From an uncultured Wenzhouxiangella sp. (GTDB taxonomy: Bacteria > Pseudomonadota > Gammaproteobacteria > Xanthomonadales > Wenzhouxiangellaceae): a stretch of 64,000 nt of DNA. Where the stretch lies: positions 1-64,000 of the forward strand of contig CAJXNL010000011.1 in the NCBI GenBank assembly GCA_913057195.1, given 5' to 3'. Under the pieces are notes generated by a model. It saw nothing but the letters and a program-made list of their open reading frames with translations, ran no database searches and was not told the origin of the DNA. Below are positions 1 through 64,000 of the stretch, piece by piece; positions within the stretch are counted from its first letter, which is position 1, and the number at the start of each line of letters is the position of its first letter. The position numbers were made by a program, and so were the translations under genes.

Positions 1-96
1 ATGCATACCGACAAAAGCACAATGCCAAGTGACACCCTTATGTTTGCCATGTCTGAGATGCCCCCTACAGATCAAAAAAAATCTAAGGTAGCACAC

Positions 97-116
97 CCAT
101 CGGACGGGTCCGATGG
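97..116. repeat. perfect inverted repeat in the gene-free left end
   Basis: Arms CCATCGGAC (97-105) and GTCCGATGG (108-116) pair perfectly over 9 bp with a 2-nt centre. The left end (1-255) has no gene I can support. The repeat lies downstream of tRNA-Phe on the minus strand, but the nearest T-run in that direction (eight T, 81-74) is about 15 nt past the stem, too far for a standard intrinsic terminator. It may be an operator, a processing signal or the tail of an upstream unit. Confidence 0.45.
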
Positions 117-255
117 TGATGGCTTTTGTGTCGTTATAGGGGGGCATCGACTTCCACCCTTGACATCAGCGCCTGAAAGCGAAAAACAAAAGGATGAACA
201 CACTGCCTCAATGAGGGCGATGTGGCGGTGGGCGGGGTAAGGAATGGGGCTTTGA

Positions 256-331
<76 letters not shown>

Positions 332-372
332 ACAAGTGACAAACCGCGGCGCTGATAAAGCGCCAAACGAGC

Positions 373-400
373 ATTTTAGCATGATCTGGCGATTCGTCCA
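373..400 (-). promoter_or_regulatory. candidate promoter of tRNA-Phe
   Basis: Reading leftwards, TGGACG (400-395) and TAAAAT (378-373) are separated by 16 nt, and the -10 is preceded by TGC, giving an extended -10. Transcription would start near 366, about 35 nt before the tRNA. Inferred from consensus match and position only. Confidence 0.5.
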
Positions 401-511
401 GACGCAGGCGGCATTTTACAGCCCCGGCAGATGCCTGACGCTTGATGGCCAATGTCAGATCCTTCATTGCCGACACCCTAAACTAAATAGGGCCTAAGAG
501 AGGATCTTGAC

Positions 512-874
512 ATGCCGAGAATCTGTATTTCAGTGGTCGCGGGACTGATCTTGAGTGCTTGCGCTGGATTAACCCCCACAGGCGTTCATGATACAGGGGA
601 TCTGAGTGATGGCGAGGCGGTCGATCAGATTCGCTTCACTCACCTTGTGTCTTGGCACGTCCCCGGTGAGGGGCGAGTGCAGGTCGAGGTTGCCAATCCC
701 AGGCGCCAATATCTGCTCAAGCTTGAGCCCACCTGTACGTTCGCTTTGCGCGAGGTCGAAGAGATTCGGTTTGATGGACGCTCGTCTCGCCATATTGCCA
801 TTGGTGATTCCATCGTGGCGGGGCGAAACCGGTGTCGCATCACTGAAATTTTATCGAATAAAGAAAAGCTGTAG
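512..874 (+). CDS. small secreted lipoprotein-like protein, DUF6491-type
   Basis: A 120-aa protein with a short hydrophobic N-terminus ending in a lipobox-like LSAC (Cys at about residue 16), so it is probably exported and lipid-anchored. The mature part is a small beta-rich domain with two conserved-looking cysteines (CTF near 75, CRI near 107) and the C-terminal phrase RNRCRITEI, which resembles the DUF6491 family from memory. An AGAGGA ribosome site lies just before the ATG. No catalytic motif is visible and the family has no known function. It is monocistronic, between tRNA-Phe and the convergent yggX. Confidence 0.65.
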   Translation: MPRICISVVAGLILSACAGLTPTGVHDTGDLSDGEAVDQIRFTHLVSWHVPGEGRVQVEVANPRRQYLLKLEPTCTFALREVEEIRFDGRSSRHIAIGDSIVAGRNRCRITEILSNKEKL

Positions 875-913
875 CCCAAGAGTCGCTTCGCTCAGACCCT
901 CACCAGTCTGGCG

Positions 914-1183
914 TCACTCAGGCGGCACGTAGCCCTCCGCTTGGTCGACCTGGCCTCCGAATAAGAAGGCCTCAGCCTGTTCGATCAGATATTGTCGATG
1001 CTCAGGGTCCAGTGGGCTCAAGCGATTCTCGTTGATCAGCATGGTCTGGTGCGCCAGCCACTGTTGCCAGGCCTCTTTTGAGATCTCATTGACAATCCGC
1101 TCGCCCAGTGGGCCAGGCAGGGGCGGGCGCGACAATGCAGTGGCCTCTTGCTTTAGATAGTGGCAGAAAACAGTTTCCGACAT
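914..1183 (-). CDS. yggX: Fe(2+)-trafficking protein YggX
   Basis: An 89-aa protein matching YggX in length and motifs: Cys7 in the N-terminal VFCHYLKQEA block, then LPGPLGERI, the W-Q-WL helix and a LIEQAEAFLF C-terminal region. YggX binds Fe(II), protects Fe-S enzymes such as MutY from oxidation and supports iron supply in the cytosol. It follows mutY by 12 nt on the same strand, the classic mutY-yggX pairing. It also seems to have its own promoter: an extended -10 (TGA-TATACT) whose TGA is the mutY stop codon, 6 nt from the ATG, so part of its mRNA may be leaderless. Confidence 0.95.
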   Translation of the reverse strand: MSETVFCHYLKQEATALSRPPLPGPLGERIVNEISKEAWQQWLAHQTMLINENRLSPLDPEHRQYLIEQAEAFLFGGQVDQAEGYVPPE

Positions 1184-1189
1184 GGGTTT

Positions 1190-1198
1190 AGTATATCA
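1190..1198 (-). promoter_or_regulatory. extended -10 of yggX overlapping the mutY stop codon
   Basis: On the minus strand TGA (1198-1196, the mutY stop) is followed directly by TATACT (1195-1190), then 6 nt, then the yggX ATG. This is a TGn-TATACT extended -10. A 6-nt discriminator puts +1 on the A of the start codon. No Shine-Dalgarno is present in the 12 nt between the genes. Confidence 0.55.
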
Positions 1199-2224
1199 AT
1201 GGTCCATGCCGCTGAGTGTCTCAAGCACCCGCTGAATCGGCCTGGGAAATCCCAGCGTGTTGATCTCAGACAAAGCGAGCCACCGACGATGGTTGGCTTG
1301 ATCCATGCAACACGCGGTGTTGGTCCGAAGGCTGTGAAATTTGATCCATACCGTGCGGTGTGTGAGTTCGTGGCGTGTCGGCTCGATACTGGGGCCTGGG
1401 CCAACATCGGCGATTTCAGGCAGTGACTGTGTTTCAGGCAAGCACCAAAGCCCCCCCCAAATTCCTTGAGCCGCGCGTTTTTCAACAAGCACTTGGTTTT
1501 TTGAGTTGAGGCAAATGGTCAGCGTCATTTCGAGGATGCGCTTTTTCTTTTTAGGGCGAGGGTGGGGCCAGATGTGGGTTTTGCCCTCTACAGCGGCTCG
1601 ACAATCGCTTGCCACTGGACACTGATCGCAAGCTGGCCGTCGGCGAGTGCACACGGTTGCACCCAAATCCATAATCGCTTGCGTGTAATCCCGGGCACGC
1701 TGGTGAGGCGTCAAAGACGCGGCCAGATCCCACAGTTTCTTTTCGACCTCCGTCTGTCCTGGCCAGCCGTCAATTCCGAAATGCCGTGTTAGGACACGTT
1801 TAACGTTGCCATCTAGGATCACCGCGCGCTGATTGTGAGCCTGTGCCACGATGGCGTTGGCGGTGGACCGGCCAATGCCAGGGAGTTGCTCGAGCGTTGC
1901 CGGATCCTTGGGCAGTTTGCCGTCATGCCTTTGAAGGCACACACAGGCGGTTTTGTGTAGATTTCGTGCGCGGGCGTAGTAGCCCAGTCCTGACCATAGG
2001 GCGAGGACGTCATCAATCGGTGCTTGGGCCAAATCGTTGAGGGAAGGAAACCGGGCCATGAACCGATCAAAATACCCAAGCACGGTCGCGACTTGCGTTT
2101 GTTGCAGCATGATTTCTGATACCCATACCCGGTAGGCTGAGCGGTCGGTTTGCCAGGGGAGATCATGTCGCCCATTTGCGGCCCACCAGTCGAGCAAACG
2201 ATCAGCAAATGACCTCACGGGCAA
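1196..2224 (-). CDS. mutY: A/G-specific adenine glycosylase MutY
   Basis: A 342-aa base-excision repair enzyme that removes adenine mispaired with 8-oxoguanine. Visible are the catalytic-Glu helix EIMLQQTQV (about residue 37), the helix-hairpin-helix LPGIGRSTANAI, the DGNVKRVL segment with the catalytic-Asp region, a four-cysteine [4Fe-4S] loop (CTRRRPACDQCPVASDC) and a C-terminal NUDIX-like 8-oxoG recognition domain. The start is uncertain: a TTG at 2224 lies 3 nt after the ftsY stop, with a GTG two codons later and no strong ribosome site for either. It is co-directional with ftsY and yggX. Its Fe-S cluster makes the YggX neighbour functionally sensible. Confidence 0.96.
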   Translation of the reverse strand: MPVRSFADRLLDWWAANGRHDLPWQTDRSAYRVWVSEIMLQQTQVATVLGYFDRFMARFPSLNDLAQAPIDDVLALWSGLGYYARARNLHKTACVCLQRHDGKLPKDPATLEQLPGIGRSTANAIVAQAHNQRAVILDGNVKRVLTRHFGIDGWPGQTEVEKKLWDLAASLTPHQRARDYTQAIMDLGATVCTRRRPACDQCPVASDCRAAVEGKTHIWPHPRPKKKKRILEMTLTICLNSKNQVLVEKRAAQGIWGGLWCLPETQSLPEIADVGPGPSIEPTRHELTHRTVWIKFHSLRTNTACCMDQANHRRWLALSEINTLGFPRPIQRVLETLSGMDH

Positions 2225-2227
2225 GGT

Positions 2228-3223
2228 TTATTGATCTTCAGCGACGGGTAAAACTGCATGAACAAAGGTGCCGGCATCAAAGGGTCGCAGGTCTTTGGCG
2301 CTTTCACCCACGCCAATAAAGCGGATGGGCTTTTCAAGTTCACTGGCCAAGGCGAAGACCACGCCACCTCGAGCGGTGCCATCAAGTTTAGTGACGACCA
2401 AACCGCTCAGTGGTATGGCTTGATTAAACTCTTTGGCCTGTTGCAGTGCGTTTTGCCCGGTGCCTGCATCGACCACCAAAAGCGTCTCATGAGGGGCGCT
2501 GGGGTCCACTTTTTGCATGACACGTGCGACTTTCTCAAGCTCTTTCATCAAGTGGCCTTGAGTGTGCAAACGCCCTGCGGTATCGCAGATTAAGACGTCG
2601 ACCTCACGCGCAGTGGCAGAGTGCAGCGCGTCAAAAATCACGGCGGCAGAATCAGCGCCACCGTCTTGGGCGACGACGGGCACGCCATTTTGTTCCCCCC
2701 AGCTTTTAAGCTGCTCGACCGCCGCTGCTCGAAAGGTATCGCCGGCGGCGAGCATGACGCTTAAGCCCTCATCCAGGTAACGTCTGGCCAATTTGCCAAT
2801 GGTGGTTGTCTTGCCGACCCCATTGACGCCCACCATGAGGATCACAAACGGCTTTTTTTCGGTGTCCACGGTGAGAAATGCCTCGCATGGCTCAATCAGG
2901 GCATACAGCTCGGCTTGAACCGCAGGGAGAAGCGCTTGTGGCGTGGTAATCAAGCCCTGGTCAACAGCCAAACGCAGCCGGTCAATCAGTGCGGTGGTCG
3001 CTGAAACCCCCAAATCCGCCATCAAAAGGGTGGTTTCAATCTCTTCAATCAGGCTTTCATCAATGGCTTCGGCCCGCTGAAGCAGGCCAAACAAATGCGA
3101 TAGACTGGATCGGGTCCGGCCGAGGCGATTTTCGAGTGGATCAACCCCACTGTCCTCAATGGGGCGGCGGGTTTGTGCCTCTACGCCGTGGCCTGACTTT
3201 TTTCGTCGAAAGATCGAGAACAT
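2228..3223 (-). CDS. ftsY: signal recognition particle receptor FtsY
   Basis: A 331-aa SRP-family GTPase that docks SRP-ribosome complexes at the inner membrane for co-translational insertion. It shows the NG-domain motifs: GVNGVGKTTTIGKLA (G1), the DTAGR loop (G3), TKLDG (G4) and the C-terminal FIGVGESAKDLRPF signature. The acidic A domain of E. coli FtsY is almost absent; only about 40 polar residues precede the N domain. The start is 36 bp from the divergent rsmD start, as in the common ftsY//rsmD arrangement. mutY and yggX follow. Confidence 0.97.
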   Translation of the reverse strand: MFSIFRRKKSGHGVEAQTRRPIEDSGVDPLENRLGRTRSSLSHLFGLLQRAEAIDESLIEEIETTLLMADLGVSATTALIDRLRLAVDQGLITTPQALLPAVQAELYALIEPCEAFLTVDTEKKPFVILMVGVNGVGKTTTIGKLARRYLDEGLSVMLAAGDTFRAAAVEQLKSWGEQNGVPVVAQDGGADSAAVIFDALHSATAREVDVLICDTAGRLHTQGHLMKELEKVARVMQKVDPSAPHETLLVVDAGTGQNALQQAKEFNQAIPLSGLVVTKLDGTARGGVVFALASELEKPIRFIGVGESAKDLRPFDAGTFVHAVLPVAEDQ

Positions 3224-3259
3224 GGCTCAATTCCAAATAACCGCTATCCTATCACCTTC

Positions 3260-6073
<2,814 letters not shown>

Positions 6074-6106
6074 GCGCAGGCCGCTTGCGTGCGGCAGCGC
6101 GCTTTT
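6074..6106 (+). terminator. putative intrinsic terminator after ggt
   Basis: GCGC-AG-GCCGC, loop TTGCGT, GCGGC-A-GCGC forms an interrupted 9-bp GC stem ending a few bases before TTTT (6103-6106). It begins directly after the ggt stop and separates the rsmD-coaD-ggt unit from the convergent fad operon. Confidence 0.55.
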
Positions 6107-6134
6107 AAACACGCCAGGGTGTGGGCGGCCGGCT

Positions 6135-7316
6135 CTAGAGCCGCTCGAAGATGCCCGCCGCCCCCATGCCGGTGCCAATGCACATGGTCACCATCCCGTA
6201 GCGTTGGTTATTGCGCTTCATCCCATGCAGGATTTTGGCGCCTAGGATGGCCCCCGTGGCGCCCAAAGGGTGGCCCAGTGCGATTGCGCCACCGAGCGGG
6301 TTGACCTTGTCAGGATCAAGTTCCAGCTGTCGAATCACAGCCAGTGATTGGGCTGCAAATGCTTCATTGAGCTCAATCCAGTCCAGGTCGGCTTGATTGA
6401 CGCCAGTTTGCTTTAAAACTTTGGGGATGGCCTCGATCGGGCCGATGCCCATGATTTCAGGGGGAACACCCGCCACAGAAAAACCTTTGAATACGCCCAG
6501 CGGTTCCACGCCCAATTCCTTAACCACGCGCTCAGACACCAAGATCAGTGCCGCGGCTCCATCGGACATTTGTGAACTGTTGCCCGCGGTCACAGAGCCT
6601 TTGGCATTGAACACCGGCCGAAGTTTCCCCAAGGCTTCGGGGGTGGTATCTCGACGCGGTCCCTCGTCATGGGCCACCACTTGCTCTGTTGACCGAATGG
6701 CACCGGAGGCAAAATCGGGTTGATTGGAGGTCACTGTGACAGGCCTGACTTCTGGGAAAAGGCCTTCGTCAATGGCGCGGATGGCTTTTTGGTGTGAGGC
6801 ATACGCGAACTGATCTTGATCCTCGCGAGACACCTGCCACTGTTCGGCAACATTCTCCGCGGTAATGCCCATTCCATAGGCGATACCCACGTTGTCATCG
6901 GTGAACACTTTAGGGTTCATGGCCACTTTGTGGCCCATCATCGGGACCATGGTCATGGTCTCTGTGCCGGCGGCGACCATCACATCGGCGTCACCGGTTC
7001 GAATGCGATCGGCGGCCATGGCAATGGTTTGCAAACCCGATGAGCAAAACCGATTGACGGTCACCCCAGGCACCGTTTCCGGCAAGCCCGCCAGCAGTGC
7101 GCCGATGCGCGCCACGTTCATGCCTTGTTCGGCCTCGGGCATAGCACAGCCAACAATCACATCTTCAATGCGCGCTGGATCCAGGTCGGGGACTTCGTTG
7201 AGCGCTTCTTTCAGCGCATGGGCCAACAGATCGTCGGGTCGATAATTCCTAAAACCACCCTTGAACGCGCGCCCCACAGGGGTGCGGACAGCAGCAATAA
7301 TGTAGGCATCACTCAT
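6135..7316 (-). CDS. fadA: acetyl-CoA acyltransferase (3-ketoacyl-CoA thiolase) FadA
   Basis: A 393-aa thiolase that cleaves 3-ketoacyl-CoA with CoA to give acetyl-CoA and a shortened acyl-CoA, the last beta-oxidation step. The nucleophile Cys91 lies in NRFCSSGLQ. The C-terminal GHPLGATGA histidine and the [10 protein letters not shown] cysteine complete the site. It is the last gene of the psrA-fadE-fadN-fadA operon, 21 nt after fadN with an AAGGA ribosome site. A perfect palindrome (GGCTCTAGAGCC, 6131-6142) spans its stop codon and could form part of a terminator. Confidence 0.95.
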
Positions 7317-7337
7317 GATTCATTCATCCTTTGTGCA

Positions 7338-9707
7338 TCAGTTGCGAAGCGGTTTGCCCGTTTTGAGCATGTGGGCAATGCGCTCTTGGGTTTTTGGCAT
7401 GGCAGCCAGCGCCAAGAAATGCTCGCACTCAAGATGGTGGAGCCAACGCTCGGTCACCGGGGTGCCACGATCGATGGCGCCACCGCACATGACTGTGGCA
7501 ATGCGCTGGCCGATCTCATCGTCGTGATCAGAAATAAAATGCCCCGCGCGCATGTTTTCAAGCAGCATTCTCAAAGTGGCGATGCCGACATCACCAGCAG
7601 CGAGGATCGGTTGCTCGGGCAGGGCAGGGTGGTAGCCGGCGGCATTCATCGCGCTTATGGCGTGGTGAGCGGCATGCAACAGCTCGTGCTCGTGCATAAC
7701 GATGACATCGTGTGGTCTGAGGTAGCCCATCTCTTGGGCTTCCATCGCTGAGCCTGAGACTTGCCCCATCGCCACTTGCTTGTAGCGTTTCTCCAAGAGC
7801 GGATACACATCCCCAGCCAGCGAGTCTTGCTGGCATTGCAGTGCCAAGGTGGCCAAGCCGCCGCCGCCCGGCAGTAAGCCCACCCCCGCCTCCACGAGTC
7901 CCATATAGCTTTCCAAGTGCGCCACGCGCTGGCTGGTGTGCATGGCCAGTTCCAGCCCACCTCCAAGCGCCAATCCGCGAACCGCAGCCACGCTGGGTGT
8001 CGGGGCATAGCGCATGCGGTGATTGAAGGCCTGAAAATCGCTCACCAGGGCCCTCACCGAGGCCCAGTCACCGGCTTCAATCATGGCGGTCGCGCCTTTG
8101 AGGTTCGCACCGGCCGAGAACGGGCCTTTGGGTTGCCAGATGATCAAACCAGGATGGTCAGTTTCAACGCGGTCCAGTGCCCGATTAAGTCCCTCGACCA
8201 CGCCTTGATCGATCACCCCCATGGGTGTTTTTAAGGTGGCGATCAGGACATCGTCTTTGAGTGTAAACAGTCGAACATGATCGGTTTCTTCGATGGTCTG
8301 ACCGTGGTCTGTCGGTTCACCCAACAGTCGGGGAGGTTGGTACTGACGCTGATAGACACCCAACTCAGGGCGTGGGCTCATTTGGCCGGTGGCCGCCGAG
8401 TAAGACCCCTCAGGCCCGTGGGGCGCGTCGATCGAGCCGACCCAGTCTGGGAGGGTCGCACCGACGCCCGTTTTGTTTTGGTCAATGTCTTTTTGGATCA
8501 GCTCGGCCACGTGCTGCCAGCCTGCAGCCTGCCACTGCTCGAACGGCCCTCGCTTCCAGCCATAGCCCCAACAAATGGCTTGATCGACCTCGCGGGCGCT
8601 GTTTGCGATGTCTTTGAGGTGATAAGCGCAGTAGTGGAATAAATCGCGGTGGATGGACCACAAAAACTCGGCTTCAGGGGTCTCACATTTGGCCAAAGCG
8701 GCCAGCTTTTCACCGGGGTCAGTGATTTTGAGAATGGCTTGGATTGACTCAGGCAGACTGTAATCGGTGGCTCGATAATCGCCGAGTTTGGGATCAAAAA
8801 CGGTGATTTCTTTGCCCACTTTTTTGAACACGCCCGCCCCCGATTTTTGGCCTAAAGCGCCTGCTGCAAGGAGTCCTTCCAGCCAAGCCGGCGCTTGATA
8901 CAGCCCATGCCAAGGATCATCCGTCAATAAATCATGCATGGTTTTGATCACATTGCCCATGGTGTCCAAACCGACAACATCAGCCAACCGAAAGGTGGCA
9001 CTTTTCGGACGACCGATCGCAGGACCGGTGAGGGCATCGACGGTGTCAAAGCCCAGATTGAGGCGTTCGGCATGGGCCATGGTTGACCACATGGTGAAAA
9101 CCCCCACCCGATTTGCAATGAAGTTGGCGGTGTCTTTCGCCCGCACGACGCCTTTGCCGAGAGACTCGGTCAAAAACGTCTCCAGCTGATCCATCAATGA
9201 TGCTTGGGTATCGGCATGAGGGATGAGTTCAACCAGATGCATGTAGCGGGGCGGGTTAAAAAAGTGCACGCCACAAAACAGCCCGCGTCTCGATTCGGGG
9301 AGCTCCTTGGCCAATTCGGTGATGGAAAGACCGGATGTGTTGCTGGCAAAAATGGTGTGCTCACCCAAGTGTGGCGCGAGTTTGGCGTACAACGCTCTTT
9401 TAATGTCCATGCGTTCAGCCACCGCCTCGATGACCAAGTCAACATCACTCAGCCGTTTAAGATGCTCATCAAAATTCAGGGCTTGAATTCCATGAATTAA
9501 AGACGGCTTGCCCAGCGGTGCTGGCTTTAGTTTGGCCAGACGCTGTTTTCCGGCCTCAGCAATTTTGTTCTTTGGGCCCTCGTCGGCGGGCAAGTCATAC
9601 AAATCAACCGGGATGCCCGCGGCGGTGAAATGCGCGGCAATTTGCGCGCCCATGACACCAGCGCCCAAAACGGCAGCGCGTTTGATCGTTAAGCTTGGGT
9701 GAGTCAT
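7338..9707 (-). CDS. fadN: bifunctional 3-hydroxyacyl-CoA dehydrogenase/enoyl-CoA hydratase, FadN type
   Basis: A 789-aa enzyme for the two middle steps of beta-oxidation. The NAD-binding dehydrogenase domain comes first (VLGAGVMGAQIAAHF near residue 14, then FCGVHFFNPP), and a crotonase-fold hydratase domain follows at the C-terminus (GPFSAGANL, GGGLELAMH). This order is opposite to E. coli FadB; order and length match Bacillus FadN and many proteobacterial relatives. An AAGGA ribosome site precedes the ATG. It sits between fadE and fadA, so three consecutive activities are encoded together. Confidence 0.92.
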   Translation of the reverse strand: MTHPSLTIKRAAVLGAGVMGAQIAAHFTAAGIPVDLYDLPADEGPKNKIAEAGKQRLAKLKPAPLGKPSLIHGIQALNFDEHLKRLSDVDLVIEAVAERMDIKRALYAKLAPHLGEHTIFASNTSGLSITELAKELPESRRGLFCGVHFFNPPRYMHLVELIPHADTQASLMDQLETFLTESLGKGVVRAKDTANFIANRVGVFTMWSTMAHAERLNLGFDTVDALTGPAIGRPKSATFRLADVVGLDTMGNVIKTMHDLLTDDPWHGLYQAPAWLEGLLAAGALGQKSGAGVFKKVGKEITVFDPKLGDYRATDYSLPESIQAILKITDPGEKLAALAKCETPEAEFLWSIHRDLFHYCAYHLKDIANSAREVDQAICWGYGWKRGPFEQWQAAGWQHVAELIQKDIDQNKTGVGATLPDWVGSIDAPHGPEGSYSAATGQMSPRPELGVYQRQYQPPRLLGEPTDHGQTIEETDHVRLFTLKDDVLIATLKTPMGVIDQGVVEGLNRALDRVETDHPGLIIWQPKGPFSAGANLKGATAMIEAGDWASVRALVSDFQAFNHRMRYAPTPSVAAVRGLALGGGLELAMHTSQRVAHLESYMGLVEAGVGLLPGGGGLATLALQCQQDSLAGDVYPLLEKRYKQVAMGQVSGSAMEAQEMGYLRPHDVIVMHEHELLHAAHHAISAMNAAGYHPALPEQPILAAGDVGIATLRMLLENMRAGHFISDHDDEIGQRIATVMCGGAIDRGTPVTERWLHHLECEHFLALAAMPKTQERIAHMLKTGKPLRN

Positions 9708-9758
9708 CGTCTGTCCTTCATCTCAATCGTCTTGATTTAAGCATTCTCTTTAAATGCA

Positions 9759-12203
9759 TTAACTGGCCTTGGCCAACACATCGTGTGTGTGTTGACTCAC
9801 CGGATGGACCAAGTCATCGGGTGCAAATTCGTCGACCGCCACGACTTGAGCGCTCAGCTGCTGAGCACGGATCAAGTCGCTGGCTTGATCTTCACTAATC
9901 ACCCCGGCCTCCACGGCTCGCCGAGCGAGGGCCTCAACATTCACCGGTGTCGGCACCGCTTTGAGTGCATTGCGAATGGCATGTTCTGCCGGCTCGGCTT
10001 TCATCACCGCCTCGAATGCCTCCAAAACAACGCCCACACCGTCGGCCACTTTGGGACGGTAGACATCGCGTGTGATGTGCTCACGCATTTCACTCTCAGT
10101 CATCAAGCCACGGGCAATCCGATGGCCCACCCGGTCGCTCGCTTTATGGTGAACGCGCCCCCAAGGAAAGCACAGCCGACTCAAGATCGGGCCCAGCCAA
10201 GGGATGGGAAAGTTTTGATAGACCTCAAACAGCGCCTGCTCAGCCCGATGCAAGCTGTCTTGGACGGCAAAGTTCATCAGATCTGAGTCGGCTTTGGGCT
10301 CGCCATCGTCAGCAAAGCGGCGCAACGTGGTCGATGCCAAAAAGAGGTTGGCCAACGCGTCGGCGAAACGGCCGGAGAGCTTTTCTTTGAACTTGAATTT
10401 CCCACCTAAAATTAACAGACAAAGATCGGCCGTGAAGCTGAATGAGGCCGACAATCTGTTGATGTCTTGGTAGTGGCGTTTGGCACGTTTGGATTGAGGC
10501 GTTGTTGTGAAGCGACCCCGCGTCAGGCCCAGCACCGTGGCTCTGAAGAAATTGGAGATGACAAAGCCGACATGGCCAAAAATGGCTCGATCAAATGCCT
10601 TGAGGTCATTGTCTGCCGCCGATTGCATCTCTTTGAGTAGGTAGGGATGACATCGGATCGCACCTTGCCCAAAAACAATCATCGATCGGGTCAAGATGTT
10701 GGCGCCTTCCACAGTAATGGACACCGGCAGCCCCTGATAGCCCATCGAAAGATAGTTGTTTGGCCCCTCGACCACCGCTTTACCGCCGTGGACATCCATG
10801 GCGTCGTTGATGGTTCGGCGGTTGGCCTCTGTGAGATAGGCTTTCAAGATGGCTGAGATGACCACAGGCTTGTCACCCCGGTCCAGCGCAGACATCGTCA
10901 ACTGATGGGCCGACTCCATGCGGTAGGCCTCTGCACCAATCCGTGCCAAAGGCTCTTCGATGCCCTCGAAGTGGCCAATGGGTTGCTTAAACTGATAGCG
11001 GATCCGAGCATAGGCGCCGGTCAACAAGCTGGCCATCTTGCCCCCGGCCACGCCTTGAGCGGGCAGCGAGATGGCTCGACCCGCTGCCAAGCAGTGCATC
11101 AGCATTCGCCAACCTTGGCCCACGCGCTCTTGGCCACCGATCACCCAGTCCATCGGAATGAACACTTCCTGACCCGAGGTGGTGCCGTTCATGAACACTG
11201 AACCGCCCGGAAGGTGGCGGTTGCCGATCTCGACGCCTGGGGTGTCGGTGGGAATCAATGCGCAACTGATGCCCAAGTGCTCTTGATCGCCCAACAATCT
11301 GTCGGGGTCTCGGGTTTTAAAGGCCAGGCCCAAGACGGTGGCGATCGGTGCAAGCGTGATGTAGCGCTTGTCCCAACTGACCTTGAGTCCCAGGACCTCT
11401 TTTCCATCAACGGTTTGTTTGCAGACCACCCCTTCATCAGGCATTGAGGCGGCATCAGAGCCAGCCATGGGTGAGGTCAACGCAAAGCAGGGAATGTCTT
11501 CTCCCACCGCCAATCGCGGCAAATAATGGTCTTTCTGAGCTTGGGTGCCAAAGTGCATAAGCAACTCGCCCGGTCCTAAGGAGTTGGGCACCATCACAGA
11601 GACCGCTGCGGTGAGTGATCGGGTCGAAATCTTGGTCACCACCGCGGCATTGCCTTGGGCACTGAAACCCAAGCCCCCATATTCTTTGGGAATGATCATG
11701 CTCAAAAAGCGTTCTTTCTTAATGAACGCCCAGGCCTCAGGCGGCAAATCTTTTAATTCACGATTGATTTGCCAATCGTCGAGCATGTCACACAGTGTCT
11801 CTACGGGTCCGTCGAGGAAGGCGCGTTCTTCCTTAGACAATTGGGGTTGCGGCACATCAAACAGTGCCTTCCAATTGGGTTTGCCACTGAAAAGCTCCGC
11901 ATCCCACCAGACACTGCCCGCATCAAGGGCCTCTTTCTCAGTCTCTGACATCGCCGGGAGCACGCCCTTGAACCAGCTAAACAGCGGCTTTGAAATCAGA
12001 TGCCGGCGAAGCGGTATCAAGCTCAGCAACAGCAGCGTGGCGGTGGCCATGGCGTAGATCACCACCACCGGCCAGCTGGCGGTCAGCGCCATGGTCGCGG
12101 CCAAGCCCAAAGCGGTGATGACGGTGGCGAGCCACAGCGGGGCTCGCATGAATGACAACACACTTAAGGCAACGAATAAACCCAGTAACAAAGCAAGTGT
12201 CAT
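9759..12203 (-). CDS. fadE: acyl-CoA dehydrogenase FadE
   Basis: An 814-aa membrane-associated acyl-CoA dehydrogenase of the long FadE class, the same length as the E. coli enzyme as I recall it. It catalyses the first, FAD-dependent step of beta-oxidation. The N-terminal 70 residues form two hydrophobic segments, followed by the dehydrogenase core (PKEYGGLGFSAQGN, the LTSPMAGSDAASMPD substrate region, DVHGGKAV) and a helical C-terminal domain. The start codon overlaps the stop of the upstream repressor gene (ATGA), implying tight co-expression. Confidence 0.94.
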   Translation of the reverse strand: MTLALLLGLFVALSVLSFMRAPLWLATVITALGLAATMALTASWPVVVIYAMATATLLLLSLIPLRRHLISKPLFSWFKGVLPAMSETEKEALDAGSVWWDAELFSGKPNWKALFDVPQPQLSKEERAFLDGPVETLCDMLDDWQINRELKDLPPEAWAFIKKERFLSMIIPKEYGGLGFSAQGNAAVVTKISTRSLTAAVSVMVPNSLGPGELLMHFGTQAQKDHYLPRLAVGEDIPCFALTSPMAGSDAASMPDEGVVCKQTVDGKEVLGLKVSWDKRYITLAPIATVLGLAFKTRDPDRLLGDQEHLGISCALIPTDTPGVEIGNRHLPGGSVFMNGTTSGQEVFIPMDWVIGGQERVGQGWRMLMHCLAAGRAISLPAQGVAGGKMASLLTGAYARIRYQFKQPIGHFEGIEEPLARIGAEAYRMESAHQLTMSALDRGDKPVVISAILKAYLTEANRRTINDAMDVHGGKAVVEGPNNYLSMGYQGLPVSITVEGANILTRSMIVFGQGAIRCHPYLLKEMQSAADNDLKAFDRAIFGHVGFVISNFFRATVLGLTRGRFTTTPQSKRAKRHYQDINRLSASFSFTADLCLLILGGKFKFKEKLSGRFADALANLFLASTTLRRFADDGEPKADSDLMNFAVQDSLHRAEQALFEVYQNFPIPWLGPILSRLCFPWGRVHHKASDRVGHRIARGLMTESEMREHITRDVYRPKVADGVGVVLEAFEAVMKAEPAEHAIRNALKAVPTPVNVEALARRAVEAGVISEDQASDLIRAQQLSAQVVAVDEFAPDDLVHPVSQHTHDVLAKAS

Positions 12204-12880
12204 GATGCAGTTTCCTGTGTCGGTTGAATGTTTAAAGTCGTCGGCGGGAGACTTCGGATGCCGGCGGCAGCGAATGTCACCAACGATGAAGCCGTGGCCC
12301 GCGGATTTTTTAGGTTGGCGTCAGCCATGGTGTAGGTCAAAGCCCCGACCAAAAAATCGAGATATTGTCTGATTTCATCCGATTTTGGGGCCTGTGTTGC
12401 GCCTGTCTCACCGCGCACGGCTTGTTCTACTGCTTGGGCAAAGCGCCGCATGACGTGGCCATACTCTTGGCTGATGGCACCATGAAGTGCCTCATCATGA
12501 TCGGCATAAGCGCGCATGAGCAATTGCATGAACCGATGTCCGCCGGCTTCGCGCTCTCCCATCAAGGCCATGGCGGGGTAGACAAACGCATCTAACACGT
12601 CTTCAAGCACCGGCGGGTCATGACGCGCGTGCGCCTGATCCAAGCGGGCCAAGCGATCGGCGCTGAGTTCATCGAGACGGCGTTGGAATACGGCAATCAC
12701 CAGCGCTTGTTTGGACCCAAAATGGTAGTTGACCGCCGCCAGATTGGCATCTGCAGCCTGAGTGATGGCCCTTAGAGTGGTGACATAGAAGCCTTGTTCG
12801 GCAAACAGGCGCTCCGCGGCATCCAGGATGCGGTCGCGGGTCCCGCTTGCTTCCGAAACAAACGCTTGATTAAAACGCAT
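12200..12880 (-). CDS. TetR-family regulator, PsrA-like repressor of the fad operon
   Basis: A 226-aa TetR regulator. The DNA-binding domain (RILDAAERLFAEQGFYVTTLRAITQAADANLAAVNYHFGSKQAL) closely resembles PsrA-type regulators, which release DNA on binding long-chain acyl ligands. The C-terminal domain is larger than in classic TetR. It is the first gene of the operon and overlaps fadE. The ATG is the only plausible start: no ATG, GTG or TTG precedes the HTH otherwise. A consensus promoter ends 6 nt before the ATG and a PsrA-like box overlaps the start codon, so the gene is probably autoregulated from a leaderless transcript. Naming it psrA is inference. Confidence 0.85.
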   Translation of the reverse strand: MRFNQAFVSEASGTRDRILDAAERLFAEQGFYVTTLRAITQAADANLAAVNYHFGSKQALVIAVFQRRLDELSADRLARLDQAHARHDPPVLEDVLDAFVYPAMALMGEREAGGHRFMQLLMRAYADHDEALHGAISQEYGHVMRRFAQAVEQAVRGETGATQAPKSDEIRQYLDFLVGALTYTMADANLKNPRATASSLVTFAAAGIRSLPPTTLNIQPTQETAS

Positions 12881-12885
12881 GTTTG
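12872..12885 (-). promoter_or_regulatory. PsrA-like operator overlapping the start codon of the TetR gene
   Basis: On the minus strand CAAAC-ATGC-GTTTT (12885-12872) matches the published Pseudomonas PsrA consensus [G/C]AAAC-N2-4-GTTT[G/C] except for the last base. It lies between the -10 and codon 5, so a bound repressor would block the promoter at 12887-12914. Inferred from motif and position. Confidence 0.5.
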
Positions 12886-12886
12886 A

Positions 12887-12914
12887 ATTCTAGCACATCC
12901 CATCGACCCGTCAA
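12887..12914 (-). promoter_or_regulatory. promoter of the psrA-like/fad operon
   Basis: TTGACG (12914-12909), a 16-nt spacer, then TAGAAT (12892-12887) preceded by TGC (12895-12893), an extended -10. The -10 ends 6 nt before the ATG at 12880, so +1 falls on the start codon. The -35 overlaps the stop codon region of the preceding DUF3422 gene. Confidence 0.65.
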
Positions 12915-14164
12915 TCGGCGTCCTCATCGGCCTCCATCAAGCGTTTCCGCCAGCGTTTCAAAAGCCACCAAATCCCGAGCAACAGGGCCGGGGAGGTGAC
13001 CGAAATCCACCATTTGACGTGATCGGTGGGGAGCCACCCCCCCAACAGGTACGCCAAAATACCGATGGTGTAGTAGCTGATGGCCATCACCGACAAGCCC
13101 TCGACGGTTCGCTGCAGTCGAAGCTGGAGTTGCGCGCGGTGGGCCATCGCTTCGAGTTGGGTTCGGTGCTGAGTTTGAAGGCTGACCTCGACGCGGGTTC
13201 GGGCGAGGCTCACGGTGCGTGCAATGCGCGCGCTCAAGTTTTCCTGGCGGCGGGTGATGTTGGCCGTGGTGCGCATCGCGGGCTCAAAGCGACGCTCCAA
13301 AAATTCACCCAGCGGTTGTCGGTGATCGAGTGCTTGCTCATTCACCTCGTCGAGGCGGTCCCGAACAATCCGTCCATAGGCTTGCGTTGCAGAGAATCGA
13401 TAATCCGTGTTGGCCATCAGCCGCTCTGAGGCTTGAGCCAGCCCGAACAGCTCATCCAGCAATTGCTGGTCGTCGCTTAAGTCTTCGGTATCACCCAGCC
13501 GCTCCACCAATTCCACCAGCTGCTGTTCGAGCTCGTTGAGCGTTTGACCGGTTTGTTTGGCCAGCGGCAATCCGAGCAGGGCAAGCATTCGGTAGGTCTC
13601 GATCTCGTACAGCCGCTGGGTTAATCGGCCCAGCCGTGCTGGATCCAAATCTCGGTTGATGATGCGATAATCCACCAGCCCCGAATCATTGGGTCGAAGC
13701 GTGGTGGCAATGGTGCCTGCCTGTGACATCACTTGGCCACCGACCGCGCCTGGCCACCCATTCAACCATCCATCAGGGGCGGTGTCTGGGGTATGGATCT
13801 GGATCAATGCTCCGGTCAGCAGCGTGTGCTGAATCCCAGCCAACCACGCGGTGGGGAGCGCGGCGGCATCTGTGGTGTGATCGGCGATCAGCACCACCGA
13901 GCTGAACTCGGTATGCTGCTCCCACCGAAGTTCCATCGAGCCCAGTTGGACGTGGTGGTGTTTTTCCGTCCCAGGCCCCGCCACACCGTGGGTCTGACAA
14001 AGTTGGGCAATGGCCTCGCGAAGCGATGCACTGGCGTGGGCATCGCCAGGCGCTGGCATCAGCACCCACTGTTTAGCAACGGCCGGCGCGTTGATTTGAG
14101 GCGATGGGCGGTTGAGCAGTTCGGCGAACAGCTCAGCCGATTGGGGGTGTCGATGCAGTTCCAT
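12911..14164 (-). CDS. DUF3422 family membrane protein
   Basis: A 417-aa protein recognised as DUF3422 from the MELHRHPQSAELFAELLNRP-P N-terminus, the HHHVQLGSMELRWEQHTEF region and the conserved YETYRMLALLGLPLA helix. The middle is helical with RRQENLSARIARTVSLARTRVEVSLQ, and two transmembrane helices lie near the C-terminus (VMAISYYTIGILAYLLGG; WWISVTSPALLLGIWWLL) before a basic tail. Function is unknown in the family. It is the gene before the fad operon on the same strand. The start is 6 nt after a possible -10 (TAGGCT, with TTGATT 17 nt further upstream). Confidence 0.85.
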   Translation of the reverse strand: MELHRHPQSAELFAELLNRPSPQINAPAVAKQWVLMPAPGDAHASASLREAIAQLCQTHGVAGPGTEKHHHVQLGSMELRWEQHTEFSSVVLIADHTTDAAALPTAWLAGIQHTLLTGALIQIHTPDTAPDGWLNGWPGAVGGQVMSQAGTIATTLRPNDSGLVDYRIINRDLDPARLGRLTQRLYEIETYRMLALLGLPLAKQTGQTLNELEQQLVELVERLGDTEDLSDDQQLLDELFGLAQASERLMANTDYRFSATQAYGRIVRDRLDEVNEQALDHRQPLGEFLERRFEPAMRTTANITRRQENLSARIARTVSLARTRVEVSLQTQHRTQLEAMAHRAQLQLRLQRTVEGLSVMAISYYTIGILAYLLGGWLPTDHVKWWISVTSPALLLGIWWLLKRWRKRLMEADEDAD

Positions 14165-14195
14165 AGGCCGAGCCTACGCCCGTGGATGTGAAAAA

Positions 14196-14738
14196 TCAAA
14201 GGTCGTCGCACACTGTCATTTGATCAGGCTGAACAAAGCGCACCCGGCCGGCGTTTGAAATGACAATCCGATGGCTTGGGCCCCGAATCGAGCGGGCGCA
14301 TTGTCGAATGGTCCCGTTTGAGCCATACGCATGGCCGCCCGGCCCGAAGCGGATGCGTCGGCGAGCACCGCTGGTGATGAGTGCTGTCGATCGCCCTTCG
14401 CCACGAATCACGATGGCACCCTCGCTGGCGGGTTGGCCTGTTTTGTGACCGTCAACAAAAACAATCCAGCCGGTGTGCCAGTGCGTCGAGTCATCGCAAT
14501 GGCGGCCCGATACGCTGGGGCAGGCGCTGACCCAGGTCCCCTGCTGGATGGCCATGAATCGCGCTTGATTGAGGTGGCCATAAAGCCGATGGATGGCCGC
14601 GCGTTGATGTTGGCGGTCAAGCGGCTGCGCCAGCGATGGGATCATGAGGCCAAAAACCGTCGCCATCAACCCCAACACCACCAACAGTTCGAGCACAGAA
14701 AATCCCAGTGGGTGGGGTGGGGGTGGCTTTGGTGTCAT
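14196..14738 (-). CDS. type IV pilus minor pseudopilin, GspH/FimT family
   Basis: A 180-aa protein with a prepilin signature: a 12-residue proline-rich leader (MTPKPPPPHPLG) then FSVLELLVVLGLMATVFGLMIPSL, with Phe at +1 and Glu at +5 for PilD-type processing. The globular part keeps the GspH/FimT features (R-A-I-RLYGHLNQARFMAIQQ, GWIVFVDG, ISNAGRVR). It would act in initiation of pilus assembly at the inner membrane. Other minor pilin genes are not adjacent, so this is a detached fimT-like gene. TGC-GATCAT ends 6 nt before the ATG; apart from a G-rich stretch that touches the ATG there is no ribosome site. Confidence 0.88.
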   Translation of the reverse strand: MTPKPPPPHPLGFSVLELLVVLGLMATVFGLMIPSLAQPLDRQHQRAAIHRLYGHLNQARFMAIQQGTWVSACPSVSGRHCDDSTHWHTGWIVFVDGHKTGQPASEGAIVIRGEGRSTALITSGARRRIRFGPGGHAYGSNGTIRQCARSIRGPSHRIVISNAGRVRFVQPDQMTVCDDL

Positions 14739-14744
14739 GCCACC

Positions 14745-14753
14745 ATGATCGCA
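14745..14753 (-). promoter_or_regulatory. extended -10 six nt before the fimT-like ATG
   Basis: On the minus strand TGC-GATCAT (14753-14745) is followed by GGTGGC and the ATG at 14738. The GGTGG is too close to the ATG to be a good ribosome site, so leaderless translation is plausible. Consensus evidence only. Confidence 0.4.
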
Positions 14754-14846
14754 CCCGCACAGGACTCACGCCTGTCGGAATGATCCCTAACCGCCCGTCA
14801 GAGACCGATGATGTGGGGCCAGGGGCTTTTTTTAAAACACAGGCTG

Positions 14847-16034
14847 TCAGCTGGCCTGAAGCGCTCGCTCGATTCGACCAACGGCCTCTTGAAGCGTCTC
14901 CAGGCCGAGCGCGAACGATAAGCGCAAATGCCCGGGCGTGCCGAAGGCAGACCCCGGCACCGTGGCCACACCCGCGGTCTCAAGAAGATGCTCGGCCAAC
15001 GCCAGATCATCGCCAAGCCCCAGTTGGTTGATCGCTTCTTGACAATCCACAAACACATAAAATGCGCCCTGCGCAGGTTGGCAGGACAAGCCCGGGCACG
15101 CGTTGAGTGCTGGAACGATCCAATCGTGGCGTGCTTGAAAGGCCGAAGCCATGGCGGCAATCTCGGCTTGATCGCCACTCAATGCGGCCGTGGCTGCCGC
15201 CTGGCTGATCGAGCAAGGGTTCGAGGTGCTTTGTCCTTGGACCTTGCGCATTTGAGCGATGACTTCAGCGGGGCCGGCCGCGTAGCCGATGCGCCAACCG
15301 GTCATCGCATAGGCTTTGGAGACGCCATTGACGACAACCATTCGATCCTTCAGTGCGGGGACAACCTCGGCAATATTGCAAAAAGGCTCGTCCCCCCACC
15401 AAATGTGCTCATAGATGTCGTCTGAGCAAATCCATACCTTTGGGTGGTCCAGTAATACCTCACCCAGGGCTGCCAGGGCCTGTCGCGTGTACCCCATGCC
15501 CGTCGGGTTGCTGGGGGCATTCAAAATCAGCAAGCGCGTGTTGTCATTAATGGCCGACTGCAACTGCTGCGGGCTGATCAGATAGTTGTCTTTGGCTTGG
15601 GTGTGCAAGATGACCGGGTCGGCATCGGCCAATCTCACCATGTCTGGATACGACACCCAATACGGCGCCGGGACCAGGGCTTCGTCACCGTCATCGAGCA
15701 TGGCTTGGAACATGTTGAAGATGGATTGCTTGGCGCCGCTGGAGACCAGAATCTCGTCTGCGGCATAGTCGAGATTGTTGTCGCGGTGTAATTTCTGAAT
15801 GATGGCGTGTTTGAGCTCCGGTGTGCCATCGACGGCGGTATACCGGGTCTGGCCAGCGTTGATGGCGTCAATGCCTGCTTGGCGGATGTGCGCTGGGGTA
15901 TCAAAGTCGGGTTCGCCAACCGACAGTGAGATGATGTCTCGGCCTTCAGCTTTCAAAGCCAGCGCCTTCATCGACATGGCGATCGTGGCAGAAGGTTTGA
16001 CTTGGTTGACGCGCGATGAGAATCGGGTGGACAA
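14847..16034 (-). CDS. aspartate aminotransferase (class I, type Ib-like)
   Basis: A 395-aa PLP enzyme converting aspartate and 2-oxoglutarate to oxaloacetate and glutamate. It has the class I fold motifs [31 protein letters not shown], the PLP lysine Lys240 in [16 protein letters not shown], and R-LSFAL near the C-terminus. The start is TTG 16034 with AAGGA 8 nt upstream; an ATG between them is out of frame. It is divergent from uvrB. Other aminotransferases of the same fold (AlaA-like, methionine) cannot be excluded, but the motifs are those of the Thermus/Rhizobium-type AspC. Confidence 0.9.
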
Positions 16035-16045
16035 CGGACATTTCC

Positions 16046-16073
16046 TTGTCAGCAGACGGATTACAATTATAAG
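16046..16073 (+). promoter_or_regulatory. candidate uvrB promoter
   Basis: TTGTCA (16046-16051), a 16-nt spacer and TATAAG (16068-16073) lie upstream of uvrB, leaving a leader of about 60 nt. No CTGT-N8-ACAG LexA box is seen here. Consensus evidence only. Confidence 0.4.
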
Positions 16074-16139
16074 TCTTCAAGGCTTTGCTGGGGCAGAGTT
16101 TCACGGATGGGGCGAGCGTGCCCTCAAACTGAGCATGTT

Positions 16140-18167
16140 ATGGCAAAACGATTCGAATTGGTCTCTCAATATGCACCGGCTGGCGATCAGCCGGCGGCCA
16201 TTGATGGTTTGGTGGCTGGACTGGCGGCAGGCCACAGCCACCAAACGTTGCTGGGGGTGACAGGCTCGGGCAAGACCTTCACCATGGCGAATGTCATTGA
16301 GCGTGCCCAGCGACCCGCTTTGGTGATGGCGCCGAACAAAACCTTGGCCGCTCAGCTGTATGGGGAATTCAAGGCGTTTTTTCCCAACAACGCAGTGGAG
16401 TATTTCGTTTCTTATTACGATTATTACCAGCCGGAGGCGTATGTGCCCTCCACCGATACCTTTATTGAAAAAGACGCATCCATCAATGAGCACATTGAGC
16501 AAATGCGTTTATCGGCCACCAAGGCACTTTTGGAGCGGCCCGATAGCTTGATTGTGGCAACGGTCTCGGCCATTTATGGGTTGGGTGATCCAAGCTCTTT
16601 TTTGCAGATGACGCTGGCATTGCAGGTGGGCGAGACCATGTCCCAACGGTCTATTCTGCGTCGCTTGGCCGAAATGCAATATGCCCGCAATGACTTTGAG
16701 CTCCGCCGGGGCACCTACCGAGTGCGCGGCGAAGTGATTGATATTTTCCCGGGTGATTCAGAGATGGAGGCGGTTCGAGTCGAGCTTTTCGATGACGAGA
16801 TTGAAAAGATTGCCTTTTTCGACCCGCTGACCGGCGAGATTCGGGACAGCGTCAGCGAGTTAACAATTTTTCCAAAAACGCACTATGTCACCCCCAGGCA
16901 GGTGGTGCTGGATGCGGTGGATGCCATCAAAGCCGAGCTGAAAGAGCGCCTTGAAGAGTTGGAGAAGGCGAACAAGCTGGTTGAGGCTCAGCGACTCAAA
17001 CAGCGAACCGAATACGACATCGAAATGATGCTGGAGCTGGGCTATTGCCAAGGGATTGAAAACTACTCTCGTCATTTAACTGGCCGTCAGGCCGGCGAGG
17101 CGCCACCGACACTGTTCGATTACTTGCCCAAAGATGCGATATTGATTGCCGATGAATCTCACGTCAGCATCCCTCAAATTGGGGGCATGTACAAAGGCGA
17201 TCGGTCGCGAAAAGAGACGCTTGTCAACTTCGGCTTTCGACTGCCGTCGGCCATGGACAACCGGCCGTTGAAGTTTGAGGAGTTTGCCGAGCGCGCCCCA
17301 CAAATGATTTTGGTCTCGGCAACTCCGCGGCAGTGGGAGGCCGACCGCTCCAGCCAGACGGTCGAGCAAGTGGTTCGACCCACCGGGTTGGTGGATCCGG
17401 CGGTGGAGGTTCGACCGGTGGCGAGCCAGGTGGACAACCTGTTGTCCGAGATCAACGCGCGAGTGGCAGCCAAAGAGCGGGTTTTGGTGACCACCTTGAC
17501 AAAACGCATGGCCGAGAACTTGACCGAATATTTGGCCGAACATGGCATCAAGGTTCGCTACCTTCACTCCGATGTCGATACGGTCGAGCGGGTGGAGATA
17601 TTGCGCGATCTAAGACTCGGCACCTTTGACGTTTTGGTGGGCATCAACCTGCTTCGCGAGGGGTTGGATTTGCCGGAGGTCTCGCTCGTGGCGATCTTGG
17701 ATGCTGACAAAGAGGGGTTTTTGCGATCCACCGGGTCACTCATCCAAACCATCGGGCGCGCAGCGCGCAACGTGCATGGCAAGGCCATTCTTTATGCCGA
17801 TACCATGACCGATTCAATGAAAAAAGCGATCGAAGAGACCGAGCGGCGGCGAGACAAGCAGCTCTCATTCAACGAAACGCACGGGATCACTCCGCAAACG
17901 ATTGCAAAGAGTGTCGCTGATATTATGGCCGACGCGCATGAGACGCCCGGGAAGAAACCCGGGCGCCGCCCGGGTGAAAAAGCCGCACCGACTGACTCGG
18001 CTGTGGTCGTGACCACTCCTGAGGAGGCGACCAAGCGGATGGCTGAGTTAGAAAAGAAAATGCTCAAAGCCGCTGAGAATCTTGAGTTCGAAACCGCCGC
18101 TCAGCTGCGTGATGAGATGACACAGCTTCGCAATCAAGGATTTGGTTTATCGGCTGTCGATGCCTGA
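16140..18167 (+). CDS. uvrB: excinuclease ABC subunit B
   Basis: A 675-aa helicase-like damage-verification subunit of nucleotide excision repair. It has Walker A GVTGSGKT (residues 39-46), the beta-hairpin [16 protein letters not shown]-like ADESHVS, helicase motifs V and VI ([23 protein letters not shown]) and a C-terminal UVR motif that recruits UvrC. I start at ATG 16140 because [18 protein letters not shown] matches the family N-terminus and gives normal length. The linker before the UVR domain ([19 protein letters not shown]) is encoded by GC-rich inverted repeats. Confidence 0.97.
17945..17964. repeat. GC-rich hairpin inside uvrB
   Basis: GCCCGGG (17945-17951), loop AAGAAA, CCCGGGC (17958-17964), followed by a third CCCGGG at 17969-17974. 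It lies in the codons for the flexible linker ahead of the UVR motif and has no T-run, so it is not an obvious terminator. Confidence 0.6.
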
Positions 18168-18242
18168 TCGTGGGCAACACACCAGTCACTGAAATTGACC
18201 AACGTCAAACCTAAACCATGCCAGATGGCAAGGAGTCACAAC

Positions 18243-18794
18243 GTGGCCTATATCAAACCCAAACCCCTTAAGGCGTATCCATGGCCGGTTCGTTGGGTCT
18301 TGAAACGCCAAATTCGGATCTATGGTGAAGTTCTGCCGCCGAGCTTTCTGTGGGGGCGAATGCCGGGATTATTTTTTGGGCTGTTGGCCATGTTGGGCCT
18401 GTTTTCTCGAAAACGCTTTTTAATTCCAAAGACCACGCGCGCATTGGCCTCGATTCGGATCGCGCAGCTCAATGGCTGCGACTTCTGTGTGGATCTTAAC
18501 GCCCACTTATTTTTTGAGGCTGAAGGTCAAACCCATAAAGCCGAGCACGTGGCCAGCTGGTCCAATTCAGAAGGCATCTTCACAGCCCAAGAGCGCGCCG
18601 TACTGGAGTATGCCGAGGCCATGACAAGTCATTGCGATCAAATCACCCAAAGCACAATTGACACGCTGAAAGCACATTTTAGCGATGATGCCGTTGCCCA
18701 ACTGACCGCATGGATTGCCTTCCAAAACATGAGTGCGAAGTTCAACACAGCGTTGGGCGCTGAGCGCCACGGGTTTTGTCAACGGCCTCAGTAG
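18243..18794 (+). CDS. carboxymuconolactone decarboxylase/AhpD-like protein
   Basis: A 183-aa alpha-helical protein of the AhpD/CMD superfamily: RALASIRIAQLNGCDFCVDLNAHLF carries the CxxC-like pair and downstream His, followed by ERAVLEYAEAMT and LTAWIAFQNMSAKFNTALG. Such proteins act as peroxidases, reductase adaptors or decarboxylases; the substrate cannot be read here. I chose GTG 18243 because AAGGAG lies 7 nt upstream; longer in-frame starts exist at 18225 (ATG) and 18195 (TTG). Its 3' end overlaps the convergent ghrA-like gene by 7 nt. Confidence 0.82.
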   Translation: MAYIKPKPLKAYPWPVRWVLKRQIRIYGEVLPPSFLWGRMPGLFFGLLAMLGLFSRKRFLIPKTTRALASIRIAQLNGCDFCVDLNAHLFFEAEGQTHKAEHVASWSNSEGIFTAQERAVLEYAEAMTSHCDQITQSTIDTLKAHFSDDAVAQLTAWIAFQNMSAKFNTALGAERHGFCQRPQ

Positions 18795-19711
18795 CCTTGA
18801 GATAAATCCACCAAGCCAAGCGGCGTTTTGTTCGCCTGGACGCGAACATAGCTTTGTGCCAAAAGCTCAGCCGCCTCTTCGGGCCGGGTTAGGGCAGCGC
18901 AGTGGGGAGACACTGTGATGCTTTGGTGTGACCAAAAGGCATGGTCCTCGGGCAGCGGTTCGGTCTCGAAGACATCAACAATGGCGCGGCGCAAGTGGCC
19001 TTGGTCGAGTGCTTCGATGAGGTCTTCTTCGATCAAATGGGCTCCGCGCCCCACGTTAATTAAAACGCTGTGTCTTGGCATGGTGGCCATCAGCTTGGCG
19101 TTCAAAATGCCGCGCGTGGCGGGGGTGAGCGGCAATAAACAAATCAGGTAGTCGGCGTCGGCAGCCATGGCCATCAAGCCGTCCTCACCCCGGTGAACGG
19201 TCACGCCGTCGATCTCGCCGCCTTGGTGTCGCCATCCCAACACTTCAAAGCCCAAAACATTCAGCGCATCAGCGGTGGTTCGCCCCATGTGCCCCATGCC
19301 CAGAATGCCCACGCGCGCCGGCCGATGCGGTGCCCACGGCGCCCACTCGTGACGCTGCTGCTGATGTTGGAATCGGGCAAAGTCACGCCAATCGGCAATG
19401 ACATGGCCCACCAGCCAAGTGGCCATGTCTTGGGCGAGCTTGGGTCCAGCCAATCGACCGACGGGCATTGAAGGCGGGATGCTGTCATCTAAGATCAGAT
19501 GCTCAATGCCAGCGCCGAGCGAGCTGATCGCCTTCAGATTGGGCAAGCTGGCCACCAGCCCCGGCGGGTGCTTCCAAAGCACGGCAAAGTCGATGTCACG
19601 CGCTTGACCCAATTCCGGCCAAAGGCGAATGTCGACGCCCGGGAGGTGCGCGGCCAGATCGTCAGCCAGCGGCTGATTGTCCCGATCGGGTGCACAGATC
19701 AAAATCGCCAT
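18788..19711 (-). CDS. ghrA: glyoxylate/hydroxypyruvate reductase A-like 2-hydroxyacid dehydrogenase
   Basis: A 307-aa NAD(P)H-dependent reductase of the GhrA branch, converting glyoxylate to glycolate or hydroxypyruvate to glycerate. It has LKAISSLGAGIEHL, the nucleotide-binding VGILGMGHMGRTTADAL, LICLLPLTPATRGILN, NVGRGAHLIEEDLIEAL with the catalytic Arg region, DVFETEPLPEDHAFW (Glu) and SPHCAALTRP (catalytic His). No clear ribosome site precedes the ATG. The preference for glyoxylate is inferred from subgroup resemblance. Confidence 0.87.
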   Translation of the reverse strand: MAILICAPDRDNQPLADDLAAHLPGVDIRLWPELGQARDIDFAVLWKHPPGLVASLPNLKAISSLGAGIEHLILDDSIPPSMPVGRLAGPKLAQDMATWLVGHVIADWRDFARFQHQQQRHEWAPWAPHRPARVGILGMGHMGRTTADALNVLGFEVLGWRHQGGEIDGVTVHRGEDGLMAMAADADYLICLLPLTPATRGILNAKLMATMPRHSVLINVGRGAHLIEEDLIEALDQGHLRRAIVDVFETEPLPEDHAFWSHQSITVSPHCAALTRPEEAAELLAQSYVRVQANKTPLGLVDLSQGY

Positions 19712-19738
19712 GGATTAACGAGCCGATGCGCTGCGTGT

Positions 19739-21040
19739 TTAAGGTGACTCGTCACCTGGGTGGCGCTGCCGGTAGCGGTCATACAGCCGGCGCGCTTTGA
19801 CATCGGACAAGGCGTAGCGCGCCCCGTCAATCCAGACGTGGGTGATTTGTGTCATGGGCTCAAGTGGGTGGCCGTTGGCGGCAAACAGCGTGGCCCGCTT
19901 GCCAGGCTCCAAAGAGCCCAGCTGATCTCCCACGCCCAAGATCTCCGCTGGCCATAGCGTCACCGCCTTCATTGCGATGTCTGGATCCAGTCCGTGGGCC
20001 ACCGCGGAGCCGGCCTGAAACGGCAGGTTGCGGGCGTTGGCAACGTCCATCCCGCGGGTGGCATCGGCAATGGCAAATTTCACCCCGGCCTCAGCCAAAA
20101 CGCGGGGCGCTTTGAAGCTGGCGTCATAGCCATCGTGGCGACGCATCGGCAGGGCGTATACGTTTTTTAAAATCACGGGGATATCAGCATCGGCCAGGCG
20201 TGAGGCAATGTGTTGAACATCCGGCGTGGCGACCAGCACCACGTTATCAAAGCCTTGCGTGTCCGCCCAGTCGAGGGCAGCCTCCATCACGTCATATCGG
20301 TTGGCATGCAGCATCAAGGGCGTCTCACCGGCCAGCAATGGGCCCAGCGCTTGAAGTTGGTCATTGCGTGGCGGTCGCTCACCATTGCCGGCCGAGGCGG
20401 CCGCGTCGGCTTGATGCCAGTGACGGGCCTGATCCAAAACGCTGTTGATGCGCGATAAGTCCTCGTTGTCTTCATCATCAACGGCGCCAGGCGGAAATGC
20501 GATGTGCTGGCCGGCCTGCGAGGCGATCAGCATCTCCTCCCAACTCCAGCCATCCAGATTCATCACCGCCGAGTGCCCCTGAATTAACCCGCCTCCAGGA
20601 ATGATGTGGGCCGTCAGGATCCCGCCGGCGATTGAAGCGGGTAAGAGCTCGGAGTCGTGATTGACCGCCACCTCGACGTTGAGCGCGGCGTTGATCTGAC
20701 CCATCTCACGGGTATCGACGGTGCCTGCCACTGAGCTGATTTCGGTCAGTCCCAGCTGCGTGGCGGGATGCACAAACCCCGGATAGAGGTGATGGCCAGT
20801 GAGATCGATGACGGTGGCATCAGCGGGAACATCAAGGTCGACCCCGACATCCACGATCTTGCCATCGGCCATCACCACCTGGGCCTGTTCGATCGCCGGT
20901 GCGCTGATGGGGTGAACGGTTGCGTTCTGTAAGACGGTCACTTGCGCCCACGCAGCCGCGCTGGGCAAGATCAACATCACAGCGCCCATCAGCTGTTGTG
21001 CAGCACGCTTAGTTGGCATGGAAAACACAGTATTCATCAT
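19739..21040 (-). CDS. exported amidohydrolase-like protein with a degenerate metal site
   Basis: A 433-aa amidohydrolase-superfamily protein with a signal peptide (cleaved near AAAWAQ, residue 33). It keeps the N-terminal beta-sandwich strand pattern and the C-terminal LGSLEPGKRATLFAANGHPLEP-VTHVWIDG, but the metal-binding HxH after YPGF is HPA (His91-Pro-Ala), and the late H-x-D segment is FAIADAT, with Asp only. Classical metal-dependent hydrolysis is therefore doubtful. It overlaps the 3' end of the upstream paralogue by 32 nt and is the last of three tandem genes. It could be a pseudoenzyme partner of the intact paralogue. Confidence 0.8.
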   Translation of the reverse strand: MMNTVFSMPTKRAAQQLMGAVMLILPSAAAWAQVTVLQNATVHPISAPAIEQAQVVMADGKIVDVGVDLDVPADATVIDLTGHHLYPGFVHPATQLGLTEISSVAGTVDTREMGQINAALNVEVAVNHDSELLPASIAGGILTAHIIPGGGLIQGHSAVMNLDGWSWEEMLIASQAGQHIAFPPGAVDDEDNEDLSRINSVLDQARHWHQADAAASAGNGERPPRNDQLQALGPLLAGETPLMLHANRYDVMEAALDWADTQGFDNVVLVATPDVQHIASRLADADIPVILKNVYALPMRRHDGYDASFKAPRVLAEAGVKFAIADATRGMDVANARNLPFQAGSAVAHGLDPDIAMKAVTLWPAEILGVGDQLGSLEPGKRATLFAANGHPLEPMTQITHVWIDGARYALSDVKARRLYDRYRQRHPGDESP

Positions 21041-22496
21041 GATCCAATTCCGAGGGTCGGTAGCCTGTCAAATGACGGGCAAAGTTAAATGTATGTTGAT
21101 GACCAGGTGTCGCCTCCTCCGAGGCTTGGGCCTCATCGGATGATGAGCCACCTTCGTCCAGTGCCCGAGCGATCAGCGCTTGGCGCTCTTCGGCAATGGC
21201 CTGTTGCATGCGCTGATCGGCCTGACGATCGAAGTAGCGTCGTCCATCCACCCAGGTCTGTTGAACTTTGCTAAAAGCACTCAACGGGTGGCCATCCCAA
21301 AGGACCACATCAGCGTCATGGCCCTCGGTGATTCGGCCGATGGCATGACCTGCACCGATTTGATCGGCCGAATAAGCCGTGATCATTTTAAGCGCCTCGT
21401 GCGGATCCACACCCCCATACCGAACCGCTTTGGCGGCATCAAGATTCATCCGTCTGGCGAGCTCGGGGTTGTCAGAGTGCAGGGCGGTGAGAACGCCGGC
21501 TTGATGCATGATCGCCGGGTTATAGCCGATGGCATCGGTGGCTTCGGCTTTGAAGTTCCACCAATCGATGAATGTCGATCCACCCACGCCATGCTTGGCC
21601 ATTTGCGAGGCAATTTTGTAGCCTTCTAAAACGTGTTGGATGGTTCGGATGCGGAAGCCAAATGACTCGGCAGTGCGCATCAACGCCAGAATCTCATCGG
21701 CGCGATAGGCATGCGAATGAACATCCAACTCGCCATTCAAGATTCTGGCAATCGCGTCCATCTCGTGATTGGGCCGAGGGGGGACCTGAGTACGCGCTGC
21801 GCGTCCGGTGGGTGCATCATCAAGATCGGCCTGATAGTCGGCTGCCTGCTGAAATTTTTCGCGGATCACCTGCGCCACGCCCGGTCGGGTCTGGGGGTAG
21901 CGCGGTTCGGCAGGGCGCCAATTGCTTTGTTTGGGGTTCTCTCCCAAGGCAAATTTTATGCCCGGTCTCGCCTCGTCGAACACCAATTCGTCCGGGGGCG
22001 CTCCCCAGCGCAGCTTGATCGTGGCCATCTGTCCTCCGATGGCGTTGGCCGAGCCATGCAATAAATTGATGGTGGTCACCCCACCGGCCAGCTGCCGATA
22101 GATGTTGATCGACTCCGAGTCGATCACGTCTCGAATGCGCACATCCGCTGTGCTGATGCGCGAGGCCTCGTTCACCCCACCCAAAATTGCAGCATGCGAG
22201 TGGTTATCCACAATGCCCGGGGTCAGGTGGTGACCACTGCCATCAATCTCCAAAGCGTCTGAAGGTGCGGAAAGATCAGGCCCCACCGCTGCAATCTCAC
22301 CGCGGCGAATGAGCACATCGGTGTTGTCCAAGATGCCCTTGTCGGTCGCTGACCAAACGGTGGCGTTGCGAAAGACCACCGCATCGGGCTGAGGCGGTTT
22401 TTGGCTGTTCCATGCTTCGATATCCGGTGTCCAAGTCTCCGTTTGCGCCACCGCCAGGGTGGACGACAACAACAGACTGCTGAGTAAGTACCGCAT
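21009..22496 (-). CDS. exported metal-dependent amidohydrolase
   Basis: A 495-aa amidohydrolase with signal peptide (MRYLLSSLLLSSTLAVAQ). The metal ligands look intact: His99 and His101 in TPGIVDNHSHAAI, later histidines in LDVHSHAYRADEI and RTIQHVLEGYKIA, and the Asp of LHSDNPELA. The GIKFALGENPKQSNW block is typical of imidazolonepropionase-like and peptidase-like amidohydrolases whose substrates are unknown. It starts 1 nt inside the upstream gene's stop (TAATG) with AGGAGG upstream, so the two are coupled. Periplasmic location is inferred. Confidence 0.85.
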   Translation of the reverse strand: MRYLLSSLLLSSTLAVAQTETWTPDIEAWNSQKPPQPDAVVFRNATVWSATDKGILDNTDVLIRRGEIAAVGPDLSAPSDALEIDGSGHHLTPGIVDNHSHAAILGGVNEASRISTADVRIRDVIDSESINIYRQLAGGVTTINLLHGSANAIGGQMATIKLRWGAPPDELVFDEARPGIKFALGENPKQSNWRPAEPRYPQTRPGVAQVIREKFQQAADYQADLDDAPTGRAARTQVPPRPNHEMDAIARILNGELDVHSHAYRADEILALMRTAESFGFRIRTIQHVLEGYKIASQMAKHGVGGSTFIDWWNFKAEATDAIGYNPAIMHQAGVLTALHSDNPELARRMNLDAAKAVRYGGVDPHEALKMITAYSADQIGAGHAIGRITEGHDADVVLWDGHPLSAFSKVQQTWVDGRRYFDRQADQRMQQAIAEERQALIARALDEGGSSSDEAQASEEATPGHQHTFNFARHLTGYRPSELDHDEYCVFHAN

Positions 22497-24196
22497 TATT
22501 GCGCCTCCTGGGTTGAGCGGGTTTGAGCCGCGGTCATCTGGGGGCTGGCAGCCGCCACTCGGCGCTGACCACGCAAGGTGAATTCACCAAAAGGCCCTGT
22601 GCCGTTGCCGCGCGCGCTGTCACCACTGATGGTTAACTTCAGCGTGATGGTGCCTGATCCACCAAACCGAGCGGAGTCGAGGCGCGCTGTGACCTGGTCA
22701 TCACTGACTCTTGCATCGTTCAGGGGGGATTCATTGCCCATCACCGTCAAAGTGCCGCCCAGGTCAGTGGGCGTGCCGGTGAGCACCAGCTGAGCCTCCA
22801 CGTCCCCCATGGCGCCCATGCCCAGGGTCAGCGCCCAAGTGCCCACAGGATCGACCGAAGGTGGTTCGATGGAGGCCAGCTCAAAACGTTGACCATCAAT
22901 CCATACATCGGAAATGATCGGTTCTTCAGTGATCAACTCGCCCTCGACCACCAGTAAGTTCGCCATCATGCCAGGCGCAATTCGACCGGCGCGGTCACTC
23001 AGTGCCAACCAATCGGCCGGTTCGGTGGTCACCATCGCCAGCGCTGCATCTGGATCCAACCCGCGTTCAACGGCTTTGGCCAAGTTTTTGAGGAAGTCTG
23101 TCGGTTGGCCCATGCCATGGCTTGAGAGCATGGTGGGCAACCCAGATTGATGCATGATGTGGGGATTGTCAGGCGCTCGATGCCAGTGTCTGAGCGCCGC
23201 CAACGAGACGTTTCGGTCGTTCTCATCTTCGACATCCGGGGTGGTGGGGAAGTCAAGCGGCACGATGTGGACCACATCGTCATGACGCTCGAGTTCGCTG
23301 AGGCGTTGATATTCATGGCCATGGCCCACAATCGCCAGGCGGGCCTCATCAAACTGAACAAACTCCAGGATCCGAAGCGTGTCGAGCACATCCTCAGAAT
23401 CAAACACCAACGGTGTCCCCCCGTTGATGGCGCTGTCTAATGCGTCCAGCCCTTCAAACCACTCGGGCCGAGGTTGGGCCGGGTTCAGTGCCCATGCCGC
23501 GCGCGCCTGCGATTGCCATTGAGCATCAGAGAACGTTTGACGCACCAGTGCCACCGCACCCATCAATGAGCTGGGAAACTGACGCCGGCCCATGCGCTCA
23601 TCAAAACTGGCAAATTGACCAAACCGCGGGTCAATCACATTGCCAGACAGTCCACCCTCGCCCAAGTTGGTCACCACGCCTGAACCTCGCAACAGCCCGT
23701 GGCTGGGTGCGAGGACAGCGGTCGTAAACCCCGCTCGACGCAGGGCGTCAATCCGATCTTCAGGCCAGTGTGCAGCCGCGATGCGCGCGTCGGGGCGAAT
23801 CAGGGGGTGGCGGCCGGCCGGCGGCTCCGGCGGCTCATCACTGCCGCCGTCGGTCGGTTCTGTGTCAATCACCCAGTGCGGTTCAATCAGTCCGGGGTAG
23901 ACCGTCACGGGCGCGTCACCGTCGGCGCGCTCAAAGCGGTGGATGCGCGCATCGGCAGGTATGTCAATGTCAGATCCCACGGCCTGGATCACACCGTCGC
24001 GCATCACCACATGGCCCGAGTCAATCACCTCGCCCGGGGCAGGCACAATGCGCACATCGGCCAAGACGTGGGTCTGCGGTGTGGGTTGTCGAAGGTCTTG
24101 AGCGCCAACGACAGTCACGGGGCACAACAGCAAGAACATGAGTGACCACGGTAGGCTGGGTCGCCACCGAGTGGGGCGGGTCAATGAAGGTTCCAA
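22496..24196 (-). CDS. exported amidohydrolase-like protein with a C-terminal beta domain, metal site lost
   Basis: A 566-aa protein whose start is TTG 24196 with GAGGAG 6 nt upstream, followed by a basic-hydrophobic signal peptide (WSLMFLLLCPVTVVGAQ). The amidohydrolase scaffold is recognisable (YPGLIEP, GLDPDAALAMVTTEPADWLAL, RIAPGMMANLLVVEGE), but HxH is HWV (107-109) and the late Asp motif is SSHGM. A C-terminal domain of about 110 residues, rich in beta strands (GTWALTLGMGAMGDVEAQLVL through FGEFTLRGQ), is appended. It is the first gene of the trio; function is unknown. Confidence 0.78.
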   Translation of the reverse strand: MEPSLTRPTRWRPSLPWSLMFLLLCPVTVVGAQDLRQPTPQTHVLADVRIVPAPGEVIDSGHVVMRDGVIQAVGSDIDIPADARIHRFERADGDAPVTVYPGLIEPHWVIDTEPTDGGSDEPPEPPAGRHPLIRPDARIAAAHWPEDRIDALRRAGFTTAVLAPSHGLLRGSGVVTNLGEGGLSGNVIDPRFGQFASFDERMGRRQFPSSLMGAVALVRQTFSDAQWQSQARAAWALNPAQPRPEWFEGLDALDSAINGGTPLVFDSEDVLDTLRILEFVQFDEARLAIVGHGHEYQRLSELERHDDVVHIVPLDFPTTPDVEDENDRNVSLAALRHWHRAPDNPHIMHQSGLPTMLSSHGMGQPTDFLKNLAKAVERGLDPDAALAMVTTEPADWLALSDRAGRIAPGMMANLLVVEGELITEEPIISDVWIDGQRFELASIEPPSVDPVGTWALTLGMGAMGDVEAQLVLTGTPTDLGGTLTVMGNESPLNDARVSDDQVTARLDSARFGGSGTITLKLTISGDSARGNGTGPFGEFTLRGQRRVAAASPQMTAAQTRSTQEAQ

Positions 24197-24314
24197 GACA
24201 ATCTCCTCAAGTCTGTGGGCCGAACCATTAAGGAGTGACTATACAACACCCTTTTTCATGATTGCCATGGCAATCGCAGCGACGGTCCGTTGCTTCGGGG
24301 GAGATGGGCTTGTA

Positions 24315-24557
24315 TCAGCGCCCGTCAGACCAGTCGTCTCGGTTGGGCAACAGGCTGGGGAGCATGAAGCGCAATTCGGCGCGATCTGTGGGCAGGGCGG
24401 GCGCACTTTGGCTTGCAATCCCTTGAACCGCATTGAGCCCGGTGCTCAGCTGAGACATAAAGGCCCACGCCAAAAGCCCCGCGGCAATCAACAGCGCCAG
24501 GTGATAAGGCACGCGCAGCCGGTGTCTGAGGCGGTGGGGGAGCAGCATTCGATTCAT
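24315..24557 (-). CDS. hypothetical 80-aa single-pass membrane protein
   Basis: A small protein with a basic N-terminus (MNRMLLPHRLRHRLRVPYH), one transmembrane helix (LALLIAAGLLAWAFMSQL, about 20-38) and an outward tail of about 40 residues ending RDDWSDGR. I do not recognise a family. Charge distribution predicts N-in/C-out topology. TGG-TATACT ends 7 nt before the ATG and there is no ribosome site, so it may be translated from a leaderless mRNA. It lies alone between the amidohydrolase trio and divergent fkpA. Confidence 0.5.
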   Translation of the reverse strand: MNRMLLPHRLRHRLRVPYHLALLIAAGLLAWAFMSQLSTGLNAVQGIASQSAPALPTDRAELRFMLPSLLPNRDDWSDGR

Positions 24558-24564
24558 GCTGGTG

Positions 24565-24573
24565 AGTATACCA
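24565..24573 (-). promoter_or_regulatory. extended -10 seven nt before the 80-aa ORF
   Basis: TGG-TATACT on the minus strand (24573-24565) is a 5/6 -10 match with the TG extension, followed by CTCACCAGC partly overlapping the 7-nt gap to the ATG at 24557. It supports the small ORF being real. The 5' region has no Shine-Dalgarno. Confidence 0.45.
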
Positions 24574-24624
24574 AATGCCGGTGCGACCCAAAAACGAGGT
24601 GAACTCTGGCGGGCAGGGCAGGTC

Positions 24625-24633
24625 TGGTACACT
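24625..24633 (+). promoter_or_regulatory. candidate extended -10 for fkpA
   Basis: TGG-TACACT (24625-24633) sits about 54 nt before the FKBP gene, giving a leader that contains a GGAG ribosome site at about 24674. The -35 region is weak. Consensus evidence only. Confidence 0.35.
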
Positions 24634-24687
24634 GAGCGCCCAGCGCCAAATGACTTATAAACTGTACAAAAACGGAGATCGCGATCA

Positions 24688-25389
24688 ATGTCTAAAAATA
24701 TGCCCATGACACTGGCCACCTTGGTGGGGTTGAGTGTCGCCATTGCCCCTGCCATCGCTCAAGAGCTTGAGACCCCTGAAGATCGTCTGAGCTACACCAT
24801 TGGGATGGACATCGGCCAGTCACTCAGCGAGCAGGAGATGGACCTCAACATGGAACTCCTGATGGCCGGCATGGAGGCGGCGTACGCGGGCGAGGAGACC
24901 TTGCTGACGCAAGAAGAGGCCCTGGCCGAGCGCGAGGCGTTCATGCAGCGGCGTCAAGCCGAGATGCAAGAGGCCATGGCTGAACAAGCCGAGGCCAATC
25001 TGGCCGCTGGCGAGGCCTTCTTGGCTGAAAATGCGCAAAAAGACGGCGTGCAGGTGACCGATTCAGGCTTACAGTATCGCGTGGTTGAAGCGGGCGACGG
25101 CGCCCAGCCTGTGGCCAGCGATCGTGTGACAGTCCACTACCGAGGCAGCTTAATCGACGGCACGGTATTTGACAGCTCGTATGACCGCGGTGAGCCGGCC
25201 ACCTTTGCGTTGAATCAGGTGATTCCTGGTTGGACTGAAGGGGTGCAATTGATGCGCGAGGGCGCCACATATGAGTTTGTGATTCCAGCAGAGCTGGCTT
25301 ACGGACCGGAAGGTCGCCCCGGCGCGATTGGGCCCAACTCGACCTTGGTGTTTGATGTGGAGCTGATTGCGGTCGAAGCCAGCGAGTAA
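24688..25389 (+). CDS. fkpA: FKBP-type peptidyl-prolyl isomerase, FkpA/Mip-like (periplasmic)
   Basis: A 233-aa periplasmic folding catalyst. There is a signal peptide (MSKNMPMTLATLVGLSVAIAPAIAQ), then a charged helical dimerisation arm (about 28-110, rich in EEALAEREAFMQRRQAEMQEAMAEQAEA) and a C-terminal FKBP domain (VTVHYRGSLIDGTVFDSSYDRGEPATFALNQVIPGWTEGVQLM, then IPAELAYG and FDVELI). This is the Mip/FkpA architecture. A GGAG ribosome site precedes the ATG. Confidence 0.93.
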   Translation: MSKNMPMTLATLVGLSVAIAPAIAQELETPEDRLSYTIGMDIGQSLSEQEMDLNMELLMAGMEAAYAGEETLLTQEEALAEREAFMQRRQAEMQEAMAEQAEANLAAGEAFLAENAQKDGVQVTDSGLQYRVVEAGDGAQPVASDRVTVHYRGSLIDGTVFDSSYDRGEPATFALNQVIPGWTEGVQLMREGATYEFVIPAELAYGPEGRPGAIGPNSTLVFDVELIAVEASE

Positions 25390-25442
25390 TCGCGCTCGAC
25401 GGCTCATTGCCACACGATTCGGTCTGCAGCGGTGGGTCCTCG

Positions 25443-25988
25443 ATGAGCTCGTTACGGGATGCCCTGCGCCAGGCAGGGCTTTCTGAATCTAAAAAGCGCG
25501 ACAAGCGCGCCAAGGGAAAGCGCGGCCGTCAAGGTGGGCAAAAGTCGCTTGAGACTGCGTCTCCATCGACCGTGAACCTCGCTGAGGCTTACCGCGCTCG
25601 ACGGCAGGCTGAAAAGCAAGAGGCGGCGCAAAAAAAGCAGGCCAAGCAGGCCGCGCAAGAGGCGCGGCGCCAGCGCAATCGGGCGCTGGAGGCGGTTCTG
25701 AAAGACCAATCATTGAACGTGCCTGAGGCGGAGATGGCCCGGTTTTTCGAGCATGCCGGGCGGGTGCGACGGGTGATGTGCACGCCCGCCCAGCGCACTC
25801 AGCTCAACGCGGGTGAGTTGGCGGTGGTGATGTTTCGGGGGCGGGCGCTTTTGGTCCACCCCGCAACGGCGCGCGAGGCGGCTTCATTGGCGCCCGATGC
25901 GGTCCCGGATCTGGCCTGCGATGAGCCCAGTCAAGACGAGGATGATCAGATGGGCTATCCGCCGGTGCCGGACGACCTGATCTGGTAG
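25443..25988 (+). CDS. DUF2058 (YaiL-type) nucleoprotein/polysome-associated protein
   Basis: A 181-aa protein matching DUF2058: N-terminal SSLRDALRQAGL, a long Lys/Arg/Gln-rich helical region (AKGKRGRQGGQK, RRQAEKQEAAQKKQAKQAAQEARRQRNRAL) and the C-terminal core VRRVMCTPAQRTQLNAGELAVVMF with a final acidic DDLIW. The basic arm suggests RNA or ribosome binding, as reported for the family; a specific role is unknown. I prefer ATG 25443 over 25407 because homology begins there. It follows fkpA by 53 nt and converges on metH. Confidence 0.82.
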   Translation: MSSLRDALRQAGLSESKKRDKRAKGKRGRQGGQKSLETASPSTVNLAEAYRARRQAEKQEAAQKKQAKQAAQEARRQRNRALEAVLKDQSLNVPEAEMARFFEHAGRVRRVMCTPAQRTQLNAGELAVVMFRGRALLVHPATAREAASLAPDAVPDLACDEPSQDEDDQMGYPPVPDDLIW

Positions 25989-26041
25989 CGGTGGCTGGGC
26001 GACACCCACAGCGCCGATCATCGCTCCGTGAAACGCCTCCG

Positions 26042-28702
26042 TTAATCGGCCAGATTGGGCCTTAAGTACCGTTGTGCGGTGGCCAAATCAACGCCTTTTC
26101 TCTGGGCATAGTCGTGAAGTTGGTCCTCGCCGACCTTGCCAACCACGAAGTATTGTGACTCGGGATGAGAAAAGTAATAGCCGCTGACCGCGGCGGTGGG
26201 CCACATGGCAAAGTTCTCAGTCAGCGACAAACCCACGTTCTTCGGCGCATCGAGCATCTCAAAGATCTTGACTTTTTCGCTGTGGTCGGGACAGGCCGGA
26301 TAACCGGGGGCAGGCCGGATGCCTTGGTAGTCCTCGCCAATGAGTTCGTCGTTCGACAACGCCTCATTGTTTGCATAACCCCACAGCTCACGGCGAACTT
26401 TTTCGTGCAACGCCTCGGCCAGCGCTTCTGCCAGGCGGTCTGCCAATGCTTTCAGCATAATGTCGGCATAGTCATCGTCCTTGGGCAGACGCGCTTGAGC
26501 TTTTTCGATTCCCAGTCCTGTGGTGACCGCAAAGCAGCCCACGTGGTCTTGGTGTGGCGCGTCAAACGGGGCCACAAAATCAGCCAGACACAGGTTTGCT
26601 GAGGCTTTGTCAGATTGTTGGCGCAGGCCGATAAAGCGCGTCCACTCGGTTTGGCGCGTCTGGTCGGTATAGACAATGACATCGTCCCCATCACTGGCCG
26701 CCGGCATCAGTGCGCACACCGCTTTGGCCTCAAGCCAGGACTCTTCGACGATCGTTTTGAGCATCGTCTGCGCATCGTCCCAGAGCGACTGCGCGGCTTG
26801 GCCCACCACGGCATCTTGCAAAATATCCGGATAACGTCCGGCCAGTTCCCAGGTTCTGAAAAAAGGCGTCCAGTCAATGTAGGACACCAAATCGGCCAGC
26901 GGCCAATCGATCACATGCAGCCCGGGGTGTTGGGGCATCGGTGGCGTGTAGTCATTCCAGTCGATGCGTTTGGCACGGCGTCGGGCCTCGTCTAAACTCA
27001 AAAGCGGTTTTTTTGATGTCTTTTGTGCCGTGCGCTCACGAATCTCTAAATAGTCGGCTTGGATGGATTTGATGTAGTCGGGGCGATGGGTCTGACTGGT
27101 CAACTTTCTGGCGACGTCCACCGCTCTGGAGGCGTCTTTGACCCACGTGACGCCATGCGGGTAGACCGGGTCGATTTTGAGCGCGGTGTGTGCCCGAGAC
27201 GTGGTTGCGCCACCAATCAGCAAAGGCAGCTCAAAGCCCTCATCATTCATGGCTTGAGCGACCTGAACCATTTCATCGAGTGACGGCGTGATTAAGCCTG
27301 ACAAGCCGATGGCATCGACCTCCTGGGCTTTGGCTTCCTCAAGGATTTTTTCAGTCGGCACCATCACGCCGATGTCATGGATTTCAAAGCCATTGCATGC
27401 CAGAACCACACCCACGATGTTCTTGCCAATGTCGTGAACATCGCCCTTAACAGTGGCCAACAGGATTTTGCCTTTTTTGTCTCCTTCTTTTTTTTCTTGC
27501 TCAAGATAGGGCACCAGGTGTGCGACCGCTTTTTTCATGACCCGCGCCGATTTGACCACCTGCGGCAGAAACATCCGCCCATCGCCAAACAGGTCGCCGA
27601 CATAGTTCATGCCATCCATCAGTGGGCCTTCGATCACCTCCAGCGCACTCGGATGGGCTTGACGAGCCTCTTCGGTGTCTTCGACCACATACTTGTCAAT
27701 GCCTTTGACCAGCGCATACTGCAACCGCTCAGCCACCGGCTTGTCACGCCAGGCCTCGTCTTTGACTTGTTGTTTTCCATCGCCTCTGAACTGATCAGCG
27801 GCCTCCAGTAAGCGCTCGGTCGCATCGCTTCGCCGATTAAGAACCACGTCTTCCACCAGCTCGCGAAGTTTGGGATCGATGTCGTCATAGACGGCCAGCT
27901 GACCGGCGTTGACGATGCCCATGTCCATGCCGGCTTTGGTGGCATGGTAGAGAAACACCGAATGCATGGCCTCGCGCACCACCGCATTGCCACGGAAAGA
28001 AAACGACATGTTCGACACCCCCCCTGAGACATGCGTCTCGGGAAAGCGCTCTTTGAGAATGCGGGTGGCTTCAATAAACGCCAGCGAGTAATTGTCGTGC
28101 TCGGTCATGCCGGTGGCAACGGGGAAGATGTTGGGGTCGAAGATGATGTCTTGCGGCGGGAAACCGGCTTGTTCGGTGAGCAGCTGATAGGCCCGAGACA
28201 GACAAGCCACCATCCGCTCGGTGGTGTCTGCTTGGCCGGTCTCATCAAACGCCATGACCACCACCGCTGCCCCGTAGCGTCGGATTGTTCTGGCTTGCGC
28301 CAAAAACGCCGCCTCGCCCTCTTTTAAGCTGATCGAGTTGACAATGCCTTTGCCCTGCATGCACTGTAGGCCCGCCTCGATCACGCTGAACTTGCTGGAG
28401 TCGACCATGATCGGCACTTTGGCGATGTCGGGTTCGGCTGCGACAAGGTTTAAAAACGTGCGCATGACCGCTTCAGCATCGATCAGGCCGTCATCCATAT
28501 TGACATCAATAATTTGTGCGCCATTTTCGACCTGCTCGAGCGCAATCTCAAGCGCCTCATCGAAGCGCTCTTCAACAATGAGGCGTTTGAATTTCGCCGA
28601 GCCCGTCACATTGGTGCGCTCGCCCACATTGACAAAGCCAATTTCGGGTGTGATGACCAACGGCTCAAGGCCGCTTAAATGGGTGTGGGCCTGCTCGGTC
28701 AT
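26042..28702 (-). CDS. metH: cobalamin-dependent methionine synthase, folate/B12/AdoMet modules (split MetH, C-terminal part)
   Basis: An 886-aa protein carrying MetH modules 2-4: the pterin-binding barrel ([17 protein letters not shown]), the cobalamin domain with [10 protein letters not shown] (cobalt-ligating His423) and the activation domain with [15 protein letters not shown] for AdoMet-dependent reactivation. The homocysteine-binding module is in the upstream gene. I start at ATG 28702, which overlaps the upstream stop as ATGA; longer in-frame starts only extend backwards into metH1. The intact modules and clean 4-nt coupling argue for two genuine genes rather than a recent frameshift. 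Confidence 0.94.
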
Positions 28703-29745
28703 GCCACCATCTCCGAGGTCAACGCCGAGGGCAGTGGCCGTGGCGTGTGCGGCTGAACCGCTTGGATGATCGCTGCCAAGTGTGCAGGGGTGGTGCCACA
28801 GCACCCACCGATGATGTTGATCAGACCTTCTTTGGCAAATGTTTCAATCACCGCGGCCATATCTTCAGGCGATTCGTCGTACTCACCCAGTTCATTCGGC
28901 AGGCCTGCATTCGGATGTGCGCTGACCAGCGATTGTGCAATCTGGCTTAATGCTTTGATGTGTGGTTTGAGTTGATCGGCACCCAAGGCACAGTTAAATC
29001 CCACCGACATCGGCTGCGCGTGTTCCATTGAGTAATAAAAGGCGTCGGCAGTTTGCCCCGATAAAGTCCGACCGCTGGCATCGGTGATGGTGCCAGAGAT
29101 CATCAAGGGCCACTTGGCTTGACGTTGCTCAAACACCTCCTCGACGGCAAAGATGGCGGCTTTGGCATTGAGCGTGTCAAAGATGGTCTCAATCATGATG
29201 ACATCGGCGCCACCATCCAGTAGGCCATTGACCGCCTCTTGATAGGCCGCGCTGAGGTCATTGAACGTGATGTTTCGAAAGCCAGGTGAGGAGACATCCG
29301 GTGAAATGGATGCGGTCCGATTGGTGGGGCCCAGCACGCCAATTACAAAGCGCGGCCGATCGGGTGTGATGCGGCTGACTTCATCACACACCTCACGCGC
29401 CAGCTGCGCCGAGGCTTTGTTGAGCTCATGGCTCAGCGTCTCAAGCGAATAGTCCAGCTGCGAGATGCGGTTGGCATTGAAGGTGTTGGTCTCCACAAAA
29501 TCACAGCCCGCATCGAGAAAGTCTCGATGAATCTGGCGAATGATCTGTGGCTGAGTCAGGCTCAGCAAATCGTTGTTGCCTTTAAGGTCGCTGCTGTGTT
29601 GGGCAAAGCGGTCACCGCGATAGGCCGCCTCGTCTAAGTCATGGCCTTGGATCATCGTGCCCATGGCGCCATCCAGCACCATGATGCGCTCAGACAGTGC
29701 TTCTTGGAGCTGATTCACGCGGGCGGGGTCGTACCATTGCAACAT
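28699..29745 (-). CDS. homocysteine S-methyltransferase module (split MetH, N-terminal part)
   Basis: A 348-aa barrel equal to the first MetH module. It binds zinc and homocysteine through the cysteines in FNCALGADQ and the [11 protein letters not shown] motif. It must work with the downstream 886-aa protein, which carries the folate, cobalamin and reactivation modules. A ribosome site AAGGA lies 9 nt before the ATG, just after the stop of the ArsR-type regulator gene. Order regulator-metH1-metH2 on one strand suggests one operon. Confidence 0.93.
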
Positions 29746-29747
29746 GC

Positions 29748-30710
29748 TTATGATTCCTTAGTCGGCTGGTCGGGGCTCACGCGGGGCGCGGCTGCCAGCG
29801 CGGTGACGATTTTAAAATGGGGCGGTTTGCGTTCGATCGAGGTCACCTCACAAAACTCAACGCTCAGACCGGCTTGATTCATCCATTGCTCGAGCCTGTC
29901 GGGGTGAAACCCAGGCTGCAGGTGACCGAAGGCTTTGACGTGCTCACTGTGCTCATGTTGGTCCAGGGTCGCGCAGACCAAGCGCCCCTCGGGCGCCAAC
30001 ACGCGGGCGGCTTCTTCAATGGCCACGGCAGGTTGGTTGCTGTAGGTCAACGCGTGGAGCAACAGCACGGTATCAAAGCGCCCAGACTCAAACGGCAGGG
30101 CGTGCATGTCGCCCTCATGAAAGTTAACGTGTGGAAGGTGGCTGTTGCGTTCGCGCCCTGCCTCGACAACCTTGGCCGAGAGGTCCACACAATCAATGGT
30201 GGTGGCTTGGGCCGCCAAAAGCTCTGCCATCACACCATCGCCTGAGGCAATGTCCAAGGTCCGTCCCAGCGACAATAAGCGGGTCAACGCGTGTGCAGTC
30301 GCCTCCCAGGTGCGTCCGGGTGAATAGTGACGCTCCATGTCACCGGCCACCGAGTCAGCCCAGCTTCGGCCGGCGGTTCGCCGAGCAAGCACCCCCATCA
30401 GTCGCTCGGCATCGGCATTGATCAGCGCATCATCTAAGTTCGCCTGAAACGTGTTCCACAGCCGGGTAATGTCTGGCGCGTGACTGGACTCGGCCAAGCG
30501 ATAGTACACCGAGACGCCGGCACGCCGATCCACCACCATGCCGGCCTCCCTGAGCTTGGCCAAGTGAGTCGAGACGCGGGGCTGGGCCAAATGGGTAATC
30601 GTCGCCAATTCCGCCACCGTCAATTCCTCTCGCTCGAGCAACGCCAGCAGGCGCACCCGAGTCGCATCGCCCAGCAGGCTGCAATAGCGGTTGATGAGGT
30701 CCAGGTCGAT
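29748..30710 (-). CDS. ArsR-type regulator fused to a SAM-methyltransferase-like domain (SahR-like)
   Basis: About 320 aa: an ArsR HTH ([48 protein letters not shown]) followed by a Methyltransf_11-like domain ([58 protein letters not shown]). This architecture and the metH context match SahR, which senses S-adenosylhomocysteine and represses methyl-cycle genes. The first AUG-type codon in frame is GTG 30656, but that deletes the first HTH helix. Coding similarity runs upstream to ATC 30710, 8 nt after an AGAAGGA ribosome site, with no ATG, GTG or TTG in frame. I therefore place the start at ATC 30710. Confidence 0.82.
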
Positions 30711-30747
30711 GATATATATCCTTCTATCGCGATTGAGCGATATTATA
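30711..30747 (-). promoter_or_regulatory. sahR-metH promoter and operator
   Basis: On the minus strand a perfect TATAAT -10 (30747-30742) abuts the palindrome TATCGC-N6-GCGATA (30742-30725), then the ribosome site AGAAGGA (30727-30721) and a second self-complementary GATATATATC (30720-30711). A regulator bound to the first palindrome would cover the -10 and transcription start. The -35 is poor. It is a good candidate for autoregulation by the SahR-like protein. Confidence 0.6.
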
Positions 30748-30782
30748 CGGAAATCACCATGGACTGTGTGTGATCTGTCGGC

Positions 30783-31553
30783 TCAGTGGGCGCCGTCTTT
30801 CCAAGCACGCAGCGTGGCAAACACCTCCGAGGCGGTGGTCCCGCACTGGGGGTCGTGTTCGCGCGCGGCCATCACCACGTTGGGCTCTCGGGTGCGCAAG
30901 AATGGATTGCTGGCGAGTTCCTCTGCCAAAATCACCGGCAGCGTGGGTTGGCCGTGGTCACGAAGCTCAGCGGCGACGCGGCACCGGTCTTTGGTGACCG
31001 CGTTGCTCGGCTCCACGGCCATGGCGAATGCACAGTTGCTTTGGGTGTATTCGTGGCCGGCATAGACCAAGGCGTGCGGATTGAGCTCGGCCAAGCGGTC
31101 CAAAGAGCGCTGCATTTGCGCGGGTGTGCCCTCAAATAGGCGTCCGCATCCCATTGAAAAGAGCGTATCGCCGGCGAAAATCATGCTGTCATTGGCATAG
31201 GCCACATGGGTGCTGGTGTGCCCCGGCGTGGCGATGACACGAAAGCCGATCTCGAGTGTGGGCAGGATCAATTCATCACCGTCTTTGACCGGATGGGTGA
31301 CTTGCTGAATGCGCTCATCAATCGGTCCCCACACGGGCACGTTGTGTGTTGCGATCAGCTGATCCACACCACCAATGTGGTCTTGGTGATGGTGAGTGAC
31401 CAAGATGCCGATCAATGCAACACCGTGATCCTTCAGCGCTTGCTCAGCGGCATTGGCGCACCCCGGATCCACCAGGTAAGCCACAGCGTCGTTGTGAATC
31501 ATCCAAATGTAGTTGGACTCAAGTGCGGGAATGGCTTCAACGCGTATGGTCAT
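30783..31553 (-). CDS. gloB: hydroxyacylglutathione hydrolase (glyoxalase II)
   Basis: A 256-aa metallo-beta-lactamase-fold enzyme that hydrolyses S-lactoylglutathione in methylglyoxal detoxification. The metal motif THHHQDH is at residues 53-59, with later ligands in VIATPGHTSTHV, FAGDTLFSMGCGRLFEG and VYAGHEYT. Length and N-terminal IPALESNYIW are typical. AAGGG lies 7 nt before the ATG. It is divergent from the yafS-like/rnhA/dnaQ genes, an arrangement shared with E. coli. Confidence 0.95.
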   Translation of the reverse strand: MTIRVEAIPALESNYIWMIHNDAVAYLVDPGCANAAEQALKDHGVALIGILVTHHHQDHIGGVDQLIATHNVPVWGPIDERIQQVTHPVKDGDELILPTLEIGFRVIATPGHTSTHVAYANDSMIFAGDTLFSMGCGRLFEGTPAQMQRSLDRLAELNPHALVYAGHEYTQSNCAFAMAVEPSNAVTKDRCRVAAELRDHGQPTLPVILAEELASNPFLRTREPNVVMAAREHDPQCGTTASEVFATLRAWKDGAH

Positions 31554-31614
31554 TGGGCGCCCTTCTGGTATCCTTGAGGGGTCATGTCTTTGTCGCTCAC
31601 ACCCCCATTCTACC

Positions 31615-32256
31615 GTGGATAATCGGCCTCAGCCCGCTCAAGTGGTTGACTTGTCAAGTTTGCAGTCGGCAGAGTCGACCCTGCTGGCGGGCCTGTCTGC
31701 TGTCACTGACGCGCTGTCTCAAATCGACTGGTTGGTCGAATGCGCACCGGTGACCAGTCCCTCACCGCGACTGGTCACGCCAGCGGTGCGCGAACGCATG
31801 CTGTTTGATGCCAAGGGAGTGACCTGGCCATTTGTGGCGGCTTTTGATGCGCTGCCGATCGATGATGACACACTGCCAGCCGTGCTGATCAGGCATGCGT
31901 GGCAGCCTGCGATGGCGGCGATGTCTCTGGCGGAGTGGGTTCGAGTGCTCAAACCCGGGGGCAGTTTGATTGCCCTGTCGGCCAATCCTTGGCACCCCTT
32001 GGTTTGGCGATTGCTGGGGTGTGAGGCATTCCGTTGGCCCAGCTGGCCGCATTTCGTGTGGGCCCACAGCCACCCTGAATTAAAATTGAAGCTCAACCCG
32101 TTCCATCGCGGCGCTCGACGGTGGCCTGGGTTGAGCCCCGTGTTGGTTTTGGTGGCGCAAAAGCAGCGCCGCGCCGCGCCCGTTCGGCCGTTCAAGCGCC
32201 GCGCAGTGGCGGTTCAGCCCGCGCGGGCCTTGCTCACTCAGTGTCGCGCCGCATGA
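31615..32256 (+). CDS. YafS-like methyltransferase-fold protein with a degenerate SAM site
   Basis: About 213 aa from GTG 31615. It is placed between gloB and rnhA exactly as yafS, and the C-terminal half fits ([67 protein letters not shown]). The N-terminal half lacks the glycine-rich SAM motif I; the equivalent position reads [16 protein letters not shown]. Catalysis is therefore uncertain. The C-terminal tail is Arg/Ala-rich. Its TGA overlaps the rnhA ATG by 4 nt. A downstream GTG at 31639 is an alternative start. Confidence 0.7.
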
Positions 32257-32708
32257 GCAAACCCGAAGTCAACATCTGGACCGATGGCGCCTGCTTGGGC
32301 AACCCAGGCCCCGGCGGTTGGGGGGTGTTGATGCAGTGGAATGGTCACCGCAAAGAGGCGTTTGGGGGCGAGGCTGAGACCACCAACAACCGGATGGAGT
32401 TGACCGCGGCCATCGAAGCGCTCGCGCTTTTGAAACAGCCCTGTCGGGTCCACTTGGTGACCGACTCGACCTATGTCAAAGATGGCATCACCCAGTGGAT
32501 GGCCAAATGGCGGGCGAATGGTTGGCGGACGGCCAACAAAAAGCCTGTTAAGAATAAGGACCTTTGGCAAAAACTGGATGTGTTGGTCGCCCAACATGAC
32601 ATCGAGTGGGCGTGGGTCAAAGGCCACAGCGGGCACCCGGAAAACGAGCGCGTCGATGATTTGGCGCGCGAGGCGGCCATTGAAATCAGTCGACAACAGC
32701 CGCTTTGA
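32253..32708 (+). CDS. rnhA: ribonuclease HI
   Basis: A 151-aa enzyme cleaving RNA in RNA-DNA hybrids. The carboxylate set is present: Asp11 in [17 protein letters not shown], Glu in [15 protein letters not shown], Asp in LVTDSTYV and Asp in VDDLAREAA, plus the [10 protein letters not shown] histidine loop. I start at ATG 32253, overlapping the previous stop as ATGA. It is divergent-paired in many bacteria and followed here, 29 nt later, by co-directional dnaQ. Confidence 0.96.
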
Positions 32709-32737
32709 GTCCTGAAACCATTCAAAGGCAGACACCC

Positions 32738-33442
32738 ATGAGACAGATTGTGTTGGATACCGAGACCACGGGCTTAGAGCATGACAACGGTGATCGCATC
32801 GTGGAGATTGGCTGTATTGAAATCTATGATCGGCGCATCACCGAGCATCATTTTCATCGTTACCTGAATCCGGATCGGCCAGTCGCCGGCGGCGCTTTGG
32901 AGGTCCATGGCATCACCGATGAATTTCTAAAAGACAAACCGAGGTTTGCAGACATCGTGGACGAGTTTTTGGCTTTCATTGAAGGCGCAGAGCTGGTGAT
33001 CCACAATGCGCCGTTTGATGTGGGTTTTCTCGATGCCGAGCTGGCCCGACTCGATCGCTCGCCCAGAATCCAAACCACCGATGTCTCCAGCGTGCTCGAC
33101 ACGGTGGCGCTGGCGCGGGAGCTGCACCCAGGCCAGCGCGTCAGCTTGGATGCCTTATGCAAGCGCTATGAAATAGACAACTCCAACCGACAACTCCATG
33201 GCGCTTTGTTGGATGCGCAATTGCTGGCCGATGTGTATTTGCTGATGACCGGCGGCCAGGTGGATCTGGGGCTGCGATTGGACCGCTCATCTGAGACCGA
33301 CGCCAGCAGCGGGGGCACGCAAGGCTTGGATTTGGCTCGATTGGTGTCTCGTCAGGCCAGCGATGAGGAGCTCCAAGCGCATCAACAAAGGCTGGCCTCA
33401 ATCCAATCCATCGCGGGACGCTGTGTCTGGCTCGACGATTGA
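32738..33442 (+). CDS. dnaQ: DNA polymerase III epsilon subunit (proofreading exonuclease)
   Basis: A 234-aa 3'-5' exonuclease of the DEDDh class: DTET (Asp7, Glu9), HNAPFDVGFLDAEL and the C-terminal HGALLDAQLLADVYL with the catalytic His and Asp. A QVDLGL clamp-binding-like segment and a tail for alpha-subunit binding follow. I start at ATG 32738, as MRQIVLDTETTG matches the family; AAGG lies upstream. Its last 45 bp overlap the convergent mltF 3' end, unusually long for two essential-type genes. Confidence 0.95.
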   Translation: MRQIVLDTETTGLEHDNGDRIVEIGCIEIYDRRITEHHFHRYLNPDRPVAGGALEVHGITDEFLKDKPRFADIVDEFLAFIEGAELVIHNAPFDVGFLDAELARLDRSPRIQTTDVSSVLDTVALARELHPGQRVSLDALCKRYEIDNSNRQLHGALLDAQLLADVYLLMTGGQVDLGLRLDRSSETDASSGGTQGLDLARLVSRQASDEELQAHQQRLASIQSIAGRCVWLDD

Positions 33443-34855
33443 TGCCTCGGTCAGCAGCGGGTGCTCGCGCTGGTCCATCCACAATAAGATTTCGTAAAAA
33501 GTGCGCACATTGGCAACGTAGCGCTTGGCCTCATAACCTCGAGCATAGCCATACCGCGTTTGGCTGTACCAGCGTTGCTGGGTGAGATGGGGCAGGTGCT
33601 CGCGGACATCCACCCACCGGTCGGGGTTTTTGCCCTGGCGCTGGGTGATCACGCGAGCATCCTCCAAGTGACCCAGCCCGATGTTGTAGGCCGCCAGCGC
33701 CAAATACAATCGATCGGGCATTTCGATGCGTTTGGGCAAACGCTCGAGCAATGATCTGAGGTACCGGGCGCCGCCAAAAATACTTTGGGCCGGATCCAGG
33801 CGATTGGTGACCCCCAATTGTGCGGCAGTGGGTTGGGTCAGCATCATCACACCGCGCACCCCCGTGGGTGAGACGGCGTTGGGGTCCCAGTGCGATTCTT
33901 GATAACCCACCGCCGCCAGCAGCGCCCAGTCAAGACCCACCTGATCGGCGGCCTCATGGAAAAGATGTTTTAATTCTGGCAGCCTGTTTTTGACTTGATC
34001 CATGAAGGTGAACGTGCCTACAGAATCATACTCGGTTTGGACTTGATAATGACGCGCTTTGATCTGCGCCAGTTCGTCGCTGGTCTGTATTCGAGTAAAG
34101 AATTGCTCAAGTGCGTCGAGCCAATCGTCACTGGCATCGGCTTGGATGGCCCAGGCCAATTCCAGTTGCGGTTCAAGTTCAAAGGCCACGCCGATGGCCG
34201 GAAAGAATCGGCGATTGAGTTCAACAATGTTTGAATCAGCGATGGTGTAGTCATGCCTTTGGCGGCTGATGCCATCGAACAGATCTTCAATGCTCGAGTT
34301 GGGCTTTTCGATCACTTCCAGACCGGGCGCCATGGGGCGGTGTTTGTCGATCAGTGAAGCATGTCCTTTGCCAGTCAACACCGCCAATGTGCCGGAGGTC
34401 ATGTCGTCAAAGCCATCGGGTTTGGGTGAGCCCTGTCGATAGACCACCACCGGTGAGACGGTCTCATAGACCGGACCCGATTGCAGTCGGGGGTGATCGA
34501 TCAGCCGCGGCAAGCCGGCCGCGATGAAGTCACCTTGACCGTTGGCCAGCGCCGTATACAAGGCTTCGGTGTTGGGCAGGGTCACCACTTCCATGGGCAA
34601 ACCCAAAGTGTCGGCGAAAGCGGAGCCGAGTTCATATTCAAAACCTGTCTCACCCTGTGGCCCCAGGTAGTAGGTGCTGGCGCCGTTGATGGTCAGCATG
34701 ATCAGTTGCCCGCGCTGATGGATTTGGTCAAGTGTCGATGGCCGGTCGTCACCCGAACTGACCAGCAACACCACGGCCAGCACCAGCCATGCGCGTGGCC
34801 ACGGCAGGCGCTTGAACGTGCGATCAAAGCGCGTCAATGTCTGCGTCAACAACAT
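33398..34855 (-). CDS. mltF: membrane-bound lytic murein transglycosylase F
   Basis: A 485-aa protein with an N-terminal signal or anchor (WPRAWLVLAVVLLVSSGD), an SBP_bac_3-like domain (about 40-270: QLIMLTINGASTYYLGPQGETGFEYELGSAFAD) and a C-terminal SLT domain (WALLAAVGYQESHWDPNAVSPTGVRGVMMLT, catalytic Glu in QESHW; AAYNIGLGHLEDA). It cleaves peptidoglycan to 1,6-anhydro-muropeptides in the periplasm. It is divergent from gltX and convergent with dnaQ, overlapping the latter by 45 bp. Confidence 0.93.
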   Translation of the reverse strand: MLLTQTLTRFDRTFKRLPWPRAWLVLAVVLLVSSGDDRPSTLDQIHQRGQLIMLTINGASTYYLGPQGETGFEYELGSAFADTLGLPMEVVTLPNTEALYTALANGQGDFIAAGLPRLIDHPRLQSGPVYETVSPVVVYRQGSPKPDGFDDMTSGTLAVLTGKGHASLIDKHRPMAPGLEVIEKPNSSIEDLFDGISRQRHDYTIADSNIVELNRRFFPAIGVAFELEPQLELAWAIQADASDDWLDALEQFFTRIQTSDELAQIKARHYQVQTEYDSVGTFTFMDQVKNRLPELKHLFHEAADQVGLDWALLAAVGYQESHWDPNAVSPTGVRGVMMLTQPTAAQLGVTNRLDPAQSIFGGARYLRSLLERLPKRIEMPDRLYLALAAYNIGLGHLEDARVITQRQGKNPDRWVDVREHLPHLTQQRWYSQTRYGYARGYEAKRYVANVRTFYEILLWMDQREHPLLTEASIVEPDTASRDGLD

Positions 34856-34955
34856 CTCACTGCCCGTTATACCTCACCGCGTTTGGTTTGTTTGACAACA
34901 CGCCTCTGGTAATATGCTCGGTCTTACGGTAATCCGGGTGTCCCCCACAGTCTCC

Positions 34956-36389
34956 ATGAGCACACATTCTCAGCCCTTCCGAACGCGTTTTGCACCATCC
35001 CCGACCGGATTTTTGCACATTGGCGGTGCAAGAACGGCGCTGTTTGCATGGCTGATTGCGCGTCACAGCGGCGGCCAATTTGTCTTAAGGATCGAAGACA
35101 CTGACCAAGCGCGCTCCACTCAAGCCTCTGTCGATGCCATTTTGGATGGCCTGAAATGGCTGGGTTTGGATTGTGACGAGGGCCCCCATTTCCAAAGCCA
35201 GCGCCAGGCGCGGTATCAAGCCATTGTGGACGATTTGTTGGCGAAAGGATTGGCCTATCGATGCTACTGCTCGAAAGAACGATTGGCCTCACTGCGTGAG
35301 CGCGCCATCGCTCAAGGGGATAAGCCGCGCTATGATGGCCATTGCCGCGATGCCCAGGCCCCCGTGGCCGGCGTTGAGCCTGTGATTCGCTTCAAAAATC
35401 CCACCGCGGGCAAGGTGAAGTTTTTCGATCATGTCTATGGTGACATTGAAGTGGCCAACAGCGAGCTGGATGATCTGGTCATCATGCGTTCAGACGGCAC
35501 GCCGACGTATAACTTTGCGGTGGTGGTGGATGATTGGGACATGGACATCAACTTGGTGCTCCGTGGCGATGACCACATCAATAATACGCCGCGCCAAATT
35601 AACTTATACCACGCCTTGGGCGTGAGCCCGCCTGAGTTTGCGCATGTGCCGATGATTCTTGGCCCCGATGGCAAGCGGTATTCGAAACGCCATGGCGCCG
35701 AGGGTGTGATGAGTTGGCGAGCGCAAGGATTTTTGCCGTCAGCGATGGTGAATTACCTGGCTCGTTTGGGGTGGTCGCACGGCGATCAAGAAATCTTCTC
35801 ATTGGATGAATTGATCGGCGCGTTTTCAATCGAAGGCATCAACCGCAAAGCGGCCCGGTTTGATGTTGAAAAACTCACTTGGCTGAACCACCACCATCTG
35901 CGAGAAGGCGACCCCAATGAGGCGATGGATGAGTTGCGATGGCATTTAAATCGCTTGGGTTGTCCTACCACCGATGACATTGATCTGGCCGCGCTGTTGG
36001 CACTTCAGGCTGAGCGATTGGATCGGCTGGACGCCATTGCCGCCGAAAGCGCTCCGTTTTTTGTGGATTTTGATGACTTTGATCCCAAAGCGGCGAAAAA
36101 GCATCTTCGCCCGGTGGCGCTTGAGCCGCTTGAGCGGCTGCTGGCCAAGCTTAAGGCGCTGACCACGTGGACACCTGAGGTCTTGCAAAGCGCCATTCAA
36201 GAAACCGCCGATGAGCTTGAGCTGTCGTTTGGGAAAATTGGGATGCCGCTTCGCGTGGCGCTGATGGGCCATGGTCAGTCGCCGGCGATCAATGAAACGT
36301 TGGGGCTGATGGGCCAGGATCGCTCAATCGCGCGGATCGAAAGGGCGATCGAATGGATTCAAGATCGCGTGGGTGAGCACGGGGCCTGA
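34956..36389 (+). CDS. gltX: glutamyl-tRNA synthetase
   Basis: A 477-aa class I aminoacyl-tRNA synthetase. The HIGH motif appears as FAPSPTGFLHIGG (near residue 10) and the KMSKS-type loop as GKRYSKRHGA; RIEDTDQAR and LRGDDHINNTPRQ are also present. I start at ATG 34956 because homology begins with RTRFAPSPTG; the in-frame extension to 34914 looks non-coding. No ribosome site is obvious. A 9-bp inverted repeat spans its stop codon. Confidence 0.95.
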   Translation: MSTHSQPFRTRFAPSPTGFLHIGGARTALFAWLIARHSGGQFVLRIEDTDQARSTQASVDAILDGLKWLGLDCDEGPHFQSQRQARYQAIVDDLLAKGLAYRCYCSKERLASLRERAIAQGDKPRYDGHCRDAQAPVAGVEPVIRFKNPTAGKVKFFDHVYGDIEVANSELDDLVIMRSDGTPTYNFAVVVDDWDMDINLVLRGDDHINNTPRQINLYHALGVSPPEFAHVPMILGPDGKRYSKRHGAEGVMSWRAQGFLPSAMVNYLARLGWSHGDQEIFSLDELIGAFSIEGINRKAARFDVEKLTWLNHHHLREGDPNEAMDELRWHLNRLGCPTTDDIDLAALLALQAERLDRLDAIAAESAPFFVDFDDFDPKAAKKHLRPVALEPLERLLAKLKALTTWTPEVLQSAIQETADELELSFGKIGMPLRVALMGHGQSPAINETLGLMGQDRSIARIERAIEWIQDRVGEHGA

Positions 36390-36404
36390 GCGCCAGCGCT
36401 CAGG
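36385..36404. repeat. inverted repeat spanning the gltX stop
   Basis: CCTGAGCGC (36385-36393) and GCGCTCAGG (36396-36404) pair perfectly with a 2-nt loop. No T-run follows, so it is not a standard terminator; it overlaps where a -35 for zur would lie. Confidence 0.6.
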
Positions 36405-36412
36405 GCGAATAC

Positions 36413-36421
36413 TGCTAAAAT
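36413..36421 (+). promoter_or_regulatory. extended -10 six nt before zur
   Basis: TGC-TAAAAT (36413-36421) is followed by AAAGCC and the zur ATG at 36428. The geometry equals that of the psrA-like and yggX promoters and would give a leaderless zur mRNA. No ribosome site is present between gltX and zur. Confidence 0.55.
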
Positions 36422-36427
36422 AAAGCC

Positions 36428-36892
36428 ATGAGCGGATCGTCACCGATCGAGCACGTCCAGTCTTTTTGTGCCGAGCAAGGCCTTCGGTTGACCCCCATTC
36501 GTCGTCGCGTTTTGGAACTGATCATCGAAGCCGATGCCCCCATCAAAGCCTATGATTTGTTGGACCAGCTCAAAAAAGAGCGACCCGGTGCCGCGCCACC
36601 GACCATCTATCGGGCCTTGGAGTTCTTGCTGGCGCATCATTTTATTCACCGCATCGAAACACTGAATGCCTACGTCAGCTGCATGCACCCTGAGCACCCC
36701 CACGAGGGGCAATTTTTGATCTGCAATCGCTGTCACCAGGTGGTGGAGATCGAAGACAGCGTGTTGAGCGAGCGTCTATCCAAAGCAGCCGCCAGCGAGG
36801 GCTTCACGCCTTCGCATCAGGTCTTGGAGATTTATGGGTGCTGTGACGAGTGTGAGCCAACCCCCAGCCCAGGCGCTCGTGAAGATGGGTAG
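36428..36892 (+). CDS. zur: zinc uptake regulator Zur (Fur family)
   Basis: A 154-aa Fur-type repressor. The winged HTH contains GLRLTPIRRRVLELI and PPTIYRALEFLLAHHFIHRIETLNAYVSC, the latter typical of Zur rather than Fur. Metal ligands include CMHPEHPHEGQFLICNRC and the C-terminal CCDEC. With zinc it represses uptake genes; none of these are nearby. The stop shares one base with the start of the WYL gene downstream. Confidence 0.9.
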   Translation: MSGSSPIEHVQSFCAEQGLRLTPIRRRVLELIIEADAPIKAYDLLDQLKKERPGAAPPTIYRALEFLLAHHFIHRIETLNAYVSCMHPEHPHEGQFLICNRCHQVVEIEDSVLSERLSKAAASEGFTPSHQVLEIYGCCDECEPTPSPGAREDG

Positions 36893-37866
36893 TGGGCGTG
36901 TCTAGGCGCGAGCGGCTGTATCACCTCCACGATTTGCTTCGCCAGCGCCGAACGCCCATTGGCCGTCAAGCGCTGATGGATGCATTGGGATGTTCACAGG
37001 CGACTTTGTATCGGCTGATCGCCGAGCTTCGAGACCACCTCGGCGCGCCGCTGGAGCAAGACCCCGATGGCCGTGGTTTTTATTACGACCGCCAGCTGGC
37101 CGGCCATTTCGAGCTGCCGGGACTATGGATAAGCCCAGATGAGCTGCAGGCGTTGCTGACTGCTCGCCATGTCTTGGGCAACGTCCAGCCTGGGTTGCTG
37201 GAAGATGAGCTGGCGGGGGTGCAAGGGCGCATCAACCAGCTTTTGGATCAGCAGGGCTTGGACTTCTCCGCACAGCCTGAGCGGATTCATATCCGAAAAG
37301 ATGCCGGGCGACCGGTGCCGAGCGCGCTGTTTGAAGACATCCTGCAGGCTTTGTTCAAGCGTCAACAAATCGAGATCGAATACCACGGTCGACGGCGGGA
37401 TGAGGCCAGTGTCCGCCGCGTCTCGCCTCAGCGACTCACGTCCTATCGAGACCGCTGGTATCTCGATGCTTGGTGTCATGTTGCCAACGGCTTGCGGAGC
37501 TTCGCGCTGGAGCGGGTTCGAGCGATGACCGTGTCTGACATCCCTGCAAAAGAGGTGTCGCTCGAGGCGATTCAAAGCGAGCTCGATCAGGCCTTCGGTA
37601 TCTTCTCAGGCCCGGCGGAGAGTCATGCGGTGTTGGTGTTCACCCCCGAAGCCGCACGCTGGGCGGCGGAGGAGCAATGGCACCAGCACCAGGTCGGGCG
37701 CTGGCTTGACGACGGGCGTTTCGAATTGACCGTGCCCTTTGGACGAGCTCGAGAGTTGGTGATGGAGGTGCTGCGGTATGGACCGGATGTGGAGGTCACC
37801 TCGCCCGCGTCTTTGCGCACGGCCGTGGGTCAGGCGCTGAGCGAAGCGGCCCGACAGTACCCATGA
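36892..37866 (+). CDS. WYL-domain transcriptional regulator (YafY-like)
   Basis: A 324-aa protein with an N-terminal HTH_11 domain (RERLYHLHDLLRQRRTPIGRQALMDALGCSQATLYRLIAELRDHLG), a WYL domain (LTSYRDRWYLDAWCHVANGLRSFALERVRAM) and a WCX-type C-terminal extension (FELTVPFGRARELVMEVLRYGPDVEVTSPASLR). WYL regulators sense a ligand, often nucleic acid or nucleotide. GTG 36892 overlaps the zur stop by one base; GTG 36898 is an alternative. The target is unknown. Confidence 0.87.
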   Translation: MGVSRRERLYHLHDLLRQRRTPIGRQALMDALGCSQATLYRLIAELRDHLGAPLEQDPDGRGFYYDRQLAGHFELPGLWISPDELQALLTARHVLGNVQPGLLEDELAGVQGRINQLLDQQGLDFSAQPERIHIRKDAGRPVPSALFEDILQALFKRQQIEIEYHGRRRDEASVRRVSPQRLTSYRDRWYLDAWCHVANGLRSFALERVRAMTVSDIPAKEVSLEAIQSELDQAFGIFSGPAESHAVLVFTPEAARWAAEEQWHQHQVGRWLDDGRFELTVPFGRARELVMEVLRYGPDVEVTSPASLRTAVGQALSEAARQYP

Positions 37867-37891
37867 CTCAATTGGCGGGGGTTTAACACCA

Positions 37892-37898
37892 CTGTCAT
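37892..37898 (+). promoter_or_regulatory. single PhoB-box-like heptamer upstream of phoB
   Basis: CTGTCAT at 37892-37898 equals one heptamer of the PhoB box consensus, in the 60-bp gap before phoB. A second copy 11 bp away is not recognisable on either side, so this is at most a half site. Confidence 0.25.
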
Positions 37899-37913
37899 CT
37901 GGCGCTGGTGCAA

Positions 37914-37929
37914 TAAGGAGGTCACATTG
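37914..37929 (+). promoter_or_regulatory. phoB: nine-base Shine-Dalgarno with TTG start of phoB
   Basis: TAAGGAGGT (37914-37922) is fully complementary to the 16S rRNA 3' end and lies 4 nt before the TTG start at 37927. The strong site decides the start of phoB and probably offsets the weak initiation codon. Confidence 0.75.
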
Positions 37930-38649
37930 GCCAACGCAAGGCGAAAAAAAATGCAACCGCAGCGGATTCTGATCGTCGAGGACGACGAGTCGATTCTCCA
38001 GATGGTGGTGTTCAATCTCGAGCGCGCCGGGTACGAGGTCATCACCGCCACCACCTGCCAGGCCGCGCGCGTGGCGCTGGCTGATGCGCCGCCTGATCTG
38101 ATCTTACTGGACTGGATGCTCCCCGATTCCAACGGCCCAGAGTTCGCTCGTGCGATCCGACGCGACGAACTCACCCAGGACCTGCCCATCATCATGCTCA
38201 CGGCGCGAACAATGGAAGATGACAAGGTGACTGGGTTGGATTCTGGGGTGGATGACTATGTGACCAAACCTTTCTCGCCGCGCGAGCTGATCGCCAGAAT
38301 CAAAGCACTGCTTCGCCGCGCATCCCCGGAGGGGGACGGCGAGGAAATTCGGATGAATGGCCTGCGACTCAACCTGGAGACCTACCGGGTCTATGCCGAT
38401 GATGAGCCGGTGGCCATGGGACCGACAGAATTCCGGCTGCTGAAGTTTTTCATGACTCACCAGGAGCGGGTCTATAGTCGCAGCCAGCTGCTTGACCACG
38501 TCTGGGGCAGCGGGGTGTACGTCGAAGAGCGCACCGTTGATGTGCACATCCTTCGGCTGCGAACGGCTTTAAAGCCCTCGGGGTATGACCGCCTGATTCA
38601 GACTGTTCGGGGCGCAGGCTACCGGTTTTCTTCTGAAAAGCAAGGTTAA
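37927..38649 (+). CDS. phoB: phosphate response regulator PhoB
   Basis: A 240-aa OmpR/PhoB-class response regulator. The receiver has the acidic pair at 19-20 (VEDDE), phospho-acceptor Asp62 (LLDWMLP), the switch Thr in MLTAR and Lys in VTKPFSPREL. The winged-helix effector domain includes GPTEFRLLKFFMTHQERVYSRSQLLDHVWG and ERTVDVHILRLR. TTG start with a 9-nt Shine-Dalgarno. It activates phosphate-starvation genes. phoR begins at the base after its stop. Confidence 0.95.
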   Translation: MANARRKKMQPQRILIVEDDESILQMVVFNLERAGYEVITATTCQAARVALADAPPDLILLDWMLPDSNGPEFARAIRRDELTQDLPIIMLTARTMEDDKVTGLDSGVDDYVTKPFSPRELIARIKALLRRASPEGDGEEIRMNGLRLNLETYRVYADDEPVAMGPTEFRLLKFFMTHQERVYSRSQLLDHVWGSGVYVEERTVDVHILRLRTALKPSGYDRLIQTVRGAGYRFSSEKQG

Positions 38650-40020
38650 ATGAGCAAAGCATGGCTCAAAGAGCTGTATCTCGTGGCCTTACTGGTGGCG
38701 GGGCTGGGTCTGGTGTTCGGTTTTTTCGGGCTGTGGGCCTGGGGGATGATCGCCGGGCTTGTGTTGTATCTTCTCCACACTTGGCGTCAACTCCACCGGT
38801 TTGCCCACTGGCTTCAGGTCGGCCGCTTACGAAATCCCCCAGAGAGTTGGGGGGTGTGGGGGCATTTGTTTGCACAATATGACCGCTGGCAAAAACGCTA
38901 CTACAGCCGCAAAAAGCGCCTTGGCAAGGTCATTCGTGAGTTCCGGGACTCAACTTCTGCCATGCCTGATGGCACTTTGGTGCTGGATGCGGATCTGTGC
39001 ATCCTGTGGTTCAATGAAGCGGCGGAATCCATGCTCCGGCTGTCCAGCCAGCGCGATATTGGTCAACCCATTCTCAACCTGGTCAGAAGTCCCGTGTTTC
39101 GGGACTATGTTCAGGCCCAACAATATGATCACCCGGTCGAGTTGACCTCGCCTCAAGATGACAATGTGTTGCTATCGGCGCGTTTGATTCCCTACGGGCG
39201 AGCGCAATATCTGCTGCTGTTTCGTGACGTCACCCGGATTCAGCGCTTGCAGTCAATGCGGCGAGATTTTGTGGCCAACGCCTCACACGAGCTCCGCTCA
39301 CCGCTGACGGTGATCTCAGGTTACCTGCAGGCTCTGCCGGAAGCCGAGGGGTTGCCCCGCGAGTGGCAGCAGCCGATTCGTGAGATGCAGCGGCAAACCG
39401 AGCGGATGTCTGGGTTGGTTGAAGACTTATTGGAACTGTCTCGACTGGAGACAGAAACCAGCGATGCCTCCAGCGAGCAGGCCGTGGACATGGATGAGCT
39501 GATCAATCGGGTGATTCAGTCCACGCGGCAGGCCGATGAGGGCGATCATCCAATTGAATTTTTGCCCAAGGCATCGAACCCGCTTCTGGGCGTCGAGCGA
39601 GAACTGCACAGCGCCTTTTCAAATCTCATTGCCAATGCGCTCCGCTATAGCCCCAGCGCCGCCCCCGTGGTGGTGTCATGGTCTCGCGACGAACAAGGCC
39701 GAGGGATCTTCGAGGTTGAGGATCAGGGGGTGGGCATCGATGCCAAGCATCTGCCTTTCATTACCCAGCGTTTCTACCGAGTCGACAGCGCGCGCGGTGA
39801 GGGCAAGTCCGGCACGGGACTGGGTCTGGCGATTGTTAAACACGTGTTGCAACGTCATGGCGCCCGCTTAGAAATTGACTCAGTCTTGGGCGAGGGCAGC
39901 GTATTTCGGTGTATATTTCCCCCTGGTCGCATCGCAGAGTCTCGGCGGCCTGTGCCACCGTCGACTGACAGTCATGAAACTGAAACGACAAACCTTTTAA
40001 ATCAAGCCGTTAAGAAATGA
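38650..40020 (+). CDS. phoR: phosphate sensor histidine kinase PhoR
   Basis: A 456-aa membrane kinase: two N-terminal hydrophobic helices (about 8-43), a PAS-like domain (100-195), the H-box [21 protein letters not shown] with His213, then N, G1 and G2 boxes ([38 protein letters not shown]). It phosphorylates PhoB under phosphate limitation and is held inactive through PstSCAB-PhoU, whose genes follow immediately. Only 16 nt separate it from pstS, so all seven genes may be one transcript. Confidence 0.95.
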
Positions 40021-40036
40021 AAATGGAGCCGATACT

Positions 40037-41002
40037 ATGCGTCGAGTGATTGTTTGGATCAGCGTCACTTTGCTTGTGATTTTGCCCATGACTTTGGGTT
40101 TTGCTCAGACGGATGTCGACCCAGACCTGCCTGAGTATGAGCCGGTCTCAGGAATCTCGGGCAATTTGTCCTCGGTGGGTTCAGACACCCTGAACAATTT
40201 AATGACGCTGTGGGCAGAAGAATTTCAAAACATCTATCCCAATGTGAATATCCAGATTCAAGGCGCCGGCACATCCACTGCGCCGCCCGCCATGACCGAA
40301 GGGACGGCCAACTTTGGCCCAATGAGTCGGCGCCCGCGCCAAAATGAACAGCAGGCTTTTGAAGAGCGCCATGGCTATCCCCTGACAGTGGTCGGGGTGG
40401 GGGTGGACACGATCGCGGTCTTTGTCAACCGCGACAACCCCATCGAGGGCCTGACCATCGAACAGGTGGATGCCATCTTCTCAGCGACACGTCGCTGCGG
40501 GGGCGCTGAGGACATTCGCCGTTGGGGCCAGGTCGGACTCGAAGGCAGCTGGGCCAACCGTGACATCGCGCTGTATTCGAGAAACGCAGTCTCTGGCACC
40601 TATGGTTACTTCCGGCAGTTTGCGCTGTGTGATGGTGACTTTAAAAACTCGATCAATGAGCAGCCCGGTTCTGCCTCGGTGGTTCAAGGCGTTGCCGAGT
40701 CCATCAACGGCATCGGTTATACCGGCATCGGTTACGCCACATCGGGGGTTCGTGCAGTGCCCGTTGGCAACCCGCCGGTGGCACCGAGCAAAGAGAGTGC
40801 GGCATCGGGTGAGTATCCGCTGGCGCGCCTGCTTTACGTTACGGTCAACAAGCACCCCAATCGGCCATTGCCGCCTTTGGAGCGTGAGTTCTTCAAGATG
40901 GTGCTGTCCAAGCAAGGCCAGGAAGTGGTGGTGCGCGATGGCTACATCCCGCTGCCGGCAGAGGTTGTCAATCGCTTCCGGACCGCGCTTGAGCTTGACT
41001 GA
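40037..41002 (+). CDS. pstS: phosphate ABC transporter periplasmic binding protein PstS
   Basis: A 321-aa secreted phosphate-binding protein with a signal peptide (cleaved near GFAQ). The phosphate-binding motifs [29 protein letters not shown] and [12 protein letters not shown] are visible. It belongs to the larger PstS type lacking the E. coli SGAGA form. GGAG lies 8 nt before the ATG. It delivers phosphate to PstCA. Confidence 0.93.
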
Positions 41003-41035
41003 CTGACCGTTGCCAGATTGCGCTGATAGGTTGCC

Positions 41036-43333
41036 ATGAGCATCACCACCGACACCGACCCTCAGGCTGACCAGGCAGAATCGGCCCGGTTGAGGCACAG
41101 AAAACTGCGTGGCCTGCGCGACATCGGCACGCGGTTAATGGTCTCCACGGCAGGCTATGGGGTGGTGATTTCGCTGACGTTGATCTTTGTGTTTTTATTC
41201 ATCGAGGTGATGCCGCTGCTGCGCTCAGCCCAGCTTGGTGAAGTGGTCACCTACGCCACGCCGGCCACCGAACAAGCCAGTGATTCGCCCGAGACGCTGT
41301 ACCTGGCCAAGGAGCGGTATCAAGAGGCGGCGGTGCGCTTTCTTGATAATGGTCAGGTTGAGTTTTTTGAGCCGACGTCAGGTCAGATGCTGGCCAGTGA
41401 GGTCATTGAGACCGGTGATGCGGACATTGTCAGTTTTGCTCATGGCGAGCCGCGCACCCAAATGGCGGCCATTGGGCTGAATGATGGCACGGCGGTGATG
41501 GTCAAACACCACTATGAAATCACCTACCCAGACGATGTTCGAAAGGTCACCCCCAATCTTGAGTACCCCATGGGGCCCTCGCCCATGGTGCTCGATCCTG
41601 AGGGCTCGGCGCTGACCCACATTGCGATCCAAGAAGGCGAGCGCGGCATCACAGTGGTGGCGGTGACCGAGGATGATCGAATGTTGCTCAAGCGCTTTGT
41701 TGCGCGGACCTCCTTTCTCACCGGTGAGACTGAATACACTCCCACCGAAGCCGTCTTACCGCCCCCGCCGGCGACCATCAAAGCACTGCTTTTGGACATC
41801 ACTCAAGAGAACTTGCTGGTCATTGATCAAAACGAGGGAATGCATTATTACGATGTGCGCAATCCCAACCGCGCCGAGCGCCTAGACACGGCCCAACTTG
41901 TGTCGCCCGAAGCCGCTCAGGCGGGCATCGAAGTCACCGCAGCGGAGTATTTGCTGGGCACCGTATCGGTGATGGTGGGGCGCTCGGACGGCAGCTTAAG
42001 TCAGTACATGTTGGTGCGGGATGCGAATAACGTGGGCCGCATTGAGCGCATTCGAGAATTTGATTCGCACCCGGGCAGCATCACGCACATCTTTCCTGAG
42101 TTCACTCGAAAGGGATTTGTGGTGGGCGATGCCTCGGGACATTTGGGGATTCACTTCGCCACATCCAACAAGACGTTGCTCTTGGAGTCAGTTTTGCCAG
42201 GCGCGGTCGCTCGCGTGGCCGTGTCGCCCCGCAATGATGGGGTGATGTATACCGACACGGACGGTCAAATTCATTATCGAACGTTGAAAAACGCTCATCC
42301 CCAGTCATCGTTTCAAGCCCTGTGGCAAAAAGTCTGGTACGAGGGGCGAGATCAAGCAGAATACATTTGGCAGTCGTCATCGGCCACCGACGAGTTTGAG
42401 CCGAAGTTTTCGCTGATGCCGTTGACCTTGGGCACTTTAAAGGCCGCGTTTTATGCGATGTTGTTTGCCATGCCGCTGGCGATTTTTGGAGCGGTGTATA
42501 CCGCCTATTTCATGCATCCCACCATCCGCGGTTGGGTTAAACCTGTCATCGAGGTGATGGAGGCTTTGCCAACGGTCATTCTTGGCTTTTTGGCAGGTCT
42601 TTGGTTCGCGCCGTTTGTCGAAAATCACCTCCCTGCGATGTTTTCCATCCTGCTGGTGCTGCCTTTGGTCATGCTGCTGACCGCTTTGGGCTGGAGAGCG
42701 CTGCCTTTGTCAATTCGGCAAAGGGTGCCGGAGGGTTGGGAAGCGGTGCTGCTGGTGCCGGCCATCATCGGCGCGATTTGGGCCTGCGTGGCGTTGAGTC
42801 CCAGCGTCGAGGTGGCGTTTTTCGATGGCAGCATGCGTCAATGGTTTACGGATGTGGGCATCACCTATGATCAAAGAAACGCCATGGTGGTGGGCATTGC
42901 CATGGGCTTTGCGGTGATTCCCACGATTTTTTCAATTGCCGAAGACGCGGTATTTAATGTTCCCAAGCATCTGTCTCAAGGGTCGCTGGCACTGGGAGCG
43001 ACGCGGTGGCAGACCATGCTTGGGGTGGTGCTGTTGACCGCCAGCCCGGGGATATTTTCGGCGGTGATGATTGGATTTGGGCGAGCCGTTGGCGAAACCA
43101 TGATTGTGTTGATGGCCACTGGCAACAGCCCCGTCATGAATTTCAATATTTTTGAGGGCATGCGGACGCTCTCAGCCAACATCGCCGTCGAAATGCCCGA
43201 AGCGGCCGTCGGCGGCACGCACTACCGCTTGCTGTTCTTAGCAGCCCTGGTGCTGTTTGGTTTCACGTTTATTTTGAATACGATTGCTGAGGTGGTGCGT
43301 CAGCGATTGCGAACGCGTTACAGCTCACTGTGA
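41036..43333 (+). CDS. pstC: phosphate ABC transporter permease PstC (large form)
   Basis: A 765-aa permease, more than twice the E. coli length. After one transmembrane helix (about 42-64) comes a roughly 370-residue extracytoplasmic domain with repeated beta-strand motifs (for example DVRKVTPNLEYPMGPSPMVLDPEGSALTHIAI), propeller-like by eye. The standard permease core begins near residue 460 (LMPLTLGTLKAAFYAMLFAMPLAIFGAVYTA), with the EAA loop HLSQGSLALGATRWQTMLGVVL. Large PstC proteins are known in Pseudomonas and Oceanospirillales; the role of the extra domain is unclear. Confidence 0.92.
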   Translation: MSITTDTDPQADQAESARLRHRKLRGLRDIGTRLMVSTAGYGVVISLTLIFVFLFIEVMPLLRSAQLGEVVTYATPATEQASDSPETLYLAKERYQEAAVRFLDNGQVEFFEPTSGQMLASEVIETGDADIVSFAHGEPRTQMAAIGLNDGTAVMVKHHYEITYPDDVRKVTPNLEYPMGPSPMVLDPEGSALTHIAIQEGERGITVVAVTEDDRMLLKRFVARTSFLTGETEYTPTEAVLPPPPATIKALLLDITQENLLVIDQNEGMHYYDVRNPNRAERLDTAQLVSPEAAQAGIEVTAAEYLLGTVSVMVGRSDGSLSQYMLVRDANNVGRIERIREFDSHPGSITHIFPEFTRKGFVVGDASGHLGIHFATSNKTLLLESVLPGAVARVAVSPRNDGVMYTDTDGQIHYRTLKNAHPQSSFQALWQKVWYEGRDQAEYIWQSSSATDEFEPKFSLMPLTLGTLKAAFYAMLFAMPLAIFGAVYTAYFMHPTIRGWVKPVIEVMEALPTVILGFLAGLWFAPFVENHLPAMFSILLVLPLVMLLTALGWRALPLSIRQRVPEGWEAVLLVPAIIGAIWACVALSPSVEVAFFDGSMRQWFTDVGITYDQRNAMVVGIAMGFAVIPTIFSIAEDAVFNVPKHLSQGSLALGATRWQTMLGVVLLTASPGIFSAVMIGFGRAVGETMIVLMATGNSPVMNFNIFEGMRTLSANIAVEMPEAAVGGTHYRLLFLAALVLFGFTFILNTIAEVVRQRLRTRYSSL

Positions 43334-43353
43334 GGCCTTGAGGAGTCCATGTC

Positions 43354-45021
43354 GTGATCCGTCGATGGTTTAAAAGTGGTGACCCATGGATTTGGCTGAT
43401 CGGCGGCGCGGTCAGTCTCAGTGTGATCATGGTTGTGGGGCTGCTTTTGCTGATCGGCGTCCGTGGTTTGGGGCATTTTTGGCAGCCCCCTGTGGTGGAG
43501 GCGACCGTCACGGAGGCCTCGGGTCAAGAGCGCGAAATCTTGGGAACCATCCGAACGCTGGAGACGGTCTCGGCGCAGTCGGTTCGTGAGTCGGGCATTG
43601 ATGTGCCGGCCTCGCTCAATTTTGTTGAGCGGTATCTGTTTAAGCTGGGCAATCGGGACATCACGGGCCAAGACTTTGAATGGTTTGTGGCCGATAACCT
43701 TTCTGAATTCCGCTACCCCGCCGATGCCATCCAACTGGAGCGGCGAGAGTGGGGCGACTTTTTTGGCTACCTTCAAGCCATCAAAGAAAATGGCGAGGTC
43801 ATCGCCGAGGGCGAGGCGGCGTTTGAAGCGCTGCCCCCGCGGCTGGCCAGAGCCAATGCCATCATGGCTGAGATCAACCACCTCGAGCGTTACGAGATTG
43901 GGCAGATCAACAAAAACATCGAGCAACTCAGGCTTGAGCGACGTCGGATCGAACTGTCCGATGAGCTGACTGCCGCTGAAAAAGCCCAGGCATACGCAGA
44001 TATTGAGCAGCAAGTGGCCGGTTTTAACGCCGACTATGAGGTGCTGTTTTCGGAGTTGAACGAGGTTCGGGAGCGATCAATGCGTGATGCGTTGGTGGCG
44101 ACAACTTCGGATGGGCAGTCGGTCACCATTCCGCTGGCGCACGTGGTGCGCGCAACCCGCGCGAACACCATGGGAGTGACTGACAAGCTGATGGAATATG
44201 GCTCGCGCTTTTGGGGTTTTCTAAGTGAGTACCCGCGCGAGGCGAACACAGAAGGCGGAATTTTGCCTGCCATTTTTGGCACCGTGATGATGGTTATGAT
44301 CATGTCGATCGTGGTGACACCATTTGGTGTGTTGGCCGCCATTTACTTAAGAGAATATGCCCATCAGGGGCCCGTGACTCGGATGGTTCGGATATCGGTG
44401 AACAATTTGGCAGGCGTGCCATCCATTGTGTTCGGTGTATTTGGCCTTGGGTTTTTTGTGTATTTTTTTGGTGGGAACATCGATCAGATGTTCTATCCTG
44501 AGGCGTTGCCCGCGCCCACCTTTGGCTCGCCAGGATTGATCTGGGCCTCTCTCACACTGGCGCTTTTGACCTTGCCTGTGGTGATTGTGTCGACCGAAGA
44601 GGGTTTGACTCGGATTCCAAAGGCCATGCGTGAGGGGTCCTTGGCATTGGGTGCCACCAAATCAGAAACGCTGTGGCGAGTGATTGTGCCGGTGGCCACG
44701 CCGGCCATGATGACTGGCTTAATTTTGGCCGTGGCACGCGCGGCTGGCGAGGTCGCCCCATTGATGCTGGTTGGTGTGGTCAAACTGGCACCGAACTTGC
44801 CTGTTGACGGTGAATTTCCGTTCTTGCATCTTGAGCGGCGCATCATGCATTTGGGGTTCCACATTTATGATGTGGGTTTTCAAAGCCCCAATGTCGAGGC
44901 CGGCCGGCCTTTGGTCTACGCCACGGCAATGGTTTTGGTGGCGTTGATCCTTTTATTGAATCTCACCGCGATTGCGATTCGAAATCGGTTGCGTGAGCGT
45001 TACAAGAGCGACAGCGATTGA
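43354..45021 (+). CDS. pstA: phosphate ABC transporter permease PstA (large form)
   Basis: A 555-aa permease. The first membrane helix (about 9-35) is followed by a 240-residue periplasmic insertion containing coiled-coil-like NIEQLRLERRRIELSDELTAAEKAQAYADIEQQ, then the permease core from ILPAIFGTVMMVMIMSIVVTPFGVLAAIYL with EAA loop REGSLALGATKSETLWRVIVPVATPAMMTG. GTG 43354 has AGGAG 8 nt upstream; an ATG inside that gap is out of frame. It pairs with the enlarged PstC. Confidence 0.92.
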   Translation: MIRRWFKSGDPWIWLIGGAVSLSVIMVVGLLLLIGVRGLGHFWQPPVVEATVTEASGQEREILGTIRTLETVSAQSVRESGIDVPASLNFVERYLFKLGNRDITGQDFEWFVADNLSEFRYPADAIQLERREWGDFFGYLQAIKENGEVIAEGEAAFEALPPRLARANAIMAEINHLERYEIGQINKNIEQLRLERRRIELSDELTAAEKAQAYADIEQQVAGFNADYEVLFSELNEVRERSMRDALVATTSDGQSVTIPLAHVVRATRANTMGVTDKLMEYGSRFWGFLSEYPREANTEGGILPAIFGTVMMVMIMSIVVTPFGVLAAIYLREYAHQGPVTRMVRISVNNLAGVPSIVFGVFGLGFFVYFFGGNIDQMFYPEALPAPTFGSPGLIWASLTLALLTLPVVIVSTEEGLTRIPKAMREGSLALGATKSETLWRVIVPVATPAMMTGLILAVARAAGEVAPLMLVGVVKLAPNLPVDGEFPFLHLERRIMHLGFHIYDVGFQSPNVEAGRPLVYATAMVLVALILLLNLTAIAIRNRLRERYKSDSD

Positions 45022-45059
45022 GTCGCCATCGGCATATTTATTGAGGGCAGGACACGATC

Positions 45060-45881
45060 ATGGCAGGTAGTTTTAACCAAAATGCAGGGCTTGATGTCAA
45101 TCGCCCGCGGCTTAACCTTAATCACGAGAACATCTCCCTGGAGACGCGTGATCTCAATCTGTACTACGGATCAAGCCAAGCGCTCAAAAACATCACCATG
45201 CAAATTCCTTCTCAGCGGGTGACGGCATTTATTGGCCCCAGTGGCTGCGGGAAATCCACATTGCTTCGGTGCTTTAATCGGATGAATGACTTGGTCGACA
45301 CCTGCCGCATCGAGGGCACCATCAAGATCGAAGGCGAGGACATTTATAAGCCATCAATCGACGTTCCTGAGCTTCGACGGAAAGTGGGCATGGTGTTCCA
45401 AAAGCCCAATCCTTTCCCCAAGTCGATCTACGACAATGTGGCCTATGGTCTCCGGCTCCAGGGCATTAAATCAAAGCGCACACTCGATGAGGTGGTGGAA
45501 CGCTCCCTCAAACGCGCTGCGCTGTGGGATGAGGTCAAAGATCGGCTGGATGACAATGCATTTGGTTTATCTGGTGGCCAGCAGCAGCGTCTGGTCATTG
45601 CGCGGGCCATTGCCATTGAGCCTGAGGTTATTTTGCTCGACGAGCCTTGCTCTGCGCTTGATCCAATCTCAACGGCTAAAGTTGAAGAGCTGATCATTGA
45701 TCTCAAAGAATCGTATACCATTGTGATCGTGACGCACAATATGCAACAGGCCGCCCGCGTGTCAGATTTCACAGCCTACATGTATCTTGGAGAGCTGATA
45801 GAGTTTGACGACACGGCCAATCTGTTTACCAATCCCAGTCAGAAAGCGACGGAGGATTACATCACAGGTCGGTACGGTTAG
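45060..45881 (+). CDS. pstB: phosphate ABC transporter ATP-binding protein PstB
   Basis: A 273-aa ABC ATPase energising PstCA. Walker A is GPSGCGKST, the signature is LSGGQQQRL, Walker B is [15 protein letters not shown] and the H-loop is VTHNMQQA. The [15 protein letters not shown] start and the [23 protein letters not shown] end are typical of PstB. A polar extension of about 30 residues precedes the domain. Confidence 0.96.
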
Positions 45882-45904
45882 GGGCTTGATAAGAAGGATA
45901 ATTC

Positions 45905-46621
45905 ATGGACGAGCACTTTCATCAGCATATCTCTCGCCAGTTTAACCAAGAGCTTGAAGACTTAAGAAAAGACGTGATGACAATGGGGGGGCTGGCCGAG
46001 CAGATGATCGCCGATGCCGTGTCTGCGCTGATTGACGGCGAGTCGGCTCGCGCTGAGCAGGTGATTGAAAATGATCACAAGGTCAATGAGATGGAAAAGC
46101 ACATTGACCAGCAGTGCATCCAGATTCTGGCGCGACGTCAACCCACTGCCAGCGATCTGCGCTTGGTTATGGCGATTATTAAGACGGTGAATGACCTGGA
46201 GCGTGTTGGTGACGAGGCGGAGCAAATCGCCAAGATGGCGATTCGCTTGGTCAGCCGTGATCGGCCACGGGGCAATTACCGTGAAATTGAGAGCATGGCG
46301 GGCCATGTGCGCGCGATGATTCGGGACGCGCTCAATGGTTTCGCCCGCCTTGAGCCAGAGGTGGCCATTGCACTGAAGCGTCAAGACGTCAAGGTGGATG
46401 CTGAATACGAAGCCATATTGCGCCAATACTACAGCTATCTGGTGGAAGAGCCGAGAAACACCAGCAGAGTGTTGGACTCGATTTGGGTCTCGCGCTCATT
46501 GGAGCGGATTGGTGATCATGCCAAAAACATTGGCGAGTACATCGTTTACATGGTCGAGGGCAAAGACATTCGCCGCGCCTCTGTTGAAGAAATTGAAGAA
46601 AGCCTCAGCGAGGCGGAATAG
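45905..46621 (+). CDS. phoU: phosphate signalling regulator PhoU
   Basis: A 238-aa all-helical protein with two PhoU repeats, each with an E/D-rich metal-binding motif (NDHKVNEMEKHIDQ, NDLERVGDEAEQIAKMA; SLERIGDHAKNIGEYIVY). It links the Pst transporter to PhoR, damping the Pho response at high phosphate. AAGGA lies 6 nt before the ATG. It is the last gene of the pho-pst block; a 17-bp tandem duplication begins 5 bp after its stop. Confidence 0.95.
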   Translation: MDEHFHQHISRQFNQELEDLRKDVMTMGGLAEQMIADAVSALIDGESARAEQVIENDHKVNEMEKHIDQQCIQILARRQPTASDLRLVMAIIKTVNDLERVGDEAEQIAKMAIRLVSRDRPRGNYREIESMAGHVRAMIRDALNGFARLEPEVAIALKRQDVKVDAEYEAILRQYYSYLVEEPRNTSRVLDSIWVSRSLERIGDHAKNIGEYIVYMVEGKDIRRASVEEIEESLSEAE

Positions 46622-46625
46622 GGCG

Positions 46626-46659
46626 AAAACCATGGGTGCTTAAAAACCATGGGTGCTTA
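46626..46659. repeat. two perfect tandem copies of a 17-bp unit
   Basis: AAAACCATGGGTGCTTA occurs at 46626-46642 and again at 46643-46659 without interruption. Each copy contains ATG-GGT-GCT followed by TAA formed with the next base, a four-codon reading frame ending in stop. It lies directly after phoU. Confidence 0.9.
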
Positions 46660-46686
46660 AGCGCCGCAGGTGTAGGTTTTTAGGCA

Positions 46687-46703
46687 TTCTCAGGTTTTGA
46701 GAA
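46687..46703 (+). repeat. short inverted repeat after phoU
   Basis: TTCTCA (46687-46692), loop GGTTT, TGAGAA (46698-46703). A 6-bp stem without a downstream T-run; at best a weak or Rho-assisted 3' end for the pho-pst transcript. Confidence 0.35.
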
Positions 46704-46720
46704 CGACCTTTGCTGAAATG

Positions 46721-46740
46721 CCATCATCAACCGATGATGG
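46721..46740 (+). promoter_or_regulatory. hairpin covering the ribosome site of the 52-aa peptide
   Basis: CCATCATC (46721-46728), loop AACC, GATGATGG (46733-46740): a perfect 8-bp hairpin. Its last two G are the first bases of the GGAG ribosome site (46739-46742) of the small ORF, so folding would partly hide the site. Confidence 0.55.
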
Positions 46741-46749
46741 AGATCAGCC

Positions 46750-46908
46750 ATGCCGCACCCACAAGCACACCGAAAAACCCGTTGGGCCGCCTCGCGCGCC
46801 GTTGTGACCAAGCGTTGGATTCAACGCGCCGCTAAAGAAACCCTGACTTTGGGGCTTTTGCTGATGACTCAGCTGAGCCTGGTGCTGGTGCTCAGCGTCG
46901 TCATTTGA
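46750..46908 (+). CDS. hypothetical 52-aa basic, tail-anchored-like membrane peptide
   Basis: The peptide has a strongly basic first half (HRKTRWAASRAVVTKRWIQRAAK) and a hydrophobic C-terminal stretch (TLGLLLMTQLSLVLVLSVVI) running to the stop codon. GGAG lies 7 nt before the ATG. No family is recognised. N-in topology with a C-terminal membrane anchor is likely from the charges. The tidy ribosome site and amphipathic composition support translation, but composition alone cannot prove it. Confidence 0.5.
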   Translation: MPHPQAHRKTRWAASRAVVTKRWIQRAAKETLTLGLLLMTQLSLVLVLSVVI

Positions 46909-46937
46909 GAACATCGACGTGCCTGCGGTGGCGGACC

Positions 46938-48467
46938 TTATGCCGCTGCACTCGCGAGTTTGCCGTCAACAGGTTGGGTCTTTTTAGTGGGGCCGTGGCG
47001 CAAGGCATCGCGCGTGGCATCAACAATCAGGTCAACCTCTTGAGAGGTGGTCGCAAACACCGGGGTGAATCGAAGTGAATTCTCGCCGCCGTGGATGACA
47101 TTGATGCCGTGAAGGCGCATGTATTCTTCGGTCGATCCAGCGCCGTAGGCTTTGTAAAGCTCGTGGTTCAGCTCCACAGAAAACAGCAGCCCCGTGCCCT
47201 GGACCGTCACGATGGCATCGCCCAGTTCAGATTGCAGTTGCTGGAATTTCTCCAGGAATTCTTCGCCTCTGGCAACGATATTGCGCCGAAGCTCGGGCGT
47301 GATGCTGTTTAACACCGTGGTGCCGACATCCAGCGCTTTGGGATTGGCGGTCATGGTGTTGCCGTAAATGCCTTTTCGATAAAGTGAGGCGGCGCGCTTG
47401 TTCATGGCCAAAACCGATAGGGGGTATTGACCTCCATTCAGCGCTTTTGAATAGGTTTCCATGTCGGGTTCGGGCAGGTTCTCAAAGCCCGGATAGTCAA
47501 CAATCGACAGCGCCCCGGTGGCCCTCAACCCGGCTTGGATAGAATCGATCAGCAACAGCGTGCCATGTGCGCGCGTGAGCGCGCGCGCTGCGCTGTAAAA
47601 CTCGGGCGTGATTGCAGCGCCTGGGTTGCCCTCACCCATGACCGGTTCCATGAAAAAGGCTTCGATAAAGACATGGTCTCGCTCGGCCTGCTCAAAGACG
47701 TCATACAGGGCCGCCACGTTGTTGGGCTCAACGGTCAGCAGGCTGTCTTGGTCTCGGTACGAGGCCAAATGCGCCATATAGGTGGGGCGGGTTGAGTCGG
47801 AGTAGCGAGCGGGACGATCGGTGCGGCCATGGAAGCCACCCGCCAGCGACAAATTTTTAATTCGATGGCCCGCTTTTGGCCCGGTGGGGTCGGTCATCTG
47901 TTTGGCATTGACATCCGCAATCCTTGCGCCCACCGACACCGACTCAGAACCCGAGTTCATGCACAAAAACTGAGAAAAGGGGCAGCCATGGGGCCGGGCG
48001 TGGCCCAGCTCACGCCGCAGCGCTTCGCTGAACCGCAAGTGTGAGAAGCTGGGCGTCATGATGTTGGCCATGACCTGTGACTGCGACATGGCCTGGATGA
48101 CCTGGTCGGGGGCATGGCCAAAGCCGAGCATGCCGTATCCGCCGGAATCATGTAAGACGCGGCCTTTGACTGTGATGATCCAGGGCCCTTTTGCCGCCAG
48201 AGCCACGTACGGCTTAACGGCATCGTTGGCATAGAAGTTGACAAAATCTGCTTGCAGCGTCTCTTTGATGGTGGCTTCATCTTGGGTCATCAGCTCGGGG
48301 TATGCGGATGACCAGCATTCGATGACCCCCACCGCACGGTCCACCGCTTCAACCAATTGGGGGTCGAGATCGGCAAAGCGCTCGATCACCTCGTCAGACA
48401 GGCCTTCAGTCAGCGCAGCGCCAGACTGCTGTCGCAAGACGTTGAGTTGATGGATGATTGTGCTCAT
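46938..48467 (-). CDS. class III PLP aminotransferase, substrate unknown
   Basis: A 509-aa fold-type I aminotransferase. A roughly 75-residue helical N-terminal region precedes the core, which has DSGGYGMLGFGHAPD, CMNSGSESVSVGARIAD, GGFHGRTDRPARYSDSTRP, LLIDSIQAGLRATGALSIVDYPGFE and the PLP-lysine segment ETYSKALNGGQYPLSVLAMNK. The Asp-x-x-Gln before the lysine is conserved (DSIQAG). It is longer than ornithine or GABA transaminases; lysine-6-aminotransferase-like or diamine enzymes are possibilities. GGAGG lies 9 nt before the ATG, and TGA-TAAAAT upstream is a promoter candidate. It is not in an operon that reveals the substrate. Confidence 0.8.
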   Translation of the reverse strand: MSTIIHQLNVLRQQSGAALTEGLSDEVIERFADLDPQLVEAVDRAVGVIECWSSAYPELMTQDEATIKETLQADFVNFYANDAVKPYVALAAKGPWIITVKGRVLHDSGGYGMLGFGHAPDQVIQAMSQSQVMANIMTPSFSHLRFSEALRRELGHARPHGCPFSQFLCMNSGSESVSVGARIADVNAKQMTDPTGPKAGHRIKNLSLAGGFHGRTDRPARYSDSTRPTYMAHLASYRDQDSLLTVEPNNVAALYDVFEQAERDHVFIEAFFMEPVMGEGNPGAAITPEFYSAARALTRAHGTLLLIDSIQAGLRATGALSIVDYPGFENLPEPDMETYSKALNGGQYPLSVLAMNKRAASLYRKGIYGNTMTANPKALDVGTTVLNSITPELRRNIVARGEEFLEKFQQLQSELGDAIVTVQGTGLLFSVELNHELYKAYGAGSTEEYMRLHGINVIHGGENSLRFTPVFATTSQEVDLIVDATRDALRHGPTKKTQPVDGKLASAAA

Positions 48468-48532
48468 CGTTAATGGCCTCCATGCCCGATATGCGGTTAT
48501 TTTATCAGGGTCGGGGTGAGAGAGCGTGCACC

Positions 48533-49612
48533 TTAAGCGCCGTGTTGAGCCAGGCCCCAGAGGACATGTTCTTTGACCAGGGTTGACGGGTGATCGAGCC
48601 GGGTTTTTAAAGCATCAATGACGGCGGTTGAAGTTGGCGCATTGCCCAGAGCGACGGCAATATTTCTCAGCCAGCGCTCGTGACCAATTCTCCGAATGGC
48701 GCTGCCCTCAGTGCGCTTGAGAAAGGTGTCCTCGTCCCAAGCAAACAGATCGATCAGCTGTCCGCTGTCGAGATCTTTCCTTGGCTTGAAATCATCCACT
48801 TTCGAAAACTGGGCATACCTATTCCAAGGGCACACGGCTTGGCAGTCGTCACACCCGTAGATTCGATTGCCCATGCTTGAGCGAAATTCTTCTGGAATCG
48901 CGCCTTTAAGTTCGATCGTCAGGTATGAGATGCAGCGCCGGGCATCGAGCTGATACGGCGCGGTGATGGCCTGAGTGGGGCAGACATCAATGCAGCGCCG
49001 GCATGATCCACAGTGATCAGCAACCGGCTGATCGGCCGGCAAATCGAGATCGGTGTAGATCTCGCCTAAGAAAAACCACGATCCGGCGTGGCGGTTGAGT
49101 AAGTTGGTGTGTTTGCCAATCCAGCCCAACCCAGCTTTTTCGGCCAGGGGCTTTTCCAGCACCGGCGCGGAGTCGGTGAACACCCGATAGCCATAGGACC
49201 CAACCTGCTCTTGGATGCGGTGGGCCAGTTGCTGGAGACGCTGGCGCATGACCTTGTGATAATCACGGCCCAAGGCATAGCGCGAGATGCAGGCCCGCTC
49301 GGGCGTTGCCAGTAACTCATCCACGGGCGTGGCGTCAGCGGGCAGGTAATCCATCCTGACAACAATCACCGAGCGAGTGTTGGGAATGAGCTGATCGGGC
49401 CGAGTCCGTTTTTCACCGTGTTTGGCCATCCAATCCATATCGCCGTGGCGGTTGTCTGCCAGCCAGGCCTCGAGACGCGCCTCATAGGCTGCCAAGTCGA
49501 TATCGCTGATGCCGACTTGGTTGAAGCCGAGCTCGGCCCCCAACCGTTTGATCTCAGTGACCAAAGCTGGGGCATCGACTGCCTCGGGCCTATAATGAGA
49601 TTGATGAGACAT
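48533..49612 (-). CDS. queG: epoxyqueuosine reductase QueG
   Basis: A 359-aa cobalamin- and Fe-S-dependent enzyme for the last step of queuosine synthesis in tRNA. It has the DUF1730 N-terminal domain (GFNQVGISDIDL, YALGRDYHKVMRQRL), two ferredoxin-type cluster motifs (CGSCRRCIDVCPTQAI; CDDCQAVCPWNRYAQFS) and a C-terminal HEAT-like region (IRRIGHERWLRNIAVALGNA). The start overlaps the divergent nnr start by 9 bp, as both ATGs are read from opposite strands. Confidence 0.95.
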   Translation of the reverse strand: MSHQSHYRPEAVDAPALVTEIKRLGAELGFNQVGISDIDLAAYEARLEAWLADNRHGDMDWMAKHGEKRTRPDQLIPNTRSVIVVRMDYLPADATPVDELLATPERACISRYALGRDYHKVMRQRLQQLAHRIQEQVGSYGYRVFTDSAPVLEKPLAEKAGLGWIGKHTNLLNRHAGSWFFLGEIYTDLDLPADQPVADHCGSCRRCIDVCPTQAITAPYQLDARRCISYLTIELKGAIPEEFRSSMGNRIYGCDDCQAVCPWNRYAQFSKVDDFKPRKDLDSGQLIDLFAWDEDTFLKRTEGSAIRRIGHERWLRNIAVALGNAPTSTAVIDALKTRLDHPSTLVKEHVLWGLAQHGA

Positions 49613-49626
49613 GACACCGCATTATA
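49591..49626. promoter_or_regulatory. interlocked divergent -10 elements of nnr and queG
   Basis: TATAAT at 49591-49596 (plus) lies 7 nt before the nnr ATG at 49604. On the minus strand TATAAT at 49626-49621 lies 8 nt before the queG ATG at 49612. Each promoter therefore sits inside the other gene's 5' coding sequence, and both transcripts would begin at or within about two bases of their ATG. The -35 elements are poor. Confidence 0.55.
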
Positions 49627-51103
49627 TCGAGCCGAGCAGGTGCGCACCCTGGATGCGATGGCGATCGACGCCCAGGGTCACAGCGGTCAGTCCTTAATGG
49701 AGCGTGCCGGATTGAAAACCTGGCAGGTGCTGCGGGCACGATGGCCTGAGGTGAGACGCATCAGCGTGTGCTGCGGCGGAGGCAACAACGGCGGTGATGG
49801 CTGGGTGCTCGCCCGCCATGCGTTGGAGGCGGGTGTTTTGGTCCAGCCGATCTCAGTCGTGGACCCTGATCAGCTTCAAGGCGATGCTCGGCGCGCCCAT
49901 CGAGCCTTCATCCAAAACCCCAGCGCGCCACCGGTCGAGCGCTTTGATGACAATGTCGAGTTGAACGGTGAGGTGGTGGTCGATGCGCTGTTGGGCATTG
50001 GCCTTCGTGGTGCGGCATCGGGGGCGGCAGCGGCCTGCATTGAGTGCATGGCTGCCGCATCGACACCGGTGCTGTCGGTGGATGTGCCCTCCGGGTTGGT
50101 GGCCGATACGGGCACTGCCCCCGGACCGGCGGTGCATGCTGAGGTGACGGTGAGTTTCGTGGGCCAGAAACGAGGCCTGTTCACGGGCGAGGCGGCGCGC
50201 CATCGAGGCCATTTGGTCTTTGATTCGTTGGGCGCAGAAGCGTTGGCGTCGCAACACATGCCCCGGCCGGATGCAACACTGCTCACCGGTGATGTTTGGC
50301 GCCAGACGCGGCCGCGTCTTTGGGCCGACACCCACAAAGGACAACGGGGCCATGTGGATGTGGTTGGGGGTGCACCTGGGATGGCGGGTGCGCCGGTGCT
50401 GGCGGCGCTCGGTGCGCTGTATGCCGGCAGTGGCCGAGTCACGGTCTGGGGGAGTGCAGCCACTGTGACCGCCGCTTTGGCACAGACGCCCGCGCTGATG
50501 GCGCATGACATCGTGTCAAACAATCGATGGCAAACCCCTGATTGGTCAGGCGATGTGTTGGCGATTGGTCCTGGTTTGGGTGAGGTTGCCGACCCTAAGG
50601 TGAGCTCAATGTTGGCGGCTGCAATGGCATTCGAAGGCCCGCTCGTGGTGGATGCGGACGGGCTGAACGCATTGGCGGGGCAGGCATGCCCGGCGCGGTC
50701 GGGCGAGTGGGTGCTGACCCCGCACCCGGGAGAAGCGGCGCGGCTTTTGGGTGTGGACACGGCCGCGGTCCAAGCTGACCGGTTTGAGGCAGCGCGAACA
50801 CTGGCACGCACCCATCAAGCCGTGGTGGTGCTCAAAGGCTGGGGCACTTTGATCGCCCATCCCCAAGGCAGCGTTTGGGTTTGTCCATTTGGGACACCGG
50901 CAATGGCCAGTGCTGGCATGGGCGATGTTCTCACGGGGATCATTGCCAGTCTTTGGGGCCAGGGCTTGAGCGCGCTGGATGCGGCCCGATGCGGTGTGTT
51001 GATTCATGCATGGGCGGGCGAGCTTGCCGCCAAGGGGCGTCGATCCATCACCGCCGATCAACTGGCTCAACATGTCGCTCAAGTAATGGTGTCAGCACAT
51101 TGA
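49604..51103 (+). CDS. nnr: bifunctional NAD(P)H-hydrate epimerase/dehydratase
   Basis: A 499-aa metabolite-repair enzyme that restores NAD(P)H from its hydrated R and S forms. The N-terminal YjeF_N epimerase domain has EQVRTLDAMAID, SLMERAG, CGGGNNGGDGWVLAR and VDVPSGL. The C-terminal dehydratase domain has GHVDVVGGAPGMAGAPVLA, VDADGLNAL, LTPHPGEAARLLG and GTPAMASAGMGDVLTGI. I choose ATG 49604; the ATG at 49595 lies within the -10. Followed by tsaE 5 nt later, the conserved nnr-tsaE pairing. Confidence 0.93.
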   Translation: MRHDTALYRAEQVRTLDAMAIDAQGHSGQSLMERAGLKTWQVLRARWPEVRRISVCCGGGNNGGDGWVLARHALEAGVLVQPISVVDPDQLQGDARRAHRAFIQNPSAPPVERFDDNVELNGEVVVDALLGIGLRGAASGAAAACIECMAAASTPVLSVDVPSGLVADTGTAPGPAVHAEVTVSFVGQKRGLFTGEAARHRGHLVFDSLGAEALASQHMPRPDATLLTGDVWRQTRPRLWADTHKGQRGHVDVVGGAPGMAGAPVLAALGALYAGSGRVTVWGSAATVTAALAQTPALMAHDIVSNNRWQTPDWSGDVLAIGPGLGEVADPKVSSMLAAAMAFEGPLVVDADGLNALAGQACPARSGEWVLTPHPGEAARLLGVDTAAVQADRFEAARTLARTHQAVVVLKGWGTLIAHPQGSVWVCPFGTPAMASAGMGDVLTGIIASLWGQGLSALDAARCGVLIHAWAGELAAKGRRSITADQLAQHVAQVMVSAH

Positions 51104-51108
51104 TTGAT

Positions 51109-51570
51109 ATGGATTTATCTCAGCCGATCGAGGTGCCCACGGCCGAGGCGATGCAGTGGTTGGGGCGTTCGCTGGCAGGCATGCTGTCGCCTGGAGAGGT
51201 GGTGTTTCTTAAGGGTCCCCTGGGGGCGGGCAAGACGACTTTGGCTCAGGCCATCGTCCGCAGTTTGGGCTACACCGGCCGAGTCAAAAGTCCCAGCTAT
51301 GGGCTGATCGAACTCTATCCAGTGAATGATTTTACGGTCGCGCATTTGGATCTGTATCGGTTGACCTCGTCTGAGGAGGTGGCCGACTTGGGGCTGGAGG
51401 CCTACTGCACCAATGACACCCTCATCTTGATCGAGTGGCCCAGCCGAGGCGAGGGGCACTTGCCCCGGCCCGATTGGCTGATTGAGATCGAAGATGGGCC
51501 AATGGCGACAACGACCCCCGATGGGGCGGATGCACAGCGCCAAGTTCGCGTTGAGCGATGCTCAGGCTAG
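51109..51570 (+). CDS. tsaE: tRNA threonylcarbamoyladenosine synthesis ATPase TsaE
   Basis: A 153-aa P-loop ATPase that supports TsaB-TsaD in t6A37 modification. Walker A GPLGAGKTTLAQAIVRSLG, the SPSYGLIELY motif and HLDLYRL, then LILIEWPSRGEGHLP. Start ATG 51109 directly after nnr. The last 4 nt overlap the convergent DUF1499 gene. Confidence 0.93.
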   Translation: MDLSQPIEVPTAEAMQWLGRSLAGMLSPGEVVFLKGPLGAGKTTLAQAIVRSLGYTGRVKSPSYGLIELYPVNDFTVAHLDLYRLTSSEEVADLGLEAYCTNDTLILIEWPSRGEGHLPRPDWLIEIEDGPMATTTPDGADAQRQVRVERCSG

Positions 51571-52316
51571 CGGTCGAGTCGTTGGGCCAGGGCGGCCAGA
51601 AACTGCTCGATTCGGGCGGCATTTTTTCCCACGTCTGACACCCCCACCCGAGATTTTGAACGCACGTCGACGACTGTTTCATTTTCCGCTTGCCTGATGC
51701 GAATGACCACATCATCAACAAAACCAAACCAGAAAGTTGTATCGAAGGCCTCAATGCGGCCAGTGTCGGGTGACTGAGCCACGATCGACCAGTCCAGTTG
51801 TCTGGCGACGATGAGGGCTTGCTCGAAGACCTCGCCAGCGGATGCCTCGACCCGCAGGGAGTCGATCTGGGGATAGGCCGCGCGCTGCTTTTGTGCCACC
51901 TCGTCGCCCGGGTAGGCCACAGGGTTGGTGGCTTCGGTGCGCAGCGCAGCGATCTCAACAAACTCAGGCACATTCTGGGTATCGGTGGTGATGTCGTGGA
52001 TTCTCGGAAGCGAACTGGCTTTTTGATAAAACATATAGGGAATCGAGGCTGAGCCCACCGCCAGGATCAGCGCCGCTGTCAGACTGCCTCCTGAGGTGTA
52101 ACGGAATCGTTTGATGAACAGAAAAACAAGCGTCAATCCGGCCACGGCCAGTGCCGCAAAAAAAGACCATTGGATCATTTGAAAGCCCAGCCGGAAGTCC
52201 CAAACGCCAAACCGAGCCCCCGGCCCGGCGGCGGCGAGCAGGGCCGCCGCGGCCGCGGCGAAGATCAACATCCAGCGGCCGAGCGTCATCGCAGGCTTCT
52301 TTTTACGAAAGATCAT
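51567..52316 (-). CDS. DUF1499 family membrane protein
   Basis: A 249-aa protein with three N-terminal hydrophobic helices (about 12-31, 44-66, 77-95) followed by a DUF1499 domain (QIDSLRVEASAGEVFEQALIVARQLDWSIVAQSPDTGRIEAFDTTFWFGFVDDVVIRIRQ, VVDVRSKSRVGVSDVGKNAARIEQFL). The domain is widespread and uncharacterised; the soluble part follows the membrane helices. It sits between tsaE and mutS. No operon partner gives a clue. Confidence 0.82.
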   Translation of the reverse strand: MIFRKKKPAMTLGRWMLIFAAAAAALLAAAGPGARFGVWDFRLGFQMIQWSFFAALAVAGLTLVFLFIKRFRYTSGGSLTAALILAVGSASIPYMFYQKASSLPRIHDITTDTQNVPEFVEIAALRTEATNPVAYPGDEVAQKQRAAYPQIDSLRVEASAGEVFEQALIVARQLDWSIVAQSPDTGRIEAFDTTFWFGFVDDVVIRIRQAENETVVDVRSKSRVGVSDVGKNAARIEQFLAALAQRLDR

Positions 52317-52380
52317 GAGCTCAGCTTAACGCATCGATGCCCGCATTTATAGGGGGCGGGTGAGCTGATGGTGTGCCAGG

Positions 52381-55023
52381 TTAGGGCTTGGAGAGCATCG
52401 ATTGCAGGTGATAGAGCGCATCCAACGCCTCACGGGGCGTCAGTTGGTCGGGTTCGAGTGCTTGCAAATGCTCGCGCAAAGCACACAGTTTTTCGGCCTC
52501 AGCGTCACAAATCGCGCGTTCGTGTTGAGCCGGCGTCGGTGAACTCAGCTCCACAGGAGAAAACAAGTCACCCTGGGGCTCAACGGTCTGGCCGCGCTCG
52601 AGTTGAGCCAGGCGTTGGCTGGCTTCGGTCATCACCGCTGCCGGCACGCCAGCCAGCCGCGCCACCTGCAGGCCATAGGATTGGTTGGCGGGACCGGGCT
52701 TGACTTCGTGCAAGAACGCAATGCCGTTGGCATGTTCGCGCGCGGCCAAATGGACGTTGCGAATGCCCTGGCTGTCGTTAGGTGATTCATCGGCCAATCG
52801 GGTTAATTCAAAATAGTGGGTGGCGAACAAAGTCATTGCCTTGATCCGATGGGCCAGTTCGCCCGCCACCGCCCAGGCCAGAGCAAGGCCATCGAAAGTC
52901 GAGGTGCCGCGGCCGATTTCATCCATGAGCACCAGCGACCGGGGCGTGGCATGGCGAAGTATGTGAGCGGTCTCAACCATTTCAACCATAAAGGTCGATC
53001 GACCTTTCGTCAGGTCATCGCCCGCTCCAATCCGAGAGAAAATTCGATCCACTGGCCCCATGCGCGCTTGTTCAGCGGGGACGAAACTGCCTGCGTGGGC
53101 GAGCAGCGTGATCAGTGCGACCTGCCGCATGTAAGTGGATTTCCCGCCCATGTTCGGCCCGGTGATCAACAGCATCCGATGCGTTGGAGACAATGCACAG
53201 TCGTTGGGAATGAAAGCCTCATCCAATACTGTCTCAACGACCGGATGACGGCCTTGAACGATATCAATGCCCGGGCGGTCATCCAAGCTCGGTCGCACCA
53301 GCCTCAGCGATTCAGCGCGCTCTGCCAATGCGGCCAACACATCCAAATGTATCAGTCCATTGACCACGGGTTTGAGCACGTCAAGGTGACTGAAAAGTGT
53401 CTCGATCAATGCGTCGTACAGCACCGCTTCACGCGTCAATGCGCGGTCTTTGGCCGAGAGCATCTTGTCTTCGAACACCTTGAGTTCTTCGGTGATATAG
53501 CGCTCCGCATTTTTGAGCGTTTGACGGCGGGTGTAGTCGTTGGGAACCGCGTCTGCTTGAACTTTGGAGGTCTCGATATAGTACCCATGGACTCGGTTAT
53601 AGCCGACTTTTAGGGTGCTGATTCCGGTGCGTTGGCGTTGTTTTTCTTCATAGTCCAGCAAGAATCCGCTCGCATCGGTTTCCATTGCTCGAAGCTCGTC
53701 GAGTTCCGAATCGAAGCCCGTGCGTATCACGCCGCCATCGCGAATCAGCATGGGTGGCTGATCGACCAACGCCTCAGTCAGGTGTTGATGCAGCTGGGGC
53801 ATCGGCTGAATCGCCGCCAAGGGCCCGGTGCCCCCGGACACAGACTGCGCGTGAGTGGCCAGCTCAGGCAGTTGTGCTAAGCCATCCCGGAGAGTCGCGA
53901 GGTCTCGGGGTCTGGCGCTTTTCAACGCGATGCGAGTGGTGATTCTCTCCAGATCACCCAGGGTTTGCATCGCGTCTCGAATTTGGCCGAGCGCCTGACT
54001 GGCGTGGAGGCGTTCGATCGCATCATGACGCTCACGGAGCGTCACATGGTCAGTGATGGGTTGGGTCAGCCAGCGCCGAAGCGCGCGTGCACCCATGGGG
54101 GTTTGAGTGGTGTCCATCAAACCCACCAATGTGTGCTCCTCCCGACCGTCGGGATGTTGGTCAATTTCCAGGTGTCTTCGGGTGGCCGCATCAAGAACCA
54201 GATATTCGCCGTGCGTGATTTTTTTGAGCGTATCAACGTGGGATAAGTCAGCAGAGACCATTGATTGGGCATAGCGCATCACCGCCCCCGCAGGCGCCAA
54301 GGAGGCATCGTCCGTGTCCAACGCAAAGCTCGCCAAGTCTTTGACTTTAAAATGGTCGCAAAGCCATTCATACGCTGCATGACGCTCAAAGTGCCAAGGC
54401 GGCAGATGTCGGCACGGAGTGTGCTCACCGACCATGCTTTCAATCAAATCGGTGTCGCTTCCTTCAGCCACCAGCACCTCAGCGGGCTGTAAGCGCTGGA
54501 GTTCCGCGGCGAGGCTGGCATCGTCGTCACCTTCGCCCAAGCGCAAGCGCCCGCTGGCCAACTCCAACCACGCCAAAGACCAATGATCGCCACTGGGGGC
54601 TCGATGCAGCGCCACCAAAAGCTGCTCGCGCCGCGCTTCCAATAACGCCTCATCGACCAGTGTGCCTGGGGTCACAAACCGAACAATTTTTCGCTCAACG
54701 GGCCCTTTGCTTGCGCTGGGATCGCCCACTTGCTCACAAATGGCAACCGCTTGGCCTTTTTTGACGAGCCGCGCCAAATAGGCATCGACGGCGTGATGGG
54801 GAACGCCTGCCATAGGAATGGGCTCACCGGCGGATTCGCCGCGCGTGGTGAGGGTGATGTCAAGAAGTTCAGCGGCTTTTCGCGCGTCATCGAAAAACAG
54901 CTCATAAAAGTCGCCCATGCGGAAAAACAACAGCACGCCAGGATGGTTGGCCTCGACCTGCGCGCGCAGCTTGAGATACTGCTGCATCAGCGGGGTGTGT
55001 TGCGGTGAGTTTGTGTCGTTCAT
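52381..55023 (-). CDS. mutS: DNA mismatch repair protein MutS
   Basis: An 880-aa mismatch-recognition ATPase. The N-terminal mismatch-binding motif is [19 protein letters not shown] (Phe-x-Glu: F-Y-E), followed by connector, core and clamp regions (YVLDA-type [15 protein letters not shown]), Walker [14 protein letters not shown], Walker [16 protein letters not shown] and a C-terminal helical region. I start at ATG 55023; homology begins at [24 protein letters not shown] extended -10 ends 7 nt before the ATG and no ribosome site is visible. Confidence 0.96.
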
Positions 55024-55030
55024 CAAGCGG

Positions 55031-55039
55031 ACCATACCA
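55031..55039 (-). promoter_or_regulatory. extended -10 seven nt before mutS
   Basis: On the minus strand TGG-TATGGT (55039-55031) is followed by CCGCTTG and the mutS ATG. A second, consensus TATAAT (55054-55049, minus) lies further upstream in the 36-bp gap to pncC and would give a leader of about 20 nt, so two start sites are possible. Confidence 0.4.
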
Positions 55040-55059
55040 AAACAAGGCATTATAGGCGC

Positions 55060-55572
55060 ATGACCCAACACAATGACAGAGACCTGAATATGCTGGCGGC
55101 CGCGGTGGCCCAATGGCTGACCACCCACGGTCGTGTCTTGGCGGTTGCAGAGTCGTGCACAGGCGGTTGGGTGGCCAAAGCCTTGACTGATTTGCCGGGC
55201 AGTTCAGCGTGGTTCGGACAGGGGTTTGTGACCTACTCCAATGAGGCCAAAACGCAAGCCATTGGCGTACCGCCGGCGCTGATCGAGTCCGATGGCGCGG
55301 TCAGTGAGACAGTGGCCTGCGAAATGGCGCTGGGCGCGCAACGCAATGCCGTCAGTGATTTTGCCGTCTCCACCACGGGCATTGCTGGTCCTGGCGGAGG
55401 CTCGCCTGACAAGCCGGTGGGCACGGTGTGTTTCGGGTGGGCACTGCCCAATGGCGTGGTGGAGACCGAACGCCACCACTTTGAAGGAGACAGAGAGGCC
55501 GTCCGTCGTGCCAGCGTCGCGCAAGCCTTGGAGGGTTTATTGGATCGGTTTGCAGGCCCTCTCAGCTTTTGA
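55060..55572 (+). CDS. pncC: nicotinamide-nucleotide amidase (CinA C-terminal family)
   Basis: A 170-aa deamidase converting NMN to nicotinate mononucleotide in pyridine-nucleotide recycling. The CinA motifs are [36 protein letters not shown] (nucleophilic Ser in ESCTGG) and [22 protein letters not shown]. It is the stand-alone form. It lies between divergent mutS and recA, as in Pseudomonas. Confidence 0.92.
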
Positions 55573-55595
55573 GAATCTCGTGTGTAGACTGATGC

Positions 55596-55637
55596 TTAAG
55601 CCGGATGGGCAGGCTTAAAAGGTCAGCGGCCCGCTGA
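55596..55637. repeat. two adjacent inverted repeats between pncC and recA
   Basis: TTAAGCC (55596-55602) pairs with GGCTTAA (55612-55618). TCAGCGG (55623-55629) pairs with CCGCTGA (55631-55637). They lie in the 209-bp gap and may form the pncC terminator region, although T-runs are lacking. Confidence 0.5.
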
Positions 55638-55692
55638 ATCCTCTGTCAGAAATTGCCCTTTGGCAGGCGGCAGGCCTGGGACAGTCATGAGG

Positions 55693-55708
55693 CTGTGAGA
55701 TAATACAA
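55693..55708 (+). promoter_or_regulatory. LexA-box-like site over the recA -10
   Basis: CTGT-GAGATAAT-ACAA matches the gammaproteobacterial SOS box CTGT-N8-ACAG except for its last base. It contains GATAAT (55699-55704), a likely -10, so LexA binding would cover the promoter. The recA leader would be about 70 nt. Confidence 0.6.
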
Positions 55709-55781
55709 GGCAGATGCTGCAGCGTGGATCGCTGATCAGGCAACCCAATCAAGCAACCGAATTTGAAAAGAGGTAGAGACC

Positions 55782-56819
55782 GTGGATGACAATCGTAAAC
55801 AAGCGCTGAGCGCTGCACTGGGACAAATCGAAAAGCAGTACGGCAAAGGGGCTGTGATGCGCATGGGCGATGAGACGGGGCGGCGCGATGTGCCGGTCGT
55901 CTCAACAGGCTCGCTGGCGTTGGATATTGCCCTTGGGGTTGGCGGTCTGCCGCGTGGTCGGGTCATCGAAATCTATGGGCCAGAGTCATCGGGCAAAACC
56001 ACCATGTCTTTGCATGCGTTGGCTGAAGCACAAAAAGCAGGCGGCACCTGCGCCTTTGTCGATGCCGAACATGCCCTGGACCCGACTTATGCCCAAAAGC
56101 TTGGCGTCAACGTCGATGACTTGTTGGTCTCGCAGCCAGACACGGGTGAACAGGCCCTTGAAATTACCGACATGCTGGTGCGATCAGGGGCTGTCGACGT
56201 GGTTGTGGTGGACTCCGTCGCCGCGCTGACCCCTAAGGCTGAAATTGAGGGTGAAATGGGCGACTCGCACGTCGGCCTTCAGGCGCGTCTGATGAGTCAA
56301 GCGCTCCGAAAGCTGACGGGGAATATCAAGCGAACCAATTGCATGGTGATCTTCATCAATCAGATCCGGATGAAGATTGGGGTGATGTTTGGCTCGCCGG
56401 AAACCACAACCGGCGGAAACGCATTAAAGTTCTACTCATCTGTGCGTCTGGACATTCGCCGCATCGGCGCGTTGAAGCGAGGCGATGAGGTGATTGGCAA
56501 TGAGACTCGAGTCAAGGTCGTAAAAAATAAAATGGCACCGCCATTCCGTCAGGCCGTTTTTGAAATTCTTTACGGTGAGGGAATCTCTCGTGAGGGCGAA
56601 CTGATTGAACTGGGTGTTGAGCACAACCTCATTAAGAAATCCGGGGCCTGGTACAGCTATGGCGAAGATCGAATCGGCCAAGGCAAAGACAATGTGCGCC
56701 AGTTTTTGAAAGAGCACCCTGAAATGGCCAATGAAATTGAGTCGCAGCTTCGAGAGAAGCTTTTACCGAAAATTAAAGCTGAGGTTGAGGAGGACAGCGA
56801 GGCTCAGGCCTCAGAATAA
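55782..56819 (+). CDS. recA: recombinase RecA
   Basis: A 345-aa strand-exchange ATPase. Walker A is GPESSGKTT (66-74), Walker [11 protein letters not shown], the DNA-binding L1/L2 regions are around [25 protein letters not shown] and [29 protein letters not shown]. The acidic tail is typical. The start is GTG 55782 with AGAGGT upstream. An SOS-box-like site lies over the presumed promoter. recX and alaS follow on the same strand. Confidence 0.97.
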
Positions 56820-56840
56820 TGGGTCGCGAGTGAACAGGTC

Positions 56841-57380
56841 ATGGCAAGCGACGAAGATCAAGATGACCCGCTCACCGACGTTGGATCTGGCGAAGGGTCA
56901 GACGATAATGGTTTGGATCAAGCGACACCCAAGGCAAGTCATGAGCAGTCACTGACAGATGGCCAGCATGTCGCTGTTCGTCTGTTGGCAGGCCGTGAAC
57001 ATGCACGAGATGAATTGATTCGAAAATTGCATCAGCGTGGATGGAGTGAATCGCAGTGCGAAACAATTCTAGATCGATTGATGGCCTTAGGGTTGCAGAG
57101 CGATGAGCGCTTCGCAGAGAGTTTTGTGCGCAGTCGCGTGCAAAAGGCTTTCGGGCCGGTGCGCATCCGAGCTGAGCTCCAGCAGCGCGGGATCGACCGA
57201 GAACTGATTGAGCAAGCGCTTCGATCCGATACACCTGATTGGCTCGCGGTTGCGGCAGGCTGGTATGAGCGTCGTTATGGCACCGAGCCCATTGAGGACG
57301 TCAAAGAGCGCGGAAGACGACAAGCTGCGCTGGCGCGGCGGGGTTTTTCCTCGGACATTATTCGTGAGCTGATAGATTAA
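56841..57380 (+). CDS. recX: RecA modulator RecX
   Basis: A 179-aa helical-repeat protein that caps RecA filaments. The first 40 residues are unusually acidic ([24 protein letters not shown]). The RecX repeats follow: [55 protein letters not shown] and [16 protein letters not shown]. It lies 21 nt after recA, permitting read-through expression. Confidence 0.92.
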
Positions 57381-57385
57381 CGATC

Positions 57386-60004
57386 ATGAAAACAACCGCT
57401 GAAATTCGACAGGCATTTATTGATTTCTTTGTAGAGCGAGATCACCGCGAGGTGGCCTCCAGCTCGTTGGTCCCTGGAAATGACCCCACGCTTTTGTTCA
57501 CCAATGCGGGCATGGTGCAATTTAAAGACGTATTTTTGGGCGCTGAAACGCGTGGCTATTCGCGAGCGGTGACCGCCCAGCGGTGTGTCCGAGCAGGCGG
57601 TAAACACAACGATCTTGAAAATGTGGGCTACACCGCAAGGCACCATACATTTTTCGAAATGCTCGGTAATTTCAGTTTTGGGGATTACTTTAAAAAAGAA
57701 GCCATTGAATATGCCTGGTTTTTCCTGACTGATGTCTGTCGACTGCCGCCCGAGCAGCTTTGGGTGACGGTGTATGAAGACGATGATGAAGCGGCCGACC
57801 TCTGGTTGAACCACATCGGTGTTGACCCGAAGCGATTTTCTCGCATCGGCGCCAAAGATAATTTTTGGGCCATGGGGGACACCGGCCCCTGCGGACCTTG
57901 CTCAGAGATTTTTTATGACCATGGGCCCGACATTCCAGGTGGCCCGCCGGGCTCTGACGACGAGGACGGCGATCGATATATTGAAATCTGGAATTTGGTC
58001 TTCATGCAATTTGATCGTGCCAGCGATGGTTCAATGACGCCACTGCCCAAGCCTTGCGTGGACACTGGTATGGGTTTGGAGCGTTTGGCAGCGATTCTTC
58101 AGGGGGTGCACAGCAACTACGATATCGATCTGTTTAAGCACCTGATTGATGCCGCTGCACGCGTCACGGGCACTGATGATCGTGGAGCCGCTTCGCTCAA
58201 GGTCCTGGCTGACCATATTCGGGCCTGCGCTTTTTTGGTGGTCGATGGTGTGTTGCCGAGCAATGAGGGTCGAGGTTATGTGTTGCGTCGCATCATTCGA
58301 CGAGCCATTCGCCATGGCCATAAACTGGGTGTCGAGAAGCGTTTTTTTGCCGACCTGGTGGACCCTCTGGTGGAGATTATGGGCGGTGCTTACCCCGAGC
58401 TGGTTGAAAATAAAGCCCAAGTGGTTCAAGTGTTAACTCACGAAGAGACACGCTTTCGAGAGACGCTGGATCAAGGCATGGCGCTTCTGGGTGAGGCGCT
58501 GAGCAGTCTGGATGGCGCGGTGATCCCAGGGGAGCTCGCTTTTAAGCTGTACGACACTTATGGGTTTCCGATTGATTTAACGCGCGATATCGCCAGAGAG
58601 CGTGGTTTAGAGGTCGATGAAGCCGCCTTCGACAGCGCGATGAACGCACAGCGTGAACGTGCTCGATCGGCAGGCTCATTTAAGGGCGAGGCATTGCTGT
58701 CGGCGGAGGACTTGGCTCAGGTGCCCGCCACAGAATTTGTCGGCTACACCCGGCTGAGCGTCACCGACAGCCAAGTGGTCGGGTTGATTGAGGACCAACA
58801 ACGCACCGATTGCCTTGAGTCAGGGCAAAGCGGCGTGGTTTTTTTAGACGTGACACCCTTTTATGGCGAGTCGGGCGGCCAAGTGGGTGATCAAGGGTGT
58901 ATTCAACTCGGAGATGCTTATTTCGAGGTGAGAGACACGCAAAAGATTGCGGGCCAATATTTTGCCCACCATGGACAGCTCGTTTCGGGGCGATTGCAAA
59001 TCGGCGATCGGGTGAGCGCGACCGTGGATGAGTCGCGCCGCGCCAATATCGTTCGCCATCACTCAGCGACGCACCTTTTGCATGCGGCGTTGCGTGCCAT
59101 TTTGGGTACGCATGTGCAACAAAAAGGTTCAATGGTGGGGCCTCAGCGTTTGCGGTTTGATTTTTCTCACCCAACGCCATTGACGGCAGAGGAGCTTGAG
59201 TCCATCGAGCGTTGGGTCAGTGAGCGGATTATGGGCAATGTCTCATCCGTCATAGAGCAAATGCCCTATGAGGAAGCCATTGCCGCTGGCGCATTGGCGT
59301 TCTTCGGTGATAAATATGGAGATCACGTGCGCGTGGTCCGTTTCGGAGATGACTCGGTTGAGCTATGCGGGGGCACGCATGTCGATCGCATGGGTGAGAT
59401 CGGGGTGTTCAAAATCATCTCTGAAAGCGGCGTTTCGTCTGGCGTTCGCCGCATTGAGGCCGTGGCAGGCGAGCACGCCCGGGCGTATATTCAGCATCAG
59501 ACCGCCATGGTTCACTCACTGGCCGACCTGTTGAAAACTGAACCGGACTCTCTGACCGAGCGGGTTACTCACTTGCTCAAGCACGCACGCGATATGGAAA
59601 AAGAGCTTGAGCGGCTGAAGACCGAAGTGGCACTTCAAGCGGGCGATGAGCTGCTCAAGCAAGCTTGCGATGTGGAGGGGGTTCAGGTTTTGGCGGCACA
59701 GGTCAGTGACTTAGATGCTGACGGGCTCAGGACCTTACTCGATCAGCTGAAAGATAAGCTGGGGTCCGCGGTGGTGGTTTTGGGCTCGCCATCCGATGGT
59801 GGTGTCCGTCTCGTTGCAGGCGTGACCAAAGATCTCACATCCACGCTCAAGGCCGGTGATCTGATTCGCGAGGTGGCCGCGGTGGTTGATGGTAAAGGCG
59901 GAGGGCGGCCAGATTTCGCGCAGGCGGGTGGCTCCAAACCAGAAGCGTTGCCAGAGGCGCTGGCGCTTGTCAAAGAGCGGGTGCACGCATTGCGGCTGAA
60001 ATAA
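57386..60004 (+). CDS. alaS: alanyl-tRNA synthetase
   Basis: An 872-aa class II synthetase. The catalytic core runs from [21 protein letters not shown] through [17 protein letters not shown] and the class II motif region [13 protein letters not shown]; the editing domain has [12 protein letters not shown] and [15 protein letters not shown] with the metal-binding His/Cys set. The C-Ala domain ends [12 protein letters not shown]. It begins 5 nt after recX; the recA-recX-alaS order is widely conserved. Confidence 0.97.
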
Positions 60005-60068
60005 ACAGGCCGATTTGCGTGCACCCCAAAAGCCCGGTGCTGATCAAATCAGTGAACCATGGGCGTTC

Positions 60069-60452
60069 TCAGTGATGGTCTTCAGCGGCATCTGCCTGTG
60101 CTTTCGTCGCATGTCGCGTGCCCGCGCTGTGTTCGGGTGGGGCATAAATGGTGTAAAGCTTCAGTGGCGTGGTGCCTGAGTTAATGAAGTTGTGTTTGGC
60201 GCCTGCGTGCACAAAAACCAGATCGTTGGCTTTCACCTGGAGGGTTTCGCCATCCAAAACCGCTTCGCCTTCGCCCTCCACAAAAATCAGAATTTGGTCA
60301 TGGTCATCGTGTATTTCCTCGCCGATATCATCACCCGGCTGAATGGTCATCACGACCAACTGTGACTCTTGTCCGGTAATAATTTCATCTCGAAACGCAT
60401 CATTTTCACGGGTGCGATCAACGATGGGAACAAGGCAATCTTTTTTTGACAT
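60069..60452 (-). CDS. cupin-domain protein
   Basis: A 127-aa single-domain cupin. Motif 1 (GDDIGEEIHDDHDQILIFVEGEG) and motif 2 (NDLVFVHAGAKHNFINSG) supply His and Glu-like metal ligands, similar to mannose-6-phosphate-isomerase-like cupins. The C-terminus is His/Glu-rich. GAAGGAG precedes the ATG. Substrate unknown. Confidence 0.85.
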   Translation of the reverse strand: MSKKDCLVPIVDRTRENDAFRDEIITGQESQLVVMTIQPGDDIGEEIHDDHDQILIFVEGEGEAVLDGETLQVKANDLVFVHAGAKHNFINSGTTPLKLYTIYAPPEHSAGTRHATKAQADAAEDHH

Positions 60453-60525
60453 TTTGGCTTCTCCTTCGGGTCTTCAGTGTTGCAGATCGGCTGAATGCCA
60501 CAACCACCATCTTAACGTGATGGCG

Positions 60526-61470
60526 CTAGGCATGGTGGCTCATTTCGTCACGAACTAAGGCCAGTATGGTTCTGGCAAAGACAATGCCAATGATCGTTGT
60601 CACTAGGCCCACCAAACCCATCAGCATGGCATCGCTCAACACCTTGTGGAATTGGTTGAACCGAAAGCATGCGACTGTGCATGCTGCCAGTGGAAAGGTG
60701 TAGGCCCACCAGGATGGGAAATAGGGCAGCCGGAGAAATGAGGGCACTTGCGGCAATAACAAAAGCACAAAAAATATTGCAATAAAAAATAGCGATTGGC
60801 TGGCGACAGTCAGTTCATTGGTAAGCGTCAGCAGCGCAATAAAAGAAACCGCGGGTGGCGCGATCATTACCACCAGAGTCGGTCGCATTTGAGGCTCAAG
60901 TGGGGGTTTGGTAATCAATCGATAAAAGATCACGGTCACCAGGATGCCCCAAAAGAAGAGGCCGAGGCTTAAAAAGAACCAGGAGGTCATCACGTAGCCG
61001 GCAGGGGCTGCTGCCACAGGCACCAAGACATTGCCCACCGCTGGTATGAACCAAGCCGGATTGATGCTGGCGGTGGGTCGTTCCGAATTGAGCCAAATAT
61101 TGACGATGATCAGCGTCAGCAGCAACTGCAGCACGGCGCCAATGCGCCACATGTCTAAGCCCACTTGGGGATACCAGGGCGTCATCAAAATGCCCAGCAA
61201 AATCAAATTAATGGAGATGGCGGGGAGAAAGTTGATCCGAACTGGGTGGTTCAGCTCAGCCAAGACCCGCTCGGGCTCAGCAAACCATTTGAAAGCATAG
61301 GCCGCGATGAGGACAACGAAGGTGCCAGCGGCAAAGTGGGTCACCAGCCACGACAGGGTGTGGTCCAGGCCCCAGTGTGTCTCTGCAGCTCGCCAGACCA
61401 TGGCCAGCCCCGCCAAGCCCATCACCGATGCAAACAGCGGCAGGGGGATCAATAGCCGATGATTCAACAT
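60526..61470 (-). CDS. SLAC1/TehA-type (TDT family) transporter
   Basis: A 314-aa integral membrane protein with about ten hydrophobic helices. The N-terminal LPLFASVMGLAGLAMVWR and PSWWAYTFPLAACTVA segments are typical of the TDT family, which includes TehA and the plant SLAC1 anion channel. Substrate may be an anion; unknown. I start at ATG 61470; a GTG two codons upstream (61476) is in frame but lies within the 6-nt discriminator of a TAGAAT -10. No ribosome site is seen. Confidence 0.85.
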   Translation of the reverse strand: MLNHRLLIPLPLFASVMGLAGLAMVWRAAETHWGLDHTLSWLVTHFAAGTFVVLIAAYAFKWFAEPERVLAELNHPVRINFLPAISINLILLGILMTPWYPQVGLDMWRIGAVLQLLLTLIIVNIWLNSERPTASINPAWFIPAVGNVLVPVAAAPAGYVMTSWFFLSLGLFFWGILVTVIFYRLITKPPLEPQMRPTLVVMIAPPAVSFIALLTLTNELTVASQSLFFIAIFFVLLLLPQVPSFLRLPYFPSWWAYTFPLAACTVACFRFNQFHKVLSDAMLMGLVGLVTTIIGIVFARTILALVRDEMSHHA

Positions 61471-61476
61471 AAGCAC

Positions 61477-61482
61477 ATTCTA
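61477..61482 (-). promoter_or_regulatory. -10 six nt before the TehA-type gene
   Basis: TAGAAT on the minus strand (61482-61477) is followed by GTGCTT and the ATG at 61470. Without a TG extension, but the distance matches the other leaderless candidates. Confidence 0.45.
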
Positions 61483-61534
61483 ATTGAATTGAGCCTTCGG
61501 TGGCGGGTGATTGGGTGCGGTCACTGCATTGTCC

Positions 61535-61564
61535 TTGACAGTTTATGGCCGTTGTTGAGATAAT
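61535..61564 (+). promoter_or_regulatory. promoter of tRNA-Arg
   Basis: TTGACA (61535-61540), an 18-nt spacer with TG at 61556-61557, and GATAAT (61559-61564). The following TCCCGGC is a GC-rich discriminator typical of stringently controlled stable RNA promoters. Confidence 0.7.
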
Positions 61565-61577
61565 TCCCGGCTTGGAT

Positions 61578-61654
61578 GCGCCCGTAGCTCAGCTGGATAG
61601 AGTACCTGGCTACGAACCAGGCGGTCGGAGGTTCGAATCCTTCCGGGCGCGCCA
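61578..61654 (+). tRNA. tRNA-Arg (ACG)
   Basis: A 77-nt cloverleaf: GCGCCCG/CGGGCGC acceptor stem, D-arm AGCTCAGCTGGATAGAGT, anticodon loop CTACGAA (anticodon ACG, read as ICG after A34 deamination), T-arm GGTTCGAATCC and encoded CCA. It has its own strong promoter immediately upstream. Confidence 0.97.
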
Positions 61655-61829
61655 TATTTCTGCCATGATGCCGTTGTGACGGGTCAGGGCTCGGCATAAG
61701 CGGCCAGTCTTCGGCCCATCGGTATTTGTTCCTCGATCGGTCACATTATCCCCAGGCCATAGGTCAGCGGCGCCTGTTTTCACACTGAACGCCTTATCAT
61801 GTCGAGGTGGATGTGTTGCGGGCGATAGC

Positions 61830-63164
61830 GTGAAAGTAGCGGTGATTGGAACCGGCATTGCCGGACTGGCAGCAGCCTGGCTGCTTAGAAAAGACCACGA
61901 CGTGGTTATTTTTGAGAAAAATGATCGGCTGGGTGGCCACACCAACACGCAGTGTGTCAGCGATGCAGCGGGTCAGGTGGCCATCGACACGGGCTTTATT
62001 GTCCACAACGATCGAAATTATCCTCGGCTGCTGGCCTTGTTTGAGCTTCTTGGGATTGACACCCAGGCCTCTGACATGTCGTTCAGTGCGTCAATCAACA
62101 ACGGACAGATTGAATACGCAGGTGATGCCTTGTTCGCTCAGCGGAGCAACGTGGTTTCCCCCAGTCATTGGCGCATGCTCAGTGACATTGTGAAGTTCAA
62201 CCGGCTTGGCAAAGACGCCTTGGCGACCCAGCGCTGTGAGGGTCAAGCCCTCGGCGTGTGGCTTGATCAACATGGCTTCAGTGAGGCGTTCGTTTGGCGC
62301 TATCTGCTTCCTATGGCAGCCTCCATTTGGTCCTCTCCAAGCCAATCCATTCGTGATTTTTCGGCAACCGCTTTGCTCGAGTTTTTTAATAATCATGGGC
62401 TTTTAGACCTGAAAAACCGGCCCAATTGGCGCACGGTTGTCGGTGGCACCGGTCAATATGTGGAGCGAATGAAAACTGAACTGCCACATGAGACCCACAT
62501 CAATCGCGCAATTCGATCGGTTCGTCGAGGACCCACAGCCCTGACATTGATCGATCAAGCGGGCCATGACATGACATTTGACCGTGCCGTGTTTGCTTGT
62601 CACGCAGATGAAACTCTAAAAATGCTTGCCGATCCCGACGCCGCTGAGATCGCATTGTTGGGTCCATTTGGATATCGACCCAACAGAGCACTCCTACACA
62701 GTGATAAACGATTGATGCCAAAGCGAAAGCGTGCCTGGGCATCGTGGAACTACCTCAGTGCTGACGCGACTGAGGCGTCTGAAGTCTCTATCTCCTATTG
62801 GATGAACCGCTTGCAGCGGCTAAACGCGAAGAGCGATTACTTTGTCACACTCAATCCCTTAGTGGAGCCAGACCCCGATCAGGTGCATTACGAAACCGAA
62901 TACACCCACCCCGTGTTTAACCAAGACACGCGCCAAGCACAGGCGTCCTTGGGGCGCCTTCAGGGTCATCGTGGTTGTTGGTACTGCGGCGCATGGATGG
63001 GGTATGGCTTTCATGAAGATGGCTTAGGTTCTGCCATCGAAGCGGTCAAGCGCATGGGCGCAACATTGCCCGGCAGCTTGGAAAGGGCGCATGCCACACC
63101 GGCGCCATATACCAACAATGACGCGCCATGGACGGGCCCTGGGAGCGGCTTGATTGATGGATGA
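61830..63164 (+). CDS. FAD-dependent amine-oxidase-like oxidoreductase
   Basis: A 444-aa flavoprotein. The FAD-binding motif VAVIGTGIAGLAAAWLLRK begins at residue 3 and is followed by VVIFEKNDRLGGHTNT, and the C-terminal GAWMGYGFHEDGLGSAIEAVKRMG completes the site. Such proteins lie next to DUF1365 and cyclopropane-synthase genes in clusters that modify fatty acids (furan fatty acids or tailored phospholipids in some bacteria). Start GTG 61830, since the Rossmann strand begins directly after it. Confidence 0.88.
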   Translation: MKVAVIGTGIAGLAAAWLLRKDHDVVIFEKNDRLGGHTNTQCVSDAAGQVAIDTGFIVHNDRNYPRLLALFELLGIDTQASDMSFSASINNGQIEYAGDALFAQRSNVVSPSHWRMLSDIVKFNRLGKDALATQRCEGQALGVWLDQHGFSEAFVWRYLLPMAASIWSSPSQSIRDFSATALLEFFNNHGLLDLKNRPNWRTVVGGTGQYVERMKTELPHETHINRAIRSVRRGPTALTLIDQAGHDMTFDRAVFACHADETLKMLADPDAAEIALLGPFGYRPNRALLHSDKRLMPKRKRAWASWNYLSADATEASEVSISYWMNRLQRLNAKSDYFVTLNPLVEPDPDQVHYETEYTHPVFNQDTRQAQASLGRLQGHRGCWYCGAWMGYGFHEDGLGSAIEAVKRMGATLPGSLERAHATPAPYTNNDAPWTGPGSGLIDG

Positions 63165-63960
63165 GCAACCCAGTCAGCCTCAATTTTATCTCGGCGCGGT
63201 GTTCCATCGACGGCTGATTGATCCGAAGTACCAATTCAGTTACCGCGTTTTTAACCTGCTGGTGGACATCGACCAGTTAGACAGTCTGGGTCAAGCCCAT
63301 GCCTTGCTGTCGCACAATCGTTTTAACGTGTTTTCATTCTATGACAAAGATCATTTGTCAGGGTCTGACAGCACGAAAGATGCGCAGCCGACACTTCGCC
63401 AGTGGGCCGAATCGGGTTTGCGCCATCACGGCATTGACCTCAATGGAGGCCGTATCCAGCTTTTTTGTTACCCCCGCATTCTGGGGTTTGTGTTTAACCC
63501 ACTCAGCGTTTGGTATTGCTGGAACAGTGATGCGCAATTGATGGCGATCATCTGTGAAGTGCGCAATACATTTGGCGAGCGCCACTGCTATCTGCTGCGT
63601 GATCCCAACGGTGGATCGCTTGACCTAACGCGGTCGCACCGTCACCCCAAGAAGTTTCATGTCTCGCCATTTTTGCCTGTCAGCGGCGCTTATCAGTTTC
63701 GATTTGGGGTTTCAGATGAGCGCCTCGATATTGGCATTGTGTGGCTGGAAAACGACCGGCGTGCCATGATCGCCACTCAAAGAATGCAGCGCGTGAAAAG
63801 CAGTGACAAGACATTGTTAAAGGTATTTTTCACGCTGCCGCTGATGACACTCAAGGTGGTTTTTGCGATACATTGGCAGGCTTTGAAAATATGGCTGCGT
63901 GGCGGTCGGTTTCACAAAAAGCCCGTGCCCCCTGAAAAGGAAATTTCATCAGATGTCTAG
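63157..63960 (+). CDS. DUF1365 family protein
   Basis: A 267-aa protein of DUF1365: FYLGAVFHRRLIDPKYQFSYRVFNLLVDID, GGRIQLFCYPRILGFVFNPLSVWYCW, EVRNTFGERHCYLL and KKFHVSPFLPVSGAYQFRF. The C-terminal region is hydrophobic (LLKVFFTLPLMTLKVVFAIHWQALKIWLRGG). It overlaps the FAD oxidoreductase by 8 nt and the next start by 8 nt. The family accompanies cyclopropane-synthase-like methyltransferases; its exact function is unknown. Confidence 0.9.
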   Translation: MDEQPSQPQFYLGAVFHRRLIDPKYQFSYRVFNLLVDIDQLDSLGQAHALLSHNRFNVFSFYDKDHLSGSDSTKDAQPTLRQWAESGLRHHGIDLNGGRIQLFCYPRILGFVFNPLSVWYCWNSDAQLMAIICEVRNTFGERHCYLLRDPNGGSLDLTRSHRHPKKFHVSPFLPVSGAYQFRFGVSDERLDIGIVWLENDRRAMIATQRMQRVKSSDKTLLKVFFTLPLMTLKVVFAIHWQALKIWLRGGRFHKKPVPPEKEISSDV

Positions 63961-64000
63961 TGCGGATCACACGCCCAAAACGCCACCCTTATTCCGGCCA
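63953..64000 (+). CDS. start of the next gene, probably a cyclopropane-fatty-acid synthase-like methyltransferase (partial)
   Basis: An open frame from ATG 63953 runs off the window (MSSADHTPKTPPLFRP). It overlaps the DUF1365 stop by 8 nt. The identification rests only on the conserved order FAD oxidoreductase-DUF1365-Cfa; the 16 visible residues carry no diagnostic motif. Confidence 0.5.
   Translation, partial: MSSADHTPKTPPLFRP

Follow-up and report, generated by a model that had tools for sequence, protein, structure and literature searches.

A conserved trio of exported amidohydrolase paralogues, one with an intact metal site and two degenerate, as a probable periplasmic enzyme complex

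Enzymes in which a catalytic chain depends on an inactive homologue are well represented by the M16 metallopeptidases (MPP, SPH2681/SPH2682, IDE, FusC and PqqL), which consist of two homologous halves, with the metal site in one and both required, encoded either as separate proteins or as a single chain (PMC12731061). In the ATCase complex of Pseudomonas aeruginosa, the partner chain relies for both activity and stability on pDHO, an inactive chain of the amidohydrolase superfamily (PMC7053772). The pseudoenzyme field as a whole has been reviewed (PMC10211241). Here we describe three tandem genes, AH1, AH2 and AH3, whose products would by analogy resemble both systems without being a member of either. 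M16 offers the closest analogy for how they are likely to work, but its fold and chemistry are unrelated and it has two halves rather than three subunits. In ATCase-pDHO, in contrast to the trio, the active partner is a transcarbamoylase instead of an amidohydrolase paralogue, and its proteins do not belong to the exported type.

The nearest solved relative of all three products is a Thermotoga maritima amidohydrolase, 3OOQ, a structural genomics entry whose title gives no function. 3OOQ has its metal ligands in common with AH2, but the crystallised protein is the product of a single gene and carries metal ligands itself, and we know of no pseudoenzyme partner for it. Our search of the literature, in which subscription journals were scarcely covered, returned no description of an AH1-AH2-AH3 module.

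The window, the whole 64,000-nt stretch of DNA that was analysed, comes from an uncultured Wenzhouxiangella sp. and carries the following features.

22496..24196, minus strand: AH1, exported pseudo-amidohydrolase of 566 aa, with a TTG start downstream of AGGAG (placed from the ORF and its upstream sequence); signal peptide, degenerate TIM-barrel amidohydrolase domain and C-terminal beta domain
22559..22861, minus strand: extra beta domain of AH1, approximately residues 446-546; in fused homologues it separates AH1 from AH2
21009..22496, minus strand: AH2, exported amidohydrolase of 495 aa with a predicted intact binuclear metal site
21009..21040, minus strand: AH2/AH3 overlap of 32 nt, a size shared by several loci of the genus
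19739..21040, minus strand: AH3, exported pseudo-amidohydrolase of 433 aa, with the fifth-strand His as the sole ligand kept

The original prediction, made by reading the sequence, described overlaps of 1 and 32 nt, a signal peptide on each protein and an additional beta domain on the first. All three observations hold: the ORFs and both overlaps were recovered, each N-terminus resembles a signal peptide by eye, and the AH1 profile shows the beta domain to be conserved, with approximately eight strands in the AlphaFold2 model of a homologue (residues 464-554 of the fusion in locus L072). Against Pfam, this domain gave no significant match (best MrpH_C, E 0.048). Short gene overlaps are typical of split loci elsewhere, mostly 4 or 1 nt between AH1 and AH2, and many loci of this genus have 32-38 nt between AH2 and AH3. 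Among relatives, a simple signal-peptide test, which internal stretches pass 24% of the time, was passed by 53/53 separate AH1, 47/48 separate AH2 and 87/92 AH3 proteins. Besides the trio, the assembly (1.78 Mb in 29 contigs, 99% complete) contains just two further strong Amidohydro_1 matches.

All three products score above the 25-bit cut-off of the Amidohydro_1 model (PF01979), with 41.5 bits for AH1, 51.2 for AH2 and 33.2 for AH3. Every match of the three to an NCBIfam equivalog model fell far under its cut-off. We rejected imidazolonepropionase HutI (TIGR01224; AH2 53.3, AH3 33.5 and AH1 17.4 bits against a cut-off of 298) and the Xaa-Pro dipeptidase type (NF051886; AH2 42.7, AH3 45.2 and AH1 28.2 bits against 500). 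We also looked around the trio loci for conserved neighbours that could identify a substrate, and found only lineage-specific ones. With no conserved neighbour and no equivalog model satisfied, we propose no substrate.

In the window, a D-2-hydroxyacid dehydrogenase gene (18788-19711, minus strand) starts 28 nt past AH3; as it lies behind AH3 in only five other loci, all of the genus, we do not count it as part of the module. Further along, a putative metH, named methionine synthase by reading its sequence, is split into two minus-strand ORFs, 26042-28804 and 28699-29745, comprising the folate/B12/activation half (920 aa) and the homocysteine-binding half (348 aa). The adjoining ORF at 29748-30656 reads as an ArsR-type regulator joined to a methyltransferase.

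3OOQ is the best solved match common to the three proteins (E 5e-51 for AH2, 9e-30 for AH3 and 6e-6 for AH1); they are paralogues within one subfamily rather than random amidohydrolases. In a tree built from 83 domains, unrooted as to the order of duplication (pair or trio first), a single branch separates each of AH1, AH2 and AH3 from the rest, with SH-aLRT values of 97, 100 and 97. Since every one of these three groups contains members from all three phyla, the degenerate state is old and shared and not a local accident.

A metal site intact solely in the middle gene was the central claim of the original prediction, and it is borne out. When AH2 is aligned with 3OOQ by phmmer, each ligand position in one is matched in the other, and AH2 has H99, H101, K181, H262, H288 and D342 in these columns. 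The corresponding residues are H107, V109, F195, D266, G291 and H360 in AH1 and A93, Q95, H179, H245, A271 and A327 in AH3. AH3 does lack the HxH motif, although the true column reads ATQ and the HPA originally quoted lies two residues before it, out of register. AH3 is likewise degenerate but not wholly stripped of ligands, since it retains the fifth-strand His, H245.

The pattern extends to the relatives. All 108 full-length AH2 sequences have six of six ligands, a count that leaves out two sequences, one cut by a contig end and one by a run of N. None of the six is present in 86/112 AH1 sequences, and the maximum is three. For AH3, 47/104 sequences have no ligand, 49/104 have one and 8/104 have two, the most observed. 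The sixth-strand His is replaced by Gly, Ala or Thr in nearly all AH1 and AH3 proteins, and the Asp is missing in most.

To compare loci, we searched 101 relatives with the AH1 sequence alone and with profiles of AH2 and AH3, together with phylum samples comprising 200 genomes of Pseudomonadota (inferred to be the phylum of the window), 198 from the phylum to which a Bacteroidetes record belongs and 149 from that of a Phycisphaeraceae record, and retrieved approximately 120 loci. The relatives of the trio that were collected belong to Pseudomonadota, Bacteroidota and Planctomycetota. Few Pseudomonadota overall have the module (4/200 genomes matched), and its spread there is patchy; the AH1-AH2 fusion form occurs in approximately 30% of the sampled Bacteroidota genomes. 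The conservation of the trio in other genomes, proposed as a check on the original prediction, thus spans three phyla, with a single gene order: AH1-AH2-AH3 in 102/102 complete loci scanned with the three profiles.

Among the 101 relatives, full-scale AH3 (>480 bits) was found in 53 genomes and full-scale AH2 (>640 bits) in 53; the AH2/AH3 mismatches (G021, G028, G001 and G042), and for AH1 also G008 and G012, trace to contig-end cuts or fragments. No degenerate member was found in a genome provably without AH2, one of the two results that would have refuted the original prediction. Candidate exceptions were discarded because of contig ends (L039, L042, L044, L047, L063, L064, L080 and L117), a string of N in the deposited sequence (L110), a spurious partial match (L095) or an AH3 present elsewhere in the genome (L130). 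A second copy in genome G538 (L102) shows AH2-AH3 without AH1 within the short stretch covered. In G340, AH3 lies approximately 0.97 Mb from the AH1-AH2 fusion gene, yet it is retained. The trio is dispensable, as a complete congener (G003) is without it. Another congener, G011, carries a fused AH1-AH2 plus AH3 (L067, G011:C5:9500-23500) in which all three parts are much more divergent, as if the whole set had been exchanged by transfer as a unit.

The 102 complete loci show four architectures: 47 pair an AH1-AH2 fusion with a separate AH3, 44 have three genes, 8 encode one polypeptide (1321-1663 aa), and 3 join AH2 to AH3 beside a free AH1. Mapped on the AH2 tree, the fusion of AH1 to AH2 was gained or lost at least five times and that of AH2 to AH3 changed at least once, so linkage has changed repeatedly. 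An inactive homologue is consistently found with, or fused to, the active chain, as expected of a pseudoenzyme partner. The natural AH1-AH2, AH2-AH3 and three-part fusions go beyond the idea with which the analysis began and are the strongest evidence for this interpretation.

Purifying selection acts on all three genes. In unsaturated pairs, pairwise Nei-Gojobori estimates give dN/dS of approximately 0.05-0.35 for AH1, AH2 and AH3; these are whole-gene averages that do not locate the site of constraint. The pair L051/L052 (dS approximately 0.45) gives 0.13, 0.11 and 0.17 for AH1, AH2 and AH3, and L056/L058 gives 0.24, 0.15 and 0.19. Values well below 1 for the degenerate members are what the original prediction asked to see. 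Mean top-residue frequency is 0.45 in AH1 and 0.61 in AH2; AH1 evolves faster than AH2 and is therefore under looser constraint.

Related loci form a separate, common class with a simpler, two-gene version. In these sister modules, an intact AH2-like protein accompanies a degenerate AH3-like protein of approximately 410-425 aa, a pairing found in all 15 loci fetched for this comparison (L158-L172) and in six further ones (L091-L094, L096 and L097), and fused in L113 and L114. Like the trio, every locus examined has one intact AH2-like gene beside one degenerate AH3-like gene; unlike the trio, the sister modules have no AH1-type subunit, and they match the AH2 profile at 208-378 bits compared to 640-810 for the trio. 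An active chain beside a degenerate one is the norm in this part of the superfamily, and the trio adds AH1. A separate locus of approximately 9.5 kb in the Phycisphaeraceae-phylum sample (L112, G519:C1:521500-531000) contains several tandem amidohydrolase-like ORFs, mostly AH3-like by weak scores.

As an approximation to predicting the complexes from separate chains, we modelled two natural fusions with AlphaFold2. The AH1-AH2 fusion L072 (1048 aa, 44-row alignment) was predicted with pLDDT 85 and pTM 0.85, and the AH2-AH3 fusion L117 (850 aa, 14 rows) with pLDDT 86 and pTM 0.87. The models thus place the barrels of these two-barrel chains of 850-1050 residues relative to each other with predicted confidence, where pTM speaks for the overall arrangement and not for the interface. 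Because a linker forces proximity, confident packing in a fusion is no proof that split chains assemble. VIA-align superposed 3OOQ on each model: on L072 it covers the AH2 part (Z 45.4, rmsd 2.3, 372 aligned), on L117 the AH3 part (Z 46.0, rmsd 2.4, 363 aligned). The structural matches listed for L072 are taken up by its AH2 part; for AH1, the sequence match to 3OOQ supports an amidohydrolase fold.

We consider it likely, and the simplest account, that the trio forms one periplasmic enzyme complex, probably 1:1:1, with AH2 as the catalytic subunit and AH1 and AH3 as pseudoenzyme subunits. AH2 would be the only catalytic chain, with a predicted binuclear centre (HxH, carboxylated Lys, His, His and Asp) that may hydrolyse a putative substrate of the amide, cyclic amide or peptide-like type. 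AH1, with its beta domain, and AH3 would be dedicated pseudoenzymes derived from old duplications of the same enzyme. They would pack against AH2, lend it stability and, as their most likely contribution, complete or gate the cavity of its active site; AH2 alone would then be weakly active, unstable or unspecific. The original reading of pseudoenzymes around one active partner is in this way supported; within a putative physical complex, AH1 and AH3 may act as scaffolds or else in specificity, gating or regulation.

The loss of catalytic residues could also mean that AH1 and AH3 are decaying copies on their way to being lost. We give this virtually no credence: neutral decay is ruled out by the dN/dS values, well below 1, and by conservation of the degenerate state across three phyla, the reading frames are open throughout, and the signs of decay that would have overturned the original prediction are absent. 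It is very improbable that the three are co-transcribed yet independent proteins, with an operon that reflects tandem duplication only. Paralogues that arise by tandem duplication do often remain adjacent, but here every linkage occurs fused, one order holds in three phyla, catalysis is lost at the same two positions, and AH3 is retained even when unlinked.

More can be said for two readings in which AH1 and AH3 have functions of another kind. Neither may be dead if its active site was relocated or became metal-independent, and such neofunctionalised proteins could form a multi-step periplasmic pathway with AH2, acting on successive bonds of one substrate; fusion is common for pathway enzymes too. 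In each of the two, polar residues of its own are conserved, with R219 in AH1 at 99% and, beyond glycines and fold residues, near-invariant E100, D109, E112 and R337 in AH3 (97-100%). In addition, 45/104 AH3 proteins retain the fifth-strand His, and a His occupies the Lys column in 60/104 AH3 and 43/112 AH1 proteins. However, a search for an alternative ligand set in AH1 or AH3 found none conserved, with no His or Cys at 90% in either, and the alignment gives the AH3 acids E100, D109 and E112 acidic counterparts in the metal enzyme 3OOQ, which fits inherited structure. On this alignment, AH3 may have preserved a loop function and AH2 the metals. We regard a pathway as quite improbable. Alternatively, AH1 and AH3 may bind and deliver substrate to AH2, or anchor it to other parts of the envelope, in the case of AH1 via the beta domain, with AH2 folding independently of both. 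The additional, conserved beta domain speaks for this possibility, and degenerate barrels can retain ligand binding, as is known generally for pseudoenzymes; on the other hand, there is no specific pointer to a ligand and no conserved neighbour such as a transporter. We think delivery or anchoring unlikely, and it overlaps with the proposed complex, from which it differs only in the role given to AH1 and AH3.

Returning to a complex with AH2 as its catalytic subunit, we incline slightly towards a broader view: a widespread, undescribed class of periplasmic metalloenzyme, a pseudo-active-pseudo barrel heterotrimer in which two dead barrels would build or gate the chamber of the live one, made from one, two or three polypeptides depending on the lineage and related to a simpler active-plus-dead pair. 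Family models call AH1, AH2 and AH3 plain amidohydrolases, and an assay of AH1 or AH3, or one of AH2 by itself, may show nothing. The module represents a common exported enzyme of environmental bacteria (Bacteroidota and Planctomycetota) without an assigned function. Its single-chain versions can be expressed directly for testing the idea of a complex. Together, the split trio, its two kinds of fusion, the single chain and the two-gene sister make an unusually clean natural series in which to ask what preserves a dead paralogue across very long periods.
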